Below, in pieces: positions 1 to 64,000 of a stretch of DNA of 64,000 bases (positions within the stretch are counted from its first letter, which is position 1; the number at the start of each line of letters is the position of its first letter). Made by a program: the position numbers and the translations under genes. Source of the DNA: BD2-11 clade cluster bacterium bin43 (GTDB taxonomy: Bacteria > Gemmatimonadota > Gemmatimonadetes > Longimicrobiales > Gaopeijiaceae); the NCBI GenBank assembly GCA_002238605.1, contig MPMR01000001.1, positions 186,001 to 250,000 of the forward strand, written 5' to 3'. The notes below the pieces were generated by a model that was given only the letters and a program-made list of their open reading frames with translations, did not search any database and had not been told where the DNA came from.

Positions 1-811
1 CCAAGGCGCGCATCCGCTCCGTGCGCAGGAAGGTGCTGAAGTAGTGTCCCGTCAGAGCATGGAAGCGGCCGCGTTCATAGTCTTCGGCCGCCGACCCCTT
101 CACCAGGCGAATCCCCGAGAAGGTCTCCTGAATCCGCGCGTTCACCCCGGCGGCCAGATCGAGGACGCGCCCGTCCTCGCGCCGCAGCTTCTTCAGCATC
201 GGCCCCCAGATGACCACCATGCCCGGAAGCACGGCAACCGAGAGCAGCGTCAGCGAGGGGGATACCGCAACCATGAGCGCCAGCACGGCGGCCACCTCGA
301 AGACGGCCGAGATGCCCCGCATCAACTCGCGCGTGAACAGGGTCCGCACCAGTTCGACCTCGTGCGTCAGCCGCGAGACGATCTGCCCGATGCGCGTCCG
401 CCCGAAAAACACCAGGTCGAGCTCGAGCAGATGATCGTGCACCTGGTCGCGCAGGTCGCGGGTCACTCCCTGCTCCACGCGCGCGGCGAGATAGGTCTTC
501 AGGAAGTCGAAGACGTTCTTGACTGCGAAGACCGCGAGGATGAGCAGGATGAGCGCCTGCACCGCCTCCTGAGGTCCCGACGCGCCGGCGACGAAGCGGC
601 CCGCGGTGGCGTCCAGCAGCCGGCCCAGCATCCCCTCGCCGACCCCGCTCGAGGCGCCCGCCTCCGGGGTCATCAGGACGCTCAGGAACGGGATCAGGAG
701 CACCATCGAGAAGGCGTCGAAGGCGGCGAACAGTACGCTCGCGGCCATCGCCCCCAGGAACACCGCGACGTAGGGCCTCAGATACCGCAGGATGCGGAGA
801 TACAGCCTCAA
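1..811 (-). CDS. ABC exporter, N-terminal membrane domain (partial)
   Basis: This is the first 270 residues of a type I ABC exporter (MsbA/LptA-exporter-like fold) that runs off the left window edge, so the nucleotide-binding domain is not visible. The frame opens with a TTG at 811 whose bases overlap the TGA stop of the upstream PorX-like gene (TTGA), which suggests translational coupling. The product begins with basic residues followed by long hydrophobic segments near residues 12-40, 70-90 and 145-180. It contains the intracellular-loop pattern typical of the family (FFGRTRIGQIVSRLTHEVE and a later QETFSGIRLVKG). The substrate cannot be told from this part. Exporters of this class usually flip lipids or peptides across the inner membrane as homodimers. 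Confidence 0.85.
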   Translation of the reverse strand, partial: MRLYLRILRYLRPYVAVFLGAMAASVLFAAFDAFSMVLLIPFLSVLMTPEAGASSGVGEGMLGRLLDATAGRFVAGASGPQEAVQALILLILAVFAVKNVFDFLKTYLAARVEQGVTRDLRDQVHDHLLELDLVFFGRTRIGQIVSRLTHEVELVRTLFTRELMRGISAVFEVAAVLALMVAVSPSLTLLSVAVLPGMVVIWGPMLKKLRREDGRVLDLAAGVNARIQETFSGIRLVKGSAAEDYERGRFHALTGHYFSTFLRTERMRAL

Positions 812-2403
812 TCCAGCGTGCTCCGGCCTCGAGGCTGCAGGCGCGCGACCGGTACGATCATCTCCTCCGGCGAGATGCCGCCGTGCAGGAACGACCCGCG
901 GTAGCGTGACTGGTATTCCCGCAGCTTCGTGGGATACACCATGAAGTAGTCATCCCGGGCGACGACATAGGTCGTTCCCATCCGCCCCCCGGGCAGCCGC
1001 AGGTCGCGGGCCCGTTTGCTGCTGAAGACGGTGGACCTGCTCGCCGTCCGCAGATCCACCCCGAACTTGTAGCGCAGATTGGTGGTGGCGTCCTTGCGGG
1101 CGTAGATGGTGGTCGGCCGGTTGCAGTGGATCGAGCCGTGATCGGTGGTGAGCACCACGGGGTAGCCCGCCGTCGCCGCTTCCTTCAGAACCTGAAAGGC
1201 GGTAGAGCGTTCGAACCAGGCACGCGTCAGGTTGCGCAGCGCGACTTCGTCCCTGGCCACCTCCATGAGCACCGGCGATTCGCTGCGTCCGTGCGTCATC
1301 AGGTCCACGAAGTTGAACACCAGCGCCACCAGCGAGCCTTCGGTGCTCACGGCCGAGCGGAAGCGCGCCCGCACCTGGTCGCCCTCCCGGTCGGTGAAGA
1401 TCTTCTCGTAGTGCAGCGGCACGTCGCGACCGGTCAGCCGCCAGAGTTGAGCGGCCAGCAACTCGTCCTCGAAGGCGTTCAGGCTCCCTTCGTCGTCGGA
1501 CGCATCCCACCAGCCGGGGCGGAGCCGGGCGATTTCGTCGGGGAACAGTCCGCCGAAGATGGCGTTGCGGGCGTATGGCGTGGCGGTGGGCAGGATCGAG
1601 TAATAGAGCTTCTCTTCGATCTCGAACATGGGGGACAGCAGCGGCGCGATGACGCGCCACTGGTCGAGCCTCATGCAGTCGAGGATCACGAAGACGACGG
1701 GATCGGTGCCCAGCAGTGGCGCCACGTGCTTCCTGACGATGTCGGTCGACAGCTCGGGCCGGCCGGATCCCGGGCCATCCACCCAGCGCGGGTAGTTTCG
1801 GGTGATCCACAGGCCGAAGTCGTGGCGCAGTTCAGCCATGATCCCGTTGACGGAATCCAGCAGACCGGTCTCTCCGGCCTGATCCAGACGGATGTGCCAG
1901 TCCACGAGCTCCGCATACAGGGAAGCGAACCGCTCATGGGTGCGGACCTCCGCGCGCAGTGCCGAGAGTTGCCCGAAACGCGCCGCGAAATCGCGCGCCA
2001 CCTGCTGCTGACGGATGCTCGAGCCTTCGAGGATGCGGGTGACGACCGAGAGGACCTGGCGGGGGCTGGTCGGCTTTACCAGATAGTCGTCGACGCGCCG
2101 CCCGATCGCCTCCGTCATGGTGCGGTCCTCCTCCGACTTGGTCACCATCACGACGCGGGCATTGGGATCCTGCCGGCGCAGGAGGGCCAGCACCTCCAGG
2201 CCGCGGCGCCCGGGCATCTGCTCGTCGAGCAGGACCAGGTCGTAGTGGTTCCGGCGCAGGAGGGCGAGGGCGTCGTCGCCGTTGGTGATCGCGTCCACGT
2301 GGTAGCCCCGCTGCTGCAGGAACAGCAGATGGGGGCGCAGCCGGTCGATCTCGTCGTCGACCCAGAGAATGCGCTTGGCGCGGGTGGCGGGCAGTGAGGT
2401 CAT
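808..2403 (-). CDS. porX: PorX-like response regulator with PglZ/alkaline-phosphatase domain
   Basis: The 531-aa product has an N-terminal receiver domain with the acidic pocket at residues 16-18, phospho-acceptor Asp60 in LLDEQMPG and the conserved Lys110. A helical linker covers about residues 125-200. The C-terminal PglZ-type alkaline phosphatase-superfamily domain has Asp242 in VILDCMRLD, a Thr pair in LPTATPYARN (273/275), Asp367/His371, Asp421/His422 in TTDHGS, and a late His in FLHGG. This two-domain layout is that of PorX, which in Bacteroidota works with the PorY kinase to control type IX secretion and cleaves nucleotide oligomers. No kinase gene lies beside it here. It heads a minus-strand unit with the ABC exporter. 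Assignment to PorX architecture is firm; a role in type IX secretion in this organism is inference. Confidence 0.88.
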   Translation of the reverse strand: MTSLPATRAKRILWVDDEIDRLRPHLLFLQQRGYHVDAITNGDDALALLRRNHYDLVLLDEQMPGRRGLEVLALLRRQDPNARVVMVTKSEEDRTMTEAIGRRVDDYLVKPTSPRQVLSVVTRILEGSSIRQQQVARDFAARFGQLSALRAEVRTHERFASLYAELVDWHIRLDQAGETGLLDSVNGIMAELRHDFGLWITRNYPRWVDGPGSGRPELSTDIVRKHVAPLLGTDPVVFVILDCMRLDQWRVIAPLLSPMFEIEEKLYYSILPTATPYARNAIFGGLFPDEIARLRPGWWDASDDEGSLNAFEDELLAAQLWRLTGRDVPLHYEKIFTDREGDQVRARFRSAVSTEGSLVALVFNFVDLMTHGRSESPVLMEVARDEVALRNLTRAWFERSTAFQVLKEAATAGYPVVLTTDHGSIHCNRPTTIYARKDATTNLRYKFGVDLRTASRSTVFSSKRARDLRLPGGRMGTTYVVARDDYFMVYPTKLREYQSRYRGSFLHGGISPEEMIVPVARLQPRGRSTLD

Positions 2404-2466
2404 TCCGTTGGCTGGCTGGCCGCTGCCGGGGGTTCGGGAGCCGCCCGGGGGAGCGGAAGAAGGAGT

Positions 2467-3135
2467 CTACTCCATGCTGATGACATAGCGGAACCAGGCC
2501 GCCACGGGCATCCCGCCCCGGCGTGCCGGCTCGAACATCCAGCGGGCAGCCTCCTGAATCAGCCGGCGATTGAAGTCACGGTCGGAGGTGGGCGGCATCA
2601 GGCGGACGGAGTCGGCCGCGACCCTCCCGGTCTCCAGAACGAAAACCCACACCTCGACTTCCCGGTCCCTCAGGCTTCGGTTGGAGGGGGGCAGGATCAT
2701 GCTGCGGGGAGAGGGAGGGATCGTTCGCGACCTTCCTTCAGCGGCCGTGCCGCCATCCCCCCGCCCCTCGCCTTCCTCGATGCCGGGACCTTCGCCTTCG
2801 CCGGGACGCTCCCCCAGCAGGGACGCAAAGTCCACTTCCACCGATTCCTCGAAGTCCACCGGCTCGACGTCCACCAGGACCGGAGCCGGCACGCGCGGAG
2901 GAACGATCGGGCGGGGGGGCGCCATCGCCAGGCGCAGCGCCTGCATGGAGCCCGAAGCCGCGCGGTTGTCGCCCGCGCGCGGACCCGCGGCGGCGTACGG
3001 GGATACGGTGGGCGCCGGCATGCGCCAGAAGAGGAACAGGAACAGATGGAAGCCCAGGGACAGGCCCATCGCGACGCGCCAGAGTTTCCTCTCGCGCCGG
3101 CGGCGGTCCCGGTTGCTTGCGTTGCCCGGTGTCAT
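2467..3135 (-). CDS. TonB-like energy transducer
   Basis: This 222-aa protein has a basic cytoplasmic N-terminus, a single membrane anchor at about residues 23-42 (LSLGFHLFLFLFW), a Pro/Gly/Glu-rich periplasmic spacer, and a C-terminal TonB-type fold of about 85 residues. That fold contains EVEVWVFVLETGRV followed by NRRLIQEAARWMFEPARR, which matches the TonB C-terminal pattern (variable strand, then an alanine-rich helix, then F-x-P-A). TonB proteins pass proton-motive energy from ExbB/ExbD to outer-membrane receptors. No exbB or exbD is adjacent, and the spacer is short, so it may serve as a TonB-box binder for receptors encoded elsewhere, such as the SusC protein in this window. It ends just upstream of the PorX-like gene, on the same strand. 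Confidence 0.72.
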   Translation of the reverse strand: MTPGNASNRDRRRRERKLWRVAMGLSLGFHLFLFLFWRMPAPTVSPYAAAGPRAGDNRAASGSMQALRLAMAPPRPIVPPRVPAPVLVDVEPVDFEESVEVDFASLLGERPGEGEGPGIEEGEGRGDGGTAAEGRSRTIPPSPRSMILPPSNRSLRDREVEVWVFVLETGRVAADSVRLMPPTSDRDFNRRLIQEAARWMFEPARRGGMPVAAWFRYVISME

Positions 3136-3183
3136 CGGTCTGATGGTGGCCAGTCCCTGCGGTGACGGAGAGCGAAAACCCGG

Positions 3184-4461
3184 CTAGTCGGGGGGGGCGG
3201 CGCCGGGGAACGAGACGGAATGAGCTTCACCGGTCGCGCCGTCGACCACCCACACCTGCCCGGAGGTCCCTTGTACCAACGACGGGGACCCGAGGTTTCG
3301 GACCACGGCCGCCACCGCCGGCGCGGCGGGACGCGTGAGGTCGACGACCACCAGGCCCTGCTCGCCCGCGGCGACGTAGGCCCGGGACTCCAGCAGCGCC
3401 ACGTCGAAGGCGTTGCGAATCCCCTGGAAGCGGGCTGCGAGTCGAGGCATGGCCGGATCGGACACGTCGATGACGAATACGCCGTCCCGGCCGGCGGCCA
3501 CCACGCCGAGCGCGGCCTCCACATCCAGCGAACGGGCGGCTGCGGACAGTTCCAGGGCCCCCACCTCCGCGAGCGTACCCCCGTCGCGCGCTACCAGGCG
3601 GGGGCCTTCCAGCACCCACGCGATCCGTGATGCCCGCGGCCAGACCAGGTCGGCGGCGAGCGGGCCGCCCGTGGTGCGGGCCGCTTCGGAAAGCTCCAGA
3701 GCCGTGCCCCGGCCGACGCTGGTGAAGCCGAGCAGGCCCCCGGCCCCCGACACCACCAGCCTCCCGCCGCTCCCCGCCGCGACCAGCCGGGCGCCGCGCG
3801 CGTCGACCCGCCGACCGGCAATGTCGTCCTGGACCAGCGGAAGCGCGAACAGGCCGCTGGGCGTAGCCGCGACGATGGCCGCGCGCTCGTCGACCAGCGC
3901 GGCATCACTCAGCCCGCGCACCCCCCCCAGCCGCGACTGTGTTTCCCCCTCCAGCCGGACCAGTCCCTCGGCCGCGCTCCAGAGCGCGGCTGTCCCCGCC
4001 TTCCTGCCCCGGTCGGGCAGGAAGGGTAGCTGGACCGTCTCCCGGGGGCGCAGGTCCAGTCGGGGACCCGCCACGAAACGGCGCGCGGCCGCGTCGTCGA
4101 ACTCCTTGCCGAGCAGCAAGCCCAGGGTGAACCCGACGGCGGTGGCCAGCGGCGCGAAACACTCGGTTCTGGTGCACGTGCCCAGGTTGGGATTGAAGTC
4201 AGCGGAGGTAAACGTCGGGACGCCGACTACCACGGCCCCGATCGCGGCCCCCAGCCACTTGCGGTAGCCGCCGGGACCGGATTCCTGCGCGGCCGCGGTC
4301 GCGGGCGGCAGCAGCACGGCGGCCCCGATCAGCAAGAGGGCGACAACGGTCGACCTGCACGCGTTCCAGATGGCGACCGTGCGGCGCTCACGCGCCCCAC
4401 CCGGCCCCCGCACGCGCAGCCGCTCGGGACGTGGCGACCGACAGCAGGGCGGGCGGGTCAC
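3184..4461 (-). CDS. Exported LVIVD-type beta-propeller protein
   Basis: The 425-aa product begins at a GTG (4461) that overlaps the TGA of the upstream GWxTD gene, so the two are probably coupled. After a basic stretch of about 28 residues comes a hydrophobic signal segment ending near AAAQE (about residue 60). A second hydrophobic patch lies at about residues 68-80. The rest is built of short repeats in which strands such as VFVIDVSDPAMPRLAARF and LVVVDLTRPAAPAVAAV follow one another, the pattern of LVIVD repeats that form a beta-propeller. Such proteins are usually surface or periplasmic and of unknown ligand. The true start could lie further in, but no ATG or GTG sits directly before the signal segment. 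Confidence 0.62.
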   Translation of the reverse strand: MTRPPCCRSPRPERLRVRGPGGARERRTVAIWNACRSTVVALLLIGAAVLLPPATAAAQESGPGGYRKWLGAAIGAVVVGVPTFTSADFNPNLGTCTRTECFAPLATAVGFTLGLLLGKEFDDAAARRFVAGPRLDLRPRETVQLPFLPDRGRKAGTAALWSAAEGLVRLEGETQSRLGGVRGLSDAALVDERAAIVAATPSGLFALPLVQDDIAGRRVDARGARLVAAGSGGRLVVSGAGGLLGFTSVGRGTALELSEAARTTGGPLAADLVWPRASRIAWVLEGPRLVARDGGTLAEVGALELSAAARSLDVEAALGVVAAGRDGVFVIDVSDPAMPRLAARFQGIRNAFDVALLESRAYVAAGEQGLVVVDLTRPAAPAVAAVVRNLGSPSLVQGTSGQVWVVDGATGEAHSVSFPGAAPPD

Positions 4462-6632
4462 GGCTCCCGGACCTGGAACTCGCGCTCCACCTCCAGCTGG
4501 AGGCGCGCATTGCGGTCCAGGACCCGAAGCCGCAGCCCGTAGCGGCCCGGTGGCGGCTCGTCCAGCTGGATGGTGAAGTACTCCGGCAGCATGTCGCGCG
4601 CGAGCACCCGGTTCTGCTTGCTGAAGGTCAGGCGCACGGCCTGGTCGCCCTCGGCGGTGAGCCCCCAGCGGTCCGCCAGCTCGCCCAGCAGCTGCACGAA
4701 CGACCCGGTGCGATGAATCTCCTCCACCGTCACCGCCAGCTCCAGGTCGTACGACGCGAACCGGTCGGAGTCGGGCAACAGGTTGTAGAGCTCGAAGTAG
4801 ACCCCGATCTCGTCATCGGGCGCGTAGGTGAGCGTCGGTTCGGGCACCATGCGAAAGTCGGTGCGCGTGCGCGGCGGATCGGTGACCACCTCGAGCGACC
4901 GGGTCAGGAGGATATCGCTCACGCTCAGTTCACCGGCGGGGAAACTGCGCGCGTCCACCCGCGCCCGGTGCACCGCCGCCGCCCAGCTGAGCGGATCGCG
5001 CGCCTCCGCCGATACGATGTGCGGCTGCCCGGCGGGCACGGTCGTGCGCCAGCTCATCGGGAGCGCGCGGCCTGCCTCGAAGGTCACCTCCCGGGCCTCG
5101 GTGACCCGGCGGATCTCGGCGCCGTCGGGCTCGACCACGAAGAGGCCCGTCTCGAACGTGGCCGCCGCCACGCCGACCGCGTCCCGCAGCGAATCCAGGG
5201 GAACGGCCGCGTATACTTCCAGATCGATCTCCCCGTCCACGCCCCGGAAGCGCGCAACCTGAGCGGGGACCTGCAGGAGCGCCGGAAGCGACGGTGCCGC
5301 GAAGCGCGCGGGCTGGCGCGCCCGGTAGTTCTCGGCATAGAAGCGGAAGCCGTTGGCGAAGGTGGCTCCGCGGTATCCCGGCATGCCCCGGAACACGAAC
5401 ACCGGCCCGTTCCTGCCGTAGCTCCACACGGTCGTCACCCGGCCGACGGACTCCATGTCTCCGCCGGCGGTCGTATTGGCCCCGAAGCTCGCCTGGCGCA
5501 GCGGCCTGCCGTAGCGCACCCAGATGTCGCCCCGGTCCGTGCGCCATCCCGGGACATCGTATTCGGGCAGGCCGAACCGCAGATCGACGTAGGCCATGCG
5601 CGAAAGGTACTCGGCCCAGTACTCGTTCGAGGGCGTGAGGTAGAGCGGATCCCAGGCCGTCCAGAAGCGGCGGGCGGCGTCCGCCGGATCCGCGCCGACA
5701 CGCGCTTCGAAGATCTCGGCGTCGTCCTGCGTGAGCAGACGCGATACCGCCATGAAGTCCGCCCGCGTCTCCTCCGGCAGCAACTCGACGGCGTACTCGA
5801 AGGCGCCTGCCGCCTCATCGTCGCGGCCCTCGGCGTGCAGTCCCAGACCGAACGCGAGATAGGCGCGGGGCTCGGACGGGGCCGCGCGCACGAAGCGCTG
5901 GGCTTCGGCCATGAACTCGGCCATGCGCCCGGTGTCGTAGTAGAAGGCCAGCAGATGGGTGGCCGCCCCGGTGTGCGCGGGATCCGCGGTCAGCGCCCGG
6001 TGAAAGTGGTCGAGCATGGCCTCGCGCGCCGCAGCACCCTGCCCCGGAGCGTAGCCCGAAGCCTGGAGCGCGTCCCAGACGTAATTGGCGCTTTCGAAGG
6101 CGATGTCCCCCCGGAGTTCCGCGATGCCGATGGGAAGCAGGCGGCGGTAGCGAAGCCGGCGCCAGGTCGTCTCGCTGAAGATGCCGAGCTGGTAGTGGAC
6201 CTCCGCGAGCGTGGGCGCGTCGGCGCGTTCGGCCACATCCAGCGCCCGCCGGAGCATCCTGCGCGCGTCCACCCGGATTTCCTGCATCATCAGGAGCCTG
6301 GCAAGCTCCAGCAGGTACAGGGGATTCTCCGGGTCGTGGCGCACGGCCAGGTCGAGCGCTTCGCGGGCGATGATGCGTCGACGGAAATCACCGGTGCCGC
6401 GAGGAGCCTGCCGGGCGTGGTACAGCCCCTTGAGGAAGTGCGCCTCCGCGTACCCGGGGTCGATCGTGACGGCCCGCTCGATATGGCCCAGCGCACGAAT
6501 GGTATCGCCATCCTGCGCCAGCCGGACACCCTCCTCGAGCGCCGCGAGCGCCGCGGCTCGCTGAGCCAGGATTCCATGCGGCAGCGACAGCGCGCACAGG
6601 AGAAGGAGGGCGGCGATCGGCTTCATGGACAT
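4458..6632 (-). CDS. GWxTD domain-containing TPR protein
   Basis: The 724-aa product has a signal peptide (about residues 1-23, ending ILAQ). TPR-like helical repeats follow at about 30-290, with typical signatures such as ALGHIERAVTIDPGYAEAHF. The GWxTD signature itself is seen as GWRTDRGDIWVRYG at residues 362-375. The C-terminal half is beta-rich and ends in an extended R-rich strand. GWxTD proteins are known mainly from Gemmatimonadota, Acidobacteriota and Bacteroidota, where they are exported and lack a defined biochemical role. It opens a minus-strand unit with the propeller protein. The ATG at 6626 (MKPIAAL) is an equally good start. Confidence 0.82.
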   Translation of the reverse strand: MSMKPIAALLLLCALSLPHGILAQRAAALAALEEGVRLAQDGDTIRALGHIERAVTIDPGYAEAHFLKGLYHARQAPRGTGDFRRRIIAREALDLAVRHDPENPLYLLELARLLMMQEIRVDARRMLRRALDVAERADAPTLAEVHYQLGIFSETTWRRLRYRRLLPIGIAELRGDIAFESANYVWDALQASGYAPGQGAAAREAMLDHFHRALTADPAHTGAATHLLAFYYDTGRMAEFMAEAQRFVRAAPSEPRAYLAFGLGLHAEGRDDEAAGAFEYAVELLPEETRADFMAVSRLLTQDDAEIFEARVGADPADAARRFWTAWDPLYLTPSNEYWAEYLSRMAYVDLRFGLPEYDVPGWRTDRGDIWVRYGRPLRQASFGANTTAGGDMESVGRVTTVWSYGRNGPVFVFRGMPGYRGATFANGFRFYAENYRARQPARFAAPSLPALLQVPAQVARFRGVDGEIDLEVYAAVPLDSLRDAVGVAAATFETGLFVVEPDGAEIRRVTEAREVTFEAGRALPMSWRTTVPAGQPHIVSAEARDPLSWAAAVHRARVDARSFPAGELSVSDILLTRSLEVVTDPPRTRTDFRMVPEPTLTYAPDDEIGVYFELYNLLPDSDRFASYDLELAVTVEEIHRTGSFVQLLGELADRWGLTAEGDQAVRLTFSKQNRVLARDMLPEYFTIQLDEPPPGRYGLRLRVLDRNARLQLEVEREFQVREP

Positions 6633-6799
6633 CCGACGGAATCAGCGGGACGGCTCACGCGGAACTTGCGTATACCCGCCACCCCCGGCAACTTGCCGCC
6701 TCCAAACCCCTCACGGCGCTCTTCCGCGCAGTATCGGCATGCCTTGTCCCTGCACGATCGGTTGACTCGTTCCCGCGACGCTCTCCGTCGGGGCGCTCC

Positions 6800-7705
6800 A
6801 TGTCGCCGAACCCCGAGAACATGAACTCCGCGACCCGCCCGGGAGGCCCCGGGGCATACCTCGAACTGACCAAGCCCGGGATCGCGTGCTTCGTCATGAC
6901 CCTGACCGGGGTGTCCTGCTACGTGGCGGTCGGAGGCGACCTGGCGGTTCTCCTCATCCTCCACACGGCTCTGGGAACGGGGCTGTTGACGGGCGGCGCG
7001 CTGGCGCTCAACCAGTACGCCGAACGCCGCGAGGACGCGCTCATGACGCGCACCCGCGGGCGCCCGATCCCGTCGGGGCGCGTCTCGGCACGCCACGCAC
7101 GCGATTTTGGACTCCTGCTTACCGTGGTTGGAGCCGTCTACCTGTGGTCGGTGGTCGGGTGGCTGCCCGCCGTTCTCGCCCTGCTGTCGAGCGCCCTCTA
7201 CGTGCTGGTGTACACGCCGCTCAAGACGCGAACCTCGCTCGCGAGCCTGGTGGGCGCGTTTCCCGGCGCGCTTCCCGTCCTGGTGGGCTGGAGCGCGGCG
7301 GCGGGCACGCTGTCGGCACAGGCGTTCGCGGTGTTCGGGGTCTTCTTCATGTGGCAGCTTCCGCACATCCTCGCGCTGGCGTGGATCTGCCGCGAGGACT
7401 ATGCCCGCGCCGGCATCATCATGGCGCCTCCGGGCGACGAGCAGGGACGCCTGCTCAGCCTGCGCATGGTCGCGGCCGCGGGCGCGCTGCTTCCGGTGAG
7501 TCTCGCGCCCGTGCTGCTCGACCTGACCGGCATGGTGTACGCCGCCGGAGCACTGCTGGCGGGGATGGCGCTCCTGGCGGTGACGCTCGCGTGCGCGGGG
7601 CGCGTTACGGACCGGCGGGCGCGCCGGGTCTTCGTGGGAACGCTGCTTTATCAGCCCTGTCTGCTGGTGTTGCTGATCGTCGATACCCTGGCGGTCGGTG
7701 GATGA
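6800..7705 (+). CDS. ctaB: Haem O synthase (protohaem IX farnesyltransferase)
   Basis: This 301-aa integral membrane protein belongs to the UbiA prenyltransferase superfamily. It transfers a farnesyl group from farnesyl diphosphate to the vinyl group of haem B to make haem O for cytochrome oxidases. The first conserved loop reads NQYAERREDALMTRTRGRP at residues 71-89 and carries the N-x3-E-x3-D and M-x-R-T-x2-R-P motifs diagnostic for the family. The following hydrophobic segments (about eight) and the MWQLPHILALAWICREDY loop (about residue 185) also fit CtaB. No cytochrome oxidase subunit genes are next to it, so it is apart from its usual operon. It is followed by the S58 peptidase with almost no gap. 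Confidence 0.9.
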   Translation: MSPNPENMNSATRPGGPGAYLELTKPGIACFVMTLTGVSCYVAVGGDLAVLLILHTALGTGLLTGGALALNQYAERREDALMTRTRGRPIPSGRVSARHARDFGLLLTVVGAVYLWSVVGWLPAVLALLSSALYVLVYTPLKTRTSLASLVGAFPGALPVLVGWSAAAGTLSAQAFAVFGVFFMWQLPHILALAWICREDYARAGIIMAPPGDEQGRLLSLRMVAAAGALLPVSLAPVLLDLTGMVYAAGALLAGMALLAVTLACAGRVTDRRARRVFVGTLLYQPCLLVLLIVDTLAVGG

Positions 7706-7767
7706 ATCCGACGGGCGAGGCGCGCTTCACTGGAATCCGGCCAGCCAAGCTCGTAAGTTCAAGTACC

Positions 7768-9057
7768 ATGACCAGATGCGGACCCACGACGTGGAGCGCG
7801 ACCGTGCACCTCCTGCCTTTGCCCTTCCCGTCTCCCATAACACGAGCCCGGTTCCGTGCGATCCCGCCCCGGCGCCTCGTCGCCGCCGCGCTTTTCGCCG
7901 CAGCCCTCGGCCCGGGTGCACCCGCGGCTTCCGCGCAGGAAGAACCCCGTCCCCGGGCGCGCGACGTCGGGATCGCGCCCGGCATCTTCGCCCCGGGACC
8001 GTACAACGCGATCACGGACGTGGAGGGCGTGCTGGTGGGGCACGCCACGGTGCGCGAGGGCGACCGCGTCCGCACCGGGGTGACGGCCATCCGCCCGCAC
8101 GGCGGAAACGTGTTCCGCGACCGGGTGCCGGCCGCGATGCACGTCGGCAACGGCTTCGGCAAGCTGCTCGGCGTGACCCAGGTGCGGGAACTCGGCGAGC
8201 TGGAGACACCCATCCTGCTCACCTGCACGCTGTGCGTGTGGAAGGCGGCGGATGCCCTGACGGAATGGATGCTGTCGCGGGAGGGGATGGAGGGGGTGCG
8301 CTCGATCAACCCGGTCGTGGGTGAAACCAACGACGGCGGCCTGAACGACATCCGCTCGCGGCCGATCACCCCCGGGCACGTGCGCGCGGCGCTCGAGTCG
8401 GCCGGCGGCGGCCCGGTGGAGGAGGGATCGGTCGGGGCGGGAACCGGGACCCGCGCCTTCGGCTGGAAAGGGGGCATCGGCACCAGCAGCCGGGTTGTGC
8501 CCGACGAACTGGGCGGCTACACGGTGGGCGTGCTGGTGCAGTCCAACTTCGGGGGCATTCTCACCATCGCGGGGGCGCCGGTGGGGCGCGAGCTGGGCCG
8601 CTACTCGTTTCAGGGTACGGCCCCGGGAGACGACGCCCCGGCCGGGTCGGACCGGGACGAAGGAGAGGGAGGCGGAGACGAGGGACAGGGGTCCATCATG
8701 ATGGTGGTGGCGACGGACGCGCCCCTCTCGCCCCTCAAGCTCGAGCGCGTGGCGCGACGGGCCATGATGGGGCTGGCGCGCACCGGATCGTTCGCCGGCA
8801 ACGGCTCGGGCGACTACGTGATCGCCTTCTCCACCGCATCCGAAGTGCGGCGCGGAGGGGAGGAGGTGCTGGCGGTGGAGGAGGTCGCCAACAGCCGCAT
8901 GTCATCGCTCTTCCTGGCCACTGTCGAAGCCACCGAGGAAGCCGTCTACAACTCGCTCTTCAGGGCCACGACGGTATCGGGGATGGGGAACACCGCGGAC
9001 GCTCTGCCCATCGAAGAGACGATGGAAGTGCTGCGGCGCTACAACGTCATCCCCTGA
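7768..9057 (+). CDS. Exported DmpA/P1-type aminopeptidase (S58)
   Basis: The product (429 aa from the ATG at 7768) is a member of the S58 family, Ntn-type hydrolases that cut themselves before a nucleophilic Ser and then act on N-terminal D- or beta-amino acids of small peptides. The N-terminal hallmark GPYNAITDVEGVLVGHATV, the NPVVGETNDGGLNDIR block and the cleavage site region GQGSIMMVVATDAPLSP are all present. A signal peptide precedes residue 50 (LVAAALFAAALGPG, then ASAQE), so it works outside the cytoplasm. The start is uncertain: an ATG at 7702 overlaps the ctaB stop (ATGA), and a GTG at 7804 lies nearer the signal segment. An acidic Asp/Gly/Glu-rich insert precedes the cleavage site. 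Confidence 0.85.
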   Translation: MTRCGPTTWSATVHLLPLPFPSPITRARFRAIPPRRLVAAALFAAALGPGAPAASAQEEPRPRARDVGIAPGIFAPGPYNAITDVEGVLVGHATVREGDRVRTGVTAIRPHGGNVFRDRVPAAMHVGNGFGKLLGVTQVRELGELETPILLTCTLCVWKAADALTEWMLSREGMEGVRSINPVVGETNDGGLNDIRSRPITPGHVRAALESAGGGPVEEGSVGAGTGTRAFGWKGGIGTSSRVVPDELGGYTVGVLVQSNFGGILTIAGAPVGRELGRYSFQGTAPGDDAPAGSDRDEGEGGGDEGQGSIMMVVATDAPLSPLKLERVARRAMMGLARTGSFAGNGSGDYVIAFSTASEVRRGGEEVLAVEEVANSRMSSLFLATVEATEEAVYNSLFRATTVSGMGNTADALPIEETMEVLRRYNVIP

Positions 9058-9074
9058 CAGGGTCGGCTGTCCGC

Positions 9075-10682
9075 CTACCCCAGCCGCGCGGGCTTGACGT
9101 AGGAGATCTGGTCGAGTTCGCGCAGGCGCTCGAGTAGCTCCTGCGTGATCTCCCCGTCCACCGACACCGCCGCCATGGCGTCCCCTCCCGGCTCCAGGCG
9201 AGCCTGGTGGTATCCGGCGATGTTGAAACCCATCGACGCGAGCACCGTGCCGACCCCGGCGATCACCCCGGGCTTGTCCTGATTGCGCACGATCACGATG
9301 GAGCCCTCCGGCACCAGGTCGACGGAGAAGTCGCCGATGCCCACGATTCGCGGATGGGTGCCCTCCAGCAGCGCTCCGGCGACCCTCAGCCGCCCCCCCT
9401 CCGCCTCCACCTCGGTCATCAGGTATTCGGAGTAGTCCGGGTGCCGGGTCGCCTGCGCCGACACGACCCTCATGCCGCGCGCCTCTGCGAGACGGGCCGC
9501 ATTGACCGCATTCACCCGCGTACCCCCGACGATGTCCTCCAGCAACCCGCAAAGCACCGCGGCGGTTAGGGGGACGGGCGCCTCTTCGAATCCGCCGGCG
9601 TAGCGGACCTGCACCTCACGGATGCCCCCGGACGCAAGCGCGCACGCGAGACGTCCCATCCGGGTCCCCAGCTCCAGCAGGGGACGCAGCTTGCGCAGCG
9701 TCGCTCCGTCGATGCCGGGTGCGTTGACCGCGCGCGAGAGGTCGCCGTCGAGCAGCGCTCCCCGCACGCCCGCCGCGATCTCGGAAGCCACCAGTTCCTG
9801 CGCCTCCGCGGTGGAGGCCCCCAGGTGGGGACTGAGCATGAGGTTCGGGCTGCCCAGCAGCGGACTGGACGCCGGCAGCGGTTCCTGGCGGAAGACATCC
9901 AGCGCGGCGCCCGCCACCCATCCCTCCCGGAGCGCGCGGGCGAGCGCGTCTTCGTCCACCACGCCGCCACGGGCCGCATTGACGAGGTAGGCCGAGGGCT
10001 TCATGCGACGCAGCTGCTTCTTCCCGATCATGGAGGAGGTGGAGGGGGTGAGCGGCACATGGAGGCTGAGGAAGTCGGCCTGCTCGATCACGTCGTCGAA
10101 ATCGCGCGGCTCCGCGTCCAGTTCCTCCGCGCGGGTTGCGGGCAGATAGGGATCGTAGACCAGGACCCTCATGCCGAAGGCGCGGGCGCGGCGGGCCACT
10201 TCCCCGCCGATGCGTCCCGCCCCGATGAGCCCGAGCGTCTTGCGGTTGAGCTCCACCCCGGCGAGCCCCGGCGTCTTCCAGGTCATCTCGCGCACCGACC
10301 GGTCGGCGGCGACGACCTTTCGGGCCAGCGTCAGAATGAGCGCGAAGGTGAGCTCCGCGGCGGAGACGGTGTTGCCCGCGGGGGCGTTCAGCACCGGGAT
10401 GCCGCGCTCCGTTGCGGCGTCGAGATCGATGTTGTCCACCCCCGCTCCGGCCCGGCCGATGACCTTCAGGCTGGAGGCCGCCTCGATCAGTTCCCGCGTG
10501 ATCCGGGTGGCGCTGCGCACGATGACGGCGTCCGCCCCGGTCATCGCCTCTTCCTTCTCCGCCGGCGAGCACTCCGCCAGCCAGCGCACCTCGAAGCGCC
10601 CGTCGCCGGTGAGCGCGCCAAGCCCCGAGCGCGAGACCTTGTCCGCCACCGCGACCACGTACCGTCGGCCGAGCCCGCTCAT
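9075..10682 (-). CDS. serA: D-3-phosphoglycerate dehydrogenase
   Basis: This 535-aa long-form SerA oxidises 3-phosphoglycerate to 3-phosphohydroxypyruvate, the first step of serine synthesis. The Rossmann motif GLIGAGRIGGEVARRA lies at about residues 151-166. The catalytic Arg238 (VNAARGG), Glu267 and His286 (LSPHLGAS) are in place. An intervening allosteric substrate-binding domain spans about 310-450, and a C-terminal ACT domain begins with VIVRNQDKPGVIAGVG, as expected for serine feedback control. The ATG at 10682 overlaps the TGA of the aminotransferase upstream (ATGA). That coupling supports a serine-pathway operon. Confidence 0.95.
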   Translation of the reverse strand: MSGLGRRYVVAVADKVSRSGLGALTGDGRFEVRWLAECSPAEKEEAMTGADAVIVRSATRITRELIEAASSLKVIGRAGAGVDNIDLDAATERGIPVLNAPAGNTVSAAELTFALILTLARKVVAADRSVREMTWKTPGLAGVELNRKTLGLIGAGRIGGEVARRARAFGMRVLVYDPYLPATRAEELDAEPRDFDDVIEQADFLSLHVPLTPSTSSMIGKKQLRRMKPSAYLVNAARGGVVDEDALARALREGWVAGAALDVFRQEPLPASSPLLGSPNLMLSPHLGASTAEAQELVASEIAAGVRGALLDGDLSRAVNAPGIDGATLRKLRPLLELGTRMGRLACALASGGIREVQVRYAGGFEEAPVPLTAAVLCGLLEDIVGGTRVNAVNAARLAEARGMRVVSAQATRHPDYSEYLMTEVEAEGGRLRVAGALLEGTHPRIVGIGDFSVDLVPEGSIVIVRNQDKPGVIAGVGTVLASMGFNIAGYHQARLEPGGDAMAAVSVDGEITQELLERLRELDQISYVKPARLG

Positions 10683-11842
10683 CGCTTCCCCCCGGCAAAC
10701 CCCTGTCCGGGGGATGCCCGCAGGACCTCCTCCAGCGCTTTCAGCACCCCATCGAGTTCCTCCACGGTGTGGTCTCCCATGTGGCCGATGCGCACCGACC
10801 GCGGCTTGAGCCTGCCGTATCCCGCTCCGATCACGAATCCGCGCTCCTTCATCGCCTGAGCGACCTCCGGACCCGTCCGCCCCGGCGGCAGGAGCAGACA
10901 GGTCACGGTGGGCGAGCGGAAGCCCTCCGGCGCGAGAACCGACAGCTCCACGCCGGCATCCTCCCTCGTCGCGTCCGCCCACTCCGCGCACCTGCGCGCC
11001 ATGGCTGCGTGGCGCGCCCAGCGTCCCTCAAGGCTCTCCGCGGAGATGTGCCGCAGCTGCTCCGCAAGGGAGTACAGCAACGTCACCGCGGGCGTGTTCG
11101 GCGTCTGTTCCTTTGCCAGCGCATCGTAGAACACGACCAGGTCGAAGTAGACCCCCTTGCGGGCCGCGCTCCCGGAACGCTCCATCATGCGCTCGGAGGC
11201 GACGCCGAACGCCAGCCCCGGGGGCAGCGCCATCGCTTTCTGGGAACCGGAGAGCACGAAATCGAGCCCCCGGTCGTCCGCCTGCACCGGGGCGCCTCCC
11301 GCGCTGGTAACGGCATCCACCAGAACCAGCGTGTCGGGAAACTCCCTCGCCACCCGCGCCAGCTCGGCGATCGGGTTGAGGGCTCCCGTGGAGGTCTCGG
11401 AGTGCACCATGGTCACGGCGTCGTAGCGCCTCTCGCGCAGGCGGTCCCGAAGCGCGTCTGGATCGTGCACGCCGCCCCACGGCACCTCCAGGTGGTCCAC
11501 CTCGAACCCGCAGGCGCGCGCAATTCGGGCGAAGCGCTCCGAGAACGCCCCGTTCACCAGCGAAAGCACCCGCTCGCGCGCGCCGTTGCGCACCGCAGCC
11601 TCCATGAGGCCGGTCGCGGAGGACGTGGAGACCAGAACGGGCCGCGCGGTGCCGAACACCTCGCGCAGGCCGGGCTGGATCTCTCTCATGAGCGCGTTGA
11701 TGGGTTCGCCGCGATGCCCGATCAGTGCCCGCTTCTGGGCAGCCAGCACCGCCGGCCGAACCTCGGTGGGACCGGGCAGAAAGAAGCGGCCGAACCCGCC
11801 CTCCCCGGCTGGCCCGCCGCACGCCGTCGAGTTGTCGGTCAT
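10679..11842 (-). CDS. Class V aminotransferase (phosphoserine or serine-glyoxylate type)
   Basis: The product (387 aa) is a fold-type I, class V PLP enzyme. The PLP lysine is in SGSQKAMALPPG (about residue 202), preceded by the cofactor Asp in LVDAVTSAGG. The N-terminus FFLPGPTEV and the GAFSERF segment are typical of the alanine/serine-glyoxylate aminotransferase branch. Because the gene is coupled to serA downstream (4-base overlap), it probably supplies the phosphoserine aminotransferase step instead of classical serC. This is inference from context, not from a motif. I chose the ATG at 11842, which sits four bases after the typA stop and has an AGAAGA-like ribosome site; an alternative start lies 39 bases upstream inside typA. 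Confidence 0.85.
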   Translation of the reverse strand: MTDNSTACGGPAGEGGFGRFFLPGPTEVRPAVLAAQKRALIGHRGEPINALMREIQPGLREVFGTARPVLVSTSSATGLMEAAVRNGARERVLSLVNGAFSERFARIARACGFEVDHLEVPWGGVHDPDALRDRLRERRYDAVTMVHSETSTGALNPIAELARVAREFPDTLVLVDAVTSAGGAPVQADDRGLDFVLSGSQKAMALPPGLAFGVASERMMERSGSAARKGVYFDLVVFYDALAKEQTPNTPAVTLLYSLAEQLRHISAESLEGRWARHAAMARRCAEWADATREDAGVELSVLAPEGFRSPTVTCLLLPPGRTGPEVAQAMKERGFVIGAGYGRLKPRSVRIGHMGDHTVEELDGVLKALEEVLRASPGQGFAGGKR

Positions 11843-11846
11843 GGTT

Positions 11847-13676
11847 TCATCTTCTGCGGCGCGCCGCCTTGCGGCGGGCACCGGCTTCGAGGATTCGCTT
11901 GCGCAGACGGATCGCTTCCGGAGTGACCTCGATGAGCTCGTCGTCCGCGATGAACTCCAGAGCGGATTCCAGCGTGATGATGCGCGGCGGCTCCAGGCGG
12001 ATGTTGTCGTCCGCCGCCGCCGCCCGGATGTTGGTGAGCTTCTTTCCCTTGCACATGTTGACGTCCAGGTCGCCCGTGCGGACGTGCACGCCCACGACCA
12101 TGCCCTCGTAGACCGGGGCCCCGGGCCCGAGGAAGAAGGTGGCGCGCTCCTGCAGGCCGAAGATGGCGTACGCCACCGCGACGCCCCGGCGGTCGGCCAC
12201 CACCGCGCCGCGCTCCCGTCCGGGCAGCGCCCCCGCCCACCGGCCGTACTCCAGGAAGCGATGGTGCATCAGCCCGTCCCCGCGGGTGTCGGTGAGAAAC
12301 TCGGTCCGATAGCCGAACAGGCCGCGCGCCGGAATCCGGAAGCGCAGCCGGATCGACCCCCGGCCCGTCGGTCTCATCTCCAGCATCTCGCCCCGTCGCG
12401 CGCCCAGCTTCTCGATTACCGTGCCCACCCGGGACTCGGGCACCTCCGCCACCAGCTCTTCATAAGGCTCCAGAGGCTCGCCGGCGGGACCTTCGCGCAT
12501 GAGCACGCGCGGGCGCGAGACCTGGAACTCGTAGCCCTCGCGGCGCATGGTCTCCATGAGGATGGAGAGGTGCAACTCACCCCGTCCCGCGACCCGGAAG
12601 GTATCCGGATGGTCGGTCGCCTCCACGTTCAGGGCGACGTTGCGCTCCATCTCCCGGAAGAGCCGCTCGCCCAGCTGGCGCGTGGTGACGTATTTCCCTT
12701 CGCCCGAAAAAGGCGAGTCGTTGACGAGGAAGTCGACCGAAATCGTGGGCCGCTCCACCGCGATGCCCTTCAGGCGTTCGAGGCGCGCCGGATCGGCCAG
12801 GGTCCTGCCGATCTCCACCCCGGAGACGCCCGCCACCGCCACGATGTCCCCCGCGCCGGCTTCCGCGATGTCCACGCGCTCCAGCCCGTCGAATCCGTAC
12901 ACCTTGAGCGCACGCGAGCGCGCCACGTCATCCTCCTCGACCATGCCGGCCGCGCCCAGGGGCAGCACGGCCACCTCCTGGCCGGGTCGGATGCACCCGC
13001 GCTCCACGCGGCCGATCGCGATGCGCCCCACATAGGAGGAGTAGTCCAGCGTCGACACGAGCATCTGGAACGGCCCCGCCGGTTCCGAGAGAGGCGCGGG
13101 CACGTGATCCACGACGGCCGCGAACAGCGGCGCCAGGTCGGCACCCCGCTCGCCGGCACTCGCCGTGGCCCATCCCTCCCGGCCGGAGGCATACAGGAAG
13201 GGCGCGTCGAGCTGCTCGTCGGAGGCTTCGAGATCCATGAAGAGCTCCAGCACCTCGTCGTGGACCTCTTCGGCGCGCGCGTCCGGCCGCTCGGCCTTGT
13301 TGATGACCACCACCGGAGCGTGTCCCAAATCGAGGGCCTTGGCGGTCACGAACCGCGTCTGGGGCATCGGCCCCTCGGCGGCGTCGACCAGGATCAGCAC
13401 CCCGTTCACCATGCGCAGGATGCGCTCGACCTCACCTCCGAAGTCGGCGTGGCCCGGGGTGTCCACAATGTTGATCTTGAACTCGCCCCAGCGCACCGAG
13501 GTGTTCTTGGACAGGATCGTGATGCCCCGCTCCCGCTCCAGCGGATTGGAGTCCATCACCCGCTCGCGCACTTCCTGGTTTTCCCGGAACACCCCCGCCT
13601 GGCGGAGCATCTGGTCCACGAGGGTGGTCTTCCCATGGTCGACATGGGCGATGATGGCGACGTTGCGGACCTTCAT
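11847..13676 (-). CDS. typA: Ribosome-associated GTPase TypA/BipA
   Basis: The 609-aa product is a translational GTPase that binds the 70S ribosome and helps large-subunit assembly and stress responses. The G1 motif AHVDHGKTT is at residues 10-18. G2 (RGITI) and G3 (DTPGHADF) follow, with the second domain of about 200-290 and the TypA-specific C-terminus containing GRGELHLSILMETMRREGYEF. The G4 motif, normally N-K-x-D, reads NKAE in VVINKAERPDAR, so the Asp that selects guanine is replaced by Glu. The G5-like segment (YASGREGWA) is normal. It is the first gene of the typA, aminotransferase, serA group. Confidence 0.95.
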   Translation of the reverse strand: MKVRNVAIIAHVDHGKTTLVDQMLRQAGVFRENQEVRERVMDSNPLERERGITILSKNTSVRWGEFKINIVDTPGHADFGGEVERILRMVNGVLILVDAAEGPMPQTRFVTAKALDLGHAPVVVINKAERPDARAEEVHDEVLELFMDLEASDEQLDAPFLYASGREGWATASAGERGADLAPLFAAVVDHVPAPLSEPAGPFQMLVSTLDYSSYVGRIAIGRVERGCIRPGQEVAVLPLGAAGMVEEDDVARSRALKVYGFDGLERVDIAEAGAGDIVAVAGVSGVEIGRTLADPARLERLKGIAVERPTISVDFLVNDSPFSGEGKYVTTRQLGERLFREMERNVALNVEATDHPDTFRVAGRGELHLSILMETMRREGYEFQVSRPRVLMREGPAGEPLEPYEELVAEVPESRVGTVIEKLGARRGEMLEMRPTGRGSIRLRFRIPARGLFGYRTEFLTDTRGDGLMHHRFLEYGRWAGALPGRERGAVVADRRGVAVAYAIFGLQERATFFLGPGAPVYEGMVVGVHVRTGDLDVNMCKGKKLTNIRAAAADDNIRLEPPRIITLESALEFIADDELIEVTPEAIRLRKRILEAGARRKAARRRR

Positions 13677-13738
13677 GCCGGGTCTGGTCCTGCCGGAGTA
13701 TCGTCGGAGAGACGGATGCGCGAAGCCCGGCGAGACCT

Positions 13739-15337
13739 CTAGCGGCCTGCCCGCCGGAGCACGCGTCCCGCGCGCTCGCCGGTGAAGGCCCCGTCACGGA
13801 TCGCCGCCGTGCCGTTGACGAAAACGTGCACCATACCCTGCGACAATTGGTGCGGGTCCGTGTAGGTGGCGAGATCCCGGACCTCCTCCAGATCGAAGAC
13901 CACGATGTCCGCGACGGCCCCCATGACGAGCCTCCCCCGGCCTTCGAGACCGAAGACGTCCGCGGGAAGGGTTGTCGTGCTTCGGATTGCCGCCTTGAGG
14001 CTTACGGTGCGCTTCTCCACCACGTACCTGCGCAGCTTGCGCGGGAAGGTGCCGTAGGCGCGCGGATGCGGCACGCCCACCTGCCACTCCGGAAGCGCGC
14101 CGTCGGACGCGGTCATCGTCCAGGGCTGGACCATGAAGGCGGCGATGTCGTCGTCGTCCATGTTGAAGGAAACCACCGAAGCGCCTCCCTCGGCGATCAG
14201 CTCCAGCGCCGCATCCAGCGGATGGATGGAACGCGCCTGCGCCACGTCCTCCAGGGTGCGGCCCTCGATGGAGGGATCCGGGCGGAAGCGGCGGAACTGG
14301 AGGCGATCGGCTCCTCCGCGACGCGCGAGATTGGCTTCCATTTCCCCGCGGATGCGCGCCCGCGTCGCGGGATCGCCGAGGCGAGCCATCAGCGAGTCCC
14401 CTCCCCCCGCCTGCGCCCATCGTGGAAGGAGCGCCGCGGAGAGCCCCGTCGAGGAGGCCTCGTACGGGTACTGGTCCGCGTACACTTCGACGCCCTCCGC
14501 CCTGGCTGCCTCGATGGCGGCGATCACCTGCGCCGACCTGCCCCACACCGGCGGCCCGAGCGCCTTGATGTGGGTGACCACCCCCGGCAGTCCCGCAGAG
14601 CGCGCCACCGCGATCACCTCCTCCACCGCCGCGACCAGGCCGATGGTGTAATCCGACTCGTCGCGGATGTGGCTGGTATAGACCCCGCCGAACTCCGCCG
14701 CGACTTCGGCAAGAGCCACCAGCTCGCGGGTGTCCGAATAGCTGCCGGGTGCGTAGAAAGGCCCGGACGACATCCCGAAGGCTCCTTCCTCCATGCCCGC
14801 CCGCACCAGCTCCCTCATGCGCTCCAGTTCCCCGGGTCCGGGCAGCCGGTCCTCCATCCCGAGCACCGCCCGGCGCACCGATCCGTGCGGCACCAGCTGC
14901 GCCACGTTGACGCCGAGCCCGTGTTCCAGCAGAAGCGCCCTCTGCTCGGCCAGGTCCACCGGCCCGCCGCCGTCGGGGTTCACCACCACCGTCGTGATTC
15001 CCTGCGCCAGCAGGGGCTCGGCGTGGCTGCGGTCGTCCGTGTCCAACCCGGAGCCCGCGTGCGAATGAACATCGATGAAGCCCGGAGCGATGTGGAGCCC
15101 GGTGATGTCCAGAGTGTCCTCCGCATGGTAGCCGGAAAGATCGCCCATGGCCGCGATCCGGTCTCCGGCCAGGGCCACGTCCGTGACGAACGCGGGTTCG
15201 TCGCCCGCAGCCTGCTGGATACCGCCGCGCAGGATGACGTCGAACTCCGGGGCGCCGCCGGAGGAGCACGCGCTCACGGTCAACGCCAGGAGCAGGGTCA
15301 GCAGACGGCGGCGCGGAGCGTCAACAGCAGTTTCCAT
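13739..15337 (-). CDS. D-aminoacylase-like amidohydrolase, lipoprotein
   Basis: The 532-aa product belongs to the N-acyl-D-amino-acid deacylase group of the amidohydrolase superfamily, metal enzymes that free D-amino acids from N-acyl or peptide-like conjugates. Motifs seen in order are GFIDVHSHAGSG (metal-binding HxH), SSGPFYAPGSY, SHIRDES, THIKALGPP, ADQYPYEASSTGL and the late TASDGALPEW with HPRAYGTFPRKLRRY. The N-terminus has a lipobox ending in SAC (about residue 24), so it is probably a lipid-anchored periplasmic protein. The ATG at 15337 has an AAGGAA site at a good spacing. It follows the gamma-glutamyltransferase gene on the same strand, and both would recycle peptide material in the envelope. 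Confidence 0.87.
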   Translation of the reverse strand: METAVDAPRRRLLTLLLALTVSACSSGGAPEFDVILRGGIQQAAGDEPAFVTDVALAGDRIAAMGDLSGYHAEDTLDITGLHIAPGFIDVHSHAGSGLDTDDRSHAEPLLAQGITTVVVNPDGGGPVDLAEQRALLLEHGLGVNVAQLVPHGSVRRAVLGMEDRLPGPGELERMRELVRAGMEEGAFGMSSGPFYAPGSYSDTRELVALAEVAAEFGGVYTSHIRDESDYTIGLVAAVEEVIAVARSAGLPGVVTHIKALGPPVWGRSAQVIAAIEAARAEGVEVYADQYPYEASSTGLSAALLPRWAQAGGGDSLMARLGDPATRARIRGEMEANLARRGGADRLQFRRFRPDPSIEGRTLEDVAQARSIHPLDAALELIAEGGASVVSFNMDDDDIAAFMVQPWTMTASDGALPEWQVGVPHPRAYGTFPRKLRRYVVEKRTVSLKAAIRSTTTLPADVFGLEGRGRLVMGAVADIVVFDLEEVRDLATYTDPHQLSQGMVHVFVNGTAAIRDGAFTGERAGRVLRRAGR

Positions 15338-15459
15338 CTCCAGATTCCTTGTCAGCAGTCGGCGTTGGCGGACGGCGCCGGTTGCGCGTTCACGGCATGC
15401 GCGTCCCCGGGCGACGCAAGCGGCGTGTCCCGGGCGCGACCCGCGAAGCCGCACCTCGG

Positions 15460-17283
15460 TCAGTTGCGAGGCGCCGCCGCGCTCCCTTCCCAGTCCGGGT
15501 CCGCGGCGCCCGTCCAGGAGGAGGTCGCGGCATCGTAGGACATCCCGTGGATGCGTCCGAACGCGCCGGCGCGTGGCACCTCCTGCACCGCGAAGCCCAA
15601 CTGGCGCAGCTCCGCGATGACATCCGGCGACCAGCCGATCTCCGGAGATGTCTCCATCTGGAATCCGCTCTCGGAGCCCGGGGAGTTCAGCGATCCCTGC
15701 ATCGGGTGAAGGCGCGCGGCGGCCAGCGCCTCGGGAAGCGGGAGCCCCTGATCGACGACGCGGCACACCGCCTGCACGACGGCCGAGACGATGCGTGCGC
15801 CCCCGGCCGCCCCCAGCACCAGCATGGGGTCTCCGCCGTCCATGACCATGAACGGGGAGATGTTGGAGCGAGCGCGCTCACCCGGCTCGAGGCGGCCCAG
15901 ATACCCGCCCAGGGTCGCCGCGTAGAGGAAGCCCAGCCCCGGCGTGGCGATCTTCGAGCCCATCGCCGGCCCGATGGTCTGGGTGAGCGCGACGGCCATG
16001 CCGTCGGCATCCGCGGTCGAAAGGTGCGTGGTGTGCCCCTGGTCGTCGGGGCCGGCGATGTAGGTAGCCGCGGGCCGTGCGCCGGCCGGCATCACCGCGC
16101 GGTCCGCCGTGAGCCAGGCGGCCGTTCGCTCGTCCCCGCCCCCCGGCTCCGGTTGCGCGTGCTCGATGAGCGGCCAGGGTGCGCGGTTGAACTCCGGGGA
16201 ACTCAGGGGCGCGGGCGCGGGCTCCGGCCCCATGGCCGCCACCGCCACGGGCAGCCGGACGCGTTCGGCCTGCTCGCGCGCCCATTCCCGCGACGTGAGC
16301 AGCTGCCACGCGTCCGGTCCGCGATGGGTTCGAGCCGCCTCGAAGCCGAGCGCGAGCGCCTGGCCCACCACCGAGGCCCACGTCGCCTCGTCGGCCCCCG
16401 CCATGTCGAAGTTCTCGATGATCTGCAGGATGCCGATGGTCATGGCCCCGGCGGCGGGCGTGAACGTCCCCACCAGCTCGTGGCCGCGGTAGCTGCCCCG
16501 CACCACCCGGGCATCCTCGGCGCGGTAGCCGGCGAGCGCGGCGGCCGTGACGTGTCCGCCCGCGCCCAGGATGTCGTCGGCCATGGCTTTCGCGATCTCG
16601 CCCCGGTAGAAGGCGTCGGCGCCTCCGGAAGCGATGCGGCGCAGCACCCTCGCCAGATCGTTCTGCTCAAAGTGGTCGCCCGCATCGTACGGCGAACCGT
16701 CCGGTTCGAGGTAGTAAAGGGTCGCGCCCTCCGATTCCCGCAGTTGCTCCGCCGTCGACGCCTGGCGGGCGGCTTCACCCGGCAGCAGCGCGAAGCCTTC
16801 GGAGGCGTAGCGGATGGCCGGCTCCATCACGGTGGCCAACGGAAGCGTGCCGTGCTCGGCGAGGAGGCGGGTGAGCCCCGCGACCGCTCCCGGCAATCCC
16901 ACGGTGGGATACCCGTAACCGGCCTGGGGGGCCGTGTCGGGATCGTAGGTGCTCGGCGCCTGGGTGGTGGCGTCGATCCCGTGGAAGGTCCCTTCCGCGG
17001 TTCGCACCAGAATCTGGGTGCGCCCGCCGATCGAGTTCATGCTCGGCTCCACCACCGATACCGCGAACGCCGCAGCCACCGCGGCATCGGCTGCGTTGCC
17101 GCCCCGCTCGAGCATTTCGACGCCCGCCGCGGTCGCCAGCGGCTGGGCCGCGACCACCATTCCGCGGCTCGACCGCGCCACCTGGTCGGTGGTGGGCTCG
17201 ACGCGCGTCGGCGCGGTCCCGCCACACCCCCACAGCAGAACCAGCGAAAAGGCAAGACAGCGAGAGGAGCGCGATACCCTCAT
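15460..17283 (-). CDS. ggt: Gamma-glutamyltransferase, lipoprotein
   Basis: The 607-aa product is an Ntn-hydrolase of the GGT family, which cuts gamma-glutamyl bonds in glutathione and related peptides and splits itself into two subunits at a Thr. The autoprocessing and nucleophile site is seen as GHTTHLSTADADG. The N-terminal GMVVAAQPLATAAG and GGNAADAAVAAAF blocks and the late PFMVMDGGDPMLVLGAAGG block are conserved. A lipobox (LLWGC) follows the short signal segment, so it is predicted to be anchored in the envelope. The ATG at 17283 gives a clean signal peptide; an upstream in-frame start would add 16 residues that do not look like a leader. Confidence 0.9.
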   Translation of the reverse strand: MRVSRSSRCLAFSLVLLWGCGGTAPTRVEPTTDQVARSSRGMVVAAQPLATAAGVEMLERGGNAADAAVAAAFAVSVVEPSMNSIGGRTQILVRTAEGTFHGIDATTQAPSTYDPDTAPQAGYGYPTVGLPGAVAGLTRLLAEHGTLPLATVMEPAIRYASEGFALLPGEAARQASTAEQLRESEGATLYYLEPDGSPYDAGDHFEQNDLARVLRRIASGGADAFYRGEIAKAMADDILGAGGHVTAAALAGYRAEDARVVRGSYRGHELVGTFTPAAGAMTIGILQIIENFDMAGADEATWASVVGQALALGFEAARTHRGPDAWQLLTSREWAREQAERVRLPVAVAAMGPEPAPAPLSSPEFNRAPWPLIEHAQPEPGGGDERTAAWLTADRAVMPAGARPAATYIAGPDDQGHTTHLSTADADGMAVALTQTIGPAMGSKIATPGLGFLYAATLGGYLGRLEPGERARSNISPFMVMDGGDPMLVLGAAGGARIVSAVVQAVCRVVDQGLPLPEALAAARLHPMQGSLNSPGSESGFQMETSPEIGWSPDVIAELRQLGFAVQEVPRAGAFGRIHGMSYDAATSSWTGAADPDWEGSAAAPRN

Positions 17284-17376
17284 GAAACCTCCCGTCCCAC
17301 GCAAAGCCGAGAAATTGCCGTCACGGCCCAAACGCGGCGCGGACCCTCTGGTCCGCAGGTCCCGCGTCCCCGGATG

Positions 17377-17652
17377 TCAGCCCACCTGGAGGTATCCGTG
17401 CTCTGCAAGCAGCGCTCTCAGCCGCGGCTCGCGGTCAGGAAGACGCGTGCGGCTGACCTGGCGAGCGAGCGCGATCCGGTCCACTTCCGAGACGCGGTCC
17501 AGGATCGCGATGGGCGTCCCATACCGCAGCAGGATGCGCTTGGCGTCCACGGCTACGGAATCGATGATCTTCTCATGGGGCGCGGATTCAGGCACGCTCA
17601 CCTCCAAATCGTCCAGGACTTCGAAATCGGCTGACCGAAACAACCGTGCCAT
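17377..17652 (-). CDS. Hypothetical small protein
   Basis: I do not recognise this 91-aa protein. It is predicted to be soluble and charged, with a helical stretch (RVSEVDRIALARQVSRTRL) and no signal peptide or cysteine motif. The ATG at 17652 was chosen because the protein then begins with a globular sequence. A GTG at 17724 would add 24 residues, including a hydrophobic segment, and overlap the end of the barrel gene by 8 bases. There is no clear ribosome site for either start. The DNA around 17640-17700 is less GC-rich than its neighbours. Composition looks like real protein, but the call is tentative. Confidence 0.45.
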   Translation of the reverse strand: MARLFRSADFEVLDDLEVSVPESAPHEKIIDSVAVDAKRILLRYGTPIAILDRVSEVDRIALARQVSRTRLPDREPRLRALLAEHGYLQVG

Positions 17653-17716
17653 GAAACAACGGCACAGAATGATAAAGATATGTTTCCCCGCCGTTTTCGC
17701 CAAGCTCGGTGCCGCC

Positions 17717-18364
17717 TCAGCCACTCCCCAGCATGAGCCCCGCGGTCAAGAACAGATCATGCTGCGTGGTCTCCACGTCGTTGTCGCCGAAGATCGGGCT
17801 GATGTAATCGGAGAGCTCGGTCACGACGCGCAGCGGGCCCATTCGCACCTCGATGCCCGCGCCGAGCAGCATGGTCCTGCGGGTCTGATCGTGCAGGGGC
17901 GACCGGTGCAGCTCGTCCAGCGACTCCAGGTCGTAGTGCTTCACGCCCCCGCCACCCAGCAGGTAGGGCTGGACGGGAACGCCGCTGGGAAGCGGGCGGA
18001 AGACGAGGGCCGCCGTGGCGTTGAGGAGGTTGTTGCGGGCCTCGCACTCCGAACACATGCCCTCCTGGACGGAGAGGTCCGCGCTCGTGGCGTACGCCAG
18101 CGTCGCGCGCGCCGAGACCGGTCCCGAAACGGCGAGTTCCAGCCCGAGGGAGTAGGCGAAGCTCCGTTCGCGCTCGCCGAACCTGACCGCCTGTCCGAAA
18201 CCGGCGTCTGGCAGAAGCCCCAGATCCTCGGTGGGCACGTAGTATCCGGCCTGGAAGATCAGGAAGCCCCCCTGGGCTCTCGCGCTCTCCGGCGCGACCC
18301 CGGTGGAGAGGCATCCCGCAAACAGCACCAGCGCCGTGGCCTTCGATCTGTATCCGATTCTCAT
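17717..18364 (-). CDS. Outer-membrane beta-barrel protein
   Basis: The 215-aa product has a signal peptide ending near residue 30 (ESARAQ). Amphipathic strands alternate with short turns over the rest, for example FLIFQAGYYVPTEDLG and PVQPYLLGGGGVKHYDL. This and its length match eight-stranded OmpW/OmpX-like barrels. Two Cys residues in CSECEARNN (about residues 102-105) sit in a predicted loop. The substrate is unknown. It is divergent from the DtxR-type regulator gene with 110 bases between the starts, so metal-dependent control is possible but no DtxR-box could be recognised. Confidence 0.65.
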   Translation of the reverse strand: MRIGYRSKATALVLFAGCLSTGVAPESARAQGGFLIFQAGYYVPTEDLGLLPDAGFGQAVRFGERERSFAYSLGLELAVSGPVSARATLAYATSADLSVQEGMCSECEARNNLLNATAALVFRPLPSGVPVQPYLLGGGGVKHYDLESLDELHRSPLHDQTRRTMLLGAGIEVRMGPLRVVTELSDYISPIFGDNDVETTQHDLFLTAGLMLGSG

Positions 18365-18474
18365 GTACGCATCCCTCCGGGTTGGTCAGAACTGGTTTCG
18401 GATGGCCCCCTCGGCCGGCCGCTCCCCGGACGCGGGAAGGTGCTCCGGCAGTGCGGGAAAGGACAGGTTAGATT

Positions 18475-19221
18475 GTGGCCCCGCTCACGCAACAACAACC
18501 CGCGATGGCACACTCCTCCCGCTTCTCCACCTCCGTCGAGGATTACCTGAAGGCGATCTTCGCCCTCACGGAGCACGACGATACCGCCACCACGAGCGAT
18601 ATCGCCAGCGCCGTCGGCGTACAGCCCGCCTCGGTCAGCGGAATGATGAAGCGCCTGGCCGACCTCGGGGTTGTGGAGCATGAGCCCTACCGGGGCGTCA
18701 GCCTCACGTCCAGCGGCCGCCGGGAAGCGCTCCGCGTCGTTCGTCGCCACCGCATCATCGAAACCTACCTCAGCGTGCGCCTGGGCTACTCCTGGGAAGA
18801 TGTGCACGACGAAGCCGAGCGGCTGGAGCACGCCGCCTCCGACCAGCTCATCGAGCGCATGGCCGATGCGCTCAAGAACCCGCGCCAGGATCCGCACGGC
18901 GCGCCCATCCCGACCTCCGGCGGAGAGATCGACTCAACCAGCTACCCCACGCTGGCGGACTCCCGGGCCACAGGCCCGATCCGGATCCGCGCGGTGCGCG
19001 ACGATGAGCCGGAGCGGCTGCGCTATCTGGAAGCCAGGGGGCTCCTGCCGGGAGTGATTCTGGCCGTGGAGGAGAGGGCTCCGTTCAACGGCCCGGTAAC
19101 GGTGCGCCTGGGCGGGCCCGACGGCGCCAGCCAGGCCATCGGCTTCGACCTGGCGCGCTGCATCTTCATCGATCAGGAGCCGGCACGGCTGCCCGCCGAC
19201 GAATCCGCGCGAGCCATCTGA
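18475..19221 (+). CDS. DtxR/MntR-family metal-dependent repressor
   Basis: The 248-aa product begins with the winged-helix DNA-binding domain typical of the family (SVEDYLKAIFALTEHDDTATTSDIASAVGVQPASVS, split here across about residues 17-55). The dimerisation/metal domain follows with HRIIETYLSVRLGYSWEDVHDEAERLEHAASD, and a C-terminal SH3-like FeoA domain contains RYLEARGLLPG. His and Glu residues in the middle helices fit the primary and ancillary metal sites of MntR/IdeR. It should repress iron or manganese uptake genes when metal is bound. The GTG at 18475 has a GGACAGG site; the ATG at 18505 would be a shorter alternative. It is divergent from the barrel gene. Confidence 0.9.
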   Translation: MAPLTQQQPAMAHSSRFSTSVEDYLKAIFALTEHDDTATTSDIASAVGVQPASVSGMMKRLADLGVVEHEPYRGVSLTSSGRREALRVVRRHRIIETYLSVRLGYSWEDVHDEAERLEHAASDQLIERMADALKNPRQDPHGAPIPTSGGEIDSTSYPTLADSRATGPIRIRAVRDDEPERLRYLEARGLLPGVILAVEERAPFNGPVTVRLGGPDGASQAIGFDLARCIFIDQEPARLPADESARAI

Positions 19222-19226
19222 GGCTG

Positions 19227-20318
19227 TCAGGGCACCACCAGGGCCTTCGTGACCCGTAGCGCGGCCACATCCTCGAGCGCCTGCTGGGTGCGCTCCAGGG
19301 GATAGCGCGCCCCGATCACCTCGGCGAAGGGCAGGCGTTCGCGGTGCCGGGACAGCAGCCCCAGGGCCCGCACCAGATGATGGAAGTCGGTCCCCCACTG
19401 GCCCCGCACCTCCACGTGCTTGCGGTTGATGTCGGTGTGGGGATTGATGTCGACGGGACCGGCGTCGGTGTAGTGTCCCGCCACGACGTAGCGGCCCCCG
19501 TCGCGGACGAGCGCGAACCCCTCGGGGATGGCGGCCGGATTGCCGCTGGCCTCAATGACCAGGTCGGCTCCCCGCCCGCCGGTGCGGGCCATAACCGCGT
19601 CGAGGCGCTCCTCGGGGGTGGTGTCCGACAGCGAAAGCGTGACGCCCGCTCCCATGCGCGCCCCGAGCGCCAGGCGGGCGGCCGGGTCGCCGATGAGCAC
19701 GACCTCGGCCGCGCCGGAGAGATCGGCGAACGCGGCCGCGGCCAGTCCTACCGGACCGGCTCCCTGCACCACCACCACATCCCCCATGCGCGCCTCGGCG
19801 CGATCCAACGCCGCAAAGCCGGTGAAGAGCCCGCACCCGCCCCCGATCACGTCGTCCGGGGCCAGGTTGGCCGGCAGCCTGAGGATGCGCACGCCCGGCT
19901 TCAGGTAGATGCGCTCCGCCCACCCCCCCAGCAGCCCCTCCGCCACGGTGTAGGTGATGCCGTACACCTTGCGCGCGGAGCACCGGTTGGGCTGGCGCGC
20001 GACCAGGCAGTGGTAGCAGCGGTAGCAGGTCTCGTGCACGTCGAGGAAGGTCACGACGTCGCCGGGCGCCAGCGGCCGGCCGACCGCGTCGTGCCCCACC
20101 CCGCGCGCCTCCGCGACCCTGCCCACGCTCACGTGGCCCGGAATGATCGGATAGGGCACCCCCGCGAGCCGCCCGTGCCACAAGTGCACGTCGGTCCCGC
20201 ACACCTCGCTGGCGACGGTCTCCAGCAGGACGGCCCCGGGTTCCATCTCCGGATCGGGGAGCGTCCGGACCACCATCGGCTCACGGGGCCCGGTCATGAC
20301 GGCTGCGCGGACGGACAT
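19227..20318 (-). CDS. Zinc-type medium-chain alcohol dehydrogenase
   Basis: The 363-aa product is a medium-chain dehydrogenase/reductase. The structural zinc motif C-x2-C-x2-C-x7-C is complete (CYRCYHCLVARQPNRC, about residues 103-118). The NAD(P)-binding motif is GAGPVGLAAAAF. A catalytic Cys lies in EVCGTDVH. The catalytic-site sequence that normally reads GHExxG is GHVSVG here, so a conserved Glu is replaced by Val. Substrate cannot be predicted; related enzymes act on polyols, threonine or aryl alcohols. It ends 6 bases from the DtxR-type gene on the opposite strand, so the two are convergent. Confidence 0.87.
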   Translation of the reverse strand: MSVRAAVMTGPREPMVVRTLPDPEMEPGAVLLETVASEVCGTDVHLWHGRLAGVPYPIIPGHVSVGRVAEARGVGHDAVGRPLAPGDVVTFLDVHETCYRCYHCLVARQPNRCSARKVYGITYTVAEGLLGGWAERIYLKPGVRILRLPANLAPDDVIGGGCGLFTGFAALDRAEARMGDVVVVQGAGPVGLAAAAFADLSGAAEVVLIGDPAARLALGARMGAGVTLSLSDTTPEERLDAVMARTGGRGADLVIEASGNPAAIPEGFALVRDGGRYVVAGHYTDAGPVDINPHTDINRKHVEVRGQWGTDFHHLVRALGLLSRHRERLPFAEVIGARYPLERTQQALEDVAALRVTKALVVP

Positions 20319-20353
20319 GTCAGATCACACCTTGGAGTTCGTGTTCCCGGGGT

Positions 20354-20431
20354 TATGGACGATTATGTATACAACAACGGCGAGTCATGGATGATTACGT
20401 ATACGAAATCGTCCATATCTGTTATGATAAC
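20354..20431. promoter_or_regulatory. Repeat and palindrome cluster upstream of the ATPase module
   Basis: Two copies of an 18-base element (ATGGAYGATTAYGTATAC) lie at 20355-20372 and 20387-20404, 32 bases apart, or about three helical turns. The second sits in a near-perfect 18-base palindrome (20393-20410) with core CGTATACG. The first has the palindromic core TGTATACA at 20366-20373. The ten bases at 20408-20417 are the exact inverse of 20354-20363, and GTTATGATAAC at 20421-20431 is another dyad. The region is far less GC-rich than the surroundings. It is best read as an operator/promoter for the two-gene unit downstream; the binding protein is not known. Confidence 0.6.
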
Positions 20432-20518
20432 GTCGGCCATCCTTGTCGTCCCGATACGAAACAGGCTATCCTTCCCTACGACGCCGGAACGGGATTCGAC
20501 CCTGCACCAACCACCGCG

Positions 20519-21940
20519 ATGGCAACCGTTGACGAACTGCGACAGATGCTGGTCCGCACCAGCTGGTGGGCCGAGCCGCGTACCTGGATCCTAAGAGATC
20601 TGGATCTGATCCAGGCGCGCAAGGCCCCGTTCGAGTATTCGGCCGGAGTTCTCGGAAATCTGGTGCCGGGCGGCCCCTATCTTCTTCGAGGACCCAGGCG
20701 GGTTGGGAAGTCGGTCGAACTGAAGAAGACGATTGAGCGGCTCATCTCCTCGGGCGAGGATCCTCGCAGGATCGTGCATTTAGCCGCCGACCGGCTCGTC
20801 GCAGGAGACCTCCAGAGAGTCGTGGATGCCGCGGCCCTGCTGACGCCTCGCACAGGTCGCCGTTTCTGGTTCATCGATGAGATAACGGCCATCACCGATG
20901 GCTGGCCCGCCGCGATCAAATGGCTGCGAGACAACGACGCGCGCTTTGGCCTGGACACGGTCGTGCTGACGGGTTCCTCAGCTGCCAACCTGGACGAGGC
21001 GGTCAAGGCACTGGCCGGAAGACGCGGGGGAGCGGAGAAATCGGATCGCGTCCTTCTCCCGATGCCCTTCCGAGCCTTCGTTCACGCATGCTCCGAGGAT
21101 CCCCCTCCCGACGATCCAGAGCCCGTATCCGTCTCCGACCTTACTCCGGCGCTGTTCCAGGACGCCGTCGTCACGCTCGCGCCGTGGCTGAACCAGATCA
21201 TCGAGCAGTGGGAGGGTTATCTGGCCGTCGGAGGATTCCCACAGGCCGTCTCCGCGCACATCACCGATGACGACCGCGCGCGACGAACTCTCCTGCAGAC
21301 ATTGCTGGACGTAATCCACGGCGAGGCGTTCGTGCAGTCCAGATGGTCCAAGGCCCAGTCGGGCGCGTTCGTGGCGCGGCTGGCTCGAGGTCTCGCCTCT
21401 CCCACCAACCGCCACGACATCGCCATGGATCTCGACACGTCGGCGAATACCGTTCGCCGCCGCATCGATGCGCTCCGCGACGCGCTGACCGTCTGGCCCT
21501 GCCATCCGTGCCAGCCCAGGGGGGTGCTCCGCCCGGCGCTGCGTGCGCAGGAAAAGATCTATTTCACGGATCCCGTCTACTCCGTTCTACCGCATCACAC
21601 CGCATCGCCCTCCAACCTGGGCGCCCTCTCGGAACAGCAACTCGGCGTGGCCCTTCTCAGGTCCTTCGCCCGCGCGGATCCGGAAGCCTATCCCAACTTC
21701 GACTCTGTTCTGTACTACCGAACGCCGGCCCGCAAGGAAGTCGATTTTGTCGGGCCCGCCTTTGGCAACCTCGCGATCGAATCCAAGTACGTCGACCAGC
21801 GCAGGTGGAGAAGAGACGCGCGGACGCTGGCGGCGTCCAGATGGCGCGGCGTGATGGCAACGCGGAGCGCGCTGGACCTCAACGATCCCGACCTCACGGC
21901 GGTTCCAACCGGCCTGCTGGTCTGGCTGATCGGAGGCTGA
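20519..21940 (+). CDS. AAA_14/DUF4143-type ATPase
   Basis: The product (473 aa from the ATG at 20519) has a P-loop at residues 58-65 (GPRRVGKS) and a Walker B segment FWFIDEITAI near 116-125. A sensor-like VLTGSSA follows, then a winged-helix-like part (NRHDIAMDLDTSANTVRRRI). The C-terminal segment has the pattern EVDFV...NLAIESKY, the DUF4143/PD-(D/E)xK-like signature of this ATPase group. Such ATPases are common in prokaryotes and their role is unclear; some cluster with mobile and defence genes. An upstream in-frame ATG at 20387 would place the start inside the palindrome cluster and is less likely. The next gene starts one base after the stop. Confidence 0.75.
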   Translation: MATVDELRQMLVRTSWWAEPRTWILRDLDLIQARKAPFEYSAGVLGNLVPGGPYLLRGPRRVGKSVELKKTIERLISSGEDPRRIVHLAADRLVAGDLQRVVDAAALLTPRTGRRFWFIDEITAITDGWPAAIKWLRDNDARFGLDTVVLTGSSAANLDEAVKALAGRRGGAEKSDRVLLPMPFRAFVHACSEDPPPDDPEPVSVSDLTPALFQDAVVTLAPWLNQIIEQWEGYLAVGGFPQAVSAHITDDDRARRTLLQTLLDVIHGEAFVQSRWSKAQSGAFVARLARGLASPTNRHDIAMDLDTSANTVRRRIDALRDALTVWPCHPCQPRGVLRPALRAQEKIYFTDPVYSVLPHHTASPSNLGALSEQQLGVALLRSFARADPEAYPNFDSVLYYRTPARKEVDFVGPAFGNLAIESKYVDQRRWRRDARTLAASRWRGVMATRSALDLNDPDLTAVPTGLLVWLIGG

Positions 21941-21941
21941 C

Positions 21942-24900
21942 GTGGTCAGGGACCCGCTGTACCGCAGCATCGAGAAAAGGCTTGGCGAGCGGCTGGACCC
22001 GGATCTCTTCGAACGATGCGCCGTGGAATTGTTGCGGGATGTCTATCCGGGCATCGTACCGATCAGTGGAGGGGCCGACGGTGGCAAGGACGGATTGATT
22101 TCGTCCGGCACCGGGACTCCCCTTCCGTTGGTCGTAACGACGAGCAGCAAGGTCCTCCCCAATCTCACGCGAAATCTGGACCGCTACCAACATGTTGGCG
22201 GGTCCGCGCGCCAGGCGGTGCTGGCCACATCGCAGGCACTCACGCCCCTGAAGAGGCGCAATCTTGAGAAGCGCGCGAAGGAATTCGGCTTCACGCTCCG
22301 CAACATCCATGAACACGCCGATTTTGTCGGCCGCCTCTATCGAGACCCGATGTGGCGAAGGGAGCTTCTCGGGTTGACCGGCCACCTGCCCGCTCTCTCC
22401 GCGTTTCCAGAGAAGGCGGGATCGCGTCAAACGATCAGGCTCGAGGCCCGAGACCGGGAAATAGACTGGCTTCGCCGAGCCAGGGGAGATGTCGTCGTCG
22501 TCGGACAACCCGGGGTCGGGAAGACGGCGCTCCTCGAAGCGCTTGCCCGAGAGGGCGGGGGCCTGTTCCCGATCGTTGGGTGGAGCGGAGACGCGACGGC
22601 GGTGACCTCCGGCGACATGAGCCGGATTGCCGACGCTTATCGGGCCGAGCGTCCGCCACGGGTCTTCATCGACGATGCGCATCTGAGGGAAGCGCTCATC
22701 AGGCGCATCGTCCGGCTGCGAGACGAGATCGGTGCGGAGTTTGCGATCGTCGCCACGACCTGGCCCAGCCACGAAGACGAAGTGCGGCGAGAGTTGTATT
22801 GCCCATCGAAGCACATCCTGCGAGTGGGAGGACTCGACCGAACGACAGCGGAAAAGGTCGTGCGCCAGGTGCATGCCGGATTCCCCGACGACCTGATGGG
22901 CGAGATCCTCAACCAGAGCGTCGACAATCTGCCCGTCGACGATCCTCGGAAGGCGGAGCATCACTCGGGCGGGCATGTTCGACCGGGACTGGCGGTCACC
23001 TTGGCCCGGTACGCCAGCCAGGGGGATATCGCCGACTTGGCCACAGGCAAGCTGCTGCTTTCTGAAGTGCGGAAGGACGCTCGGCTGGACGGGTCACAAC
23101 TCGATCATCTGGCGGCCTTCGCGCTCGGGGGGTCCGCCGGCATGAGACTCGCCATGGCTGCTCAGGCGTTGGACACGCCCGTAACGACGGTGCGGCAATC
23201 CCTGCTGCAGGTGTCCGGCACCGGTATCGTGCGAGATCTGCAAGGTGGCGCCACGGCGATCCACCCCAGGCATCTAAGGCATGCCCTCATAAAGCGCACC
23301 TTCTTCTCCGGGGCATCCAGCTTGCCGCTGGAACCTGCGATTGCAGGCGCAGAGGACGGCGTGGCGTGTACCGAAACGTTGATCGGCGTGGCGGACCGGG
23401 CTGGACGCGCACTCGGCCATGACGTCCGGGAAGCGCTGCACGCACGCATACGCACACGGTTGGAGCACCACGAGCATGCCGGCGTCGGGCGCAGCCTCTG
23501 GGAATCCTACGCCCTGACGGGAGAGGACGCGGTTGGGTGGATTCTGGACGAGCATCCGGACCGGACGACTTCAATCTCCGGCGCCACGCTCAGGCACGCG
23601 CCCAGCAGGTTTCTTGGCGAACTCGTATCCAGAACCCTGAAAGATCCGGACGAAGCTGAAGCTCTGACCGATTCGATCCGCGCCTGGGTACTGGCCGGCC
23701 TGCCCGGCAAGGATGCCGCGGAGCGCCGCGAAGCCCTGGTTCAGGAATTGGCGGCACGCGCGTGCCGCATGGACTCTCGACCAACAAGTCGAAGGGCGAT
23801 AGCCGAACTCCTCGCCGCCGCATTCTCATTGTCCGTCCAGCGGTGGCGTGATGATCCAATAGGAGTGACTGCCTTCACGATCAACCTCGGTTCCCTCCGT
23901 GCGGTCGACGTCCGGAAGATCGCGGATCTGTGGGTTTTGGCGCTGCCCGTGTTTCGCAGCCTGGGGCGGGCCGGTGTGTCCTGCGCTCGCGAAGTGATCC
24001 GTGGCTGGCTTACCGGTCCCGGCATCCTCAATGAGCTGCCCGAGACCAAAGCGACGGCGCGTGACGAAGTGCCGCGGATGTTGGCAGGGGTCCTCGACCT
24101 GGCGGGAAACGAACCAGGCATCCTGCTCTGGGCGCACAGGCTGGCTCGCAAGCACCGGATGGCTTTCAGGCTGCCCGACACCGGTGATTCAACTCTGCGC
24201 CGCTTGTTCCCCGACCCGGAAGCACTTGCGTCCCGCAACTGGTCCCAAGGTCCGCTTGACGTAGCCGCGCGCAAGATCGCTAGCCGGTGGCGACACGAAG
24301 GCCCAAGGGTGGTGGTCGAACGGGTGATGCACTACGAACGCCAACGGCAGCTGATGGGACATGACTATCCGAACGCGTTGGAGCACATACCGCTGCATCT
24401 CGCTCAGCATGTAGCCGACCCCGGGGCGTGGCTCGAAGAACTGGTGGATCGCGGCGCGCCGCCTGGGTGGGTCGGTTCGTTTCTCGAAGCCGCAGCCGTT
24501 ATGGCTGGGACGAGCGATCGGGTGTGGGAGGTTGTTGCAAGGGATGATCGATACACAGGACCCTTTGTGCGTATCGGCCTGCGCACGGGCGATCTGCCCG
24601 ACGAGATCGTCAGCCGCATCATGGAGCAGTTGAAGGGTTGGAACGAGGATGTCTTGTCTCTCTCGATTGATTGGAATCAGGTCGCCCACGACTGGAAGCA
24701 CCGTCTCCTGAGCCACCCCGCCCCGGGCGTCCGCCGGGCCGTCGCGGGTGGCATTTGGACGGCAAACGGCAAACGGAGGCCGGGAGGGCGACTGGGTGCC
24801 CAATGGGAGAATTCCATCCTGACCTGTGGCAATACGCACTTGATGTTCGACGTGCTCCGCTCGGATCTCAACGTCAGGCGCGCCTGGATCCTGTCGGAGG

Positions 24901-25283
24901 CGCGAAAGAGCGTCGAGCGGAGGTGTAAGCGAGATGACGGCCGGTCGCTGTCGGAACTCACCTATGAGGAACTGAGGGATCAGGTGTTGAAGGGCCTCGC
25001 CGAACCTTCGGTGGATGAAGAACTGCTTTCCGTGGCAACCGATGGTTTGGACAAGAAAGACCGACGAGAGCTGATCCGCACGATCCCGACCGACGCCAAT
25101 CCAAGGTTTTTTCGCGACTTGGTCGGCGACGACCCTGAACTTTACGCCGTGCTCCTACGCCGCCGGGGAGCCGGGGACGCGCATCTGGCTCCTCTCCGGT
25201 GGCCGCACTCCGACGGGCGCGAAGCTCTGGTTCGAGAGGCCATCAGACACGGATACTCCCAGCGCGACGTTGACGGCTGGTAA
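21942..25283 (+). CDS. Large P-loop (STAND-like) protein with nuclease-like N-terminus
   Basis: The 1113-aa product starts at GTG 21942. A GGAGG ribosome site lies five bases upstream in the end of the previous gene, so the two are probably translated together. Residues 1-140 resemble PD-(D/E)xK restriction-endonuclease folds: Glu24 in FERCAVELLRD, GGADGGKDG at 43-51, and Lys70 in VVTTSSK. A P-loop GQPGVGKT is at 188-195 and Walker B VFIDDAH at 241-247. About residues 330-450 look winged-helix-like, and the remaining 650 residues are helical, repeat-like and without a recognised domain. This N-terminal effector, central NTPase and C-terminal sensor layout is that of STAND proteins, several of which defend against phage. 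No family name is certain, and the middle NTPase may be a novel subtype. Confidence 0.7.
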   Translation: MVRDPLYRSIEKRLGERLDPDLFERCAVELLRDVYPGIVPISGGADGGKDGLISSGTGTPLPLVVTTSSKVLPNLTRNLDRYQHVGGSARQAVLATSQALTPLKRRNLEKRAKEFGFTLRNIHEHADFVGRLYRDPMWRRELLGLTGHLPALSAFPEKAGSRQTIRLEARDREIDWLRRARGDVVVVGQPGVGKTALLEALAREGGGLFPIVGWSGDATAVTSGDMSRIADAYRAERPPRVFIDDAHLREALIRRIVRLRDEIGAEFAIVATTWPSHEDEVRRELYCPSKHILRVGGLDRTTAEKVVRQVHAGFPDDLMGEILNQSVDNLPVDDPRKAEHHSGGHVRPGLAVTLARYASQGDIADLATGKLLLSEVRKDARLDGSQLDHLAAFALGGSAGMRLAMAAQALDTPVTTVRQSLLQVSGTGIVRDLQGGATAIHPRHLRHALIKRTFFSGASSLPLEPAIAGAEDGVACTETLIGVADRAGRALGHDVREALHARIRTRLEHHEHAGVGRSLWESYALTGEDAVGWILDEHPDRTTSISGATLRHAPSRFLGELVSRTLKDPDEAEALTDSIRAWVLAGLPGKDAAERREALVQELAARACRMDSRPTSRRAIAELLAAAFSLSVQRWRDDPIGVTAFTINLGSLRAVDVRKIADLWVLALPVFRSLGRAGVSCAREVIRGWLTGPGILNELPETKATARDEVPRMLAGVLDLAGNEPGILLWAHRLARKHRMAFRLPDTGDSTLRRLFPDPEALASRNWSQGPLDVAARKIASRWRHEGPRVVVERVMHYERQRQLMGHDYPNALEHIPLHLAQHVADPGAWLEELVDRGAPPGWVGSFLEAAAVMAGTSDRVWEVVARDDRYTGPFVRIGLRTGDLPDEIVSRIMEQLKGWNEDVLSLSIDWNQVAHDWKHRLLSHPAPGVRRAVAGGIWTANGKRRPGGRLGAQWENSILTCGNTHLMFDVLRSDLNVRRAWILSEARKSVERRCKRDDGRSLSELTYEELRDQVLKGLAEPSVDEELLSVATDGLDKKDRRELIRTIPTDANPRFFRDLVGDDPELYAVLLRRRGAGDAHLAPLRWPHSDGREALVREAIRHGYSQRDVDGW

Positions 25284-25576
25284 GGCGACCTGCCTTGCCT
25301 CAACCCGATCGCGGTTCAGACCGTGCTCCGTCTCGAAGTGGGCTCAGCTCGTCGATGGCTCGCTGGGGAGTCAACGACCTCCTGTTCCTTGCGATCCGAC
25401 CCCTGCTGGGTTGCAGGTGGAAGACCCCTTTTGCCCCTGGCTCCGCCGGCTCGTCATCCGCTTAACTCCTTCCGTCTGCGTGGAACGTCACACTGTAGGT
25501 CATGGCGTTTTGCGAATCCACCCTCCAACCTCGCACCTGACGACACATTGGACCGCCCGGCGACGACTCGTCCACC
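25284..25576. other. Intergenic gap after the ATPase module
   Basis: These 293 bases separate the 3' ends of the STAND-like gene (plus) and the S9 peptidase (minus). I see no gene, tRNA, strong inverted repeat or T-rich terminator. No target-site-like direct repeat could be matched to the repeat cluster near 20354, so there is no evidence for a simple excisable island. Confidence 0.5.
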
Positions 25577-28072
25577 CTACCGGTCCATCACCGGCGTCCC
25601 CGCATTCTTCACGTACCTGTCCATCCACTCGATCATCTCGGCCACGGCGTGCATCACCGATTCGCGCCCGCGGTAGCCGTGGCTCTCGTGGGGGAGCATC
25701 ACCAGGCGGGCCGTGCCGCCGTTGCCCTTGAGCGCGTGGAACATGCGCCGGGACTGTACCGGGAAGGTCCCGGAATTGTTGTCGGCCTCCCCGTGGATGA
25801 GGATCATCGGCTCGTTGATGTCATCGGCGTGCATGAACGGAGACATCGCGAAGTAGACATCGCCCGCCTCCCAGAAGGTGCGGCGCTCGTTCTGGAAGCC
25901 GAAGGGCGTGAGGGAGCGGTTGTACGCCCCGCTGCGCGCGATGCCCGCCTGGAACAGGTTGGAGTGCGCGAGCAGGTTGGCGGTCATGAAGGCGCCGTAG
26001 CTGTGGCCGCCCACGCCGACCCGGTCGCGGTCGGTAACGCCCATTTCGACCACCTTGTCCACGGCCGCCGCAGCCGAACTCACCAACTGATCCACGTAGG
26101 TGTCGTTGGGCGTCTCCTCCCCGATGATCGGCATGGTGGGTCCGTCGAAGACGGCGTACCCCTGGGTGAGGAAGAAGAGGTGCGAGGCGCCTCCCACGCG
26201 CGTGAAGCGGCTGGGCGAGCCGCGCACCTGGCCGGCCACGTCGGGGTTCGAGTACTCCCGGGGATAGGCCCACACGATGGTGGGCAGCCGCGTACCCTCC
26301 TCGTAGTCCGCAGGCAGGTAGAGCGTACCGGAAAGCTGCACCCCGTCCTCGCGCTCGTAGGTGACGAACTGGCGCGTCACGCCGGAGAGCTGGGGATGGG
26401 GGTTTTCGAACCGGGTCAGCTGCCTGCGGTCCTCCGAGCGCGTATCGCGTACGAAATAGTTGGGCGGATCGAGCGGGGTTTCGTACTGGGTGAGGACCCG
26501 GCGGCCGTCGTCGTCGAGCATGGCGACCACGGATTCGTAGCTGCCGGGCGCCGCCTGGAAGAGGCGTTCGCTTGCGCCGGTGGCGAGATTCATGCGGTCG
26601 AGGAAGGGATGGTCGCCGGCATCCGAGGCTCCCGCTCCCGTCAGGAAGATCCAGTCGCCGTCCTGCACGATGAGCGACTCGCCGTTCTCCGCGCGGCGTG
26701 TCACCGGGGTCCCGGGATCGCTGTAGCGGTCCTGCGAGTTGCGCTCCCAGATCAACCGCGGCTCGCCGTCGCCGTCCACGTCGATCTGCCAGGTGCGGAC
26801 CGTGTTGGACCGGCGCCAGGACTCGGTCAGCAGCGCCAGACCGTCCTCCCCGCGCGCGAGTCCCGCGTAACGGAGGGCCGTGCGCGTCACTTCGGCGGCA
26901 TCGCCGTCAAACGGTGCGGCCAGCCCCATCACCCGGTCGCGGTGCTCCGCCTCCGCCCTGGGGTCGCCCCCGTCCAGCGCCTCGACCCACATGAGGGTGT
27001 GATCCTCGCCCGGCATCCAGCGATGCCCGCGCGGTCCTTCCTCGACGCCTCCGATGGGCGCTCCGTCCGCCAGGGGAAGCGACGCGACCTGGGCCACCAC
27101 CTCGCCCTCCCGGCTCCAGACCTGCAGCTCCTTCGGGAATCGCGAGTCCGGCACCAGGTAGGAGAAGGGGCGCACCGTGCGTTCGGCAAGGATGTACGCG
27201 CCGCTTGGCGAAGCGCTGAGATCCCAGATGCCGGGTTCGGCCAGCGTTCGCACCCCGCCATCCTCCGCATCGACCAGCGCGGGCTGGGAGGTGGCGTAGT
27301 ATTCGTACAGCGCCGCGCCGTGGGAATCCTCGATCAGGTCCTGGTAGGTGCGCACCGGGGCGGTTCTTCCTTCGGCTTCCTGGATGACCGGCCCCCCGGG
27401 GACCGGGGGCGCCATGGGCGAAGGCCCGCGTCCCGACGGCACCAGGGTGCAGAGCAGTTCGCTCCCGCCGGTGATCCAGTCACACGGCGCTCCCCGGACG
27501 CCGTTCACCCGCTCGTCGATGAGCCTGCGGGCGCTGGCCGCCGAGACGCTCCCGACCCAGAGTTCGATCCCGTCGCTCACGGTGCGCGTGACGGCGAACC
27601 GGTCTCCCCCGGGGGCGAAGCGAGGCACGCCCCAGCCACCCTCGGGCGCGTCGACGGGACGCTGGGAGCCGTCGGAGACGTTCATCACGGAGAGGGTCGT
27701 CGTGAGTCCCGGATTCCGTCCGGTGGAGGGCCCGAAAACACCGGTCGTCGCCGGATTGATGCGGCGGCCGCCCAGACGAAGCATTGGCTGCGCCATGTCC
27801 TCGATCGAGGGCATGCTGCGGCGTCCCGTGAGGACGATCCACTCCCCGTCCGGGCTGACGTTCACGAACGGGGGAGGAGGCGCGTCGAGGATGCGCACGA
27901 TCTCCTCGGGAGGCATGCGGTAACCGTCCTGGGCGGAGGCGTCGGCCGCGGCCGCGCCAAGGAACGCGGCGGCGCAGGATGCCACGAGCGTGGCCTGCAG
28001 CAGTCGCCGTGCTCCGCCGCGGAATCGCCGGACCGGGAACATGGGGCGGGAGGGTGTGGTCGTCGGGGCCAT
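25577..28072 (-). CDS. Exported S9 peptidase, glutamyl-endopeptidase type (S9D)
   Basis: The 831-aa product has a signal peptide of about 45 residues (ATLVASCAAAFLGAAAADASAQ), a beta-propeller of about 430 residues, and a C-terminal alpha/beta-hydrolase domain. The nucleophile Ser is in GVGGHSYGAFMTANLLAH, which is the exact style of the chloroplast/bacterial glutamyl endopeptidase branch of prolyl oligopeptidases. The charge-relay His is in LPHESHGYRGRE and a candidate Asp precedes it in LIHGEADNN. It is likely to cut peptides in the periplasm. The ATG at 28072 has a GGAGAG site seven bases upstream. The gene is divergent from the next S9 peptidase. Confidence 0.88.
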   Translation of the reverse strand: MAPTTTPSRPMFPVRRFRGGARRLLQATLVASCAAAFLGAAAADASAQDGYRMPPEEIVRILDAPPPPFVNVSPDGEWIVLTGRRSMPSIEDMAQPMLRLGGRRINPATTGVFGPSTGRNPGLTTTLSVMNVSDGSQRPVDAPEGGWGVPRFAPGGDRFAVTRTVSDGIELWVGSVSAASARRLIDERVNGVRGAPCDWITGGSELLCTLVPSGRGPSPMAPPVPGGPVIQEAEGRTAPVRTYQDLIEDSHGAALYEYYATSQPALVDAEDGGVRTLAEPGIWDLSASPSGAYILAERTVRPFSYLVPDSRFPKELQVWSREGEVVAQVASLPLADGAPIGGVEEGPRGHRWMPGEDHTLMWVEALDGGDPRAEAEHRDRVMGLAAPFDGDAAEVTRTALRYAGLARGEDGLALLTESWRRSNTVRTWQIDVDGDGEPRLIWERNSQDRYSDPGTPVTRRAENGESLIVQDGDWIFLTGAGASDAGDHPFLDRMNLATGASERLFQAAPGSYESVVAMLDDDGRRVLTQYETPLDPPNYFVRDTRSEDRRQLTRFENPHPQLSGVTRQFVTYEREDGVQLSGTLYLPADYEEGTRLPTIVWAYPREYSNPDVAGQVRGSPSRFTRVGGASHLFFLTQGYAVFDGPTMPIIGEETPNDTYVDQLVSSAAAAVDKVVEMGVTDRDRVGVGGHSYGAFMTANLLAHSNLFQAGIARSGAYNRSLTPFGFQNERRTFWEAGDVYFAMSPFMHADDINEPMILIHGEADNNSGTFPVQSRRMFHALKGNGGTARLVMLPHESHGYRGRESVMHAVAEMIEWMDRYVKNAGTPVMDR

Positions 28073-28108
28073 GGTGGTCTCTCCGGAATCACGTGGCACA
28101 CCAGACAC

Positions 28109-28361
28109 GCTGGCGCTCGAATCTCACAGACCCGGAATGTGGGGGCACCCGTGGCGCGGGAGCAAATGCGCCGGGACGGCGAATCCGCCCGATCCCGGAG
28201 CCCGGCTTCCGGGACCCTTCGCCCGAGGCCCCTCGCGTCGCGCTTCCGGCGATGACTCCCGAACTCTCTGGCCCGTGAGTTTCGACTCCGGTAGCTTTCA
28301 ACTCTGTCCCCGAGTTTTTCAGAGGCTCAAGAGTGCGCTCGCTTTTTCCGGAGGATGAAAG
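28109..28361. promoter_or_regulatory. Divergent intergenic region between S9 peptidase genes
   Basis: This 253-base region lies between the two divergent S9 peptidase genes and must hold both promoters. It contains a GGAGGATG ribosome site just before the plus-strand gene. I could not define -35/-10 boxes or an operator. Confidence 0.45.
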
Positions 28362-30383
28362 ATGGTCCGCCGAGCCCGAATGATCCCCCTGTTCCTGCTG
28401 CTCGCCCTCGCGCCCCAGGTATCCGCCCAGGAGGGAGACGTTCTGTCCCTCGACAGGTACCTGGACTGGGAGTGGGTGGCCGATCCCCGCATCTCCCCCG
28501 ACGGCAGCCGGATCGTCTACACGCGGTCCTGGGTGGACCAGCAGGACGATCGCCGGGCCTCGTCGGTCTGGGTAATGAACGCCGACGGCTCGCGTGCCCG
28601 CTTCCTGCTCGAGGGATCGAGCCCGCGCTGGTCGCCCGACGGCACCCGCATCGCCTTCCTCGACGACTCGCAGATCTTCGTGCGCTGGATGGACGCCGAG
28701 GGTGCCACCACGCAGATCACGCGGCTGGAGGAGAGCCCGTCGGACATCGCCTGGTCGCCGGACGGCACCCACATCTCCTTCGTCATGACGGTGCCGTCGG
28801 ACGAGCGCTGGGCCATCGACATGCCGTCGCCGCCCGAGGGCGCGAGTTGGACCGAAGCCCCGAAGATCGTCACCCGGCTGACCTATCGCCGTGACCGCCG
28901 GGGCTACATCGACGACGGCTTCCAGCACCTCTTCCTGGTGCCCGCGGAAGGCGGCACGCCCCGCCAGCTCACCGACGGCGACTGGAACCACTCCGCCCCG
29001 CGGTGGATGCCCGATGGCTCGGAGATCGTCTTCCAGTCGCTGCGCATCGAGGACTCCGAGGACATCGACAAGACCTGGCGCGAATCGGAAATCTACGCCG
29101 TGGACGTGCGTTCGCGCGCGATTCGGCAGATCACCGACCACCGCGGCCCCGACGGGAGCCCGGTCCCGTCCCCCGACGGCAGCCTGATCGCCTACCAGGC
29201 CAACGACTGGTCCGACGACACCTACGTCGAGACCGGGCTCTACGTGATGAACGCGGATGGCTCGGGCTCACGGCGCATCGCCGGCGAGCTGGGACGGCGC
29301 CTCTCGGGCGTGACCTGGGCCCGGGACGGCAGCGGGGTGTACTTCAACGCCGCAATGACGGGCAACTCGAACCTCTGGTTCGCCCCGGTAAGCGGTGAGC
29401 CGCGCGCGGTCACCAGCGGGAACCACATGCTCGCGGTCACCACGGTCGACCAGGGCGGCCACGCGGTCGGCACGCTCACGAGCTACCACGAAACGGGGGA
29501 CGTCGTCTCCTTCCGGCTCGACAGCCCCGGCGACATCCGGCAGCTCACGCGCGTCAACGACGACATCCTGGCCGACGTCGGACTCGGCGAAGTCGAGGAG
29601 ATCTGGTACAAGTCGGTCGACGACTTCGACATCCAGGGCTGGATCATCAAGCCGCCCGACTTCGATCCCGCGCAGCGCTATCCGCTCATCCTCGCGATCC
29701 ACGGCGGACCCCACGGGATGTACAACGTGGGTTTCAACTTCGCCTGGCAGAACCACGCGGCCAACGGCTACGTGGTGCTCTACACCAACCCGCGCGGCAG
29801 CTCGGGCTACGGCAGCGCCTTCGGCAACGCGATCAAGAACGCCTATCCGGGCAAGGACTACGACGACCTGATGAACGGCGTCGACGAGGTGATCGGCCAG
29901 GGCTACGTCGACACCGACAACATGTTCGTCTACGGCTGCTCCGGCGGCGGCGTCCTGACCTCATGGGTGGTCGGCCACACCGACCGCTTCCGCGCGGCGT
30001 CCGCCAACTGCCCGGTAACCAACTGGCTGTCGTTCGTCGGCACGACCGACGGCGCCACCTGGTACAAGAACTTCGAGCACTTCCCGTGGGACGACCCCTC
30101 GGAGCACCTGCGCCGCTCCCCGCTGATGTACGTGGGCAACGTGACCACCCCGACCATGCTCATGACCGGCGAGATGGACCTGCGCACGCCGATGGCGCAG
30201 ACCGAGGAGTTCTACCAGGCGTTGCGGGTCCTGAAGGTCCCCGCGGCGATGGTGCGCTTCAAGGACGAGTGGCACGGCACCTCGAGCATCCCGTCCAACT
30301 TCCTGCGCACCCAGCTTTACCTGCGCAGCTGGTTCGAGAGGTGGAGGACGCCGATGCCGGTGACGGAGGACGGCGCGCGCTGA
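28362..30383 (+). CDS. Exported S9 peptidase (acylaminoacyl-peptidase type)
   Basis: The 673-aa product has a signal peptide ending near residue 22 (APQVSAQE). A TolB-like propeller of about 370 residues follows, with repeated blade motifs such as PRISPDGSRIVYTRS and SPRWSPDGTRIAFLDD. The C-terminal peptidase_S9 domain has the nucleophile Ser in YGCSGGGVLTSW and Asp in GEMDLRTPMAQTEE. The charge-relay His lies in FKDEWHGTSS. This is the S9C branch, which acts on short, often N-blocked peptides. A second ATG at 28380 (MIPLFLLL) is nearer the hydrophobic segment and could be the real start. A strong hairpin terminator lies just after the stop. Confidence 0.9.
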   Translation: MVRRARMIPLFLLLALAPQVSAQEGDVLSLDRYLDWEWVADPRISPDGSRIVYTRSWVDQQDDRRASSVWVMNADGSRARFLLEGSSPRWSPDGTRIAFLDDSQIFVRWMDAEGATTQITRLEESPSDIAWSPDGTHISFVMTVPSDERWAIDMPSPPEGASWTEAPKIVTRLTYRRDRRGYIDDGFQHLFLVPAEGGTPRQLTDGDWNHSAPRWMPDGSEIVFQSLRIEDSEDIDKTWRESEIYAVDVRSRAIRQITDHRGPDGSPVPSPDGSLIAYQANDWSDDTYVETGLYVMNADGSGSRRIAGELGRRLSGVTWARDGSGVYFNAAMTGNSNLWFAPVSGEPRAVTSGNHMLAVTTVDQGGHAVGTLTSYHETGDVVSFRLDSPGDIRQLTRVNDDILADVGLGEVEEIWYKSVDDFDIQGWIIKPPDFDPAQRYPLILAIHGGPHGMYNVGFNFAWQNHAANGYVVLYTNPRGSSGYGSAFGNAIKNAYPGKDYDDLMNGVDEVIGQGYVDTDNMFVYGCSGGGVLTSWVVGHTDRFRAASANCPVTNWLSFVGTTDGATWYKNFEHFPWDDPSEHLRRSPLMYVGNVTTPTMLMTGEMDLRTPMAQTEEFYQALRVLKVPAAMVRFKDEWHGTSSIPSNFLRTQLYLRSWFERWRTPMPVTEDGAR

Positions 30384-30406
30384 AGCCGATCCCGGCCAGG
30401 AACGGC

Positions 30407-30440
30407 AACGGAGCCCCGGGATGATCCTCGGGGCTCCGTT
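30407..30440. terminator. Rho-independent-like terminator hairpin
   Basis: A perfect 11-base inverted repeat (AACGGAGCCCC at 30407-30417 and its complement at 30430-30440) encloses a 12-base loop and is followed by CTTC. It lies 23 bases after the S9 peptidase stop and between convergent genes, so it can end transcription from the left and perhaps from the right. Confidence 0.75.
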
Positions 30441-30443
30441 CTT

Positions 30444-30740
30444 CATGTTGGGTGTGTCATCCCGGATTCCTTCCGGGATCACGGGGATCACCCCGCGTCG
30501 GCCGTCCGTTCCCGCCGGGACTGGGTGGCGAGGGCGCGGGGTTCCTTGCCCAGCAGCCTTTCGCTCGCCGTCGGGCGAGTCTCGCGCATGCTGGAAAGGG
30601 TGTAGTCTCTACGTCCCCTGAAACGGGTACTGGATCTGCGAATGAGCATCGTCAACCTCCTTGCATCTATACCTGCGGCGAGCCGCGTCACCCTGACACG
30701 GTCCGCATGAACATTAGTACGCCGCGAGACGGGAATGGAT
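30444..30740. other. Gene-free stretch with small hairpins
   Basis: This gap between the terminator and the minus-strand hypothetical gene contains three short inverted repeats: ATCCCGGA/TCCGGGAT (30459-30479), CGGGG/CCCCG (30482-30495) and CTCGCC/GGCGAG. No open frame with convincing coding character was seen on either strand. Confidence 0.5.
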
Positions 30741-31148
30741 TCAACGCCGACGGCGAAACACGCTGACCCGCAACGGAGGGTCGACGGTCCAGTGGAAGTA
30801 CAGCCGGTTCCGCCCTTCCCGAATCTGGTTCTGCTTCCGGTCGCGGGTCTTGGGATAGTCGACTCCCTGGGCGCTCTCGATGACCACGACCCCCTCGCCC
30901 GCGTCGGCTTCGACCCGGAGCAGCGCCTGCTCCAGATTGTGCAGCAGCTCCTGTTCGGCCCGATCGTGGACGGGGCCATCCGCATTGGCGGACAGCTCCA
31001 GCGTCTCCACGGCCTCGTACTCCTCCGCGAAGTCCTCGGCGCCGAGCGAGAGCCGCCGGTCGCGGCGGAAGCCGATTTCGGTAAGGGCGCGGGAATCGAA
31101 ATCGGGCCGGACGCTGTGCAGCCTGGTGCCGTAACGCTTCAGGATCAT
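30741..31148 (-). CDS. Conserved-looking hypothetical protein
   Basis: I do not recognise this 135-aa soluble protein. It has no signal peptide or membrane segment. It begins MILKRYGTRLHSVRPDFDSRALTE in two short pieces of charged sequence, has an acidic middle (SLGAEDFAEEYEAVETLEL), a predicted long helix (HDRAEQELLHNLEQALLRV) and a basic C-terminus. It lies downstream of the DEAD-box helicase gene on the same strand with a 26-base gap, so it may be cotranscribed with it. The composition is plausible for a real protein. Confidence 0.6.
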   Translation of the reverse strand: MILKRYGTRLHSVRPDFDSRALTEIGFRRDRRLSLGAEDFAEEYEAVETLELSANADGPVHDRAEQELLHNLEQALLRVEADAGEGVVVIESAQGVDYPKTRDRKQNQIREGRNRLYFHWTVDPPLRVSVFRRRR

Positions 31149-31174
31149 GGTGGGTCCGTTTCCGTTTGGAGGGT

Positions 31175-32455
31175 CTACGAGCGCCGCCCCAGAAGACGAT
31201 CCAGCTCCTCGGGCGACAGCGAATCCGCGGACTTCGACCCGAAACCGCGCCCGGATCGGGGATGCCGCCGCCCCGAACCGCCATCCCGCGGCTCGACGGG
31301 CGTCCCGGCGTAGTCGAACTCGGGCAGATGGATGCGCTCCAGGGTGCGTCCCAGCAGGAGTTCTATGGACTTGAGGTACGCCAGATCCGGCGCGGTCAGG
31401 AAGCTGACCGCCGTGCCCGCCGCGCCCGCGCGCGCCGTCCGGCCGATGCGGTGGACGTAGTCGCCGGGGTCGAGCGGGATGTCGTAGTTGACCACGTGCG
31501 AGATGCCCTCCACGTCCAGACCCCGCTGGGCGATGTCAGTGGCGACCAGCACGCGCACGCCTCCGGTCGCGAAGCGGTCGAGCGCCCGCACCCGATGCCG
31601 CATCTGGCGGTCGGAGTGCATGACATCCACCGAAATGCCCTCGCCCTTCAGCCGGGTGAGCAGCATGTCGGCGCCGCGCTTGGTCCGGGTGAAGACGAGC
31701 ACCTGGTCCCAGCCCGGGCCGGACAGAAGCCGGACCAGCAGATCCGCCTTCTTCCCCGGCTTGACGGAATACACCCGCTCGTCGATTCCCTCCGCGGTCG
31801 TTCCGGAAGGCGCCACCTCGATGCGCACCGGGTCGCGGGTGACCTGTAGCGAAAGGGCGTGAACGCCGTGCGGCATCGTGGCCGAGAAGAGCATCGTCTG
31901 GCGCTCCCTGGGCACCCTCCTGAGGACGCTCTCGATCTGGGGACGGAAGCCCATGTCGAGCATGCGGTCGGCCTCGTCCAGCACCAGAAAGCCGACCCGG
32001 CTCAGATCTGCCTGCCCGCGGCGCATGTGATCGATGAAGCGCCCGGGGGTGGCGGCGATGAGTTCCGTGCCGGTCGCGAGCGCGGCGCGCTGCGGTCCGT
32101 AGCCCACCCCGCCCACGATGCAGGCGCTTCGCAGGGTACTCCCGCGGGAGAGCGCCACTGCCTCACCCAGCACCTGCTGCGCCAGTTCGCGGGTGGGGCA
32201 GAGCACGAGTGCCTGGAGACCGTCGCCCGGGACCGCGCTTTCCAGCACGGGCAGGAGGAACGCCCCCGTCTTGCCGGTCCCGGTCTGGGCGATGCCGACG
32301 ATGTCCCGGCCTTCGAGCCCCGGCGGAATCGCCAGCCGCTGCACCGGCGTCGGCAGGCTCCAGCCCAGCGCCTCAACGGCGGCGAGGGTCTCGGGGGATA
32401 GGCTCAAGTCCCCGAACGATGTAACTTCCGGCGTCCCGCCGTCTTCCGCATTCAT
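31175..32455 (-). CDS. DEAD-box ATP-dependent RNA helicase (RhlE-like)
   Basis: The 426-aa product has the complete motif set of an RNA helicase. It begins with the Q motif (FGDLSLSPETLAAVEALG, PTPVQ), followed by motif I AQTGTGKT, Ia PTRELA, Ib TPGR, motif II VLDEADRMLDMGF and III SATMP. Domain 2 has VLVFTRTKRGAD, motif V VLVATDIAQRGLD and VI HRIGRTARAG. A basic, Gly/Arg-rich tail follows. It unwinds short RNA duplexes, probably in ribosome assembly or RNA decay. An alternative ATG at 32485 would add 10 residues and run into the divergent phosphatase gene; the ATG at 32455 is preferred. Confidence 0.93.
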   Translation of the reverse strand: MNAEDGGTPEVTSFGDLSLSPETLAAVEALGWSLPTPVQRLAIPPGLEGRDIVGIAQTGTGKTGAFLLPVLESAVPGDGLQALVLCPTRELAQQVLGEAVALSRGSTLRSACIVGGVGYGPQRAALATGTELIAATPGRFIDHMRRGQADLSRVGFLVLDEADRMLDMGFRPQIESVLRRVPRERQTMLFSATMPHGVHALSLQVTRDPVRIEVAPSGTTAEGIDERVYSVKPGKKADLLVRLLSGPGWDQVLVFTRTKRGADMLLTRLKGEGISVDVMHSDRQMRHRVRALDRFATGGVRVLVATDIAQRGLDVEGISHVVNYDIPLDPGDYVHRIGRTARAGAAGTAVSFLTAPDLAYLKSIELLLGRTLERIHLPEFDYAGTPVEPRDGGSGRRHPRSGRGFGSKSADSLSPEELDRLLGRRS

Positions 32456-32488
32456 CTCCGATATCAGCCTCAAGTGCTCTCCCATGGC

Positions 32489-33001
32489 ATGTCCGATTCC
32501 GCCGTAACCTCAATACTTTTCGTCTGTTTAGGCAACATCTGCCGCTCTCCCCTGGCGGAAGGCGTCTTCGCCCATCTCGCGAACCAGGCCGACGTCGACG
32601 TGCGCGTCGATTCCGCCGGAACCGGGTCCTGGCACGTGGGTGAGCGCCCGGACTCGCGTGCGCTGGCGGTCGCCCGCGCCCACGGCGTCGAACTCCCGGG
32701 GCATGCGCGCCAGGTAAGTCCGAACGACATGAGCGACTTCGACTACGTGATCGCGATGGACCGCAGCAATCTCGCACATCTGGCGGCGCTGCGGCGGTCG
32801 TCGCATGGCTCCGCCCGCCTGCACCTCCTGCGCGAGTTCGATCCCGAGGCCGGCCGCAACAAGGACGTCCCCGACCCCTACTACGGGCGCAGGCGCGGGT
32901 TCGAGGAGTGCTTCCGGATCGTGGAGCGGTCGTGCCGAGGGTTGCTGGAGAGCTTCAACCACCCTCCAGCACACGCGCCATCCGGCGAATCGCCTCGCTG
33001 A
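32489..33001 (+). CDS. Low-molecular-weight protein-tyrosine phosphatase
   Basis: The 170-aa product has the P-loop nucleophile motif V-C-L-G-N-I-C-R-S (residues about 11-19) and the catalytic-acid segment VPDPYYGRRRGFEE with its DPYY motif, both diagnostic for LMW-PTP. It removes phosphate from tyrosine residues and often acts on exopolysaccharide kinases; no such kinase gene is near. The ATG at 32489 gives a short N-terminus; an upstream ATG at 32474 adds five residues. Its last 47 bases overlap the convergent aminotransferase gene, so the C-terminal tail (NHPPAHAPSGESPR) is encoded by shared DNA. Confidence 0.93.
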   Translation: MSDSAVTSILFVCLGNICRSPLAEGVFAHLANQADVDVRVDSAGTGSWHVGERPDSRALAVARAHGVELPGHARQVSPNDMSDFDYVIAMDRSNLAHLAALRRSSHGSARLHLLREFDPEAGRNKDVPDPYYGRRRGFEECFRIVERSCRGLLESFNHPPAHAPSGESPR

Positions 33002-34139
33002 GCAGGTCGTCGGAGGTCGCGAAGCTCATGCGCGCGTAGCGGTCGTCGCCGAAGGCCGAGCCCGGGACCAGGGCCACGCCGGCCTCCTCCAGCACGCGGG
33101 TGCAGAAGTCGCTCGACCCCTGGCCGGGGCCACAGGCCGAGTCCACCCGGAAGAAGAGGTAGAAGGCGCCGCCGGGCTCCACGAACGACAGCTCGGGCAG
33201 GAGCTCGCGCATCAGGGAGACGACCAGGCGCTGACGCCGCCTGTACGCCTTCGCCATCTGCCCGATGTCCTCGAGCGAGCGCTCCACGTTGCCGTAGGCT
33301 GCGAGCGCCGCAAGCTGCGACGGGGTGGCGGGATTGGAGGTGGCATGGCTCTGGAAGGCGGCCATCTTCTTCGCGCCGGCTCCCTCGCTATAGGAGAAGC
33401 CGATGCGCCATCCGGTCATCGCGAAGGCCTTGGAGACGCCGTCGATGAGCACGAAGGGACCGACGTCCTCCGGGTCCAGCTCCAGGAGCCCCGGCGCCGT
33501 CCCGTCGCCGTCGAAGTGAATGTGGCGGTAGATCTCGTCGTTGATCAGGCGGACGTCGTTGTCCCGGGCCCAGCGCGCCACTGCGGCGAGTTCGGCGCGC
33601 GTGTAGACGGCTCCCGTGGGATTGCTGGGCGAACACATGATCAACCCGCGGGTGCGCTCCGTGCGGGCGGCCTCCAGGTCCTGGGGACGAAGCAGGAAGT
33701 TCTTCTCCGCGGGCCCCTGGACGAAGACGGGCTCGGCGCGCGAAAGCGTCACCATCTCCGGATAGCTGGTCCAGTAGGGCGAGGCGATCATGACCTCGTC
33801 GCCCGGTCCGAAGAAGGTGAAGCAGGCGTTGAAGAGGGCCTGCTTGGCCCCGGCGGTGACCACCACGTCGCCCCAGGCGGCTTCCGCGCCCCGCGCGACG
33901 AGCGAATCCGCGATGGCGGCGCGCAGCTCCGGCATTCCGGCGGCAGGGGTGTAGCGAGTGGCGCCCGCACGCACCCCCTCCACGGCCGCATCCACCAGCC
34001 AGGACGGGGTATCGAAGTCGGGCTCGCCGGCGCTCAGGTCGATGATATCCCGCCCTTCCGCGCGCAGGCGCTTCGCAAGCGAGCTGACGGCCATGGTGGC
34101 GGACGGCTGGAGTCGGGCGACGTTCTCGCTGAATGTCAT
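32955..34139 (-). CDS. Class I/II PLP aminotransferase (aspartate aminotransferase-like)
   Basis: The 394-aa product is a fold-type I aminotransferase. The N-terminal SAGEPDFDTP motif, the substrate/cofactor Asn segment SPSNPTGAVYTRAEL, and the Schiff-base lysine in LIDGVSKAFAMTGWRIGFSY are all present. This pattern matches the AspB/AspC-like group that includes prephenate and aromatic aminotransferases. It probably interconverts aspartate or aromatic amino acids with 2-oxoacids. The gene is convergent with the LMW phosphatase and overlaps its 3' end by 47 bases. Confidence 0.9.
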   Translation of the reverse strand: MTFSENVARLQPSATMAVSSLAKRLRAEGRDIIDLSAGEPDFDTPSWLVDAAVEGVRAGATRYTPAAGMPELRAAIADSLVARGAEAAWGDVVVTAGAKQALFNACFTFFGPGDEVMIASPYWTSYPEMVTLSRAEPVFVQGPAEKNFLLRPQDLEAARTERTRGLIMCSPSNPTGAVYTRAELAAVARWARDNDVRLINDEIYRHIHFDGDGTAPGLLELDPEDVGPFVLIDGVSKAFAMTGWRIGFSYSEGAGAKKMAAFQSHATSNPATPSQLAALAAYGNVERSLEDIGQMAKAYRRRQRLVVSLMRELLPELSFVEPGGAFYLFFRVDSACGPGQGSSDFCTRVLEEAGVALVPGSAFGDDRYARMSFATSDDLLSEAIRRMARVLEGG

Positions 34140-34324
34140 GGGCGGCGGATCGATGGGAAGGGACGGTCGGCAGGGGATTCGCCCCGGGGACGCTCCCGCC
34201 CCGGCGCGCCACCAAGTTGCCCCGGAGAGCGCCGGCGATCAAGCGGCGAAGCGAGCGCGGCGGAACGGGGCGGCGGTCATGCGCCGCGTTGCAGCACCTT
34301 GCGCGGCCCGCGAGATTCCGCCCC

Positions 34325-34906
34325 ATGGAGGAAGCCGAGGTCATCTTCTACTTCGACTATGTCGATCCCGCGTGCTACCTGCTGGACCAGGTGCTCCGCG
34401 CCCTGGTACCGGACGGGGTGACGCTGGCCCGCCGTCCGTTCGAGCTCCGACGCCCCCCGTTGCGGCCGATCGACCCCGAAACCGAAGCGTGGCAGGCCCG
34501 TTGCCGGGCAGTTCGAAGGGGAGCGGTGGACTACGGGCTGGCGATACCGATTCCCCTCCGGATGCCGTGGAGCCGCAAGGCGCACGAGTTGTGTCTGCAC
34601 GCGCGCGCGAAGGGTTGCTGCGAAGCGATGCATGCGGCACTGTTCCGGACGTTCTTTGAAGGGAAGGCGGACATCGGCCGCATCGACGTGCTGATCGCGC
34701 TGGCGGAAGAGGTGGGGCTGGACGCCACCGAGGCGAGGGCGGTGCTCGATGTGGACCGCTACGCGGCGGAAATCGAGGAGATGCGCGAGGCCGCGCTGCG
34801 CGGCGGAGTACGGGGACCGCCCACGGTCGAGGCGGGCGGCCGCAGACTCGAAGGGCTGCCCGACCGCCGCGAACTGCTTCGCTTTCTCCGCGCGACCGCA
34901 TCCTGA
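34325..34906 (+). CDS. DsbA-fold oxidoreductase-like protein lacking CxxC
   Basis: The 193-aa product belongs to the DsbA/HCCA-isomerase (FrnE-like) thioredoxin-fold group. It begins with VIFYFDYVDPACYLLDQ, where the family usually has CxxC or S-x-P after the first strand. Only one Cys is present, so a disulfide-exchange role is doubtful and a glutathione-transferase-like or isomerase function is more likely. The C-terminal segment RGGVRGPPTVEAGGRRLEGLPDRRELLRFL has the cis-Pro loop (GPPTV) and the conserved final helix of the family. The ATG at 34325 was chosen because the first strand begins there; longer in-frame starts exist upstream. Confidence 0.72.
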   Translation: MEEAEVIFYFDYVDPACYLLDQVLRALVPDGVTLARRPFELRRPPLRPIDPETEAWQARCRAVRRGAVDYGLAIPIPLRMPWSRKAHELCLHARAKGCCEAMHAALFRTFFEGKADIGRIDVLIALAEEVGLDATEARAVLDVDRYAAEIEEMREAALRGGVRGPPTVEAGGRRLEGLPDRRELLRFLRATAS

Positions 34907-34971
34907 CGGGGAATCGAGCAAGGGTCGCGGGACCCTGGAATCGGACACCAACCAGCGAGCAAGAGAGGCAG

Positions 34972-35274
34972 ATGGCCGGATATCAGAGGAAAACGGCGCT
35001 TTCGCCGGCCGGAGTGATGGCGCGGGCCGAAGAGATCCTCCCGGACCGTGTCGGGCTGGCCCGCTCCCGGGGTTCGTCGCACGAGGCGACCTACGCGGGC
35101 GAGGAGGGAACCCTCACGCTCACGGTTCACCGCCACGGGATGTATACGTCGGTGACCGCCTCGACGGACCGGCTACGCACCTCCCGCATCGACTACGAGA
35201 TCCAGAAGTTCCTCAACAACCTGCCCTACGAGCCGGGTGACAAGGGCGGGCCGGGGTCCGGGGATCCGTCCTGA
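34972..35274 (+). CDS. Hypothetical protein
   Basis: I do not recognise this 100-aa protein. It is soluble, has a central beta-rich block (EGTLTLTVHRHGMYTSVTA) and an acidic/Gly tail. An ATG at 34972 is preceded by AAGAGAGGCAG, a fair ribosome site. It lies 2 bases before the GTG of the pseudo-helicase gene, which suggests cotranscription and a possible shared RNA-related role. Confidence 0.62.
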   Translation: MAGYQRKTALSPAGVMARAEEILPDRVGLARSRGSSHEATYAGEEGTLTLTVHRHGMYTSVTASTDRLRTSRIDYEIQKFLNNLPYEPGDKGGPGSGDPS

Positions 35275-35276
35275 TC

Positions 35277-36902
35277 GTGGACTCCTTCGAGGAACTCGGT
35301 CTCCCGCCGGAGCTGGTGGAAGCCCTTGCCGCCGAGGGCATCGAGCGCCCCACTCCGCTGCAGAGGGATGTGATCCCGCTTCTTCGGCGCGGCAACAACG
35401 CGCTCGTGCGGGCCGGGCCGGGCAGCGGAACGCTGGTGGGGTACGGTGCGCCCCTGCTCGAGCGGGTCGACGCGGGGGGAGCGATGCCGAGGGCGGTCGT
35501 GCTCACCGCTTCGGCGGCGGCGGCGGCGGCGCTGGCAACCTCCCTCGGGCGGCTCGCGATCGCGACCGGACACGCGGTGGCTGCCCTGGGATCGCCCTGG
35601 GCTTCCCCGGAACGTTCCGACATCCTCTTTGCCACCGCCCCCGACCTGCTTGCGACGGTGCAGAGTTCCCGGCTGCGACTGGAGGACCTTCGGGCGCTGG
35701 TGGTGGACGGGGCCGCGACCATCCAGCGATCGGACGGCCTCGATGATCTCGAGACGCTGATCGCTTTCCTGCCGGCGGCGGCGCAGCGGGTCGTTGTTTC
35801 GCTGCCGATCACCCCGGAGGTGGCATCGTTCGCGCGTGCGCACGCCAGAAAGGCGGGGCACGTGGCGGGATCCGGCCTCCCGTCGGAGGCGGAGGCGGGG
35901 CCGGTTCGCGGCATCATCCGCTATCGCATCTGCCGCAAGGATGATGTCGATATCGTTCGAACCGCGTCCGAAATCCTGGAAGAGGGCGCGCGCCACGTGC
36001 TGGTCTTCTGCGCCTCCGACGATCGTGCCGCGGATGTGGGCGATCTGCTGTCGCTGCACGGCTTCCAGGCGGGCGCTGTGGGCGATCCCGACGCGCCGAT
36101 CTGGCTTTCGGCCGAGGACGACGGCACCGGACCCTCCATCCTCGAGGGGATGGAGGGCGCGGGGGGGGTCGCGACGTTGAGCGTCGACGTGCCGGCCGGG
36201 GCCGATGCGCTGCATCGTCGACACGGTCCGGGAGGCACGGCCGCGGTGCTGGTGCTGGGTCGGGAACTGGCGCACCTGAAGGCGATCGCGGCCGAGGCGG
36301 GCTGCAGCCCGCGACCGCTTCCGATACCTCCCCACACCCACACCCACTCCGCGATTGAGCGCAGGCGCTCCGAGCTGCTCCGCGTTCTGGAGAAGGAAGA
36401 CCTCGCCTCGGAAATGCTCCTTCTGGCCCCGGTGTTCGAGCGCTACGACCCGGTGGAGGTTGCGGCGGCCGCAAGCCGCCTGGCGGGACGGGCCGCGAAG
36501 AACCCCGCGGCGCATGGCAGGCGAGGCGGAGCAGAGCCTGGCGGGGACGCCGCCAGACCCGGGTCGCCCCCGGCCGCGGTCGAGCTTCCGGTTCGCGCCA
36601 AGGCCTGGGTACGCCTGTTCATGAGCGTGGGCTCGCGGGAGGGAATCGGACCGGGCGACCTGCTGCAGGCCGCCGTGGACGCGGCCGGAATCGAACGCGG
36701 ACAGGTAGGCAGAATCGAGATCGAGGAGACCTTCACCCGCGTCGAGATCCGCCAACAGGTGGCTGAAAAGGTGGTTCGCGCCCTGAACGGAACGACTCTG
36801 GGCGGGCGCAGCGTGCGGGTGGATTACCACCGCGAGCCCGCGCGCGGCCCTTCCCGGCCGAAGGGCGGCCCGGGCCGCCGGCGCATCAAGCCCCGGTCGT
36901 GA
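35277..36902 (+). CDS. Degenerate DEAD-box protein with DbpA-like RNA-binding domain
   Basis: The 541-aa product keeps the fold and order of a DEAD-box helicase but has lost the catalytic residues. The Q-motif region (RPTPLQRDVIP) is recognisable. Motif I, normally A-x-T-G-S-G-K-T, reads AGPGSGTL (46-53), motif II is DGAA (144-147) instead of DEAD, and SAT is SLPIT. The motif VI region lacks H-R-I-G-R. Domain 2 has VLVFCASDDRAADVGDLL. From about residue 460 comes a DbpA-type RRM (AWVRLFMSVG, later VEIRQQVAEKVVRALNG) and a basic tail. It probably binds rRNA or another structured RNA without ATP-driven unwinding. The GTG at 35277 follows the preceding stop by two bases. Confidence 0.85.
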   Translation: MDSFEELGLPPELVEALAAEGIERPTPLQRDVIPLLRRGNNALVRAGPGSGTLVGYGAPLLERVDAGGAMPRAVVLTASAAAAAALATSLGRLAIATGHAVAALGSPWASPERSDILFATAPDLLATVQSSRLRLEDLRALVVDGAATIQRSDGLDDLETLIAFLPAAAQRVVVSLPITPEVASFARAHARKAGHVAGSGLPSEAEAGPVRGIIRYRICRKDDVDIVRTASEILEEGARHVLVFCASDDRAADVGDLLSLHGFQAGAVGDPDAPIWLSAEDDGTGPSILEGMEGAGGVATLSVDVPAGADALHRRHGPGGTAAVLVLGRELAHLKAIAAEAGCSPRPLPIPPHTHTHSAIERRRSELLRVLEKEDLASEMLLLAPVFERYDPVEVAAAASRLAGRAAKNPAAHGRRGGAEPGGDAARPGSPPAAVELPVRAKAWVRLFMSVGSREGIGPGDLLQAAVDAAGIERGQVGRIEIEETFTRVEIRQQVAEKVVRALNGTTLGGRSVRVDYHREPARGPSRPKGGPGRRRIKPRS

Positions 36903-36944
36903 GCGCCGGGAATACGGAACCCCTCACGATCAGGACCGCATGAC

Positions 36945-37961
36945 GTGAGCGCCTCCACGAACGGTTCGTTCTCGAGGTGGATGGCGCTGATGGCCGTGTA
37001 TTTCGTGGTCGTGAATGCGATCGGCGTTGCGGGGTACATGTACTTCGAGGGCTGGCCGTTCCACGACGCCCTCTACATGACCGTCATCACGCTGACCGCG
37101 GTGGGGTATCACGAGGTCGCCCCGCTCTCCGCGGCCGGGCGCAATTTCACCATGGGCCTGCTCGCCCTGGGACTGACCGGACTCGGCCTCTGGTTCGCCC
37201 TGATCACGGCGTTCTTCATCGAAATGGATCTGGCGGCCACGCTTCAACGACGGCGCACCATGAAAACCATCGCCAAGCTGAGAGACCACGTTATCGTGTG
37301 CGGATGCGGTCGCACGGGACGGCAGGTCCTGTTCGAACTGGAGCAGTCGGAGCTCGACTTCGTCGTACTCGAAGTCGACCCCGAAAGGGTGCGCACGATC
37401 CGCGACAGACATCCCGGAGTTCGGGTGATCGAGGGCGACGCCGCCAGGGACAAGATCCTCGAGAGCGCAGGCATTCGGCACGCCCGCGGCCTCATCACCT
37501 GCCTGAGCGAGGACGCGGACAACCTGTTCGTGTGCCTGTCCGCGCGCGTACTGAACTCCGAACTGACCGTGGTCGCGCGGGCCGACGACCGCGAAACCAC
37601 CGCCAAGATGTACCGGGCGGGCGCAAACCATGTCGTCAGCCCCAACGTCAGCGGCGGCGTCGCCATGGCCGCGATGCTGGTTCGCCCGTCGGCGACCACG
37701 CTGCTGGAGATCGGCAACCGCCTGCAGGAATTGAACCTGCGTACGGAACAGGTCGCCCTGGGCACGAGGTCGCCGGCGGTGGGAAAGGCGCTCGACGCGA
37801 CGCGCATTCGCGAGTCGATGGTCGTGGTGGCCCTCCTGCGGGGAGCGGATCAGAAGGAGATCACGTTCAATCCGAAGGGAAGCACCACGCTCCAGGTCGG
37901 GGACGAACTGGTGGTCATGGGAACGCCCGGGCAGCTGCAGCGACTGGGGCGGTGGGCGTAG
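36945..37961 (+). CDS. Two-TM RCK potassium channel
   Basis: The 338-aa product has two membrane helices at about residues 13-33 and 70-92 flanking a pore loop with the filter sequence TAVGYHE (51-57). Behind them are an RCK_N/TrkA-N domain, starting HVIVCGCGRTGRQVLFELEQ and holding the GxGxxG nucleotide-binding motif, and a C-terminal RCK_C domain. This is the MthK-like layout of ligand-gated K+ channels. The canonical filter TVGYG has His in place of the second Gly here, with Glu after it, which may change selectivity or gating. The start is a GTG at 36945. The stop codon is the first part of a short tandem repeat. Confidence 0.85.
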   Translation: MSASTNGSFSRWMALMAVYFVVVNAIGVAGYMYFEGWPFHDALYMTVITLTAVGYHEVAPLSAAGRNFTMGLLALGLTGLGLWFALITAFFIEMDLAATLQRRRTMKTIAKLRDHVIVCGCGRTGRQVLFELEQSELDFVVLEVDPERVRTIRDRHPGVRVIEGDAARDKILESAGIRHARGLITCLSEDADNLFVCLSARVLNSELTVVARADDRETTAKMYRAGANHVVSPNVSGGVAMAAMLVRPSATTLLEIGNRLQELNLRTEQVALGTRSPAVGKALDATRIRESMVVVALLRGADQKEITFNPKGSTTLQVGDELVVMGTPGQLQRLGRWA

Positions 37962-37994
37962 GGGCGGGGGCGTAGGGGCGGGGGCGTAGGGCGG
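37957..37994. repeat. Short tandem repeat at the end of the channel gene
   Basis: A 14-base unit (CGTAGGGGCGGGGG) is repeated about two and a half times. The first copy contains the stop codon of the channel gene. Slippage at this repeat could change only the 3' flank, not the protein. Confidence 0.7.
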
Positions 37995-38099
37995 CGGAAG
38001 TCGCGCGGTCCCCAGCCGGGATTCTGAACGAGCCTGCGAGGGGATCGGCCCTTCAGACAGGCCCGGCCGTCCGCAGGCCGCAACTCGCTCGCGCCGGTG

Positions 38100-38306
38100 C
38101 TATTCCTCGTCGCGGGTTCCGCAGCACCCGCTTTTTCGGAGCAGCGTCCAGACGAGCCAGACGGCTCCGGCGATCAACAGCAGCTTGAACCCAAAGGCGA
38201 AGGCCGCCGCCAGGAGCCCCAGCAGCGGGACGACGATCACCCCCAGCAGCTTCATAAGCAGGACCGCGGCGATTCCCACCGCGGACAGCTGAGCAAACCT
38301 CTTCAT
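38100..38306 (-). CDS. Small two-TM membrane protein
   Basis: This 68-aa protein consists almost entirely of two hydrophobic helices (about residues 8-34 and 38-56), with a short Cys-containing tail (SGCCGTRDEE). It has a clean ATG and an acidic C-terminus. No family is recognised. It is the only coding feature in a stretch otherwise without genes. Confidence 0.6.
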   Translation of the reverse strand: MKRFAQLSAVGIAAVLLMKLLGVIVVPLLGLLAAAFAFGFKLLLIAGAVWLVWTLLRKSGCCGTRDEE

Positions 38307-38741
38307 TTCCCTTCTCCGTTCGTCGGGTTTCGTGTCCGCCGCCGTACGTCGGTTCCTCGCCGAAGTTTCCGCGCCCTGACCGGGTCAAGATAACGCCTCT
38401 CTCCTGCCCGGACACCGACGCATTCATCCACACCGGCGCACCCCGCCATTGACTCGCCCGGATTCCGCACTTCGGTACGCGTCGTGGATGAGTGACCCGC
38501 GAACAGGCACCGATTCGCGGATGCCGGGCTTTCGGTTCGCTCGCGGAGAGCACGAGGAAGAGCCGCGCTGACCGCCACCCCCACGAGCACACCATGTCGA
38601 TACATCCAGGCCCGAACCCGACGTGATTGCGGCTTCCCGGAGCTCTCGCAGCGCGATCCAGCCACTTGCGCGAATCGGATGTTCCGCTCACGCGGGCCGA
38701 CAGACCGGCCCGCACAGTCAAATCCTTGGAAGGAGAGAGCC
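38307..38741. other. Gene-free region before the small peptide cluster
   Basis: I see no convincing gene in these 435 bases. A minus-strand open frame with a basic, Arg-rich product is present but has no coding signature or ribosome site. Promoters for the small membrane protein (leftwards) and the first secreted peptide (rightwards) must lie here; none was defined. Confidence 0.45.
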
Positions 38742-38993
38742 ATGATCGGCACAACCAGACGATTCATCCGCTTGACCGGAGCCAGCCTCGCCCTGATGGT
38801 GGCGCTGGCGTTGGGCGCCGGACCGGGGCTGGCGGCACAGCAGAGAGTAGGCGGAGGGTGCCTGGGCGCAGCCGTAGTAGACTACGGAGAGTGCCTCGGG
38901 AATGCGGGGGGCTTCTGGGACCGTATGAAATGCACGGTTGTACTGATTCTGGACGCGACGGACTGCGTCACCGAAGTACTGATCGGCTTCTGA
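38742..38993 (+). CDS. Small secreted cysteine peptide 1
   Basis: The 83-aa product has a strong GGAAGGAGAG ribosome site before the ATG. A signal peptide of about 31 residues follows (LTGASLALMVALALGAGPG, then LAAQ). The mature part of about 50 residues has four Cys, the last two in the pattern C-x6-D-A-x2-C (KCTVVLILDATDC), and a hydrophobic C-terminus. This signature is shared with the next gene. The family is not one I recognise. It may be a secreted bacteriocin-like or envelope peptide, but nothing in the sequence fixes the function. Confidence 0.7.
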   Translation: MIGTTRRFIRLTGASLALMVALALGAGPGLAAQQRVGGGCLGAAVVDYGECLGNAGGFWDRMKCTVVLILDATDCVTEVLIGF

Positions 38994-39104
38994 TCGTCCC
39001 AGTCGTGTTTCCGACCAGTGCGGACGACCGTATGGATCCGGCCCGGACAACCGCACCGACCTTCTCCACTTGATCATCCACCTCAATCCCACGGGAGATT
39101 AGCC

Positions 39105-39398
39105 ATGATGCGCGCAAGAAACCTTCTAATGCGAACCACGGGACTCGGTCTCGCACTCGTAACGGCTCTGGCTCTTGGAGCTGGACCACTGCTGGCGGAG
39201 TGCACAAACCGAGACGGCACTTCCCGCGACTGCACCCCCAGCGAAAAGTACTACCGCTGCATGGACGGTGCCGATGACGCCCGCGCACAGTGTAGCGCGG
39301 GACAGGGCACCAGGGGTCGCATAGGATGCTGGCTCTTCTGGGGCTTTGACGCCGCAGGTTGCAGCGCCACACTTTACACGGCCATTCTCATCAGCTAG
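39105..39398 (+). CDS. Small secreted cysteine peptide 2
   Basis: The 97-aa product is a paralogue in style of the previous gene. Its signal peptide (TTGLGLALVTALALGAGPL, then LAE) resembles that of peptide 1 closely. The mature part has six Cys and ends in the same C-x6-D-A-x2-C pattern (GCWLFWGFDAAGC) followed by a hydrophobic tail. The ATG at 39105 is preceded by GGGAGAT. Gene spacing (111 bases) and shared signal sequence suggest duplication. Both lie directly before a propeller/ABC cluster, so export or immunity by that cluster is a reasonable inference, not a demonstrated link. Confidence 0.7.
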   Translation: MMRARNLLMRTTGLGLALVTALALGAGPLLAECTNRDGTSRDCTPSEKYYRCMDGADDARAQCSAGQGTRGRIGCWLFWGFDAAGCSATLYTAILIS

Positions 39399-39437
39399 AG
39401 CATCGGGTGGCGAGTCAGTATTCCGGCTGGCGGGGTT

Positions 39438-39471
39438 GCTCCAGGTCCGGTGGGAGTGCCGGATCTGGAGC
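39438..39471. terminator. Hairpin after the second peptide gene
   Basis: A 13-base stem (GCTCCAGGTCCGG at 39438-39450, pairing with 39459-39471 with one G:U) encloses an 8-base loop. It is 40 bases after the stop of the second peptide gene. There is no T tract, so it may be a transcription end or an RNA-stability element. Confidence 0.5.
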
Positions 39472-39695
39472 ACCTTGCGCCCGACCAGGCCCGGATGGCC
39501 GCCCCCTGCGATCTCCGACCACCGGTTTCGCGCCAATGGGACCTGGGGTGTTCTCATCCAGGCATGTTCAACACGCAGCGTCTGGGCGATCGTTATAGTG
39601 AGCGGCCGCGCTGGGATGCCACGGATCGTGAAGACTGCCGACGCCCTGGCTTCCGCGACGGAACGCATAACTCTCGCGAATAGGAGTTGATATTC

Positions 39696-40805
39696 ATGAG
39701 CGGCACGACAGAACAGGCCGGTGTACGGCCTGCCTCATCGTTGATGTGGGTTGCGCTTGCGGCCGCCGCGCTGGCTCTGCTGTGGAGCGTTGCAGATGTC
39801 TGGCGGGCTCGGACTGCTACTCGTGCGACCGACGATCCCAATGGTAACTCGATCGCGGTCTTGCAATCGGGACAGCCCCTCGAAGCTCCTCCGGGGACTC
39901 CTCTCTTTGAGAATGTGTTGTCGGTGGAGGACGCGGTGTTCCACAACGGCATCTGGTTCGTGCTGGACATACTCGGAAACCGGGTTCATCGACTCGCTTC
40001 CGACGGAACGCTGTTGGGGAGTTTTGGCAGGGAAGGCAGTGGACCCGGGGAATTCAGAGGGCCACCAACTGCCATCGGCCTGCGTGGGGATACGATCGTC
40101 GTGACGGAGCACGGTGTGAACTCTTATCACTTGTACTCTCTTGAGGGAGCTCCCATCGAAGACCGTTTACTTCGCCTGGACGCGTGCCTGGTGCCACAGA
40201 TCCTTGATGTCGCGTCGGCGTCGATGGGCTTGTTGTTCCTGGTGACGTGCACGCAGGCGGATATGCGAGTTGAGTCGAGGGTGCTTCTCGAAAGGAACGA
40301 TGGATTCATCAGGACCGTCGCCACGCGGGTTCCCGCGCGCGAGGGACCCATTGTCGTCGACGCCTTCACCCAACCCCTGCTGAGCGCGCACCCGGATGGA
40401 TTTGTGTTTGGTAATCCGAAAGAGGAATGTCTGAGTGTCTATGACACAGAAGGCGACGTGCTTGAGTCGGTTTGTCACGACTGGCTGACACCGATTACCG
40501 CTCCGCGGGCGCTTGTGAACGAGATGGATGCTGCGCTGGCGAGTCGACTCGATGTCGATTGGATCCTTCCCGATCGGTTCTTTCCTATCGTAGCGGTCTT
40601 CGTAACCAGGGATGAACAATGGATTTACCGGGTGCTTGCGTCTGACGACCCGGAAAGCTATGAACTGGTCACGGCCGATGCCGGTGAGCGCATCCCGTCC
40701 GTCCCGCGCGCGAGATACGTCGTCGCACACGAAGAATCGGTTCTCGCAGGTTGGGAGGATATCGAAGGCACGCGAATTGCCATCTACCCACTGGAGGATC
40801 GTTGA
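39696..40805 (+). CDS. Membrane-anchored six-bladed beta-propeller protein
   Basis: The 369-aa product has a short cytoplasmic N-terminus and a membrane helix at about residues 17-35 (SLMWVALAAAALALLWSV). The long exported domain is made of six-bladed-propeller repeats, as in GNRVHRLASDGTLLGSFGREGSGPGEFRGP, split across about residues 90-130, which is the classic NHL-like signature. Several Cys residues are present. The ATG at 39696 follows a TAGGAG site by nine bases; a TTG three codons upstream is less likely. The stop is one base from the ABC ATPase start, so the three genes form one unit. DNA here is less GC-rich than the window average. Confidence 0.72.
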   Translation: MSGTTEQAGVRPASSLMWVALAAAALALLWSVADVWRARTATRATDDPNGNSIAVLQSGQPLEAPPGTPLFENVLSVEDAVFHNGIWFVLDILGNRVHRLASDGTLLGSFGREGSGPGEFRGPPTAIGLRGDTIVVTEHGVNSYHLYSLEGAPIEDRLLRLDACLVPQILDVASASMGLLFLVTCTQADMRVESRVLLERNDGFIRTVATRVPAREGPIVVDAFTQPLLSAHPDGFVFGNPKEECLSVYDTEGDVLESVCHDWLTPITAPRALVNEMDAALASRLDVDWILPDRFFPIVAVFVTRDEQWIYRVLASDDPESYELVTADAGERIPSVPRARYVVAHEESVLAGWEDIEGTRIAIYPLEDR

Positions 40806-40806
40806 G

Positions 40807-41544
40807 ATGGCCGACCTGCCCGCGGACATACTCATCCAGGGCGTCAGCGTTTCCTACCGGAAGCTGTTTCGCCCGCGTCGAGTGCTATCGGACATCGATC
40901 TCATGGCCCAACGCGGTGAAATCACGGCCATCGTTGGCCCCAACGGCGCGGGGAAAACTACCTTGTTCAGAACTCTCCTGGGATTCCTTGCGCCGGATTC
41001 CGGCCGGTGTCTCATCGGTGGCCTTCCGGCCGGCGACTATCGGGAGCAGTTCGGAATCGCATACCAGCCTGAATCAATTCAGTTTCCGAGCCTGTGGAAC
41101 GCGCGCGATCTGCTTGGTCGGGGAGTCGATCTCAGCCGCCTTTCTGCGAGCGAGCGGGACGAGGCATATCGCAGAGCCGTTGCTCGAAGCCGGTTCGATT
41201 CCACCACCTTGTCGAGGACTGCTCGACGATACTCAAGAGGGATGAAACGGAGATTGTCTTTGGCTTACACACTTATAGCCGAACCCGCGGTCTTGTTGCT
41301 CGATGAGCCGTTTTCGGGGCTCGATCCACCGTCTCGTCACGTCCTTCGGAAGGAGATCATGGACGCCCGGCAACGAGGCGCCACGGTGGTGCTGGCCAGC
41401 CACGAACTTGCCGAAGTCGAACGGCTGGCCAACCGGGCGTTCATTCTGGAGAACGGAACGATCCGTGCGGGCCCGGACCTCACGCCGGCCGACGCACCGA
41501 TCGTAACCGCATTGGAGTCTGAATTCACCGGAAGTGAATATTAA
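40807..41544 (+). CDS. ABC transporter ATP-binding protein
   Basis: The 245-aa product has the full motif set of an ABC nucleotide-binding domain. Walker A is GPNGAGKTT (about residues 40-48), the signature is YSRGMKRRLSLAY, Walker B is AVLLLDEPFSGLD, and the H-loop His is in LASHELAEVE. It pairs with the permease next to it, whose start region overlaps or touches its stop. The general type matches ABC-2 exporters that move small molecules, polymers or peptides out of the cell. The direction of transport and substrate cannot be read from sequence. Confidence 0.92.
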   Translation: MADLPADILIQGVSVSYRKLFRPRRVLSDIDLMAQRGEITAIVGPNGAGKTTLFRTLLGFLAPDSGRCLIGGLPAGDYREQFGIAYQPESIQFPSLWNARDLLGRGVDLSRLSASERDEAYRRAVARSRFDSTTLSRTARRYSRGMKRRLSLAYTLIAEPAVLLLDEPFSGLDPPSRHVLRKEIMDARQRGATVVLASHELAEVERLANRAFILENGTIRAGPDLTPADAPIVTALESEFTGSEY

Positions 41545-41545
41545 C

Positions 41546-42283
41546 ATGCATACTTCCCTGGCCAGACGAACCGTCCTGTTGATCCAATCTCGCTTCAAGG
41601 CCCTTCTCCTGACGGTCCTGGCAATTCAGATTACCGAGTTCCGCCGCCTGGCAAGCGGTGATATCTCGGCCATGCTGGCGAGCGGGATCGACACCTATTC
41701 GCTGCTTTGTCTTGCTTTCCCGTTTATCTTCATGGCCGGCGTTGTCTCCGGAGACTTCAGAACCGGTGTGGCGCGACTATGGTTACAGAAGCCAGTCGAT
41801 CCGGTGCGTTTCTATCTATGCAGGTTTGCCGAGCGCTTCCTGGTTGCGCTGGCATGCACGCTGCTCACCCTTGGTGCGATTCGGCTGGGCACGGTGGCAC
41901 TCGGCGCACCCGACGAAATCGGATTGCTACTCGGCCGTCTGCCATATGTGCTCGTCCTGGCATGCGTCACGTTTGGCTTCTCGTGCTGGATCTCGCGAGG
42001 ATCGACTCTGGTGGCGATCGGCTTTCTGTCAGCGGGAGCCGTGGCTCACCAGGTGGCGTGGCCCGGTCAGCTCGGCCGCCCCTGGAATTGGCTCTTCGAG
42101 GCAATACTCGTTCCGATTCCCGCCATTGGAGAGTTCCGTGACTTCCTGGTCGGCGTGTCCGATGCCGTCTGGATCCCGCTCGCGCAAATCCTGACCTACA
42201 GCGTCGGATGGACGGGTCTTGGAGCGCTGGGCGTCTGGTATACGGTCAACAAGGGCAGGCTGCCCCATGCGGAGCAGTCCTGA
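41546..42283 (+). CDS. ABC-2 type permease
   Basis: The 245-aa product has about six hydrophobic segments (at about residues 20-35, 55-75, 105-125, 140-160, 165-185 and 215-235) and the layout of an ABC-2 permease. The ATG at 41546 has a GGAAG site eleven bases upstream; a GTG at 41534 would overlap the ATPase gene. It completes the propeller, ATPase and permease unit. The propeller protein may act as a substrate-binding or quality-control partner, which is inferred only from gene order. Confidence 0.75.
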   Translation: MHTSLARRTVLLIQSRFKALLLTVLAIQITEFRRLASGDISAMLASGIDTYSLLCLAFPFIFMAGVVSGDFRTGVARLWLQKPVDPVRFYLCRFAERFLVALACTLLTLGAIRLGTVALGAPDEIGLLLGRLPYVLVLACVTFGFSCWISRGSTLVAIGFLSAGAVAHQVAWPGQLGRPWNWLFEAILVPIPAIGEFRDFLVGVSDAVWIPLAQILTYSVGWTGLGALGVWYTVNKGRLPHAEQS

Positions 42284-42334
42284 GCATGCTGGATCCCGCA
42301 CCGGTTGCCGTCATCCGGGTGGCCGAGGGCCAAC

Positions 42335-43363
42335 TCAACTTGCCGCCGGCCGCACCACCACCGTGAGTTCCACGTCCGCGAACAGGCCGCCGTCGTCGGC
42401 TCGGCCGCGCAGGAGGTATGTGCCGGGCTGGTCGAAGGTCACGTTCACAGTCCAGCGGCCGTCTTCTGGAGGGTCGGGTGGGAACCACAGGGGGGCCCAG
42501 GGGGAGTTGGCGCCGGTGCGCGTGTCCTCCCACACCTTCACCTGGGGTGGGTCGAAGGAGACGCCGCCCTCGCCACGGTAGAGGAACCACGACATGAACA
42601 AGCCGTTGACCTTCTGCACGGTGACGCGGCTGGGAGGCGCGAGCTGTCGGCGGCTGAAGGTCGGGGGCGCGCTTGCGATCGAGTCGGCGCGCGCGGAGTC
42701 CTCCGCGGTCTCGGGGGGCGGGGGTACCCGCCGGCGGCGGGGGCGCAACAGGCCGTCATCATCGACGAGCACGGTAATGCTGACCGGCCGTCCCACCGAC
42801 GTCTCGCGGACATCAGGACCCTCCAGCGTGATGGTCGGCGGCTGGTTGGCTCGCATCTCCGGGCTGCTGGAGCCGGCGCCCAGGGCGCCGGTCTCGGACA
42901 TGACGACCGTGTTGTCCACGATGTAGTCCGGCCGCAGGGTCGCGTAGGCGCGCTCGGTCACTCCGTTGCTGGTCAGAGTCCACACGAGTTCACGGTCGCC
43001 CCAGTCGGGGGGCACCCGAACCTTGAAGACGAAGCGGTTGCGGCGGGGAAGGAAGTGGGTCGGCTGGCCGCGGTCGGCCGGGCCGGGCGAGAACGCGTTG
43101 TCTCCCCCGATCGGCACATCGACTTCCTCGAGCCAGTTCCGGTTCATGTAACCGAACAGGAAGTTGAAGGAGCCGTCCTCGTTCCGTTCCCAGCCCTCGA
43201 ACGCCGGAGCCACGTTCTGCCCGCGCGAATAGGTCTGGGCGGCGGAGCCGTGGGCCCAGACCCCGGCGACGAGCAATAGCGCCCCGAACGGGCGGATTGT
43301 CCTGAGTGCGGCGCGGGGTCCCGTCCCGATGCCGCGGGTCAAACGACCCCGGCAGGTCCTCAT
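42335..43363 (-). CDS. Exported protein of unknown function
   Basis: The 342-aa product has a signal peptide ending near residue 39 (VAGVWAHGSAAQ). I do not recognise its family. The chain is beta-rich with conserved-looking strands (FVFKVRVPPDWGDRELVWTL, then GTYLLRGRADDGGLFADVELTVVV at the end), a Pro/Arg-rich middle and no cysteine-haem motif. The terminal part has an immunoglobulin or CARDB-like look. It starts 17 bases after the cytochrome gene stop and has a GAGGG ribosome site, so it is part of the same unit. Longer in-frame starts run into the cytochrome gene and lack leader-like sequence. Confidence 0.65.
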   Translation of the reverse strand: MRTCRGRLTRGIGTGPRAALRTIRPFGALLLVAGVWAHGSAAQTYSRGQNVAPAFEGWERNEDGSFNFLFGYMNRNWLEEVDVPIGGDNAFSPGPADRGQPTHFLPRRNRFVFKVRVPPDWGDRELVWTLTSNGVTERAYATLRPDYIVDNTVVMSETGALGAGSSSPEMRANQPPTITLEGPDVRETSVGRPVSITVLVDDDGLLRPRRRRVPPPPETAEDSARADSIASAPPTFSRRQLAPPSRVTVQKVNGLFMSWFLYRGEGGVSFDPPQVKVWEDTRTGANSPWAPLWFPPDPPEDGRWTVNVTFDQPGTYLLRGRADDGGLFADVELTVVVRPAAS

Positions 43364-43379
43364 ACCCACCCTCACGCCG

Positions 43380-44990
43380 TTATCGGTTGCGGGAGCCCGG
43401 CGGCGGATTGCCCGTCGATCCGGCTCGTTCGCCACCGGCGGCCGCCGCATCCGCATCTGCGTAGTAGCGCGGATTGCCGTTTTCCGGAGTGACCATGCAC
43501 AGCGGGCAGCCGATGACATGGTCGTTGGGACCCAGCCCCAGCCGATCCCGCCGCCTCGCCATCTCCTCCACGAACTGCTCGTCGGTGAGTTCCACCCGCA
43601 TCCCAAGATCGATGAACATGTTCGCCACCGAGCGGTTGCCCGAGCCCTGCCAGTTGCGGGTGTCGGGCACGTTCCGGTTCTCCTCGGAGGTGTCCATGTA
43701 GCCGACGATGTGGAGGATCGTCCCCTTGGGCAGCAGCGGCTGGTGATCCTGGGCGTAGGTGTAGCCGCGCACCCAGTTGTGATCGTAGCCGACGCAGTTG
43801 ATGGTCTCGACGTTGAAGCCCCAGATCGCCTCGAGGCACATGCGCATCCCGGGCGCGTGCAGGTGGGGCTCGAAGGTGACGATCTTGGTGTGCTGGTTCA
43901 GGACGCGGTACGCGTGCAGCTCCTGTCCCGACTCCCCGGCCCGGATGTCGATGTCGCTCCCGTTGCCGAGTCCGAAGCTGGCCCGCCCGTACCGGGGCTC
44001 GTAGTCCGGGGGATGGAACCGGAAGCCGATCTCCAGGTGGGCCCGGGTATCGCGACCGTTGGAATGAAGATGCACCGAGTTGGAGACGACCGCCGACCCG
44101 GCGCGAAGGAGGCGGCCCGCGTCCTCGTCGAAAATGTCGGGTTCGCGCCCAACCTCGTGCACCGGCCAGCCGACGTCGGTGGAAGCCCGCTCGGCGCCAA
44201 CCCCCGATTCCCTGCCCTCGAGCACGCGCGTGCTCCAGATCATGTGGTGCACCACGAACCGCCCGCCCACCGTGTGGCGACCCTCGTGTTCGGCACCGGT
44301 CCGCGTCGACGGCACGTCGTTGACCTCGCGGATCTCGACGGACTTCACATACCGGTCCTCGGTGAGGCCGATCGGGACGCTCTCGATCTCGCCCCACCAG
44401 TCGGGCGCGTCCCCCTCCACCAGCACCTCGGGCAGGCGCACGATGAGGTCGGGTTCGCCTGCGGTCCACACGATTTCGTCGTCGAACTCGAGGGGCGGCG
44501 GCATGTCCGCCGGATCACCCTCCGGGGCTCCCGCCTGATACCAGGCGTCGATCGTGGCGATCTCGCGGTCGTCGAGCGACATGTCGTCCTTGAAGTGCTG
44601 GATGCCGATGTCCTTTTCGACGTACCACGGCGGCATGGCCCCCGCGCGATCACGAATCCGGGTCCGTTCGGCGATGCGGCGGGCATAACGGCGCACATCC
44701 TGGTAGGTCGCCAGGGACATCGGCGCCACGCCGTTGTCCCGGTGGCAGCGGATGCAGGCGCGCTGCAGGATGGGCGCGATGTCCCGGCTGAAGGTGACGT
44801 CGCCGAGCGCCGGCCCGCCGGCCGGTGGGGGTGCGCCCTGTGCCGCCAGCCCCGATGCCGCGAGAAGCGCCAGGACGATGCCGGACATCGCGCCGGCCAG
44901 CGCCGCACCGATTGTCGCGGCCGCCCGTCCACGCGCCAACTTCATGCCGGCCTCGCAATCGGGACCCGGGGCCTTCGTTCCAATCGCCAT
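43380..44990 (-). CDS. Exported cytochrome c with monooxygenase-like domain
   Basis: The 536-aa product has a signal segment (SGIVLALLAASGLAAQ), then a cytochrome c domain with one haem motif (CIRCH, about residue 80). The C-terminal part is rich in His/Met pairs, namely VVHHM, SVHLHSNG, and FEPHLHAPGMRMC, followed by CPLC. These pairs resemble the copper-binding HxH and Met sites of ascorbate-dependent (PHM-like) monooxygenases. The two-part layout of haem and copper-like domains is known in environmental bacteria, but the substrate is unclear. The ATG at 44990 has a strong GGGAGGGAG site. A GTG at 45008 overlaps the M28 stop and is a less likely start. Confidence 0.62.
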   Translation of the reverse strand: MAIGTKAPGPDCEAGMKLARGRAAATIGAALAGAMSGIVLALLAASGLAAQGAPPPAGGPALGDVTFSRDIAPILQRACIRCHRDNGVAPMSLATYQDVRRYARRIAERTRIRDRAGAMPPWYVEKDIGIQHFKDDMSLDDREIATIDAWYQAGAPEGDPADMPPPLEFDDEIVWTAGEPDLIVRLPEVLVEGDAPDWWGEIESVPIGLTEDRYVKSVEIREVNDVPSTRTGAEHEGRHTVGGRFVVHHMIWSTRVLEGRESGVGAERASTDVGWPVHEVGREPDIFDEDAGRLLRAGSAVVSNSVHLHSNGRDTRAHLEIGFRFHPPDYEPRYGRASFGLGNGSDIDIRAGESGQELHAYRVLNQHTKIVTFEPHLHAPGMRMCLEAIWGFNVETINCVGYDHNWVRGYTYAQDHQPLLPKGTILHIVGYMDTSEENRNVPDTRNWQGSGNRSVANMFIDLGMRVELTDEQFVEEMARRRDRLGLGPNDHVIGCPLCMVTPENGNPRYYADADAAAAGGERAGSTGNPPPGSRNR

Positions 44991-45004
44991 GGTCGCTCCC
45001 TCCC

Positions 45005-46294
45005 TCACCGTTCGACGGTCGCGCCGACCAGCTGTGCGATCGCCGTGAGCGTGGTCTGCGCGGCGTTCAGCCCGAGCCGGAAATCATCGTCCGTGTAGGT
45101 GGTCCAGACGTCGGTTGGCTGGTGCCAGTTCGGGTTCCAGCCGGCGCCCACCTGCGCCCCCCTCTCGTTCTCGCGCAGGCTGATCGCGGGAACGAGGTGC
45201 ATGAAGGGGGTCGAGTCGGTGTTGGTCATGTGCGGACCGACGGTGGCGGGATAGTCGGTCGCGTACTGCTCGTTGGCGGCCTTGAAGAAAAACGCCAGCT
45301 CCATGGCCTCGGTCGCCCGCTCGGCGTTGGACTGGAACTCGATGTTGACATCGGCCTCCGGGCGCTGATCCCGGCTTACCCGTCCGTCGGGGCCGGGCGC
45401 TCCGTGGTCCCAGAGCATCATGTCGTGCTGGATCATCCCAAGCCAGCGCGGCTCGGGATACCTGCCGGACCCCGGCGGATCCTCCACACCCTGCAGCGCC
45501 TCGCGCTGCTCCACATATGCGCGCGCGCCGTTCAGGCCGGTCTCCTCGTTGTTCCAGAGGACGAAGCGAATCGAGCGTTCCGTCTCGACATCCGGGGAGC
45601 TGAACACGCGCGCGAGCTCCATCACCAGCGCGGTCCCGGATCCGTCGTCGTCCACGGCCTCGTTGACCCCGTGCCCATCCATGTGCGCCCCGATGATGTA
45701 CATCTCGTCGGGACGGGTCGCACCGACCTTGGTGCAGTAGACCTGCGACCGGTCCCCGTCCACCGGCTCCTCGCGGTTCAGCTCGCGGATGCGCTCGTCG
45801 GGCTGCGCCATCGGATCGCGGTTCACGCCGGTGCGGGCCCGGTAGCCGAAGATGACGCTGCCTCCGGGACCGGGGCCGCGCCGGCCGACGTCGCCTCCGG
45901 TCGCGGTGGCCGTATTCTCGTTAGGCGGCGGTGGAGGCGGCCGGGGCCCGGGGGTGGCGAAGGAACGCCGCGGCTGCGCGCCCGCGGGCGGATACTGGTA
46001 GTGGACGCGTTCGGTGCTGGTGCAGCCGAAGTCCTGCAGGGTGGCCTCGATCCAGTCGACGGCATCGCGGTTGCGCTGCGTGCCCTGCCGGCGGTCGCCG
46101 AACCGGGTAAGACCCTTGAGCGTGGCCTTATAGTCTTCCAGGGTGAGGCGCGAGACCAGTTCGCGAGCGGGATCGTCCGCTTCCTGTCCGTCCGGTTGTT
46201 GAGCTTCGCCCGGCGCGACACCTGCGCTGGCACCGAGAACCGCAGCGAACAACCAGAGGACCGGAACGGTGACTGCTGAAACTCCCCTGCGCAT
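45005..46294 (-). CDS. Exported M28 zinc aminopeptidase-like protein
   Basis: The 429-aa product has a signal peptide ending near residue 31 (VAPGEAQ). The M28 di-zinc ligands are readable: His/Asp in IGAHMDGHG, Asp in EAVDDDGSGT, Glu pair in VLWNNEETG, and a late His in NPNWHQPTD. A Pro-rich insert (PRPPPPPPNEN) of about 15 residues lies near residue 120. These enzymes remove N-terminal residues from peptides. It is the first gene of a minus-strand unit with the cytochrome and unknown exported protein, so a joint role in periplasmic metabolism is possible. Confidence 0.85.
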   Translation of the reverse strand: MRRGVSAVTVPVLWLFAAVLGASAGVAPGEAQQPDGQEADDPARELVSRLTLEDYKATLKGLTRFGDRRQGTQRNRDAVDWIEATLQDFGCTSTERVHYQYPPAGAQPRRSFATPGPRPPPPPPNENTATATGGDVGRRGPGPGGSVIFGYRARTGVNRDPMAQPDERIRELNREEPVDGDRSQVYCTKVGATRPDEMYIIGAHMDGHGVNEAVDDDGSGTALVMELARVFSSPDVETERSIRFVLWNNEETGLNGARAYVEQREALQGVEDPPGSGRYPEPRWLGMIQHDMMLWDHGAPGPDGRVSRDQRPEADVNIEFQSNAERATEAMELAFFFKAANEQYATDYPATVGPHMTNTDSTPFMHLVPAISLRENERGAQVGAGWNPNWHQPTDVWTTYTDDDFRLGLNAAQTTLTAIAQLVGATVER

Positions 46295-46516
46295 CGAGAC
46301 CTCCGCGGGTAGGATCGGACGGCTCTACGGCCACCGTCGCTGAACTGGCAGAATCGGCAACGGATACGGTAGATCCGCGCTGTAGCCAGTGCAACACCCG
46401 GGCAACGCAACCCGCCGGCAGGAACACGCCGCATTCCCGGCCGGCGCGAAACTCACGCCGGCAGCCGGCGATTGCAATCGTATGCGAGGGCAGCCCCCCA
46501 GGGCAGGATGGCCGGG

Positions 46517-47332
46517 TTATGACCTGGTGTCGCCGGCAGGCGCGCGCCCGGGCTGCGACCGGATGACCTCCTCGACACCGCTCGCGGAAATCCGCTTCCG
46601 GGGGTTGCAGATGGCGGCCGCCTCGAGGACATGCGCCAACTCGCGGACGTTGCCGGGCCAAGTCTGCCGCATGAGGAGCTCCACGACGCGGATCGGCAGC
46701 GTCGTCGTGCGAACCCCGTACCTGGCGACGAGTCTCTCGAGGAGCGCGTGCGCCAGAACGGGGATATCCTCCGCTCGCTCCCGCAACGGCGGCAGAGCGA
46801 TGCACAGCACGGCGATCCTGTGGAACAGGTCGGCCCGGAAGCGACCCGCGGGCACCGCCTTCGCCAGGTCGCGCGAGGTCGCGGAAAGCACCCGCACATC
46901 CAGCGAGCGGAGCTGCTCGTCCCCCACTCGACGCACTTCGCGGTCCTCCAGCACGGTCAGCAGCTTCGCCTGCTGCCGCTCCGGGAGCTCCGCGACCTCG
47001 TCGAGAAACAGGGTGCCGCCATCCGCAGCCTCGAAGAGCCCGCGCCGGCTCTCGACCGCACCCGTGAACGCGCCCCGCCGATGACCGAAGAACTCCGTCT
47101 CGAACAGGCCCTCGGGGATTCCCGAGCAATTGACGGGCACCAGGGGAGCACCGCGCCGTGTGCCGTGCGCGTGGATGAGGCGCGCGGCCAGACTCTTTCC
47201 GGTGCCGGTCTCTCCCGTGATCAGTACCGGCGCGTCCACTCCCGCCGCGCGGACGATCAGGCGACGCGCATGCTCCATCTGCGGGCTCTCACCCAGCAGC
47301 TCCCGCCTGATGCCTTGCGCGGTACTGAGCAT
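46517..47332 (-). CDS. Minimal sigma-54 activator (AAA+ only)
   Basis: The 271-aa product has one bacterial-enhancer-binding AAA+ domain: Walker A GETGTGKS, the sigma-54 loop GAFTGA in [11 protein letters not shown], Walker [14 protein letters not shown], and the R-finger region [13 protein letters not shown]. It lacks a receiver or PAS domain in front and the usual Fis-type DNA-binding helix at the end; the chain stops after [18 protein letters not shown]. It should remodel sigma-54 RNA polymerase but would need another way to find promoters. The ATG at 47332 was chosen since the AAA+ domain begins soon after. Confidence 0.87.
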
Positions 47333-47618
47333 CGTCCTCCCCGGGCGCCACACGCGTTGCACGTCGCCATCTTCCCCCACAAAGCTCGCTCATCCGGACG
47401 GGCGCGGGGATGGCAGTCGGGGATGACCGGACGCGACGCCGGGATACCGGCGAAGCGCGCGGCGACTCGCACCGGCTCGGGAACGCGGGGCGACTCAGCG
47501 GCCCGCAACGGCCTGGGCGAAATAGAGCGCGGCGGGGCGGGGACATCGCGACCGGAGAGACTCCGGAGGCGACGACAGGTACGAGGAGGCGCGGTGGCCA
47601 CTCGTACCGGGTCAGGAA

Positions 47619-47834
47619 CTACTTGTACCTGTAGGTGATGCGTCCCTTCGACAGGTCGTAGGGAGACATCTCGCACTTGACCCGGTCGCCTTCCAGCACG
47701 CGGATGTAGTGCTGGCGCATCTTGCCGGAGAGATATGCGTGGATCTCGTGTCCGTTTTCGAGACGGACACGGAAGGTCGCATTGGGCAGAACTTCGATTA
47801 CGGTTCCTTCGATTTCAATTGCATTTTTTGCCAA
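47619..47834 (-). CDS. infA: Translation initiation factor IF-1 (TTG start)
   Basis: The 71-aa product (after reading TTG as Met) matches IF-1 from end to end, including [20 protein letters not shown] and the middle [19 protein letters not shown]. The reading frame only makes sense with a TTG start at 47834, since an upstream ATG would add 24 residues unlike any IF-1. An AGAGG site lies nine bases before it. IF-1 is an OB-fold protein that binds the 30S A site during initiation. Confidence 0.93.
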
Positions 47835-47921
47835 AAGCGGGCCTCTTATCGTGGCATGGGGGACGGCACTACAGCCAAACCCCGTAACGCGATGCCTGCC
47901 GCGCAAGGGGGCCGGGCGGCC

Positions 47922-48116
47922 ATGAGTTTCACACCTGGGGAAGAGCGCCTCCTCAAGGGGCGCCTGGACGGCGGTGAGGCGCCTCTGTGCCCCCGGTGCC
48001 GATCAGCAATGGTTCGGCGCGATGTTCCTCCGCGCTCCGACGTGTCGTACGTGCGCGATCGCGTCTGGTTGATGTGCGAGCGTTGCCGGCGCACCGCCGT
48101 GCTGGAACGAAGATAA
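47922..48116 (+). CDS. Small zinc-ribbon protein
   Basis: This 64-aa protein has two CxxC pairs (CPRC at about residues 22-25 and CERC at about 52-55), the spacing of a zinc ribbon. It begins with a helical, charged segment and ends TAVLERR. It is divergent from infA and shares its promoter region. I do not recognise the family. An upstream ATG at 47892 would add ten residues; the choice between the two is uncertain. Confidence 0.6.
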
Positions 48117-48198
48117 CGGCTCTCGCTCCGCGCTTCGCCTGCGGTACCGAACCCGATGGCGTTCCAACTCCAGTCCCGTGCGGGCAACAGCGACAAGG

Positions 48199-50631
48199 CT
48201 ACAGCCGGAACCGGTAGCTCACCTTCGCGAAGAGGCCGTCCGCCTGGGGCGCCACGCGCTGGAACCGGAAGGGTCCCGTGTCCTCCATCTCGCGGGTATA
48301 GCCCACATACATCACGGTTCCCGGCGAGGGTTCGTAGCTCAGCAGCACCTCGACGTGGATGTCGTATCCGTCGGATGTCGAAAGCGCGCTGCAGGCATCC
48401 CCCGGGCAATACTCGAGCGGTAGCCCGCTCACCGGGTTCAACAGCGATTCCTGGTCGCGGAGGGCGTACTCGACGATGCTCCGCAGGAACAGCGCCTTGG
48501 TGAACTGATACTGGGCCCTGATGCGCGGAATCGTGGCCGAAGAGTAACGGCCACCCCCGCGCTTGCGGATGAGCGTCTCGTGGTTGATTCCGACCTCGGC
48601 CTGCAGCGAAGTGAAGGGATAGAGGTTCAGGCTCACGCTCCCGGAATACTGGTCCGCGGTCTCGATGGGAACATCCAGCGACCGGTAGAACAGCGGCGCC
48701 TCGGACCAGCTGAAGCGGATGTTTCCACGCACCTTGCTCCAGGAACTGGCCATCAGAAAGGCCGTGGCGCCGTACAGGCCCTGGAAGTGCGACTGGCTGA
48801 CCGACAGCGGGCTCAGGACGTCCTCGCGCTCCCGCGTGAAGAGGCCGTTGTAATCGCTCTCGGGGAAGAAGAAATCGGTGCGCGTGCCCGTGAGGAAGAG
48901 GGTGATGTTGTTGCGGAACGAGGCCGTGCTGGTGAGGCGGATTTCGCTCTCCTCGGTGCGGCCGCCATCCCAGAACGTGTCATGGTCCCAGAGCGTGCGC
49001 ACGGACAGCGACGGCCCCCAGCGCTCCACCAGGTCGCCCGGACGTCCGATGCTGTTGATCGAAACGTTCCCCTGCATCTGGGTCAGCCCGACGCGCCGAA
49101 TGAAACCGCTCCGAGCCTCGAACGCGGGCTCGATGTTCTCGAACTCGCCGTTGAATGAGAACGTGCGCCCGGTGCGCGCGAAGCTTGCCGAGGTCAGCGT
49201 TCCCCATTCCGAGCCGCCCTCTCCCTGCCCTCGAACGCTGCCCGCGCCGACGAACTGAAAGGTGTAGCGGCCGCCCATCACCAGGCGCGCGTCCGCGCCC
49301 ATGACCCGGTTGAAGACATCGGTGGAGCGCATGCGGTCGGTGTAGGTCAACCCGATGGTCGAACTGGTCCCCAGATCGCGCCGCATGCGCACGAAGTTCA
49401 CGACGGCGTCGTTCCCGGACAGGTCCGAGGAGACCTGGTCGACCGCTCCCATGTAGCCGACGTTGAAGTTGCCCACCTTGCCGGTGATCTTCGCGCCCGC
49501 GATCGGATCCACGACCGAGCGGGTGTAGACGAGCTGCTTGGGCAGCTGGAAGATGTCCATCCCCTCGAGGAAGAACGGACGCTTCTCGGGAAAGAAGAGG
49601 GCGAAGCGCTCGTTGACCGCGATCTGCCCCGCATCCGCTTCCACCTGACTGAAGTCGGGGTTGTAGGTGCCGTCGAGGGTGAGGTTGGACGTAAGCCCGT
49701 AGGTTGTGTAGAAGCCGAAGTCGCCGACGGGATCGTCTCGCTGGAAAGCATCCGCGTCCGCGTCGTAGGCGCCCAGGCGCTTCCCGGTCACGACGGGGTT
49801 CATCTCGAGGAACAGGCCGGGATCGAGTTCCCGCAGATCGTCCAGCGTTCCGGACTGTTCGAGCTGGTTGGCGAGATCGCGGGAGAGCGGCGCCCACGAC
49901 TGCTGGTAGCCGGTGCGCTGCACCCGGCGCATGACGTTGATGCCCCAGGATTGCATGGCGACGTTCTGGAAGCGGATGCTCTTGAACGGGATGCGCATCT
50001 CGACGGTGTATCCCTGGTCGTCCAGGCGGCCGTCCGATTCCCAGATGAAGTCGGGGTTGTAGTCCACCGGCGGAGGCCCGAAGCCGCCGCCGCGGCGCCC
50101 GCCTCCACCGCCACCGCCACCACCGCGGCCTCCCCGGCCCCCTCCGCCGCCGCCCTGGCCACCCTCGACCCAGATGCCGTCCTGCTGCACCCCGTAGGCG
50201 TTGACCATGAAGTTGTAGGCGCGCCGCCTGTCGTTGAACGTGTCCAGCACGACCCGGATGTAGTCGTCGGCCCGGCCCCAGCTGTCACGCTCGCTGAGGG
50301 AGGCTCGCACCCCGCCTGGATCGCTGTCGTAGGCGCGAACCCCGAAGTAGATCGCGTCGTCGCTGACCAGGACCAGCGCCTCGGTCGGCTGCACCGCGGG
50401 AATGCCCTCGACCGGATCGTACTGGCTGAAATTGCGCAGGAGCGCGGCGCTCTCCCACGCGGGGTCGTCCAGACGACCGTCGATATTGATGTCGGGGTCC
50501 TCGAGCCGCGGGGTCACGACCTCCAGCTGCCCCGCGGAGCCGTCATATTCCGCCACTGCCGGCGGGCGCTCGGGCACGTCGCCCTGAGCAGGCACGAGGA
50601 TGGCCTGCACGGCGATCAGCTTGAGAATCAT
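48199..50631 (-). CDS. DUF5916-type outer-membrane protein with CBM9-like N-terminus
   Basis: The 810-aa product has a signal-like N-terminus. A carbohydrate-binding family 9-like domain of about 200 residues follows, with DPDINIDGRLDDPAWESA and the catalogue-like VRAYDSDPGGVRASLSERDSWGRADDYIRVVLDTF, split here. A Gly-rich linker (about residues 158-185) leads to a long beta-barrel-like domain typical of DUF5916, which contains NPDFSQVEADAGQIAVNERF and FFPEKRPFFLEGMDIF. Such proteins are found in Bacteroidota and Gemmatimonadota outer membranes; the ligand is not known. It lies alone, ending 80 bases from the zinc-ribbon gene. Confidence 0.82.
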   Translation of the reverse strand: MILKLIAVQAILVPAQGDVPERPPAVAEYDGSAGQLEVVTPRLEDPDINIDGRLDDPAWESAALLRNFSQYDPVEGIPAVQPTEALVLVSDDAIYFGVRAYDSDPGGVRASLSERDSWGRADDYIRVVLDTFNDRRRAYNFMVNAYGVQQDGIWVEGGQGGGGGGRGGRGGGGGGGGGRRGGGFGPPPVDYNPDFIWESDGRLDDQGYTVEMRIPFKSIRFQNVAMQSWGINVMRRVQRTGYQQSWAPLSRDLANQLEQSGTLDDLRELDPGLFLEMNPVVTGKRLGAYDADADAFQRDDPVGDFGFYTTYGLTSNLTLDGTYNPDFSQVEADAGQIAVNERFALFFPEKRPFFLEGMDIFQLPKQLVYTRSVVDPIAGAKITGKVGNFNVGYMGAVDQVSSDLSGNDAVVNFVRMRRDLGTSSTIGLTYTDRMRSTDVFNRVMGADARLVMGGRYTFQFVGAGSVRGQGEGGSEWGTLTSASFARTGRTFSFNGEFENIEPAFEARSGFIRRVGLTQMQGNVSINSIGRPGDLVERWGPSLSVRTLWDHDTFWDGGRTEESEIRLTSTASFRNNITLFLTGTRTDFFFPESDYNGLFTREREDVLSPLSVSQSHFQGLYGATAFLMASSWSKVRGNIRFSWSEAPLFYRSLDVPIETADQYSGSVSLNLYPFTSLQAEVGINHETLIRKRGGGRYSSATIPRIRAQYQFTKALFLRSIVEYALRDQESLLNPVSGLPLEYCPGDACSALSTSDGYDIHVEVLLSYEPSPGTVMYVGYTREMEDTGPFRFQRVAPQADGLFAKVSYRFRL

Positions 50632-50850
50632 TCGAGATATAGCCTCTCGGAAACGGCCTGGCTTGTGGCGGACGCTCGGCGAACGCCGCTTCGAGACGAT
50701 AGGTCCGCGTACGCGCGCAAGCTCGGTAACCTAACTCTCAGGACACGCAGCCGGAAAGCAGTGTTGACACGCCGGCACCAGTGTGGCTTCATTCTGGTGT
50801 CGCGCTCATCCCGGTCCGGGGCGGGCGCGAAAGTGGCAAGCGGACCGTGA

Positions 50851-50923
50851 TGGGGTGTAGCTCAACCGGCAGAGCGCCTGGCTGTTAACCAGGAGGTTGG
50901 AGGTTCGAGCCCTCCCGCCCCAG
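50851..50923 (+). tRNA. tRNA-Asn (GTT)
   Basis: The 73-base sequence folds into a full cloverleaf. The acceptor stem pairs TGGGGTG with CGCCCCA (one G:U pair). The anticodon stem CCTGG/CCAGG encloses loop CTGTTAA, giving anticodon GTT, and the T arm contains GGTTCGAGCC. The CCA end is not encoded. It lies 219 bases from the DUF5916-type gene. Confidence 0.97.
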
Positions 50924-51013
50924 TGGTCGCGGAGACCCCGGCCGCCAGCGCAAGGGAGACGGCAAGCGACCGCCTGATGTCTGCGACTTCGCTAGCCTTT
51001 CGGGGCCGTTTCC

Positions 51014-52669
51014 TCACCTGGTCTGGAATGTCAACGGAATGGCGATCCAGACGGGCACGGGCTCGTCCCCGTCGAGCGCAGGGCTGAACCGAAAGGTGCG
51101 GGCAACACGGAGAGCCGCCGAGTCGAGCGCTTCGTGACCGGACGGCTGGGCGACAAGAACCCTCTGCACTACGCCCTCGGCATCGATGAAGAAGTGCACG
51201 TTAACCGTCCCTCCTATTCCCGCGTCCCTGACTATCGGGGGGTATTCTCTCTCGAGGGCCCGCTGCACCTCCCGCTCGTTCACCAGGTCGGGACGCACCG
51301 TGTAGGTAGTGAGCGTCGGCTCCCGCATGAGGTCGGCCAGCCGGTCAGCCGCGGAGACCGGCTGACCGGCGGGTTCCGTCCGGGCATCCGGATCATTCGG
51401 GTCATCGGGCTCATCCTCGTCTGTCTCGCTCCTTTGGAACGTGAGCGGAATCGCGGTCCAGACAGGGACCACCTCATCCAGGTTGAGCGCGGGCGTGAAC
51501 CGAAAAACGCGAGCAACTCTGAGGGCGGCGGAGTCGAGCGCTTCGTGGCCGGAGGACTCGGCGACGAGGACCGTCTGCACCCGGCCCTCGGTATCGATGA
51601 AGAAGTGCACGATGGTGGTGCCGCCGATTCCCTCGTCCCTCAGCCTCGGCGGATACTCCTCCTCCAAGGCTCCCATGACCTCTCGCTCGTTCACCAGATC
51701 CGGACGCACCGTGTAGGGGGTGAAGGTTGGTTCGGCCATGAGGTCGACGAGTTCCTCCGGCACGGGCGCGTCCTCGCCCCGAATCCGTGGGAACAGGACC
51801 GCCAGAGTCACGATGGCCGCGGCGCCCAACAGGAGAAGCGATACCTGGATGCGCCGGGCGCGCGGCATCTTCTCTACCAGCCCGCGGATGCGACGCTCCA
51901 GCTGCGACCGTCCCTCGGACAACGACACGAGCGCCAGACGATGCAGCCCGTTTCGTCCGGCGCCGACGCGCAGGAGCAGGTTTCCGTAGGCGAGGCGGTG
52001 TCCTGGCATCCGGCCCATCACCCTGCGGTCACAGTCCAGTTCGACGGCGAGATTCAGACGATGGCGCAGCAGCCACAGTGCGGGATTCCAGGGGAAGACG
52101 AACAGCGGAAGCGTCATCAGGAAGCGGAGCCGCGCGTCGCCTGCGCGGATGTGCTCCTCTTCGTGCGTGAGAATCAGTTGCTGCTCCCTGCGCCCGATCG
52201 CCCGCACCCACGCGGGCAGCACGACGCGTGGCCGCAGGAGACCGACGATGGTCGGGCCGGTGTCCCGGGACCAGAGCACGGAGCGATGGCCAAGTGAACC
52301 GGGCTGCCACGATTTTCCCTCCCGCATCAGTCGCGCGAAGGCGAACAGCACCGTCACCATCAGCAGCGAGGAGAGCACCGTCCAGCCCAGCAGAAGCAGG
52401 TCGTCGAAGGAGCGGAGCATCGAGTCGCGGGCGACCGTCACCGTCAGCGGCTCGAGCAGGGGAGGCGCGTACCCCGGTGGAGGAGCCGCCTGGTCCGGCG
52501 TGCTTCCTGGAATCCGGAGCGCCGACAGGAGGGTCGTCGCCGCACCCGCGACGATCCAGACCCATCGCGTCGGACGGCCGCCCAGGGTGAGGAGCCGCTC
52601 GGCCGCCAGGCCCGCAACCAGGAACAGCACGCCGATGCCGGCCGACCAGAGCATCCATGCGGCAATCAT
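51014..52669 (-). CDS. M56 (BlaR1-like) metallopeptidase with two TonB C-terminal domains
   Basis: The 551-aa product has four hydrophobic segments in its N-terminal 290 residues and the zinc-protease motif HEEEH (LILTHEEEHIRAGD) with AVELDCDRRV as the third ligand region, diagnostic for M56. In place of the penicillin-binding sensor of BlaR1 it has two repeated TonB-C-like domains, each with TYTVRPDLVNEREV or a close copy, 137 residues apart. The two domains are nearly identical at the DNA level around 51276 and 51687. Four-base overlap with the BlaI-type gene suggests the pair act together. The sensed signal is unknown. Confidence 0.87.
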   Translation of the reverse strand: MIAAWMLWSAGIGVLFLVAGLAAERLLTLGGRPTRWVWIVAGAATTLLSALRIPGSTPDQAAPPPGYAPPLLEPLTVTVARDSMLRSFDDLLLLGWTVLSSLLMVTVLFAFARLMREGKSWQPGSLGHRSVLWSRDTGPTIVGLLRPRVVLPAWVRAIGRREQQLILTHEEEHIRAGDARLRFLMTLPLFVFPWNPALWLLRHRLNLAVELDCDRRVMGRMPGHRLAYGNLLLRVGAGRNGLHRLALVSLSEGRSQLERRIRGLVEKMPRARRIQVSLLLLGAAAIVTLAVLFPRIRGEDAPVPEELVDLMAEPTFTPYTVRPDLVNEREVMGALEEEYPPRLRDEGIGGTTIVHFFIDTEGRVQTVLVAESSGHEALDSAALRVARVFRFTPALNLDEVVPVWTAIPLTFQRSETDEDEPDDPNDPDARTEPAGQPVSAADRLADLMREPTLTTYTVRPDLVNEREVQRALEREYPPIVRDAGIGGTVNVHFFIDAEGVVQRVLVAQPSGHEALDSAALRVARTFRFSPALDGDEPVPVWIAIPLTFQTR

Positions 52670-53040
52670 CGTCGCTCCTCCTTCTCGAGTCGCTCGTCAA
52701 GCAGCTTGCGCAGGCGCCTGATGGTCTGCGCGGAAAGGCGTTCGTCGGAGACCAGGTTGGCCACGAGCATCTCCGTGGAGCCCGAATAGACCTTCTTCCG
52801 GAGCCGGTCGAGCACCGTCCGGCCGGCTTCTCGCCGCTCGAGCAGCGGATGGTAACGGTGGGCGCGCCCCTCCCTCTCGTAGCCGACGAGGCCTTTCGAT
52901 TCCAGGATGCGAAGGACGGTAAGCACGGTCGTGTAGGCCAGATCATCCTCCAGCCGGGCGCTGACCTCGGCCACGGTGGCGGATCCCAGGTCCCAAAGAA
53001 CCGACATGACGTCCATTTCGCGGGCGGTGAGCGATGTCAC
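52666..53040 (-). CDS. BlaI/MecI-family repressor
   Basis: The 124-aa product is a winged-helix repressor of the BlaI family, which is cut by its M56 partner to release transcription. Family motifs are EMDVMSVLWDLGSATVAEV, DLAYTTVLTVLRILESKGLV (the DNA-binding segment), and a basic C-terminal dimer segment. The stop overlaps the M56 start by four bases. Two ACTA-N6-TAGT operators lie 92-150 bases upstream, in the position expected for autorepression. Confidence 0.95.
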   Translation of the reverse strand: MTSLTAREMDVMSVLWDLGSATVAEVSARLEDDLAYTTVLTVLRILESKGLVGYEREGRAHRYHPLLERREAGRTVLDRLRKKVYSGSTEMLVANLVSDERLSAQTIRRLRKLLDERLEKEERR

Positions 53041-53131
53041 AGGTGCCTCCTCAGGTGTCCGCGACCGTGCTCGCGAGTTGCCGGACGATGGATCGCCGGG
53101 CTTGGTGCGCCTCCCTCACGGAGCATCGCTT

Positions 53132-53145
53132 ACTAATTATATAGT
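53132..53145. promoter_or_regulatory. BlaI-type operator 1
   Basis: The dyad ACTA-N6-TAGT (TACTA at 53131-53135 and TAGTA at 53142-53146) matches the BlaI/MecI operator half-site pattern. On the minus strand it encloses a TATAAT box (53136-53141), so a bound repressor would block that promoter directly. It lies 92 bases from the BlaI start. Confidence 0.72.
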
Positions 53146-53177
53146 AGCAAAATGAGTGAGCGGGTTCCGATTTGTCA

Positions 53178-53191
53178 ACTACAGACTTAGT
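53178..53191. promoter_or_regulatory. BlaI-type operator 2
   Basis: This is a second copy of the ACTA-N6-TAGT dyad (ACTA at 53178-53181 and TAGT at 53188-53191), with centres 46 bases from the first. It ends seven bases before the 3' end of the VOC gene. Both operators share the same six-base spacer length, which supports real function. Confidence 0.65.
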
Positions 53192-53197
53192 AGAGCT

Positions 53198-53566
53198 TCA
53201 GGAAGAAGCCGGATCGCGGGAACCCACCACCTCGTGCAGAGGCTGGTAGATCCCGAGCTCCCCTCCGCCCGGCAGGGTCACGGTCGTCAGCCTGCCCCAC
53301 CCCTGTTCCTCGACCGGACTGCATTGGACGCCCGCCGTGGACAGGTGCTCGACCAGCGCGTCGACGTCTTCGCACATGAGGTAAAGCTCATGGACGTCGT
53401 TCTTCTCGGAGGGATGCACCGCGACTTCCGACGGAGGCAGCGCGAAGAGCAGCCAGCCACCCCCGATGTCGATGTTCGGCAAGGCGAGCACGTCGCGGAA
53501 AAAGCCCCGGTCGGCAGCTGGATCCGTACTGTAGATGATGGTATGCGCGCCGCTGATCATCGTCAT
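53198..53566 (-). CDS. VOC (glyoxalase/bleomycin-resistance fold) protein
   Basis: The 122-aa product has the vicinal-oxygen-chelate layout: a first strand HTIIYSTDPAADRGFFRDVLALPN, a middle GGGWLLFALPPSEVAVHP, and a second half HELYLMCEDVDALVEHLSTAGV, each split by conserved turns. The metal site His/Glu residues appear in the expected positions (H, H/E, E near the end). Substrate cannot be told; many members detoxify small molecules. The ATG at 53566 has a GAGGAGG site eight bases upstream; another ATG at 53572 lies too near that site. It is downstream of the SusCD pair. Confidence 0.78.
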   Translation of the reverse strand: MTMISGAHTIIYSTDPAADRGFFRDVLALPNIDIGGGWLLFALPPSEVAVHPSEKNDVHELYLMCEDVDALVEHLSTAGVQCSPVEEQGWGRLTTVTLPGGGELGIYQPLHEVVGSRDPASS

Positions 53567-53658
53567 TCCCATCGCCTCCTCGCTGGCCGTAGAGGGAGAA
53601 ACCGGGCCGCGGGGGCGACCGACCCCCCCGCGAACCGGCTCTCCCATACGCCCCCGAA

Positions 53659-55005
53659 TCAGCTTATCGGCGGCACGTTTGGATTGCGGTCGCGCTCCGA
53701 CTCGGGAATGTCGAAGCAGTACGACCTCGGGTTGCGCGTGAACATATCGGTGCGTGACCCCGGGGCAAACGCGGTGCTTTCCCAGTCGGGCGTGTCCAGC
53801 GCCCCGGGCGTATTGGTCGCAGCCCACCGTCGCTCGTCACCGAGCCTGCGCCCCTCGAGCCAGAGCTCGATGTAGCGCTCCCGCTTGAGGAAGGTCCAGG
53901 CTTCCTCCATGCTCATTGCGACCCAGGGATCCAGCGCTTCGCCGGTGGTGTCGCTGATGTTGCGGGTGCGCACGCGGTTGATGATGGTCATGGCCGCCTG
54001 CCAGTTCCCGGAGTTGAGCTGGGCCTCGGCTTCCAGGAGCCGCATCTCCCAGCCGCTGACGATGCGCTGGTCGTCGTTGCGGCTGTTGTACTTGCGCTGG
54101 TTCTTCCACTCCACCTGGCCGTAGGTGTCCAGGCTCGCGGTGGCGTAGGGAATGTTCGCGTCCTCGAACCAGGGCGTCCTGGGATCTCCGGTCGCCGTAT
54201 AGTATTCGTCGAAGAAGGTGTAGATCACCGAGTAGGATCCCGCCGGCTGGCGCGCGTTGGCCTCGAAGATGGTGTTGTAGTAGGGCTGGAGCTCATCGTC
54301 GTAGTTGATCCAGAAGACGAAGTCGTCCGGGATCGTCGCGGCGTCCGAAGCGGCCGCACCCCAGTCCCCCAGCCAGGCGTGCGCGGCTGCCCGACCGCCC
54401 CGTGCCGCGTGGGTCTCCTCGGGCGTCGAAGCGTACCCAAGAGCCGCGGTGAAGCTGGCGACGGCGCGCTCGAAGTTCCCTGACGACCCCTGCTCGTAGG
54501 TGCCGGGCGTAGTATCGTCCGGATCCGTGGGACCGAGCACCGCGTCGCACCAGAACTCTCCCATGGTGCGGTAGGCGAAGGCGTTCCACAGATACGCCTG
54601 GTACAGAATGTTGTCTGGCGCTCCGACCTCGAGGAACCGGCTGATCGCCGTCTCCGTGATGAAGCGCGCCTGCACTCCGTCGTTCCAGCGATTGGAAAAG
54701 CTGCCGGGAAGAATGTGCCCGGACTGGGTAATCGGGTCGTGACCCATGAACCCGGTCTGGCCTCCGGGGAAGAGTTCCCGGGCCAGGATGGCATGGGTAT
54801 AGCTCCCGTAGGTCAGCAGCTCAGCCAGGCGGCGCACGCCGCCGTTGACGAGTCCCTGCTGGGACGCGGGCTGCGCCAGGAACTCGTCCTGGACCGGTCC
54901 GGGGTTGGTCACCTCGCAGCCGGATGCGGTCACCCCCGCGACTCCGGCGATGAGAAGGACTCGGGTGAAGCGGATTCCGATGTGTCTTGCTCTGTTCTCG
55001 TTCAT
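53659..55005 (-). CDS. SusD/RagB-family nutrient-binding lipoprotein
   Basis: The 448-aa product has a lipobox (VTASGC, about residue 30), a helical SusD-like N-terminal half (ending near residue 300) and the SusD-type C-terminal segment with FLKRERYIELWLEGRRLGDERRW and FDIPESERDRNPN, both family marks. It works with the SusC porin to bind and pass oligosaccharides or peptides into the periplasm. It starts 13 bases after the SusC stop and has a GGGGAGG site. Near the end it is closely followed by the VOC gene. Confidence 0.95.
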   Translation of the reverse strand: MNENRARHIGIRFTRVLLIAGVAGVTASGCEVTNPGPVQDEFLAQPASQQGLVNGGVRRLAELLTYGSYTHAILARELFPGGQTGFMGHDPITQSGHILPGSFSNRWNDGVQARFITETAISRFLEVGAPDNILYQAYLWNAFAYRTMGEFWCDAVLGPTDPDDTTPGTYEQGSSGNFERAVASFTAALGYASTPEETHAARGGRAAAHAWLGDWGAAASDAATIPDDFVFWINYDDELQPYYNTIFEANARQPAGSYSVIYTFFDEYYTATGDPRTPWFEDANIPYATASLDTYGQVEWKNQRKYNSRNDDQRIVSGWEMRLLEAEAQLNSGNWQAAMTIINRVRTRNISDTTGEALDPWVAMSMEEAWTFLKRERYIELWLEGRRLGDERRWAATNTPGALDTPDWESTAFAPGSRTDMFTRNPRSYCFDIPESERDRNPNVPPIS

Positions 55006-55018
55006 CGTTCAGCCTCCC

Positions 55019-58000
55019 CTAGAAGGTGACCCGGACGGACATCCGGAAGGTGGCCGGCGATGGCACCCGCTCCGTCTGGCCTCCGATTCCGTCATCGAGG
55101 GCGGGGCTGTTCCCCAGCGATTCGGGGTCGTACCAGGGGATCTCCCGGAACCAGTCGTAGAAGTTGCTGAGGGTGGCGGTGAGCGTGGCGTTGGATACGC
55201 TCTCCGGGAAGATGGCGTCCACGGGCACCGTGAGGCTCACGTGGCGAAGCTTGAAATAGTCGGCATCGAACCAATAGTCGCGGCCGAACCCGGGCGTACA
55301 GCGCTCGCGCCAGATGGCGGGCGTCTCGGACTTCAGCTCGATGGAGGTCTTGGGGGAGACGTACCACGGGAAGCAGAGCGGCGAACGCACCGAGCGGCTG
55401 ATGGAGATCTCGTTGACGTACTGAACGTGCCCGGCCAGGTACTCTCCGCGCGCGGAGAGAAGGATGTTGCTCGGGAGGCGCAGCGCGAGCGTCGGCGTGA
55501 TGATGCGCGTGGGCAACTGCGGCCCGATGATCACGTTCTCGCCGGTCCTGCCGGGCGCCGCAGGCGTATACGGATCGTCGTCGAACTGGGGGGGCGCGAT
55601 CTCGTCCCGATTGATGACCCGGCGGCCCATCTCCACGGGTAGCTGCTGCCCTTCGATGATCCATCCGCCGAGATCAAAGAAGCGGTCAATGCACTTGGCG
55701 TTGGGGTCGCGCGCCAGCACGACGTCGCTCGGCTCGGTCTCGCCCTTGCACAGGCTGACCACGTTCGAATTCGTGGTGGCGATGCCCAGCCCGGCATCCA
55801 CGGAGAAGTTCGAACTCTGGAACAGGGTTGCGTCGAGCTGCAGCTCCACGCCGGAGTTGTCGACGGTGCCGACGTTTTCCAGCTGGCTCTGGGTGAAACC
55901 CTGGGAGGGGATGGCGCTGACGCTCATAAGGGCGTCGGTGGTGCGCTGATCGAAGTAGGTGAAGGTGGCCCTCAGCCGATCGTCCAGCCACGTGCCGTCG
56001 AAACCCACCTCCCACTCGCGGGTCACCTCGGGTCCCAGGTCAGGATTCCCCAGGTTTTCCGGCGTGAACGCCGGCGTGCCCGCGTAGCCGGAGGGTTCCC
56101 ACGTCCTCACCGCGTCGAAGGCGCCCGGGGCCCGCCCCGACTGGCCGTATGCGGCGCGCAGCTTGATGGCCCCGTATCCGGGGTCCCAGAAGTCCTCGTC
56201 GCTGATCACCCAGGTGCCGCTCACCTTCGGATAGACCTGGAGTCCGAAGCCCGAGCCGAAGGCGCTGTTGCCGTCGACCCGGATGCCCCCGGTGACGAAG
56301 TACTTGTTGCTGATGTCGAAGACGTTCTGGAAGAAGAAGCCCGCGTTCCAGACTTTCTCGCGATCCTCCTCCGCCACCTTGATGGCGGCAGAACTCACCG
56401 TCGGCTCTGCCGCACCGGGGAAGTCCTCGCCCAGCAGCCGCAGGCGGACCTCCGAATCTCCGATGGCCTGCCCGCCCCAGGAGAAGTTCGAGTTGATGGT
56501 GGACGTGACGGGGAGGTTGAAGGTCCCCACGTAGTCGAAGGTCAGCACCCGCCTCTGGAAAGTATCGTTGGTGCGCGAACCCAGTGGCTTCAGGAAGAAG
56601 CCGAAGTTGCGCTGGTTCTGCCCCTCCTGATTCGAATAGTCGTAGCCGAAGGTGAAGCGGTTGGTCAGCCGGGCCTGGGGCGTGTAGGTCAGGGTGATCC
56701 CGGAGTTGAGCCGCTCGTTGGTCTGGTTGAACTCGTATTCCAGCAGCTTGCCGATCTCGCGCGGATCCGCCGAGCCCACGTAGTTGCGCTCCTGGCGGAA
56801 GGCGTTCAGCTGAATCCCCTCGGCGTTGTTCCCCGACGGAGTGCCGCTCAGCCACTGGCTGGTGTAGCCGGTGTTCCACTGGATCTGGAGGTCCTCAACC
56901 GGCGTTATCGTGAAGTTGCCGCGGAAGTTGTATTTCTCCAACTCGTCGTTGGCGAGCACGTAGCTGTCGTCCTGGTACTGCCCGGAGATGAAGTACTGGA
57001 GGTTCTGACCGCCTCCGCGCACCGAAAGCAGGTAGTTCTGGAACCAGACCGACCCCGGCCAGCTGCAGGCGCCCTGCGGACTCGCGTTCACGCCCTGCCA
57101 GCGGTCGTCGTCGGTCACGCAGTCGGGCGCATACTGACCCCCTTCGTAGCCGCCGCCCCACCAGGCGTCGCGCATGTAGTGCTCCATCTGGATGAAGTCG
57201 CCGCCCGGGGCCCCGAACGGCTGCATCCACCCGGTACCCTGCTGGATCTCGGCGGTCCAGACGGGCGCGCCGGCAGAGCCGCGCTTGGTGAACACCTGGA
57301 TGACGCCGGCCGAAGCCTCCGTGCCGTACAGCGTGGTCGCCGCTGAGCCCTTGATGACCTCGATGCGCTCGATGTCGTTGGGGTTGATCATGTCGAGCGG
57401 GGTCACGGTGATGAGGGCGGGCCGGCCGAGTCCGGTGCCCGGGGTCTCCACGCGCGGGAAGGCGTCATCCATGATTCTGACGCCGTCCACATAGATGATC
57501 GGCTGGTTGGACATGGATACGCTGGAGTTGCCGCGCAGGCGGATCTGCTTCCCCTGTGCGGGCTCGCTGCTGCCGCCGATGACGTGCACGCCGGGCGCGG
57601 ACGCCTGCAGCAGCTCGGACACGTTGACCTGGCGCTCGGGCACGTCGGCGAGGTTGATCTGCGCGATGGCGTTGCCGATCTCGCGCCGGCGAGCGGCGCC
57701 CGCCGCCCCGGTGACAACAATCTCATCGAGCCCGAGGGCCTCGGTGCTCATGGCGAAGTCCATCGTGACGGTCCCGTCGGCGGGGACGTCGACCGACTCG
57801 GTCAGGGTCTGAAAGCCGATGCGCTCGGACCGCAGCTCATACGAACCGGGGGGTACGTTGAGGATGAGGTAGCGTCCGTTCGACCGGGTCAGCGTCCCCA
57901 GCGTGGAACCGACCATGTACACCTGCACCTCGCCAAGCGGAGCGCCCGACTGCGCGTCGGTGACGACCCCCGTAACCCGGCCGTTCTGGGCGTGCGCGGG

Positions 58001-58114
58001 TGCGGACGCGAGGAGCAGGAGGCCTGCTACAACCGGGACGCCCAACCCTCCCTTGCCGAAACGGCGGAATGCGCGGGATCTGCGCGAGAACTGCGGGGAC
58101 AATCGGGACATCAT
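55019..58114 (-). CDS. SusC/RagA-family TonB-linked outer-membrane transporter
   Basis: The 1031-aa product has a signal peptide (AGLLLLASAPAHAQ), a carboxypeptidase regulatory-like domain (TGVVTDAQSGAPLGEVQVYM), a plug domain with the TonB region DEIVVTG and QIRLRGNSSVSMSNQPIIYVDGVRI, and a beta-barrel of about 800 residues. It forms the SusCD pair with the next gene and takes up its ligand with TonB energy; a TonB-like protein is encoded at 2467-3135. The ATG at 58114 follows AAGGAGGG by five bases. The ligand is unknown, though many exported peptidases in this window suggest a peptide. Confidence 0.95.
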   Translation of the reverse strand: MMSRLSPQFSRRSRAFRRFGKGGLGVPVVAGLLLLASAPAHAQNGRVTGVVTDAQSGAPLGEVQVYMVGSTLGTLTRSNGRYLILNVPPGSYELRSERIGFQTLTESVDVPADGTVTMDFAMSTEALGLDEIVVTGAAGAARRREIGNAIAQINLADVPERQVNVSELLQASAPGVHVIGGSSEPAQGKQIRLRGNSSVSMSNQPIIYVDGVRIMDDAFPRVETPGTGLGRPALITVTPLDMINPNDIERIEVIKGSAATTLYGTEASAGVIQVFTKRGSAGAPVWTAEIQQGTGWMQPFGAPGGDFIQMEHYMRDAWWGGGYEGGQYAPDCVTDDDRWQGVNASPQGACSWPGSVWFQNYLLSVRGGGQNLQYFISGQYQDDSYVLANDELEKYNFRGNFTITPVEDLQIQWNTGYTSQWLSGTPSGNNAEGIQLNAFRQERNYVGSADPREIGKLLEYEFNQTNERLNSGITLTYTPQARLTNRFTFGYDYSNQEGQNQRNFGFFLKPLGSRTNDTFQRRVLTFDYVGTFNLPVTSTINSNFSWGGQAIGDSEVRLRLLGEDFPGAAEPTVSSAAIKVAEEDREKVWNAGFFFQNVFDISNKYFVTGGIRVDGNSAFGSGFGLQVYPKVSGTWVISDEDFWDPGYGAIKLRAAYGQSGRAPGAFDAVRTWEPSGYAGTPAFTPENLGNPDLGPEVTREWEVGFDGTWLDDRLRATFTYFDQRTTDALMSVSAIPSQGFTQSQLENVGTVDNSGVELQLDATLFQSSNFSVDAGLGIATTNSNVVSLCKGETEPSDVVLARDPNAKCIDRFFDLGGWIIEGQQLPVEMGRRVINRDEIAPPQFDDDPYTPAAPGRTGENVIIGPQLPTRIITPTLALRLPSNILLSARGEYLAGHVQYVNEISISRSVRSPLCFPWYVSPKTSIELKSETPAIWRERCTPGFGRDYWFDADYFKLRHVSLTVPVDAIFPESVSNATLTATLSNFYDWFREIPWYDPESLGNSPALDDGIGGQTERVPSPATFRMSVRVTF

Positions 58115-58323
58115 GGAGCCCTCCTTCGGCGACACACGTCACCGGCGTTGCGCCCGGTGCGCCGAGAAACAGACTCCTGCCAAATGCCCCTGGGACAAAA
58201 ATCCCAGACCGCGCGTGGACGAACCGCCCGTCTCAACTGACGCTGGTGCTGGTGGATAGAGGGGGTCGAACTGTAATCTTCCAGAATTCGTTGCGAGAGT
58301 GGGTTACGCAAGGAGAGGCTGCC

Positions 58324-58812
58324 ATGCGAGGGACCGTTGGGCTGACCATCTGCACTGCGACGATCGTGCTCGTTTCCTCCGCGTGTTATCGCTACGTGCC
58401 CATCGACACCGCCGCGGCGGCCCCCGGGGAGCCGGTCAGGGTCTACGTGACGCGGGCGGGCGCGGACGGCCTGCGGGAGGTCTACGAGGTGGACGCGGCG
58501 GTGCCGAGCCTGCGCGGGACGATCGTGGGGCGGGACGCTGGTGACCTGTTGCTGGCCGTGCAGGTGGCCCAACGTCAGGTGGGCTTCCAGGCCATCGGTC
58601 TCGAACAGAATGTGCGAATCCCCGAGAGCGAGATCCTGGCCACCGAACGACGGTCGCTGAACGCCCTGGCCACCTCCGCCTTCGTGGGCGTCGTGGCTGG
58701 CGGTGTGGCCGCGATTCTCACCCTTATTCTGGAGTCGGAGGGCGAACCCGCACAGCCGCCGCCGGAACCGGACCTGATGGTGCCACTGATCTCCTTGCCT
58801 GTAGGACGATAG
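58324..58812 (+). CDS. Hypothetical lipoprotein
   Basis: The 162-aa product has a lipobox (LVSSAC at about residue 21), a beta-rich central domain (AAVPSLRGTIVGRDAGDLLLAVQVAQRQ) and a hydrophobic segment near residue 125 (SAFVGVVAGGVAAILTLIL) that could be a membrane helix. I do not recognise the family. It is divergent from the SusC gene, with 209 bases between the starts. Confidence 0.6.
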   Translation: MRGTVGLTICTATIVLVSSACYRYVPIDTAAAAPGEPVRVYVTRAGADGLREVYEVDAAVPSLRGTIVGRDAGDLLLAVQVAQRQVGFQAIGLEQNVRIPESEILATERRSLNALATSAFVGVVAGGVAAILTLILESEGEPAQPPPEPDLMVPLISLPVGR

Positions 58813-58827
58813 GTCTGAGCGAAAGAA

Positions 58828-58886
58828 TCTGCCAAAATGGCAGACCCATAGCTGCGGAAGAGTCAAAGTCTGCCAAAATGGCAGAC
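58828..58886. repeat. Two copies of a palindrome between convergent genes
   Basis: The 17-base palindrome TCTGCCAAAATGGCAGA is present at 58828-58844 and again at 58869-58885, 41 bases apart, with the second copy extended to 19 bases. It lies between the 3' ends of two convergent genes, so it is not in a normal promoter position. It could form hairpins in RNA (stem of seven, loop of three) or be a protein binding site. No T tract follows either copy. Confidence 0.72.
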
Positions 58887-58947
58887 GCGGAGGCTCGCGC
58901 AGCGGTAGGGAGGTGTGGTGTTGGACTCTCGCGCCTGAGTGCCCCGT

Positions 58948-59619
58948 TTACCGCCGCGAAGCGCTGCAGTCGGTGAGGTTCACGCAGGTCACTTCGTAGA
59001 GTTGCCGCTGGCCGGGGGGCAGGGCCAGCACGCTCGCGGCCGCGACCGCGTCCCGGATGTCCACCGGCTGCCCCGGCCGGAAGGTTATGGTGGCGCGCCA
59101 GCGCTGGGCCCCGCCGTCTCCGTAGGATTCGATCCTGGCGTCCGTAACCCACGGCACCTCTGAGAAGGCCCGGTTCAGGTCCCCCAGATCGGTGGCGCCC
59201 CGCGGTCCGGTCGCAAGCGGCAGCCACACCGTCTCCAGCGAGAACGGATGGTTCTCGCGCCAGCGGTTGAGGGCCGCGTTCACCTGTTCGTGGTCCCTCC
59301 CCGTGTTGAGAAGATGCTGGGCGTAGGACTGGAGCAGCAGGTCGTTGTGCTTGACGTCCGCGGCGAGCGCCTCCTCAAGATGGTCCCGAAACGTCTCCTC
59401 GTCCCCCTGCTGCAGCGCCTGAACCGCCTCCAGGAATTCCGTATCCGGGTCTCCGGGGTTGATCGCCGACACGACCTCCGTCATGTCGCCCCACTTCTCG
59501 TTCAGGAAGTCGACGGGCTCCTGGCCGCGCGATACCAGGTACTCCCGCGCACCCACGATCACGGCCATCGTGTAGATGCCGATCAGCATGCGGTAGCGCC
59601 GGTACCAGTCCGAAATCAC
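58948..59619 (-). CDS. Hypothetical membrane-anchored protein
   Basis: The 223-aa product has one N-terminal membrane segment (about residues 10-26), then helical repeats (LEAVQALQQGDEETFRDHLEEALA) that look TPR-like, and a C-terminal beta domain. I do not recognise its family. It begins after the polytopic protein gene on the same strand, with a gap of about 75 bases, so they may be a unit. Confidence 0.65.
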   Translation of the reverse strand: MISDWYRRYRMLIGIYTMAVIVGAREYLVSRGQEPVDFLNEKWGDMTEVVSAINPGDPDTEFLEAVQALQQGDEETFRDHLEEALAADVKHNDLLLQSYAQHLLNTGRDHEQVNAALNRWRENHPFSLETVWLPLATGPRGATDLGDLNRAFSEVPWVTDARIESYGDGGAQRWRATITFRPGQPVDIRDAVAAASVLALPPGQRQLYEVTCVNLTDCSASRR

Positions 59620-59694
59620 GTCCGCGTGTCCTCCGTCACACCTTGTGGCCCCATCAGGTCGGTCCTCGAGCGCCGCAGGATTCCCCGCCGGCCG

Positions 59695-60777
59695 CTAGAG
59701 CCCCCGCTGGGTCTGCTTGTCGCGCACCTTCCAGATGAACGAGTCCAGATAGTAATGCATCAGCCCGTACGCGTAGACCATCATCTGCGAGAAGAGCGCG
59801 TATCCGCTGGAGTAGTCGAGGGCCGGAATCCCGAACTCGGGCAGAGCGGGATAGGGCGCGAAGTTCACCACCCCGAAGCCGAATTCGTCCAGGGGGCGGT
59901 TGATGACGAGCTGGAAGAGGACGGCGTAGGCCGCGCCGCCCACCAGGAACCAGCGCAGCCGGCCCGGCCCCGTGACCCTCGACCAGAAACCCGGCCTGGA
60001 ACTCCTCTTGCTCGCCGTCCGGCGCATGTAGGAATACACCATGACGATGTACTGCACGCCGTGCATGAGCCGGTGCGCGACCGCGTAGAGCAGGATCGAG
60101 GTGGTCTGCCAGGCCACGAAGTACCAGAGGAAGTAGCTGGCCCCGATGAAGAGATACTTGATGGGGTTGATCGTCCCGCCCGCGGCCACGACCTGCCGGA
60201 GGTGCAGCGCGTAGACGATCAGGTACCCGATCAGCACGATCTGGCTGACCGTCAGCAACCCGTCCACGAACCCTGCCGACACCGGGACGTGCATCCGGTG
60301 CAGCTCGCGGATCCAGAGGAAGCGGAACATGGGTGCGCTCACGAACATGTAGCCGTAGAGCACGCAGTGGAGACCCAGGTCGAAGCGGCGCGTCGAAGGG
60401 AGTCCGGCGCCCGCCTTGAAGTCGTAGATGCGCGCGAGGCCGTGCTGCTGCATGAGGCTGTGCTGATGGTCCCAGGCGGTGACCAGCAGCAGCAGGGTGA
60501 TGGGCGCGAACTGCAGCCCCAGGACGGTGAAGCCGACGATCACCACCGGTCCGGCGATGAGGCGGTTCCTGAAGCGATCCCAGATGTCGGGCATGCCGTA
60601 GGAGCGCACCCATCCGGCGTAGTGGTGGGGGATCGTGATCCAGAGGTTGATCGATGCCACCGCCACATAGGGAAGCCAGGCCTGGAAGCCCAGCGCCAGC
60701 GCGACGGCGAAGAAGGGCAGGCCGAGAAACCAGACGATGTCCGCTCGGCGATTCAGGATATAGCCCGTCTTGAACAT
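59695..60777 (-). CDS. Polytopic membrane protein with conserved-looking histidines
   Basis: The 360-aa product has about eight hydrophobic segments. Histidine-rich motifs occur in or near them: ITIPHHYAGWV (about residue 50), AWDHQHSLMQQHGLAR (about 105), AVAHRLMHGVQYIVM (about 235) and LMHYYLDSFIWKVR near the end. Such His pairs recall membrane di-iron or haem-binding enzymes, but the family is not recognised. The ATG at 60777 was chosen as the chain becomes hydrophobic soon after; an upstream in-frame start at 60897 adds a non-leader-like stretch. Confidence 0.62.
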   Translation of the reverse strand: MFKTGYILNRRADIVWFLGLPFFAVALALGFQAWLPYVAVASINLWITIPHHYAGWVRSYGMPDIWDRFRNRLIAGPVVIVGFTVLGLQFAPITLLLLVTAWDHQHSLMQQHGLARIYDFKAGAGLPSTRRFDLGLHCVLYGYMFVSAPMFRFLWIRELHRMHVPVSAGFVDGLLTVSQIVLIGYLIVYALHLRQVVAAGGTINPIKYLFIGASYFLWYFVAWQTTSILLYAVAHRLMHGVQYIVMVYSYMRRTASKRSSRPGFWSRVTGPGRLRWFLVGGAAYAVLFQLVINRPLDEFGFGVVNFAPYPALPEFGIPALDYSSGYALFSQMMVYAYGLMHYYLDSFIWKVRDKQTQRGL

Positions 60778-60962
60778 GCCGCTGGAGATGCAGGTGATGC
60801 GTGCCGCGAGAGGCCTCTTGCCCTCGCGGCTCCACAGGTGGACGGTAGGTACGGCGGCGCTTGGCGGGCAAGATCCTGCGGATGTCGCGGGACGCACCCT
60901 GTCCCCTTACTGCCATCGCCATATTGCCATGCCCCGGCGGGAGAACCAGGGAGCATCTGCTG

Positions 60963-61652
60963 ATGTGTGGTCGCTTCACCCGGAAAATGACGGCTCGGGA
61001 AGTCTACGACCTCTACGATGTGACGGAGCCTCCGCCCTCGTTGGCGCGCGAGCCCCGCTACAACGGCGCTCCGACGCAGGATTTCGCGGTGTGCCGTGCC
61101 GATGACGGCGGCAGCCGGCGCATCTCGGAGCTCCGCTGGGGCCTCGTTCCCTCGTGGTGGAGGGACGCCGGAATGGGGCCGCCGCTCATCAATGCGCGCG
61201 TGGAAACGGTTATCGAGAGGCGCGTATTCTCCGACGCCTTCCGCGAGCGGCGCTGTCTCGTCCCGGCAAACGGCTGGTTCGAGTGGCAGGGACCGGCGCG
61301 TGCGAAGCAGCCCTGCTATCTGGCCCTCGCCGACGGATCGCCCCTGTCCTTCGCCGGCATCTGGGAGCGCTGGGAGACGCAGCGGGAAGTGATCGAGTCC
61401 TTCGCGATCCTCACGACGCGGGCTGTGGCCTCGCTCGCCGACATCCACCACCGCCAGCCCGCCATCGTGGCGCCGGAGTGGTTCTCGGAGTGGCTCGACC
61501 CCTCCACGGAAGCGCATCGGCTTCTCGAGAAGGTGAGCAATCCCTGGCCCGGGCCCTACGAACGGCGGACCGTCAGCGCGCGCGTGAACAGTGTCCGGAA
61601 CGACGACCCGGACATCCTGCGCCCGGTCGGAGAGCAGCTGCGGTTGATCTGA
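60963..61652 (+). CDS. SRAP-family (YedK/HMCES-like) abasic-site protein
   Basis: The 229-aa product starts MCGRFT, so Cys2 becomes the N-terminal nucleophile that links to abasic sites in single-stranded DNA. Family blocks are RYNGAPTQ, the active-site Asn in LINARVETV, VPANGWFEWQ with the catalytic Glu, and the His in DIHHRQPAIV. It protects abasic DNA during replication. No SOS-box was seen upstream. It is divergent from the polytopic protein gene. Confidence 0.95.
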   Translation: MCGRFTRKMTAREVYDLYDVTEPPPSLAREPRYNGAPTQDFAVCRADDGGSRRISELRWGLVPSWWRDAGMGPPLINARVETVIERRVFSDAFRERRCLVPANGWFEWQGPARAKQPCYLALADGSPLSFAGIWERWETQREVIESFAILTTRAVASLADIHHRQPAIVAPEWFSEWLDPSTEAHRLLEKVSNPWPGPYERRTVSARVNSVRNDDPDILRPVGEQLRLI

Positions 61653-61782
61653 CCGGGGGGCGGGCGGGCACGGCCCGCGGTTTTGCGCCATACTTCATTC
61701 GTCGCGTCATCGATGGGCTCAACGCGATCGATGAGTTGGCGAGCGCTCTCGAACGTCCAACCCCTGCTTCGGGAATCCTGAC

Positions 61783-63262
61783 ATGATCCTGGGACGCCGA
61801 ACATTCCTTTCCCGGCTCGCCTGCGCCGGGGGGCTCGCCGTCGTGGCGCCCTCGCTGGCCGGGCTGGCCGCGCGCGGCAGCGGACGCCGGGGTGAAGGAG
61901 TTGACCCTCGTTCGTTCGTCATCGAACCCTACGGGCCGCTGGTGCGGTCCCCCGACTGCCCGGAACTCGAGATCGCAGAGAGCCTCCGCTGCGTGCGTCT
62001 GAGTTCGGGGGGCGTGCCGTCGACGGTGCGCGACGGGTTCCTGGTCCCCAATGCGTTCGACGGGATGGCGGCGTTCCCGATGGCGAACGGCAACGTGCGC
62101 CTTATCCGCAATCACGAGATGACCGACCCGCCCGACTCGGCGCGGCCGATCGGCTCCCCCCCCCCTTATGCGGCCGGGGGGGGGGGGGCCACCCCGCCCC
62201 CGGGGCGGGGTTCGGGCGGCCGGGAGCGGGGGCACCACTTCGCTCGAGGTGCGGATTTCGGGCGACGGAGACGGACTGAACCTCGAACTGGTGGACGAGT
62301 TCCCATCGCTGGCGGGGACGCGCGTGAACTGTGCCGGCGGGCCCACGCCGTGGGGCAGCTGGCTGTCCTGCGAAGAAGTCACGGATGGGCGGCGCGACGG
62401 GTTCGGCAAGCCGCATGGCTACGTCTTCGAGGTACCCGTGGATGCAACCGGCCCCGTGGATCCGGTGCCGCTCACGGCCATGGGGCGCTTCGTGCACGAA
62501 GCCGTGGCGGTCGATCCGGAGACGGGCATCGTGTACGAGACCGAGGACGCGTGGTACGTCCCGCTGGTCCCCAATCGACCCGGCGCGGGGCTCTATCGCT
62601 TCATCCCGCGCGAGCCGGGCGTGCTTGCCGCGGGGGGGCGGCTTCAGATGCTGGCGATCACCGGGGAGCCCGGCTACCTGACCGCACGTGAACAGACTCA
62701 GGGCACGGTGCTGCCCGCCCATTGGGTCGATATCGACGACCCCGACCCCGAAGACGCCGGGCGCGATCCGCTCGCGGTCTTCAAGCAGGGACTTGCGAAG
62801 GGTGGAGCCCGCTTCGCCCGTCTTGAGGGCGCCTTTTCCGGGGACGGCGGCATCTATGTGGTCTCCACCAACGGCGGCGACGCGACTGCCGGGCAGGTTT
62901 TTCACTACAGGCCGGTGTCCGCAGACCGGGGCGAGCTGACGCTCGTGTTCGAGTCGCCATCGCCGGAAGTGCTGGACAGCCCGGACAACATCGTGGTCAG
63001 CCCGCGCGGGGGGCTGGTCATGTGCGAGGACGGGAGCGGCGACCAGTACGTGCGCGCGCTCGACCGGGAGGGCAGGATCGTCAACCTGGCGCGCGCGCCG
63101 CTGGGCCCGGAGGGCGAAGGGGCCGGCGAGTTCGCGGGTTCGTGCTTCACCCCGGAGGGGCGCGTGCTCTTCTTCAACCAGCAGGGAGACCGACGGGCGG
63201 GGGGCACGGTCGCCAGCGCCACCTACGCCATGTGGGGTCCCTGGGGAGACGGGCCCGTATGA
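61783..63262 (+). pseudogene. PhoX-like (DUF839) protein, apparently frameshifted
   Basis: Two overlapping frames together make one PhoX-like phosphatase. The first has a Tat-like start (RRTFLSRLACAGGLAVVAPSLAGLAARG) and family sequence up to RLIRNHEM. The second continues from SGGTTSLEVRISGDGDGLNLELV to the end, containing the usual GGPTPWGSWLSCEE and EDGSGDQYVRA blocks. The break falls in a C10 run (62156-62165) and a G13 run (62176-62188). Removing one base there would join the frames into a protein of about 490 residues. An assembly error is as likely as a real mutation or phase-variable switch. Confidence 0.72.
62156..62188. repeat. C10 and G13 homopolymer runs at the frameshift
   Basis: The sequence holds ten C and then, after ten mixed bases, thirteen G. 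Both are far longer than chance at this base composition. This is where the reading frame of the PhoX-like gene breaks. Confidence 0.85.
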
Positions 63263-64000
63263 GCGGCAAGGCGACGCGCACACCCTCCCTGAGCGGCAAG
63301 CCGGCCGTTGTCCGCCTGCCCCCGGGTCCGGGCCGGATCGCCGCCGCGGCGCTTGGCGCGTTGACCCTGCTGGCCGCGTTGGCTGGAAAGCCCGCCGAGG
63401 GGCGGGCACAGTCCGCCCAACACGGCCCGCTCGTGCTCGAGATGCCCGCCAGCACCCGCGGGCTGGCGCTGGGCGGCGCCTTCTACATGGTGGGCAACGA
63501 CAGCGACGCCCTGTTCCACAACCCGGCCCTGATCGGGGGCAACGGCGTGGTCGGCGCCGCGATGCAGCGTTTCGGGACAGCGAGCCTGCTGAGCACCGTG
63601 TCCGGCGCCGCCGATTGGTCTTCGGCCAGCGTGGCGGTGGGGGTCCGGATGCTCAGCTACGGGGCGGCGGACCGGGGTGCGGCCGTGCTGTCCCATGACG
63701 CGCAGTCGCTCTTCACCTCCGGGAGCACGGCAAGCTCGGAGGCGGCCATTTCGGTCGGTTATGCGCGGGACGTGGGGGGTGTGCGGGCCGGTATCACCGG
63801 CAAGCTGGTAGACCAGCGGCTCGGTGGCCATCACGACGCCACGGGAGCCGTCGACCTGGGAGTGACCGTCGGGGCCGGGCCCGCGCGGCTGGGCCTCGCC
63901 GTGCAGAACCTGGGACCGGGGCTCACACTGGGCGACATCGAGGTCCCGCTGCCCGTTCGCGTCACCGCTGGCGGTTCCACCCCGGCCATCCCGGTGGGAC
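63259..64000 (+). CDS. PorV/PorQ-like outer-membrane barrel (partial)
   Basis: At least 247 residues are visible before the window ends. After a signal peptide (AAALGALTLLAALAG, then GRAQ) comes the family mark STRGLALGGAFYMVGNDSDALFHNPAL, as in PorV/PorQ proteins, and then repeated strand-turn-strand barrel segments. PorV proteins are part of type IX secretion in Bacteroidota; others are general OMP065-like barrels. The ATG at 63259 overlaps the stop of the PhoX-like gene (ATGA), so they are coupled. The PorX-like gene is 60 kb away, and no other T9SS component is seen. Confidence 0.78.
   Translation, partial: MSGKATRTPSLSGKPAVVRLPPGPGRIAAAALGALTLLAALAGKPAEGRAQSAQHGPLVLEMPASTRGLALGGAFYMVGNDSDALFHNPALIGGNGVVGAAMQRFGTASLLSTVSGAADWSSASVAVGVRMLSYGAADRGAAVLSHDAQSLFTSGSTASSEAAISVGYARDVGGVRAGITGKLVDQRLGGHHDATGAVDLGVTVGAGPARLGLAVQNLGPGLTLGDIEVPLPVRVTAGGSTPAIPVG

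Follow-up and report, generated by a model that had tools for sequence, protein, structure and literature searches.

The window analysed here, a 64-kb stretch of Gemmatimonadota DNA, encodes a 541-aa protein that has the domain order of a DEAD-box RNA helicase and whose catalytic death is well supported by the state of its motifs across orthologues. The first-pass annotation had described this gene by itself; judged from alignments, profiles and a tree, it belongs to a class-wide family rather than being one odd gene. We think it reasonably probable that the protein acts as an ATP-independent, dimeric RNA-binding scaffold whose acidic core docks partners, probably in connection with rRNA and ribosome assembly.

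The gene and its setting

The pseudohelicase gene occupies positions 35277-36902 of the forward strand and comprises 541 codons with no internal stop, as the first-pass annotation had described; it has a GTG start. A 534-aa ORF lies antisense to it, and since long open frames are frequent in this GC-rich DNA, length alone is no proof of a gene. Within the genus, the orthologues are 77-78% identical, full-length and uninterrupted, apart from one that is cut in two where a contig ends; most genomes of the family likewise have full-length, uninterrupted orthologues, at 34-49% identity, and 50 of 51 family genomes contain a match at E 1e-50 or better (hand count). Over nine distinct genomes of the genus, dN/dS calculated by the Nei-Gojobori method is 0.26 for the whole gene, with 0.19 in RecA1, 0.37 in RecA2 (which evolves relatively fast within the genus), 0.27 in the linker and 0.11 in the RNA-binding domain (RBD); the neighbouring genes give 0.13 (RhlE), 0.09 (aminotransferase), 0.10 (100-aa gene) and 0.20 (channel). 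The uninterrupted full-length orthologues and the dN/dS of 0.26 confirm that the ORF is a real gene and, together with the family matches, rule out a chance frame in GC-rich DNA. A local pseudogene with intact orthologues is likewise ruled out, as none of the orthologues in the clade is intact. The first-pass annotation had named intact orthologues combined with relaxed selection on this copy as one observation that would speak against its reading; no intact orthologue was found, and dN/dS lies well below 1. As estimated from codon substitutions, purifying selection is acting on the helicase core as well as on the RBD. An Rfam search of the window returned no RNA element at the locus, its only match being a tRNA at 50851-50923.

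Directly upstream and co-directional lies a conserved gene for a 100-aa protein (34972-35274, forward strand), separated from the pseudohelicase gene by 2 nt. The same arrangement recurs in nearly all family loci, where the gap has a median of 11 nt over 41 loci and several loci have a 1-nt overlap; these short gaps and overlaps suggest that the two genes are probably translationally coupled. Outside the genus, conservation is higher in the 100-aa protein (63-77%) than in the pseudohelicase (37-48%), and RTS, LPYE and D90 are invariant in its alignment. Searches of Pfam and of PDB sequences gave it no convincing match and no match, respectively; its predicted model has a helix-grip or KA1-like fold, with sub-threshold similarity, and we regard it as a candidate conserved partner of the pseudohelicase. 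An intact RhlE-like DEAD-box helicase, which the first-pass annotation had placed about 3 kb away, is encoded at a distance of 2.8 kb on the other strand (31175-32485). In searches of the genome, this was the only canonical DEAD-box RNA helicase found, and the 541-aa protein the only protein with a DbpA-type RBD. Family synteny conserves the 100-aa gene and then also the aminotransferase, phosphatase and RhlE genes. More distantly, several loci of host family f4 (f1-f11 are working labels for host families) keep the channel gene downstream of the pseudohelicase gene, and in three f6/f7 loci the aminotransferase gene is still found at a similar distance. Also upstream, a fast-evolving gene (34133-34906, forward strand; dN/dS 0.40) encodes a DSBA-fold protein (PF01323) with the N-terminal motif DPACYLL and no CXXC.

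Catalytic motifs and predicted fold

The motif states were read by alignment with the intact RhlE-like neighbour, and conservation was counted over 93 distinct orthologues of the same family; all features below lie on the forward strand. Motif I reads AGPGSGTL (residues 46-53; 35412-35435), with T52 at the position of the Walker Lys, which is found in 0/93 orthologues. Motif II reads VVDGAA (residues 142-147), so that D-G-A-A (residues 144-147; 35706-35717) replaces DEAD and G145 takes the place of the Glu; in the family this position is G, Q or D and never Glu (0/93), and the first, metal-binding Asp (D1) is present in only 66/93. SAT of motif III is replaced by S-L-P (residues 175-177; 35799-35807), the motif being always S-x-P-like, with Thr changed to Pro (P177) in 93/93. 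Of motif VI there remains an LHRRH region (36204-36227) with one Arg (R315), the two arginine-finger positions of HRIGRxxR being deleted in all 93. The reading of motifs I to III given by the first-pass annotation is thus borne out and extends to the whole family. Its statement that the motif VI Arg residues are gone applies to both arginine fingers but overlooks R315, and its summary that all catalytic motifs are lost goes too far: the Walker Lys, the Glu, SAT and the arginine fingers are missing, whereas the Q motif (F4 in 92/93, P25 and Q29 in 93/93) and the P-loop glycines (G49 and G51, each fixed) are kept. RecA2 carries new conserved, family-specific residues, namely the nearly fixed D249, A251, D253, D256, G262, W276, P306, R315, H316 and H333, together with R329 and E330. 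In the intact DeaD-type paralogues of the same class, the catalytic residues are present in 12-13 of 13 sequences.

Pfam returns a weak DEAD match (residues 26-175, E 1.5e-8), no Helicase_C match and a DbpA RBD (PF03880, residues 446-515, E 2e-19) for the 541-aa protein, while the AlphaFold model (pLDDT 88, with 57 orthologues in the alignment) is confident in both lobes, the helical domain and the RBD. RecA-like lobe 1 (residues 1-200; 35277-35876), recognised by PF00270, retains F4, P25, T26 and Q29 of the Q motif, and lobe 2 (residues 201-350; 35877-36326) is net acidic, with motifs IV-VI replaced. A helical domain follows (residues 351-415; 36327-36521), modelled at 356-414 with helices at 356-408, which aligns with the C-terminal helices of CshA (5ivl), its dimerisation region, in a profile alignment that covers CshA residues 1-426 at E 5e-47. 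A disordered linker (residues 416-443; 36522-36605; pLDDT below 50 at 419-441) then leads to the RBD (residues 444-518; 36606-36830) and to an Arg/Lys-rich C-terminal tail (residues 519-541; 36831-36899) with a net charge of +8 (orthologue median +7). The helicase fold order, RBD and basic tail reported by the first-pass annotation are therefore all found. Searched with Foldseek, the model matches DbpA best (E 4e-24), then CshA, DDX6, Hera and eIF4A; the overall TM-scores, at about 0.4 when taken by query length, are modest, a result that we put down to the lobes being placed differently in the model, and these DEAD-box matches predict that the helicase fold is kept.

As medians over families rather than surface calculations, the net charge of RecA2 is -7 in the pseudohelicases versus +2 in the intact paralogues, and that of the C-terminal tail +7 versus +1. 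Within the RBD, V477-G478-R479-I480 (36705-36716) appears, by pattern, to occupy the position of the turn through which Hera and YxiN bind guanine with their main chain, V477, G478 and I480 (76, 92 and 91 of 93 sequences) putatively corresponding to the guanine contacts V461/G462/V464 of Hera and I436/G437/I439 of YxiN. The RNA-binding features of the pseudohelicase, namely the basic tail and the guanine-turn positions, would thus be concentrated at its C-terminus.

Ancestry and stages of decay

The first-pass annotation had proposed selection for an ATP-independent role in a protein with a DbpA-like RRM; the proposed role agrees with the retained RBD and the dN/dS of 0.26, but the ancestry has to be revised. 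The ancestor is best seen as a dimeric helicase of the DeaD/CsdA/Hera type, with the order RecA1-RecA2-dimerisation domain-RBD-basic tail, because the helical domain aligns with that of CshA and the family is sister to intact DeaD-type paralogues. This replaces descent from DbpA, which is disfavoured by the helical domain and by the same sister relation. In both Foldseek and NCBIfam the best neighbour is DbpA, and the C-terminal RBDs of DbpA and YxiN belong to the same Pfam family, PF03880; however, DbpA is an active enzyme without the helical domain, and the DbpA equivalog NF008744 scores the pseudohelicase at 96.1 bits against a cut-off of 524. In Hera, the core is followed by a dimerisation domain, an RBD and a basic tail that contains five arginines (PMC3695512), and dimerisation of Hera, CshA and CsdA goes through such a domain (PMC7721647). 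All three, CsdA being DeaD, share RecA1-RecA2-dimerisation domain with the pseudohelicase, and in Hera and CsdA an RBD and a C-terminal tail follow, as they do here (PMC3695512, PMC7721647). Unlike the pseudohelicase, which lacks the Lys, Glu, SAT and arginine fingers, these proteins are active ATPases with all motifs. By its alignment, the pseudohelicase has the dimerisation-domain architecture, from which we infer that it dimerises.

A DbpA-RBD protein was found in 106 of 119 genomes of the class, usually in one copy, and the named relatives are Gemmatimonadota MAGs, many of them labelled Longimicrobiales or Gemmatimonadales. Forty further RBD proteins of the class fall into two clear-cut groups, 32 being degenerate and 8 fully intact; one of the 32 has the string DEAD without GKT or HRIGR. 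In a maximum-likelihood tree rooted on RhlE, all 33 sampled degenerate sequences form one clade (support 100/100), sister to the intact DeaD-type paralogues and covering most sampled families of the class, although its stem of 0.7 is long enough for branch attraction to be possible. The subclades track host families, a mixed f6/f7/f10 group being the exception. In profile comparisons, the more decayed families align with the pseudohelicase family along almost the whole protein (E 1e-40 to 1e-68), and the f4, f67 and f10 profiles score better against it than against the intact paralogues. Tree, profiles and synteny agree in pointing to a single origin of the degenerate family. A general replacement of DeaD by the pseudohelicase is ruled out, as the two occur together in several genomes of the family and of the order.

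The degree of motif loss differs between lineages. Among sequences from the two remaining families of the order (f2/f3), 8 of 16 keep the Walker Lys, as do 4 of 5 from class family f9, the motif II Glu being absent from both groups; in 20 sequences of f4/f6/f7/f10, the Q motif is lost as well. No sampled family yielded an orthologue with the motif II Glu plus the motif VI arginines. Orthologues from f3 and f9 (e.g. L059, L064, L077 and L079) have an intact GSGKT, no DEAD Glu and no motif VI, and might be intermediates able to bind but not hydrolyse ATP. In f4, f6, f7 and f10 (e.g. L087, L095, L105 and L083), the P-loop is mostly lost, and beyond the RBD the proteins are hardly recognisable as helicases; some class copies comprise only about 400-480 aa. 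A DbpA-RBD protein was found in none of the five sampled genomes of f5 (G060, G063, G070, G073 and G076), some of which are incomplete, and the pseudohelicase may be absent from this family or lost in it. The locus also occurs on four public MAG contigs labelled Gammaproteobacteria (L127, L130, L131 and L166), the first three at 77-78% identity and with the same gene order; these contigs look like mislabelled Gemmatimonadota.

Proposed function and known pseudohelicases

The pseudohelicase lacks what the DEAD-box mechanism needs for ATP hydrolysis, and an ATP-independent role is the simplest reading. An ancestral dimeric DeaD/CsdA/Hera-type DEAD-box helicase would have duplicated early in the Gemmatimonadota class, and one duplicate would have become unable to hydrolyse ATP, with the catalytic Glu and arginine fingers going first and the Walker Lys later, probably more than once. 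This degenerate copy would have kept the two-lobe fold, the helical dimerisation domain and the RBD. In the dimer, the RBD and basic tail would hold a structured RNA, which is probably rRNA in the course of ribosome assembly, and the acidic RecA core would offer a docking surface on which protein partners, for example the intact RhlE or the 100-aa protein, are recruited or positioned. The RBDs of Hera and YxiN bind 23S rRNA around hairpin 92 (PMC3695512), and Utp25, functionally the nearest analogue, takes part in ribosome assembly, which makes rRNA the likely RNA; 23S rRNA as the target, suggested by the first-pass annotation, is plausible only by RBD homology. Dimerisation, RNA binding, the rRNA target and the protein partners are thus all putative, and synteny with RhlE and the 100-aa gene is no proof of interaction.

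The fixed Q motif and P-loop glycines mean that the core could bind nucleotide and be more than a scaffold. A sensing switch, in which adenine nucleotide bound without hydrolysis sets the lobe position and the binding of RNA or partners, would explain why these residues are nearly invariant while adjoining catalytic residues vary, and why the Walker Lys persists in half of f2/f3 and most f9 sequences. We nevertheless consider it rather unlikely, as the Walker Lys is missing here, the metal-binding Asp is unreliable, the retained residues may serve folding only, and loss of the Q motif in f4/f6/f7/f10 precludes a class-wide function of this kind. Somewhat less doubtful is that the protein is devoted to an active helicase, notably the RhlE-like neighbour, as its cofactor or regulator, acting by direct contact and using RNA binding for recruitment. 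Most family loci with sufficient flanking sequence carry RhlE on the opposite strand at a distance of about 3-10 kb, it is the only canonical DEAD-box RNA helicase found in the genome, and a helicase-cofactor role is proposed for Utp25 (PMC9539457); however, the intervening genes are unrelated to RNA, local gene order is generally conserved in the lineage, which makes proximity weak evidence, and the conserved neighbours observed in divergent families of the class were the aminotransferase or the channel, not RhlE.

The progressive motif loss, from f3/f9 with the Lys kept through f1 to f4/f6/f7/f10 without the Q motif, and the shortened class copies could also be expected of a decaying relic, a dying helicase of which the RBD alone is useful. 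This reading is disfavoured as very improbable, given the low dN/dS of RecA1, the new near-invariant RecA2 residues D253, W276, P306, H316 and H333, the strong matches in all but one family genome and the confident prediction of both lobes. Scarcely credible is an active ATPase that uses alternative residues: the glycine loop and Q motif are retained, but no conserved substitute for the Glu, Lys or arginine fingers is found at the lost positions, the motif II Glu position varies among G, Q and D, and motif VI is deleted. Returning to the preferred scaffold, we would entertain only tentatively an extended form of it, in which a class-wide RNA pseudohelicase not described before acts in ribosome assembly, the binding of RNA or of partners is gated in less decayed lineages by a non-hydrolysing adenine-nucleotide pocket, and living genomes display the stepwise loss from the Glu and arginine fingers through the Lys to the Q motif last.

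Of the two closest known parallels, one is yeast Utp25/Def of the SSU processome, which, according to PMC9539457, likewise combines a conserved, DEAD-box-derived fold of two RecA lobes with vestigial motifs and is proposed to be a scaffold or helicase cofactor, as we propose for the Gemmatimonadota protein. It differs in being eukaryotic, in acting in small-subunit assembly and in having its accessory sequence at the N-terminus; a C-terminal DbpA-type RBD, present in the Gemmatimonadota protein, is not mentioned in the text consulted, and the two proteins presumably arose independently. The other, PriA of Deinococcus radiodurans (PMC4504706, as described in PMC9539457), is likewise a bacterial protein with a helicase fold; its ATPase and unwinding activities are negligible and it still binds nucleic acid, but it belongs to another helicase family and acts in DNA replication restart. 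Utp25 is counted in PMC9539457 as only the second proposed pseudohelicase. Of the features by which that paper defines pseudohelicases, motif loss is seen in the sequence of the Gemmatimonadota protein and a helicase fold in its predicted structure, and a retained biological function without catalysis is indirectly supported by purifying selection. In the open-access literature the term is rare, being found for yeast Utp25, for Deinococcus PriA and in one passing mention, and our search of it returned nothing on a bacterial DEAD-box pseudohelicase or on the Gemmatimonadota family. If annotated by fold or best hit, such proteins would be called helicases. A bacterial DEAD-box-derived pseudohelicase family that persists in most sampled families of a class, with intact paralogues and decay intermediates, would permit direct tests of how a helicase fold can be used without ATP and of which catalytic residues can go first and which later.
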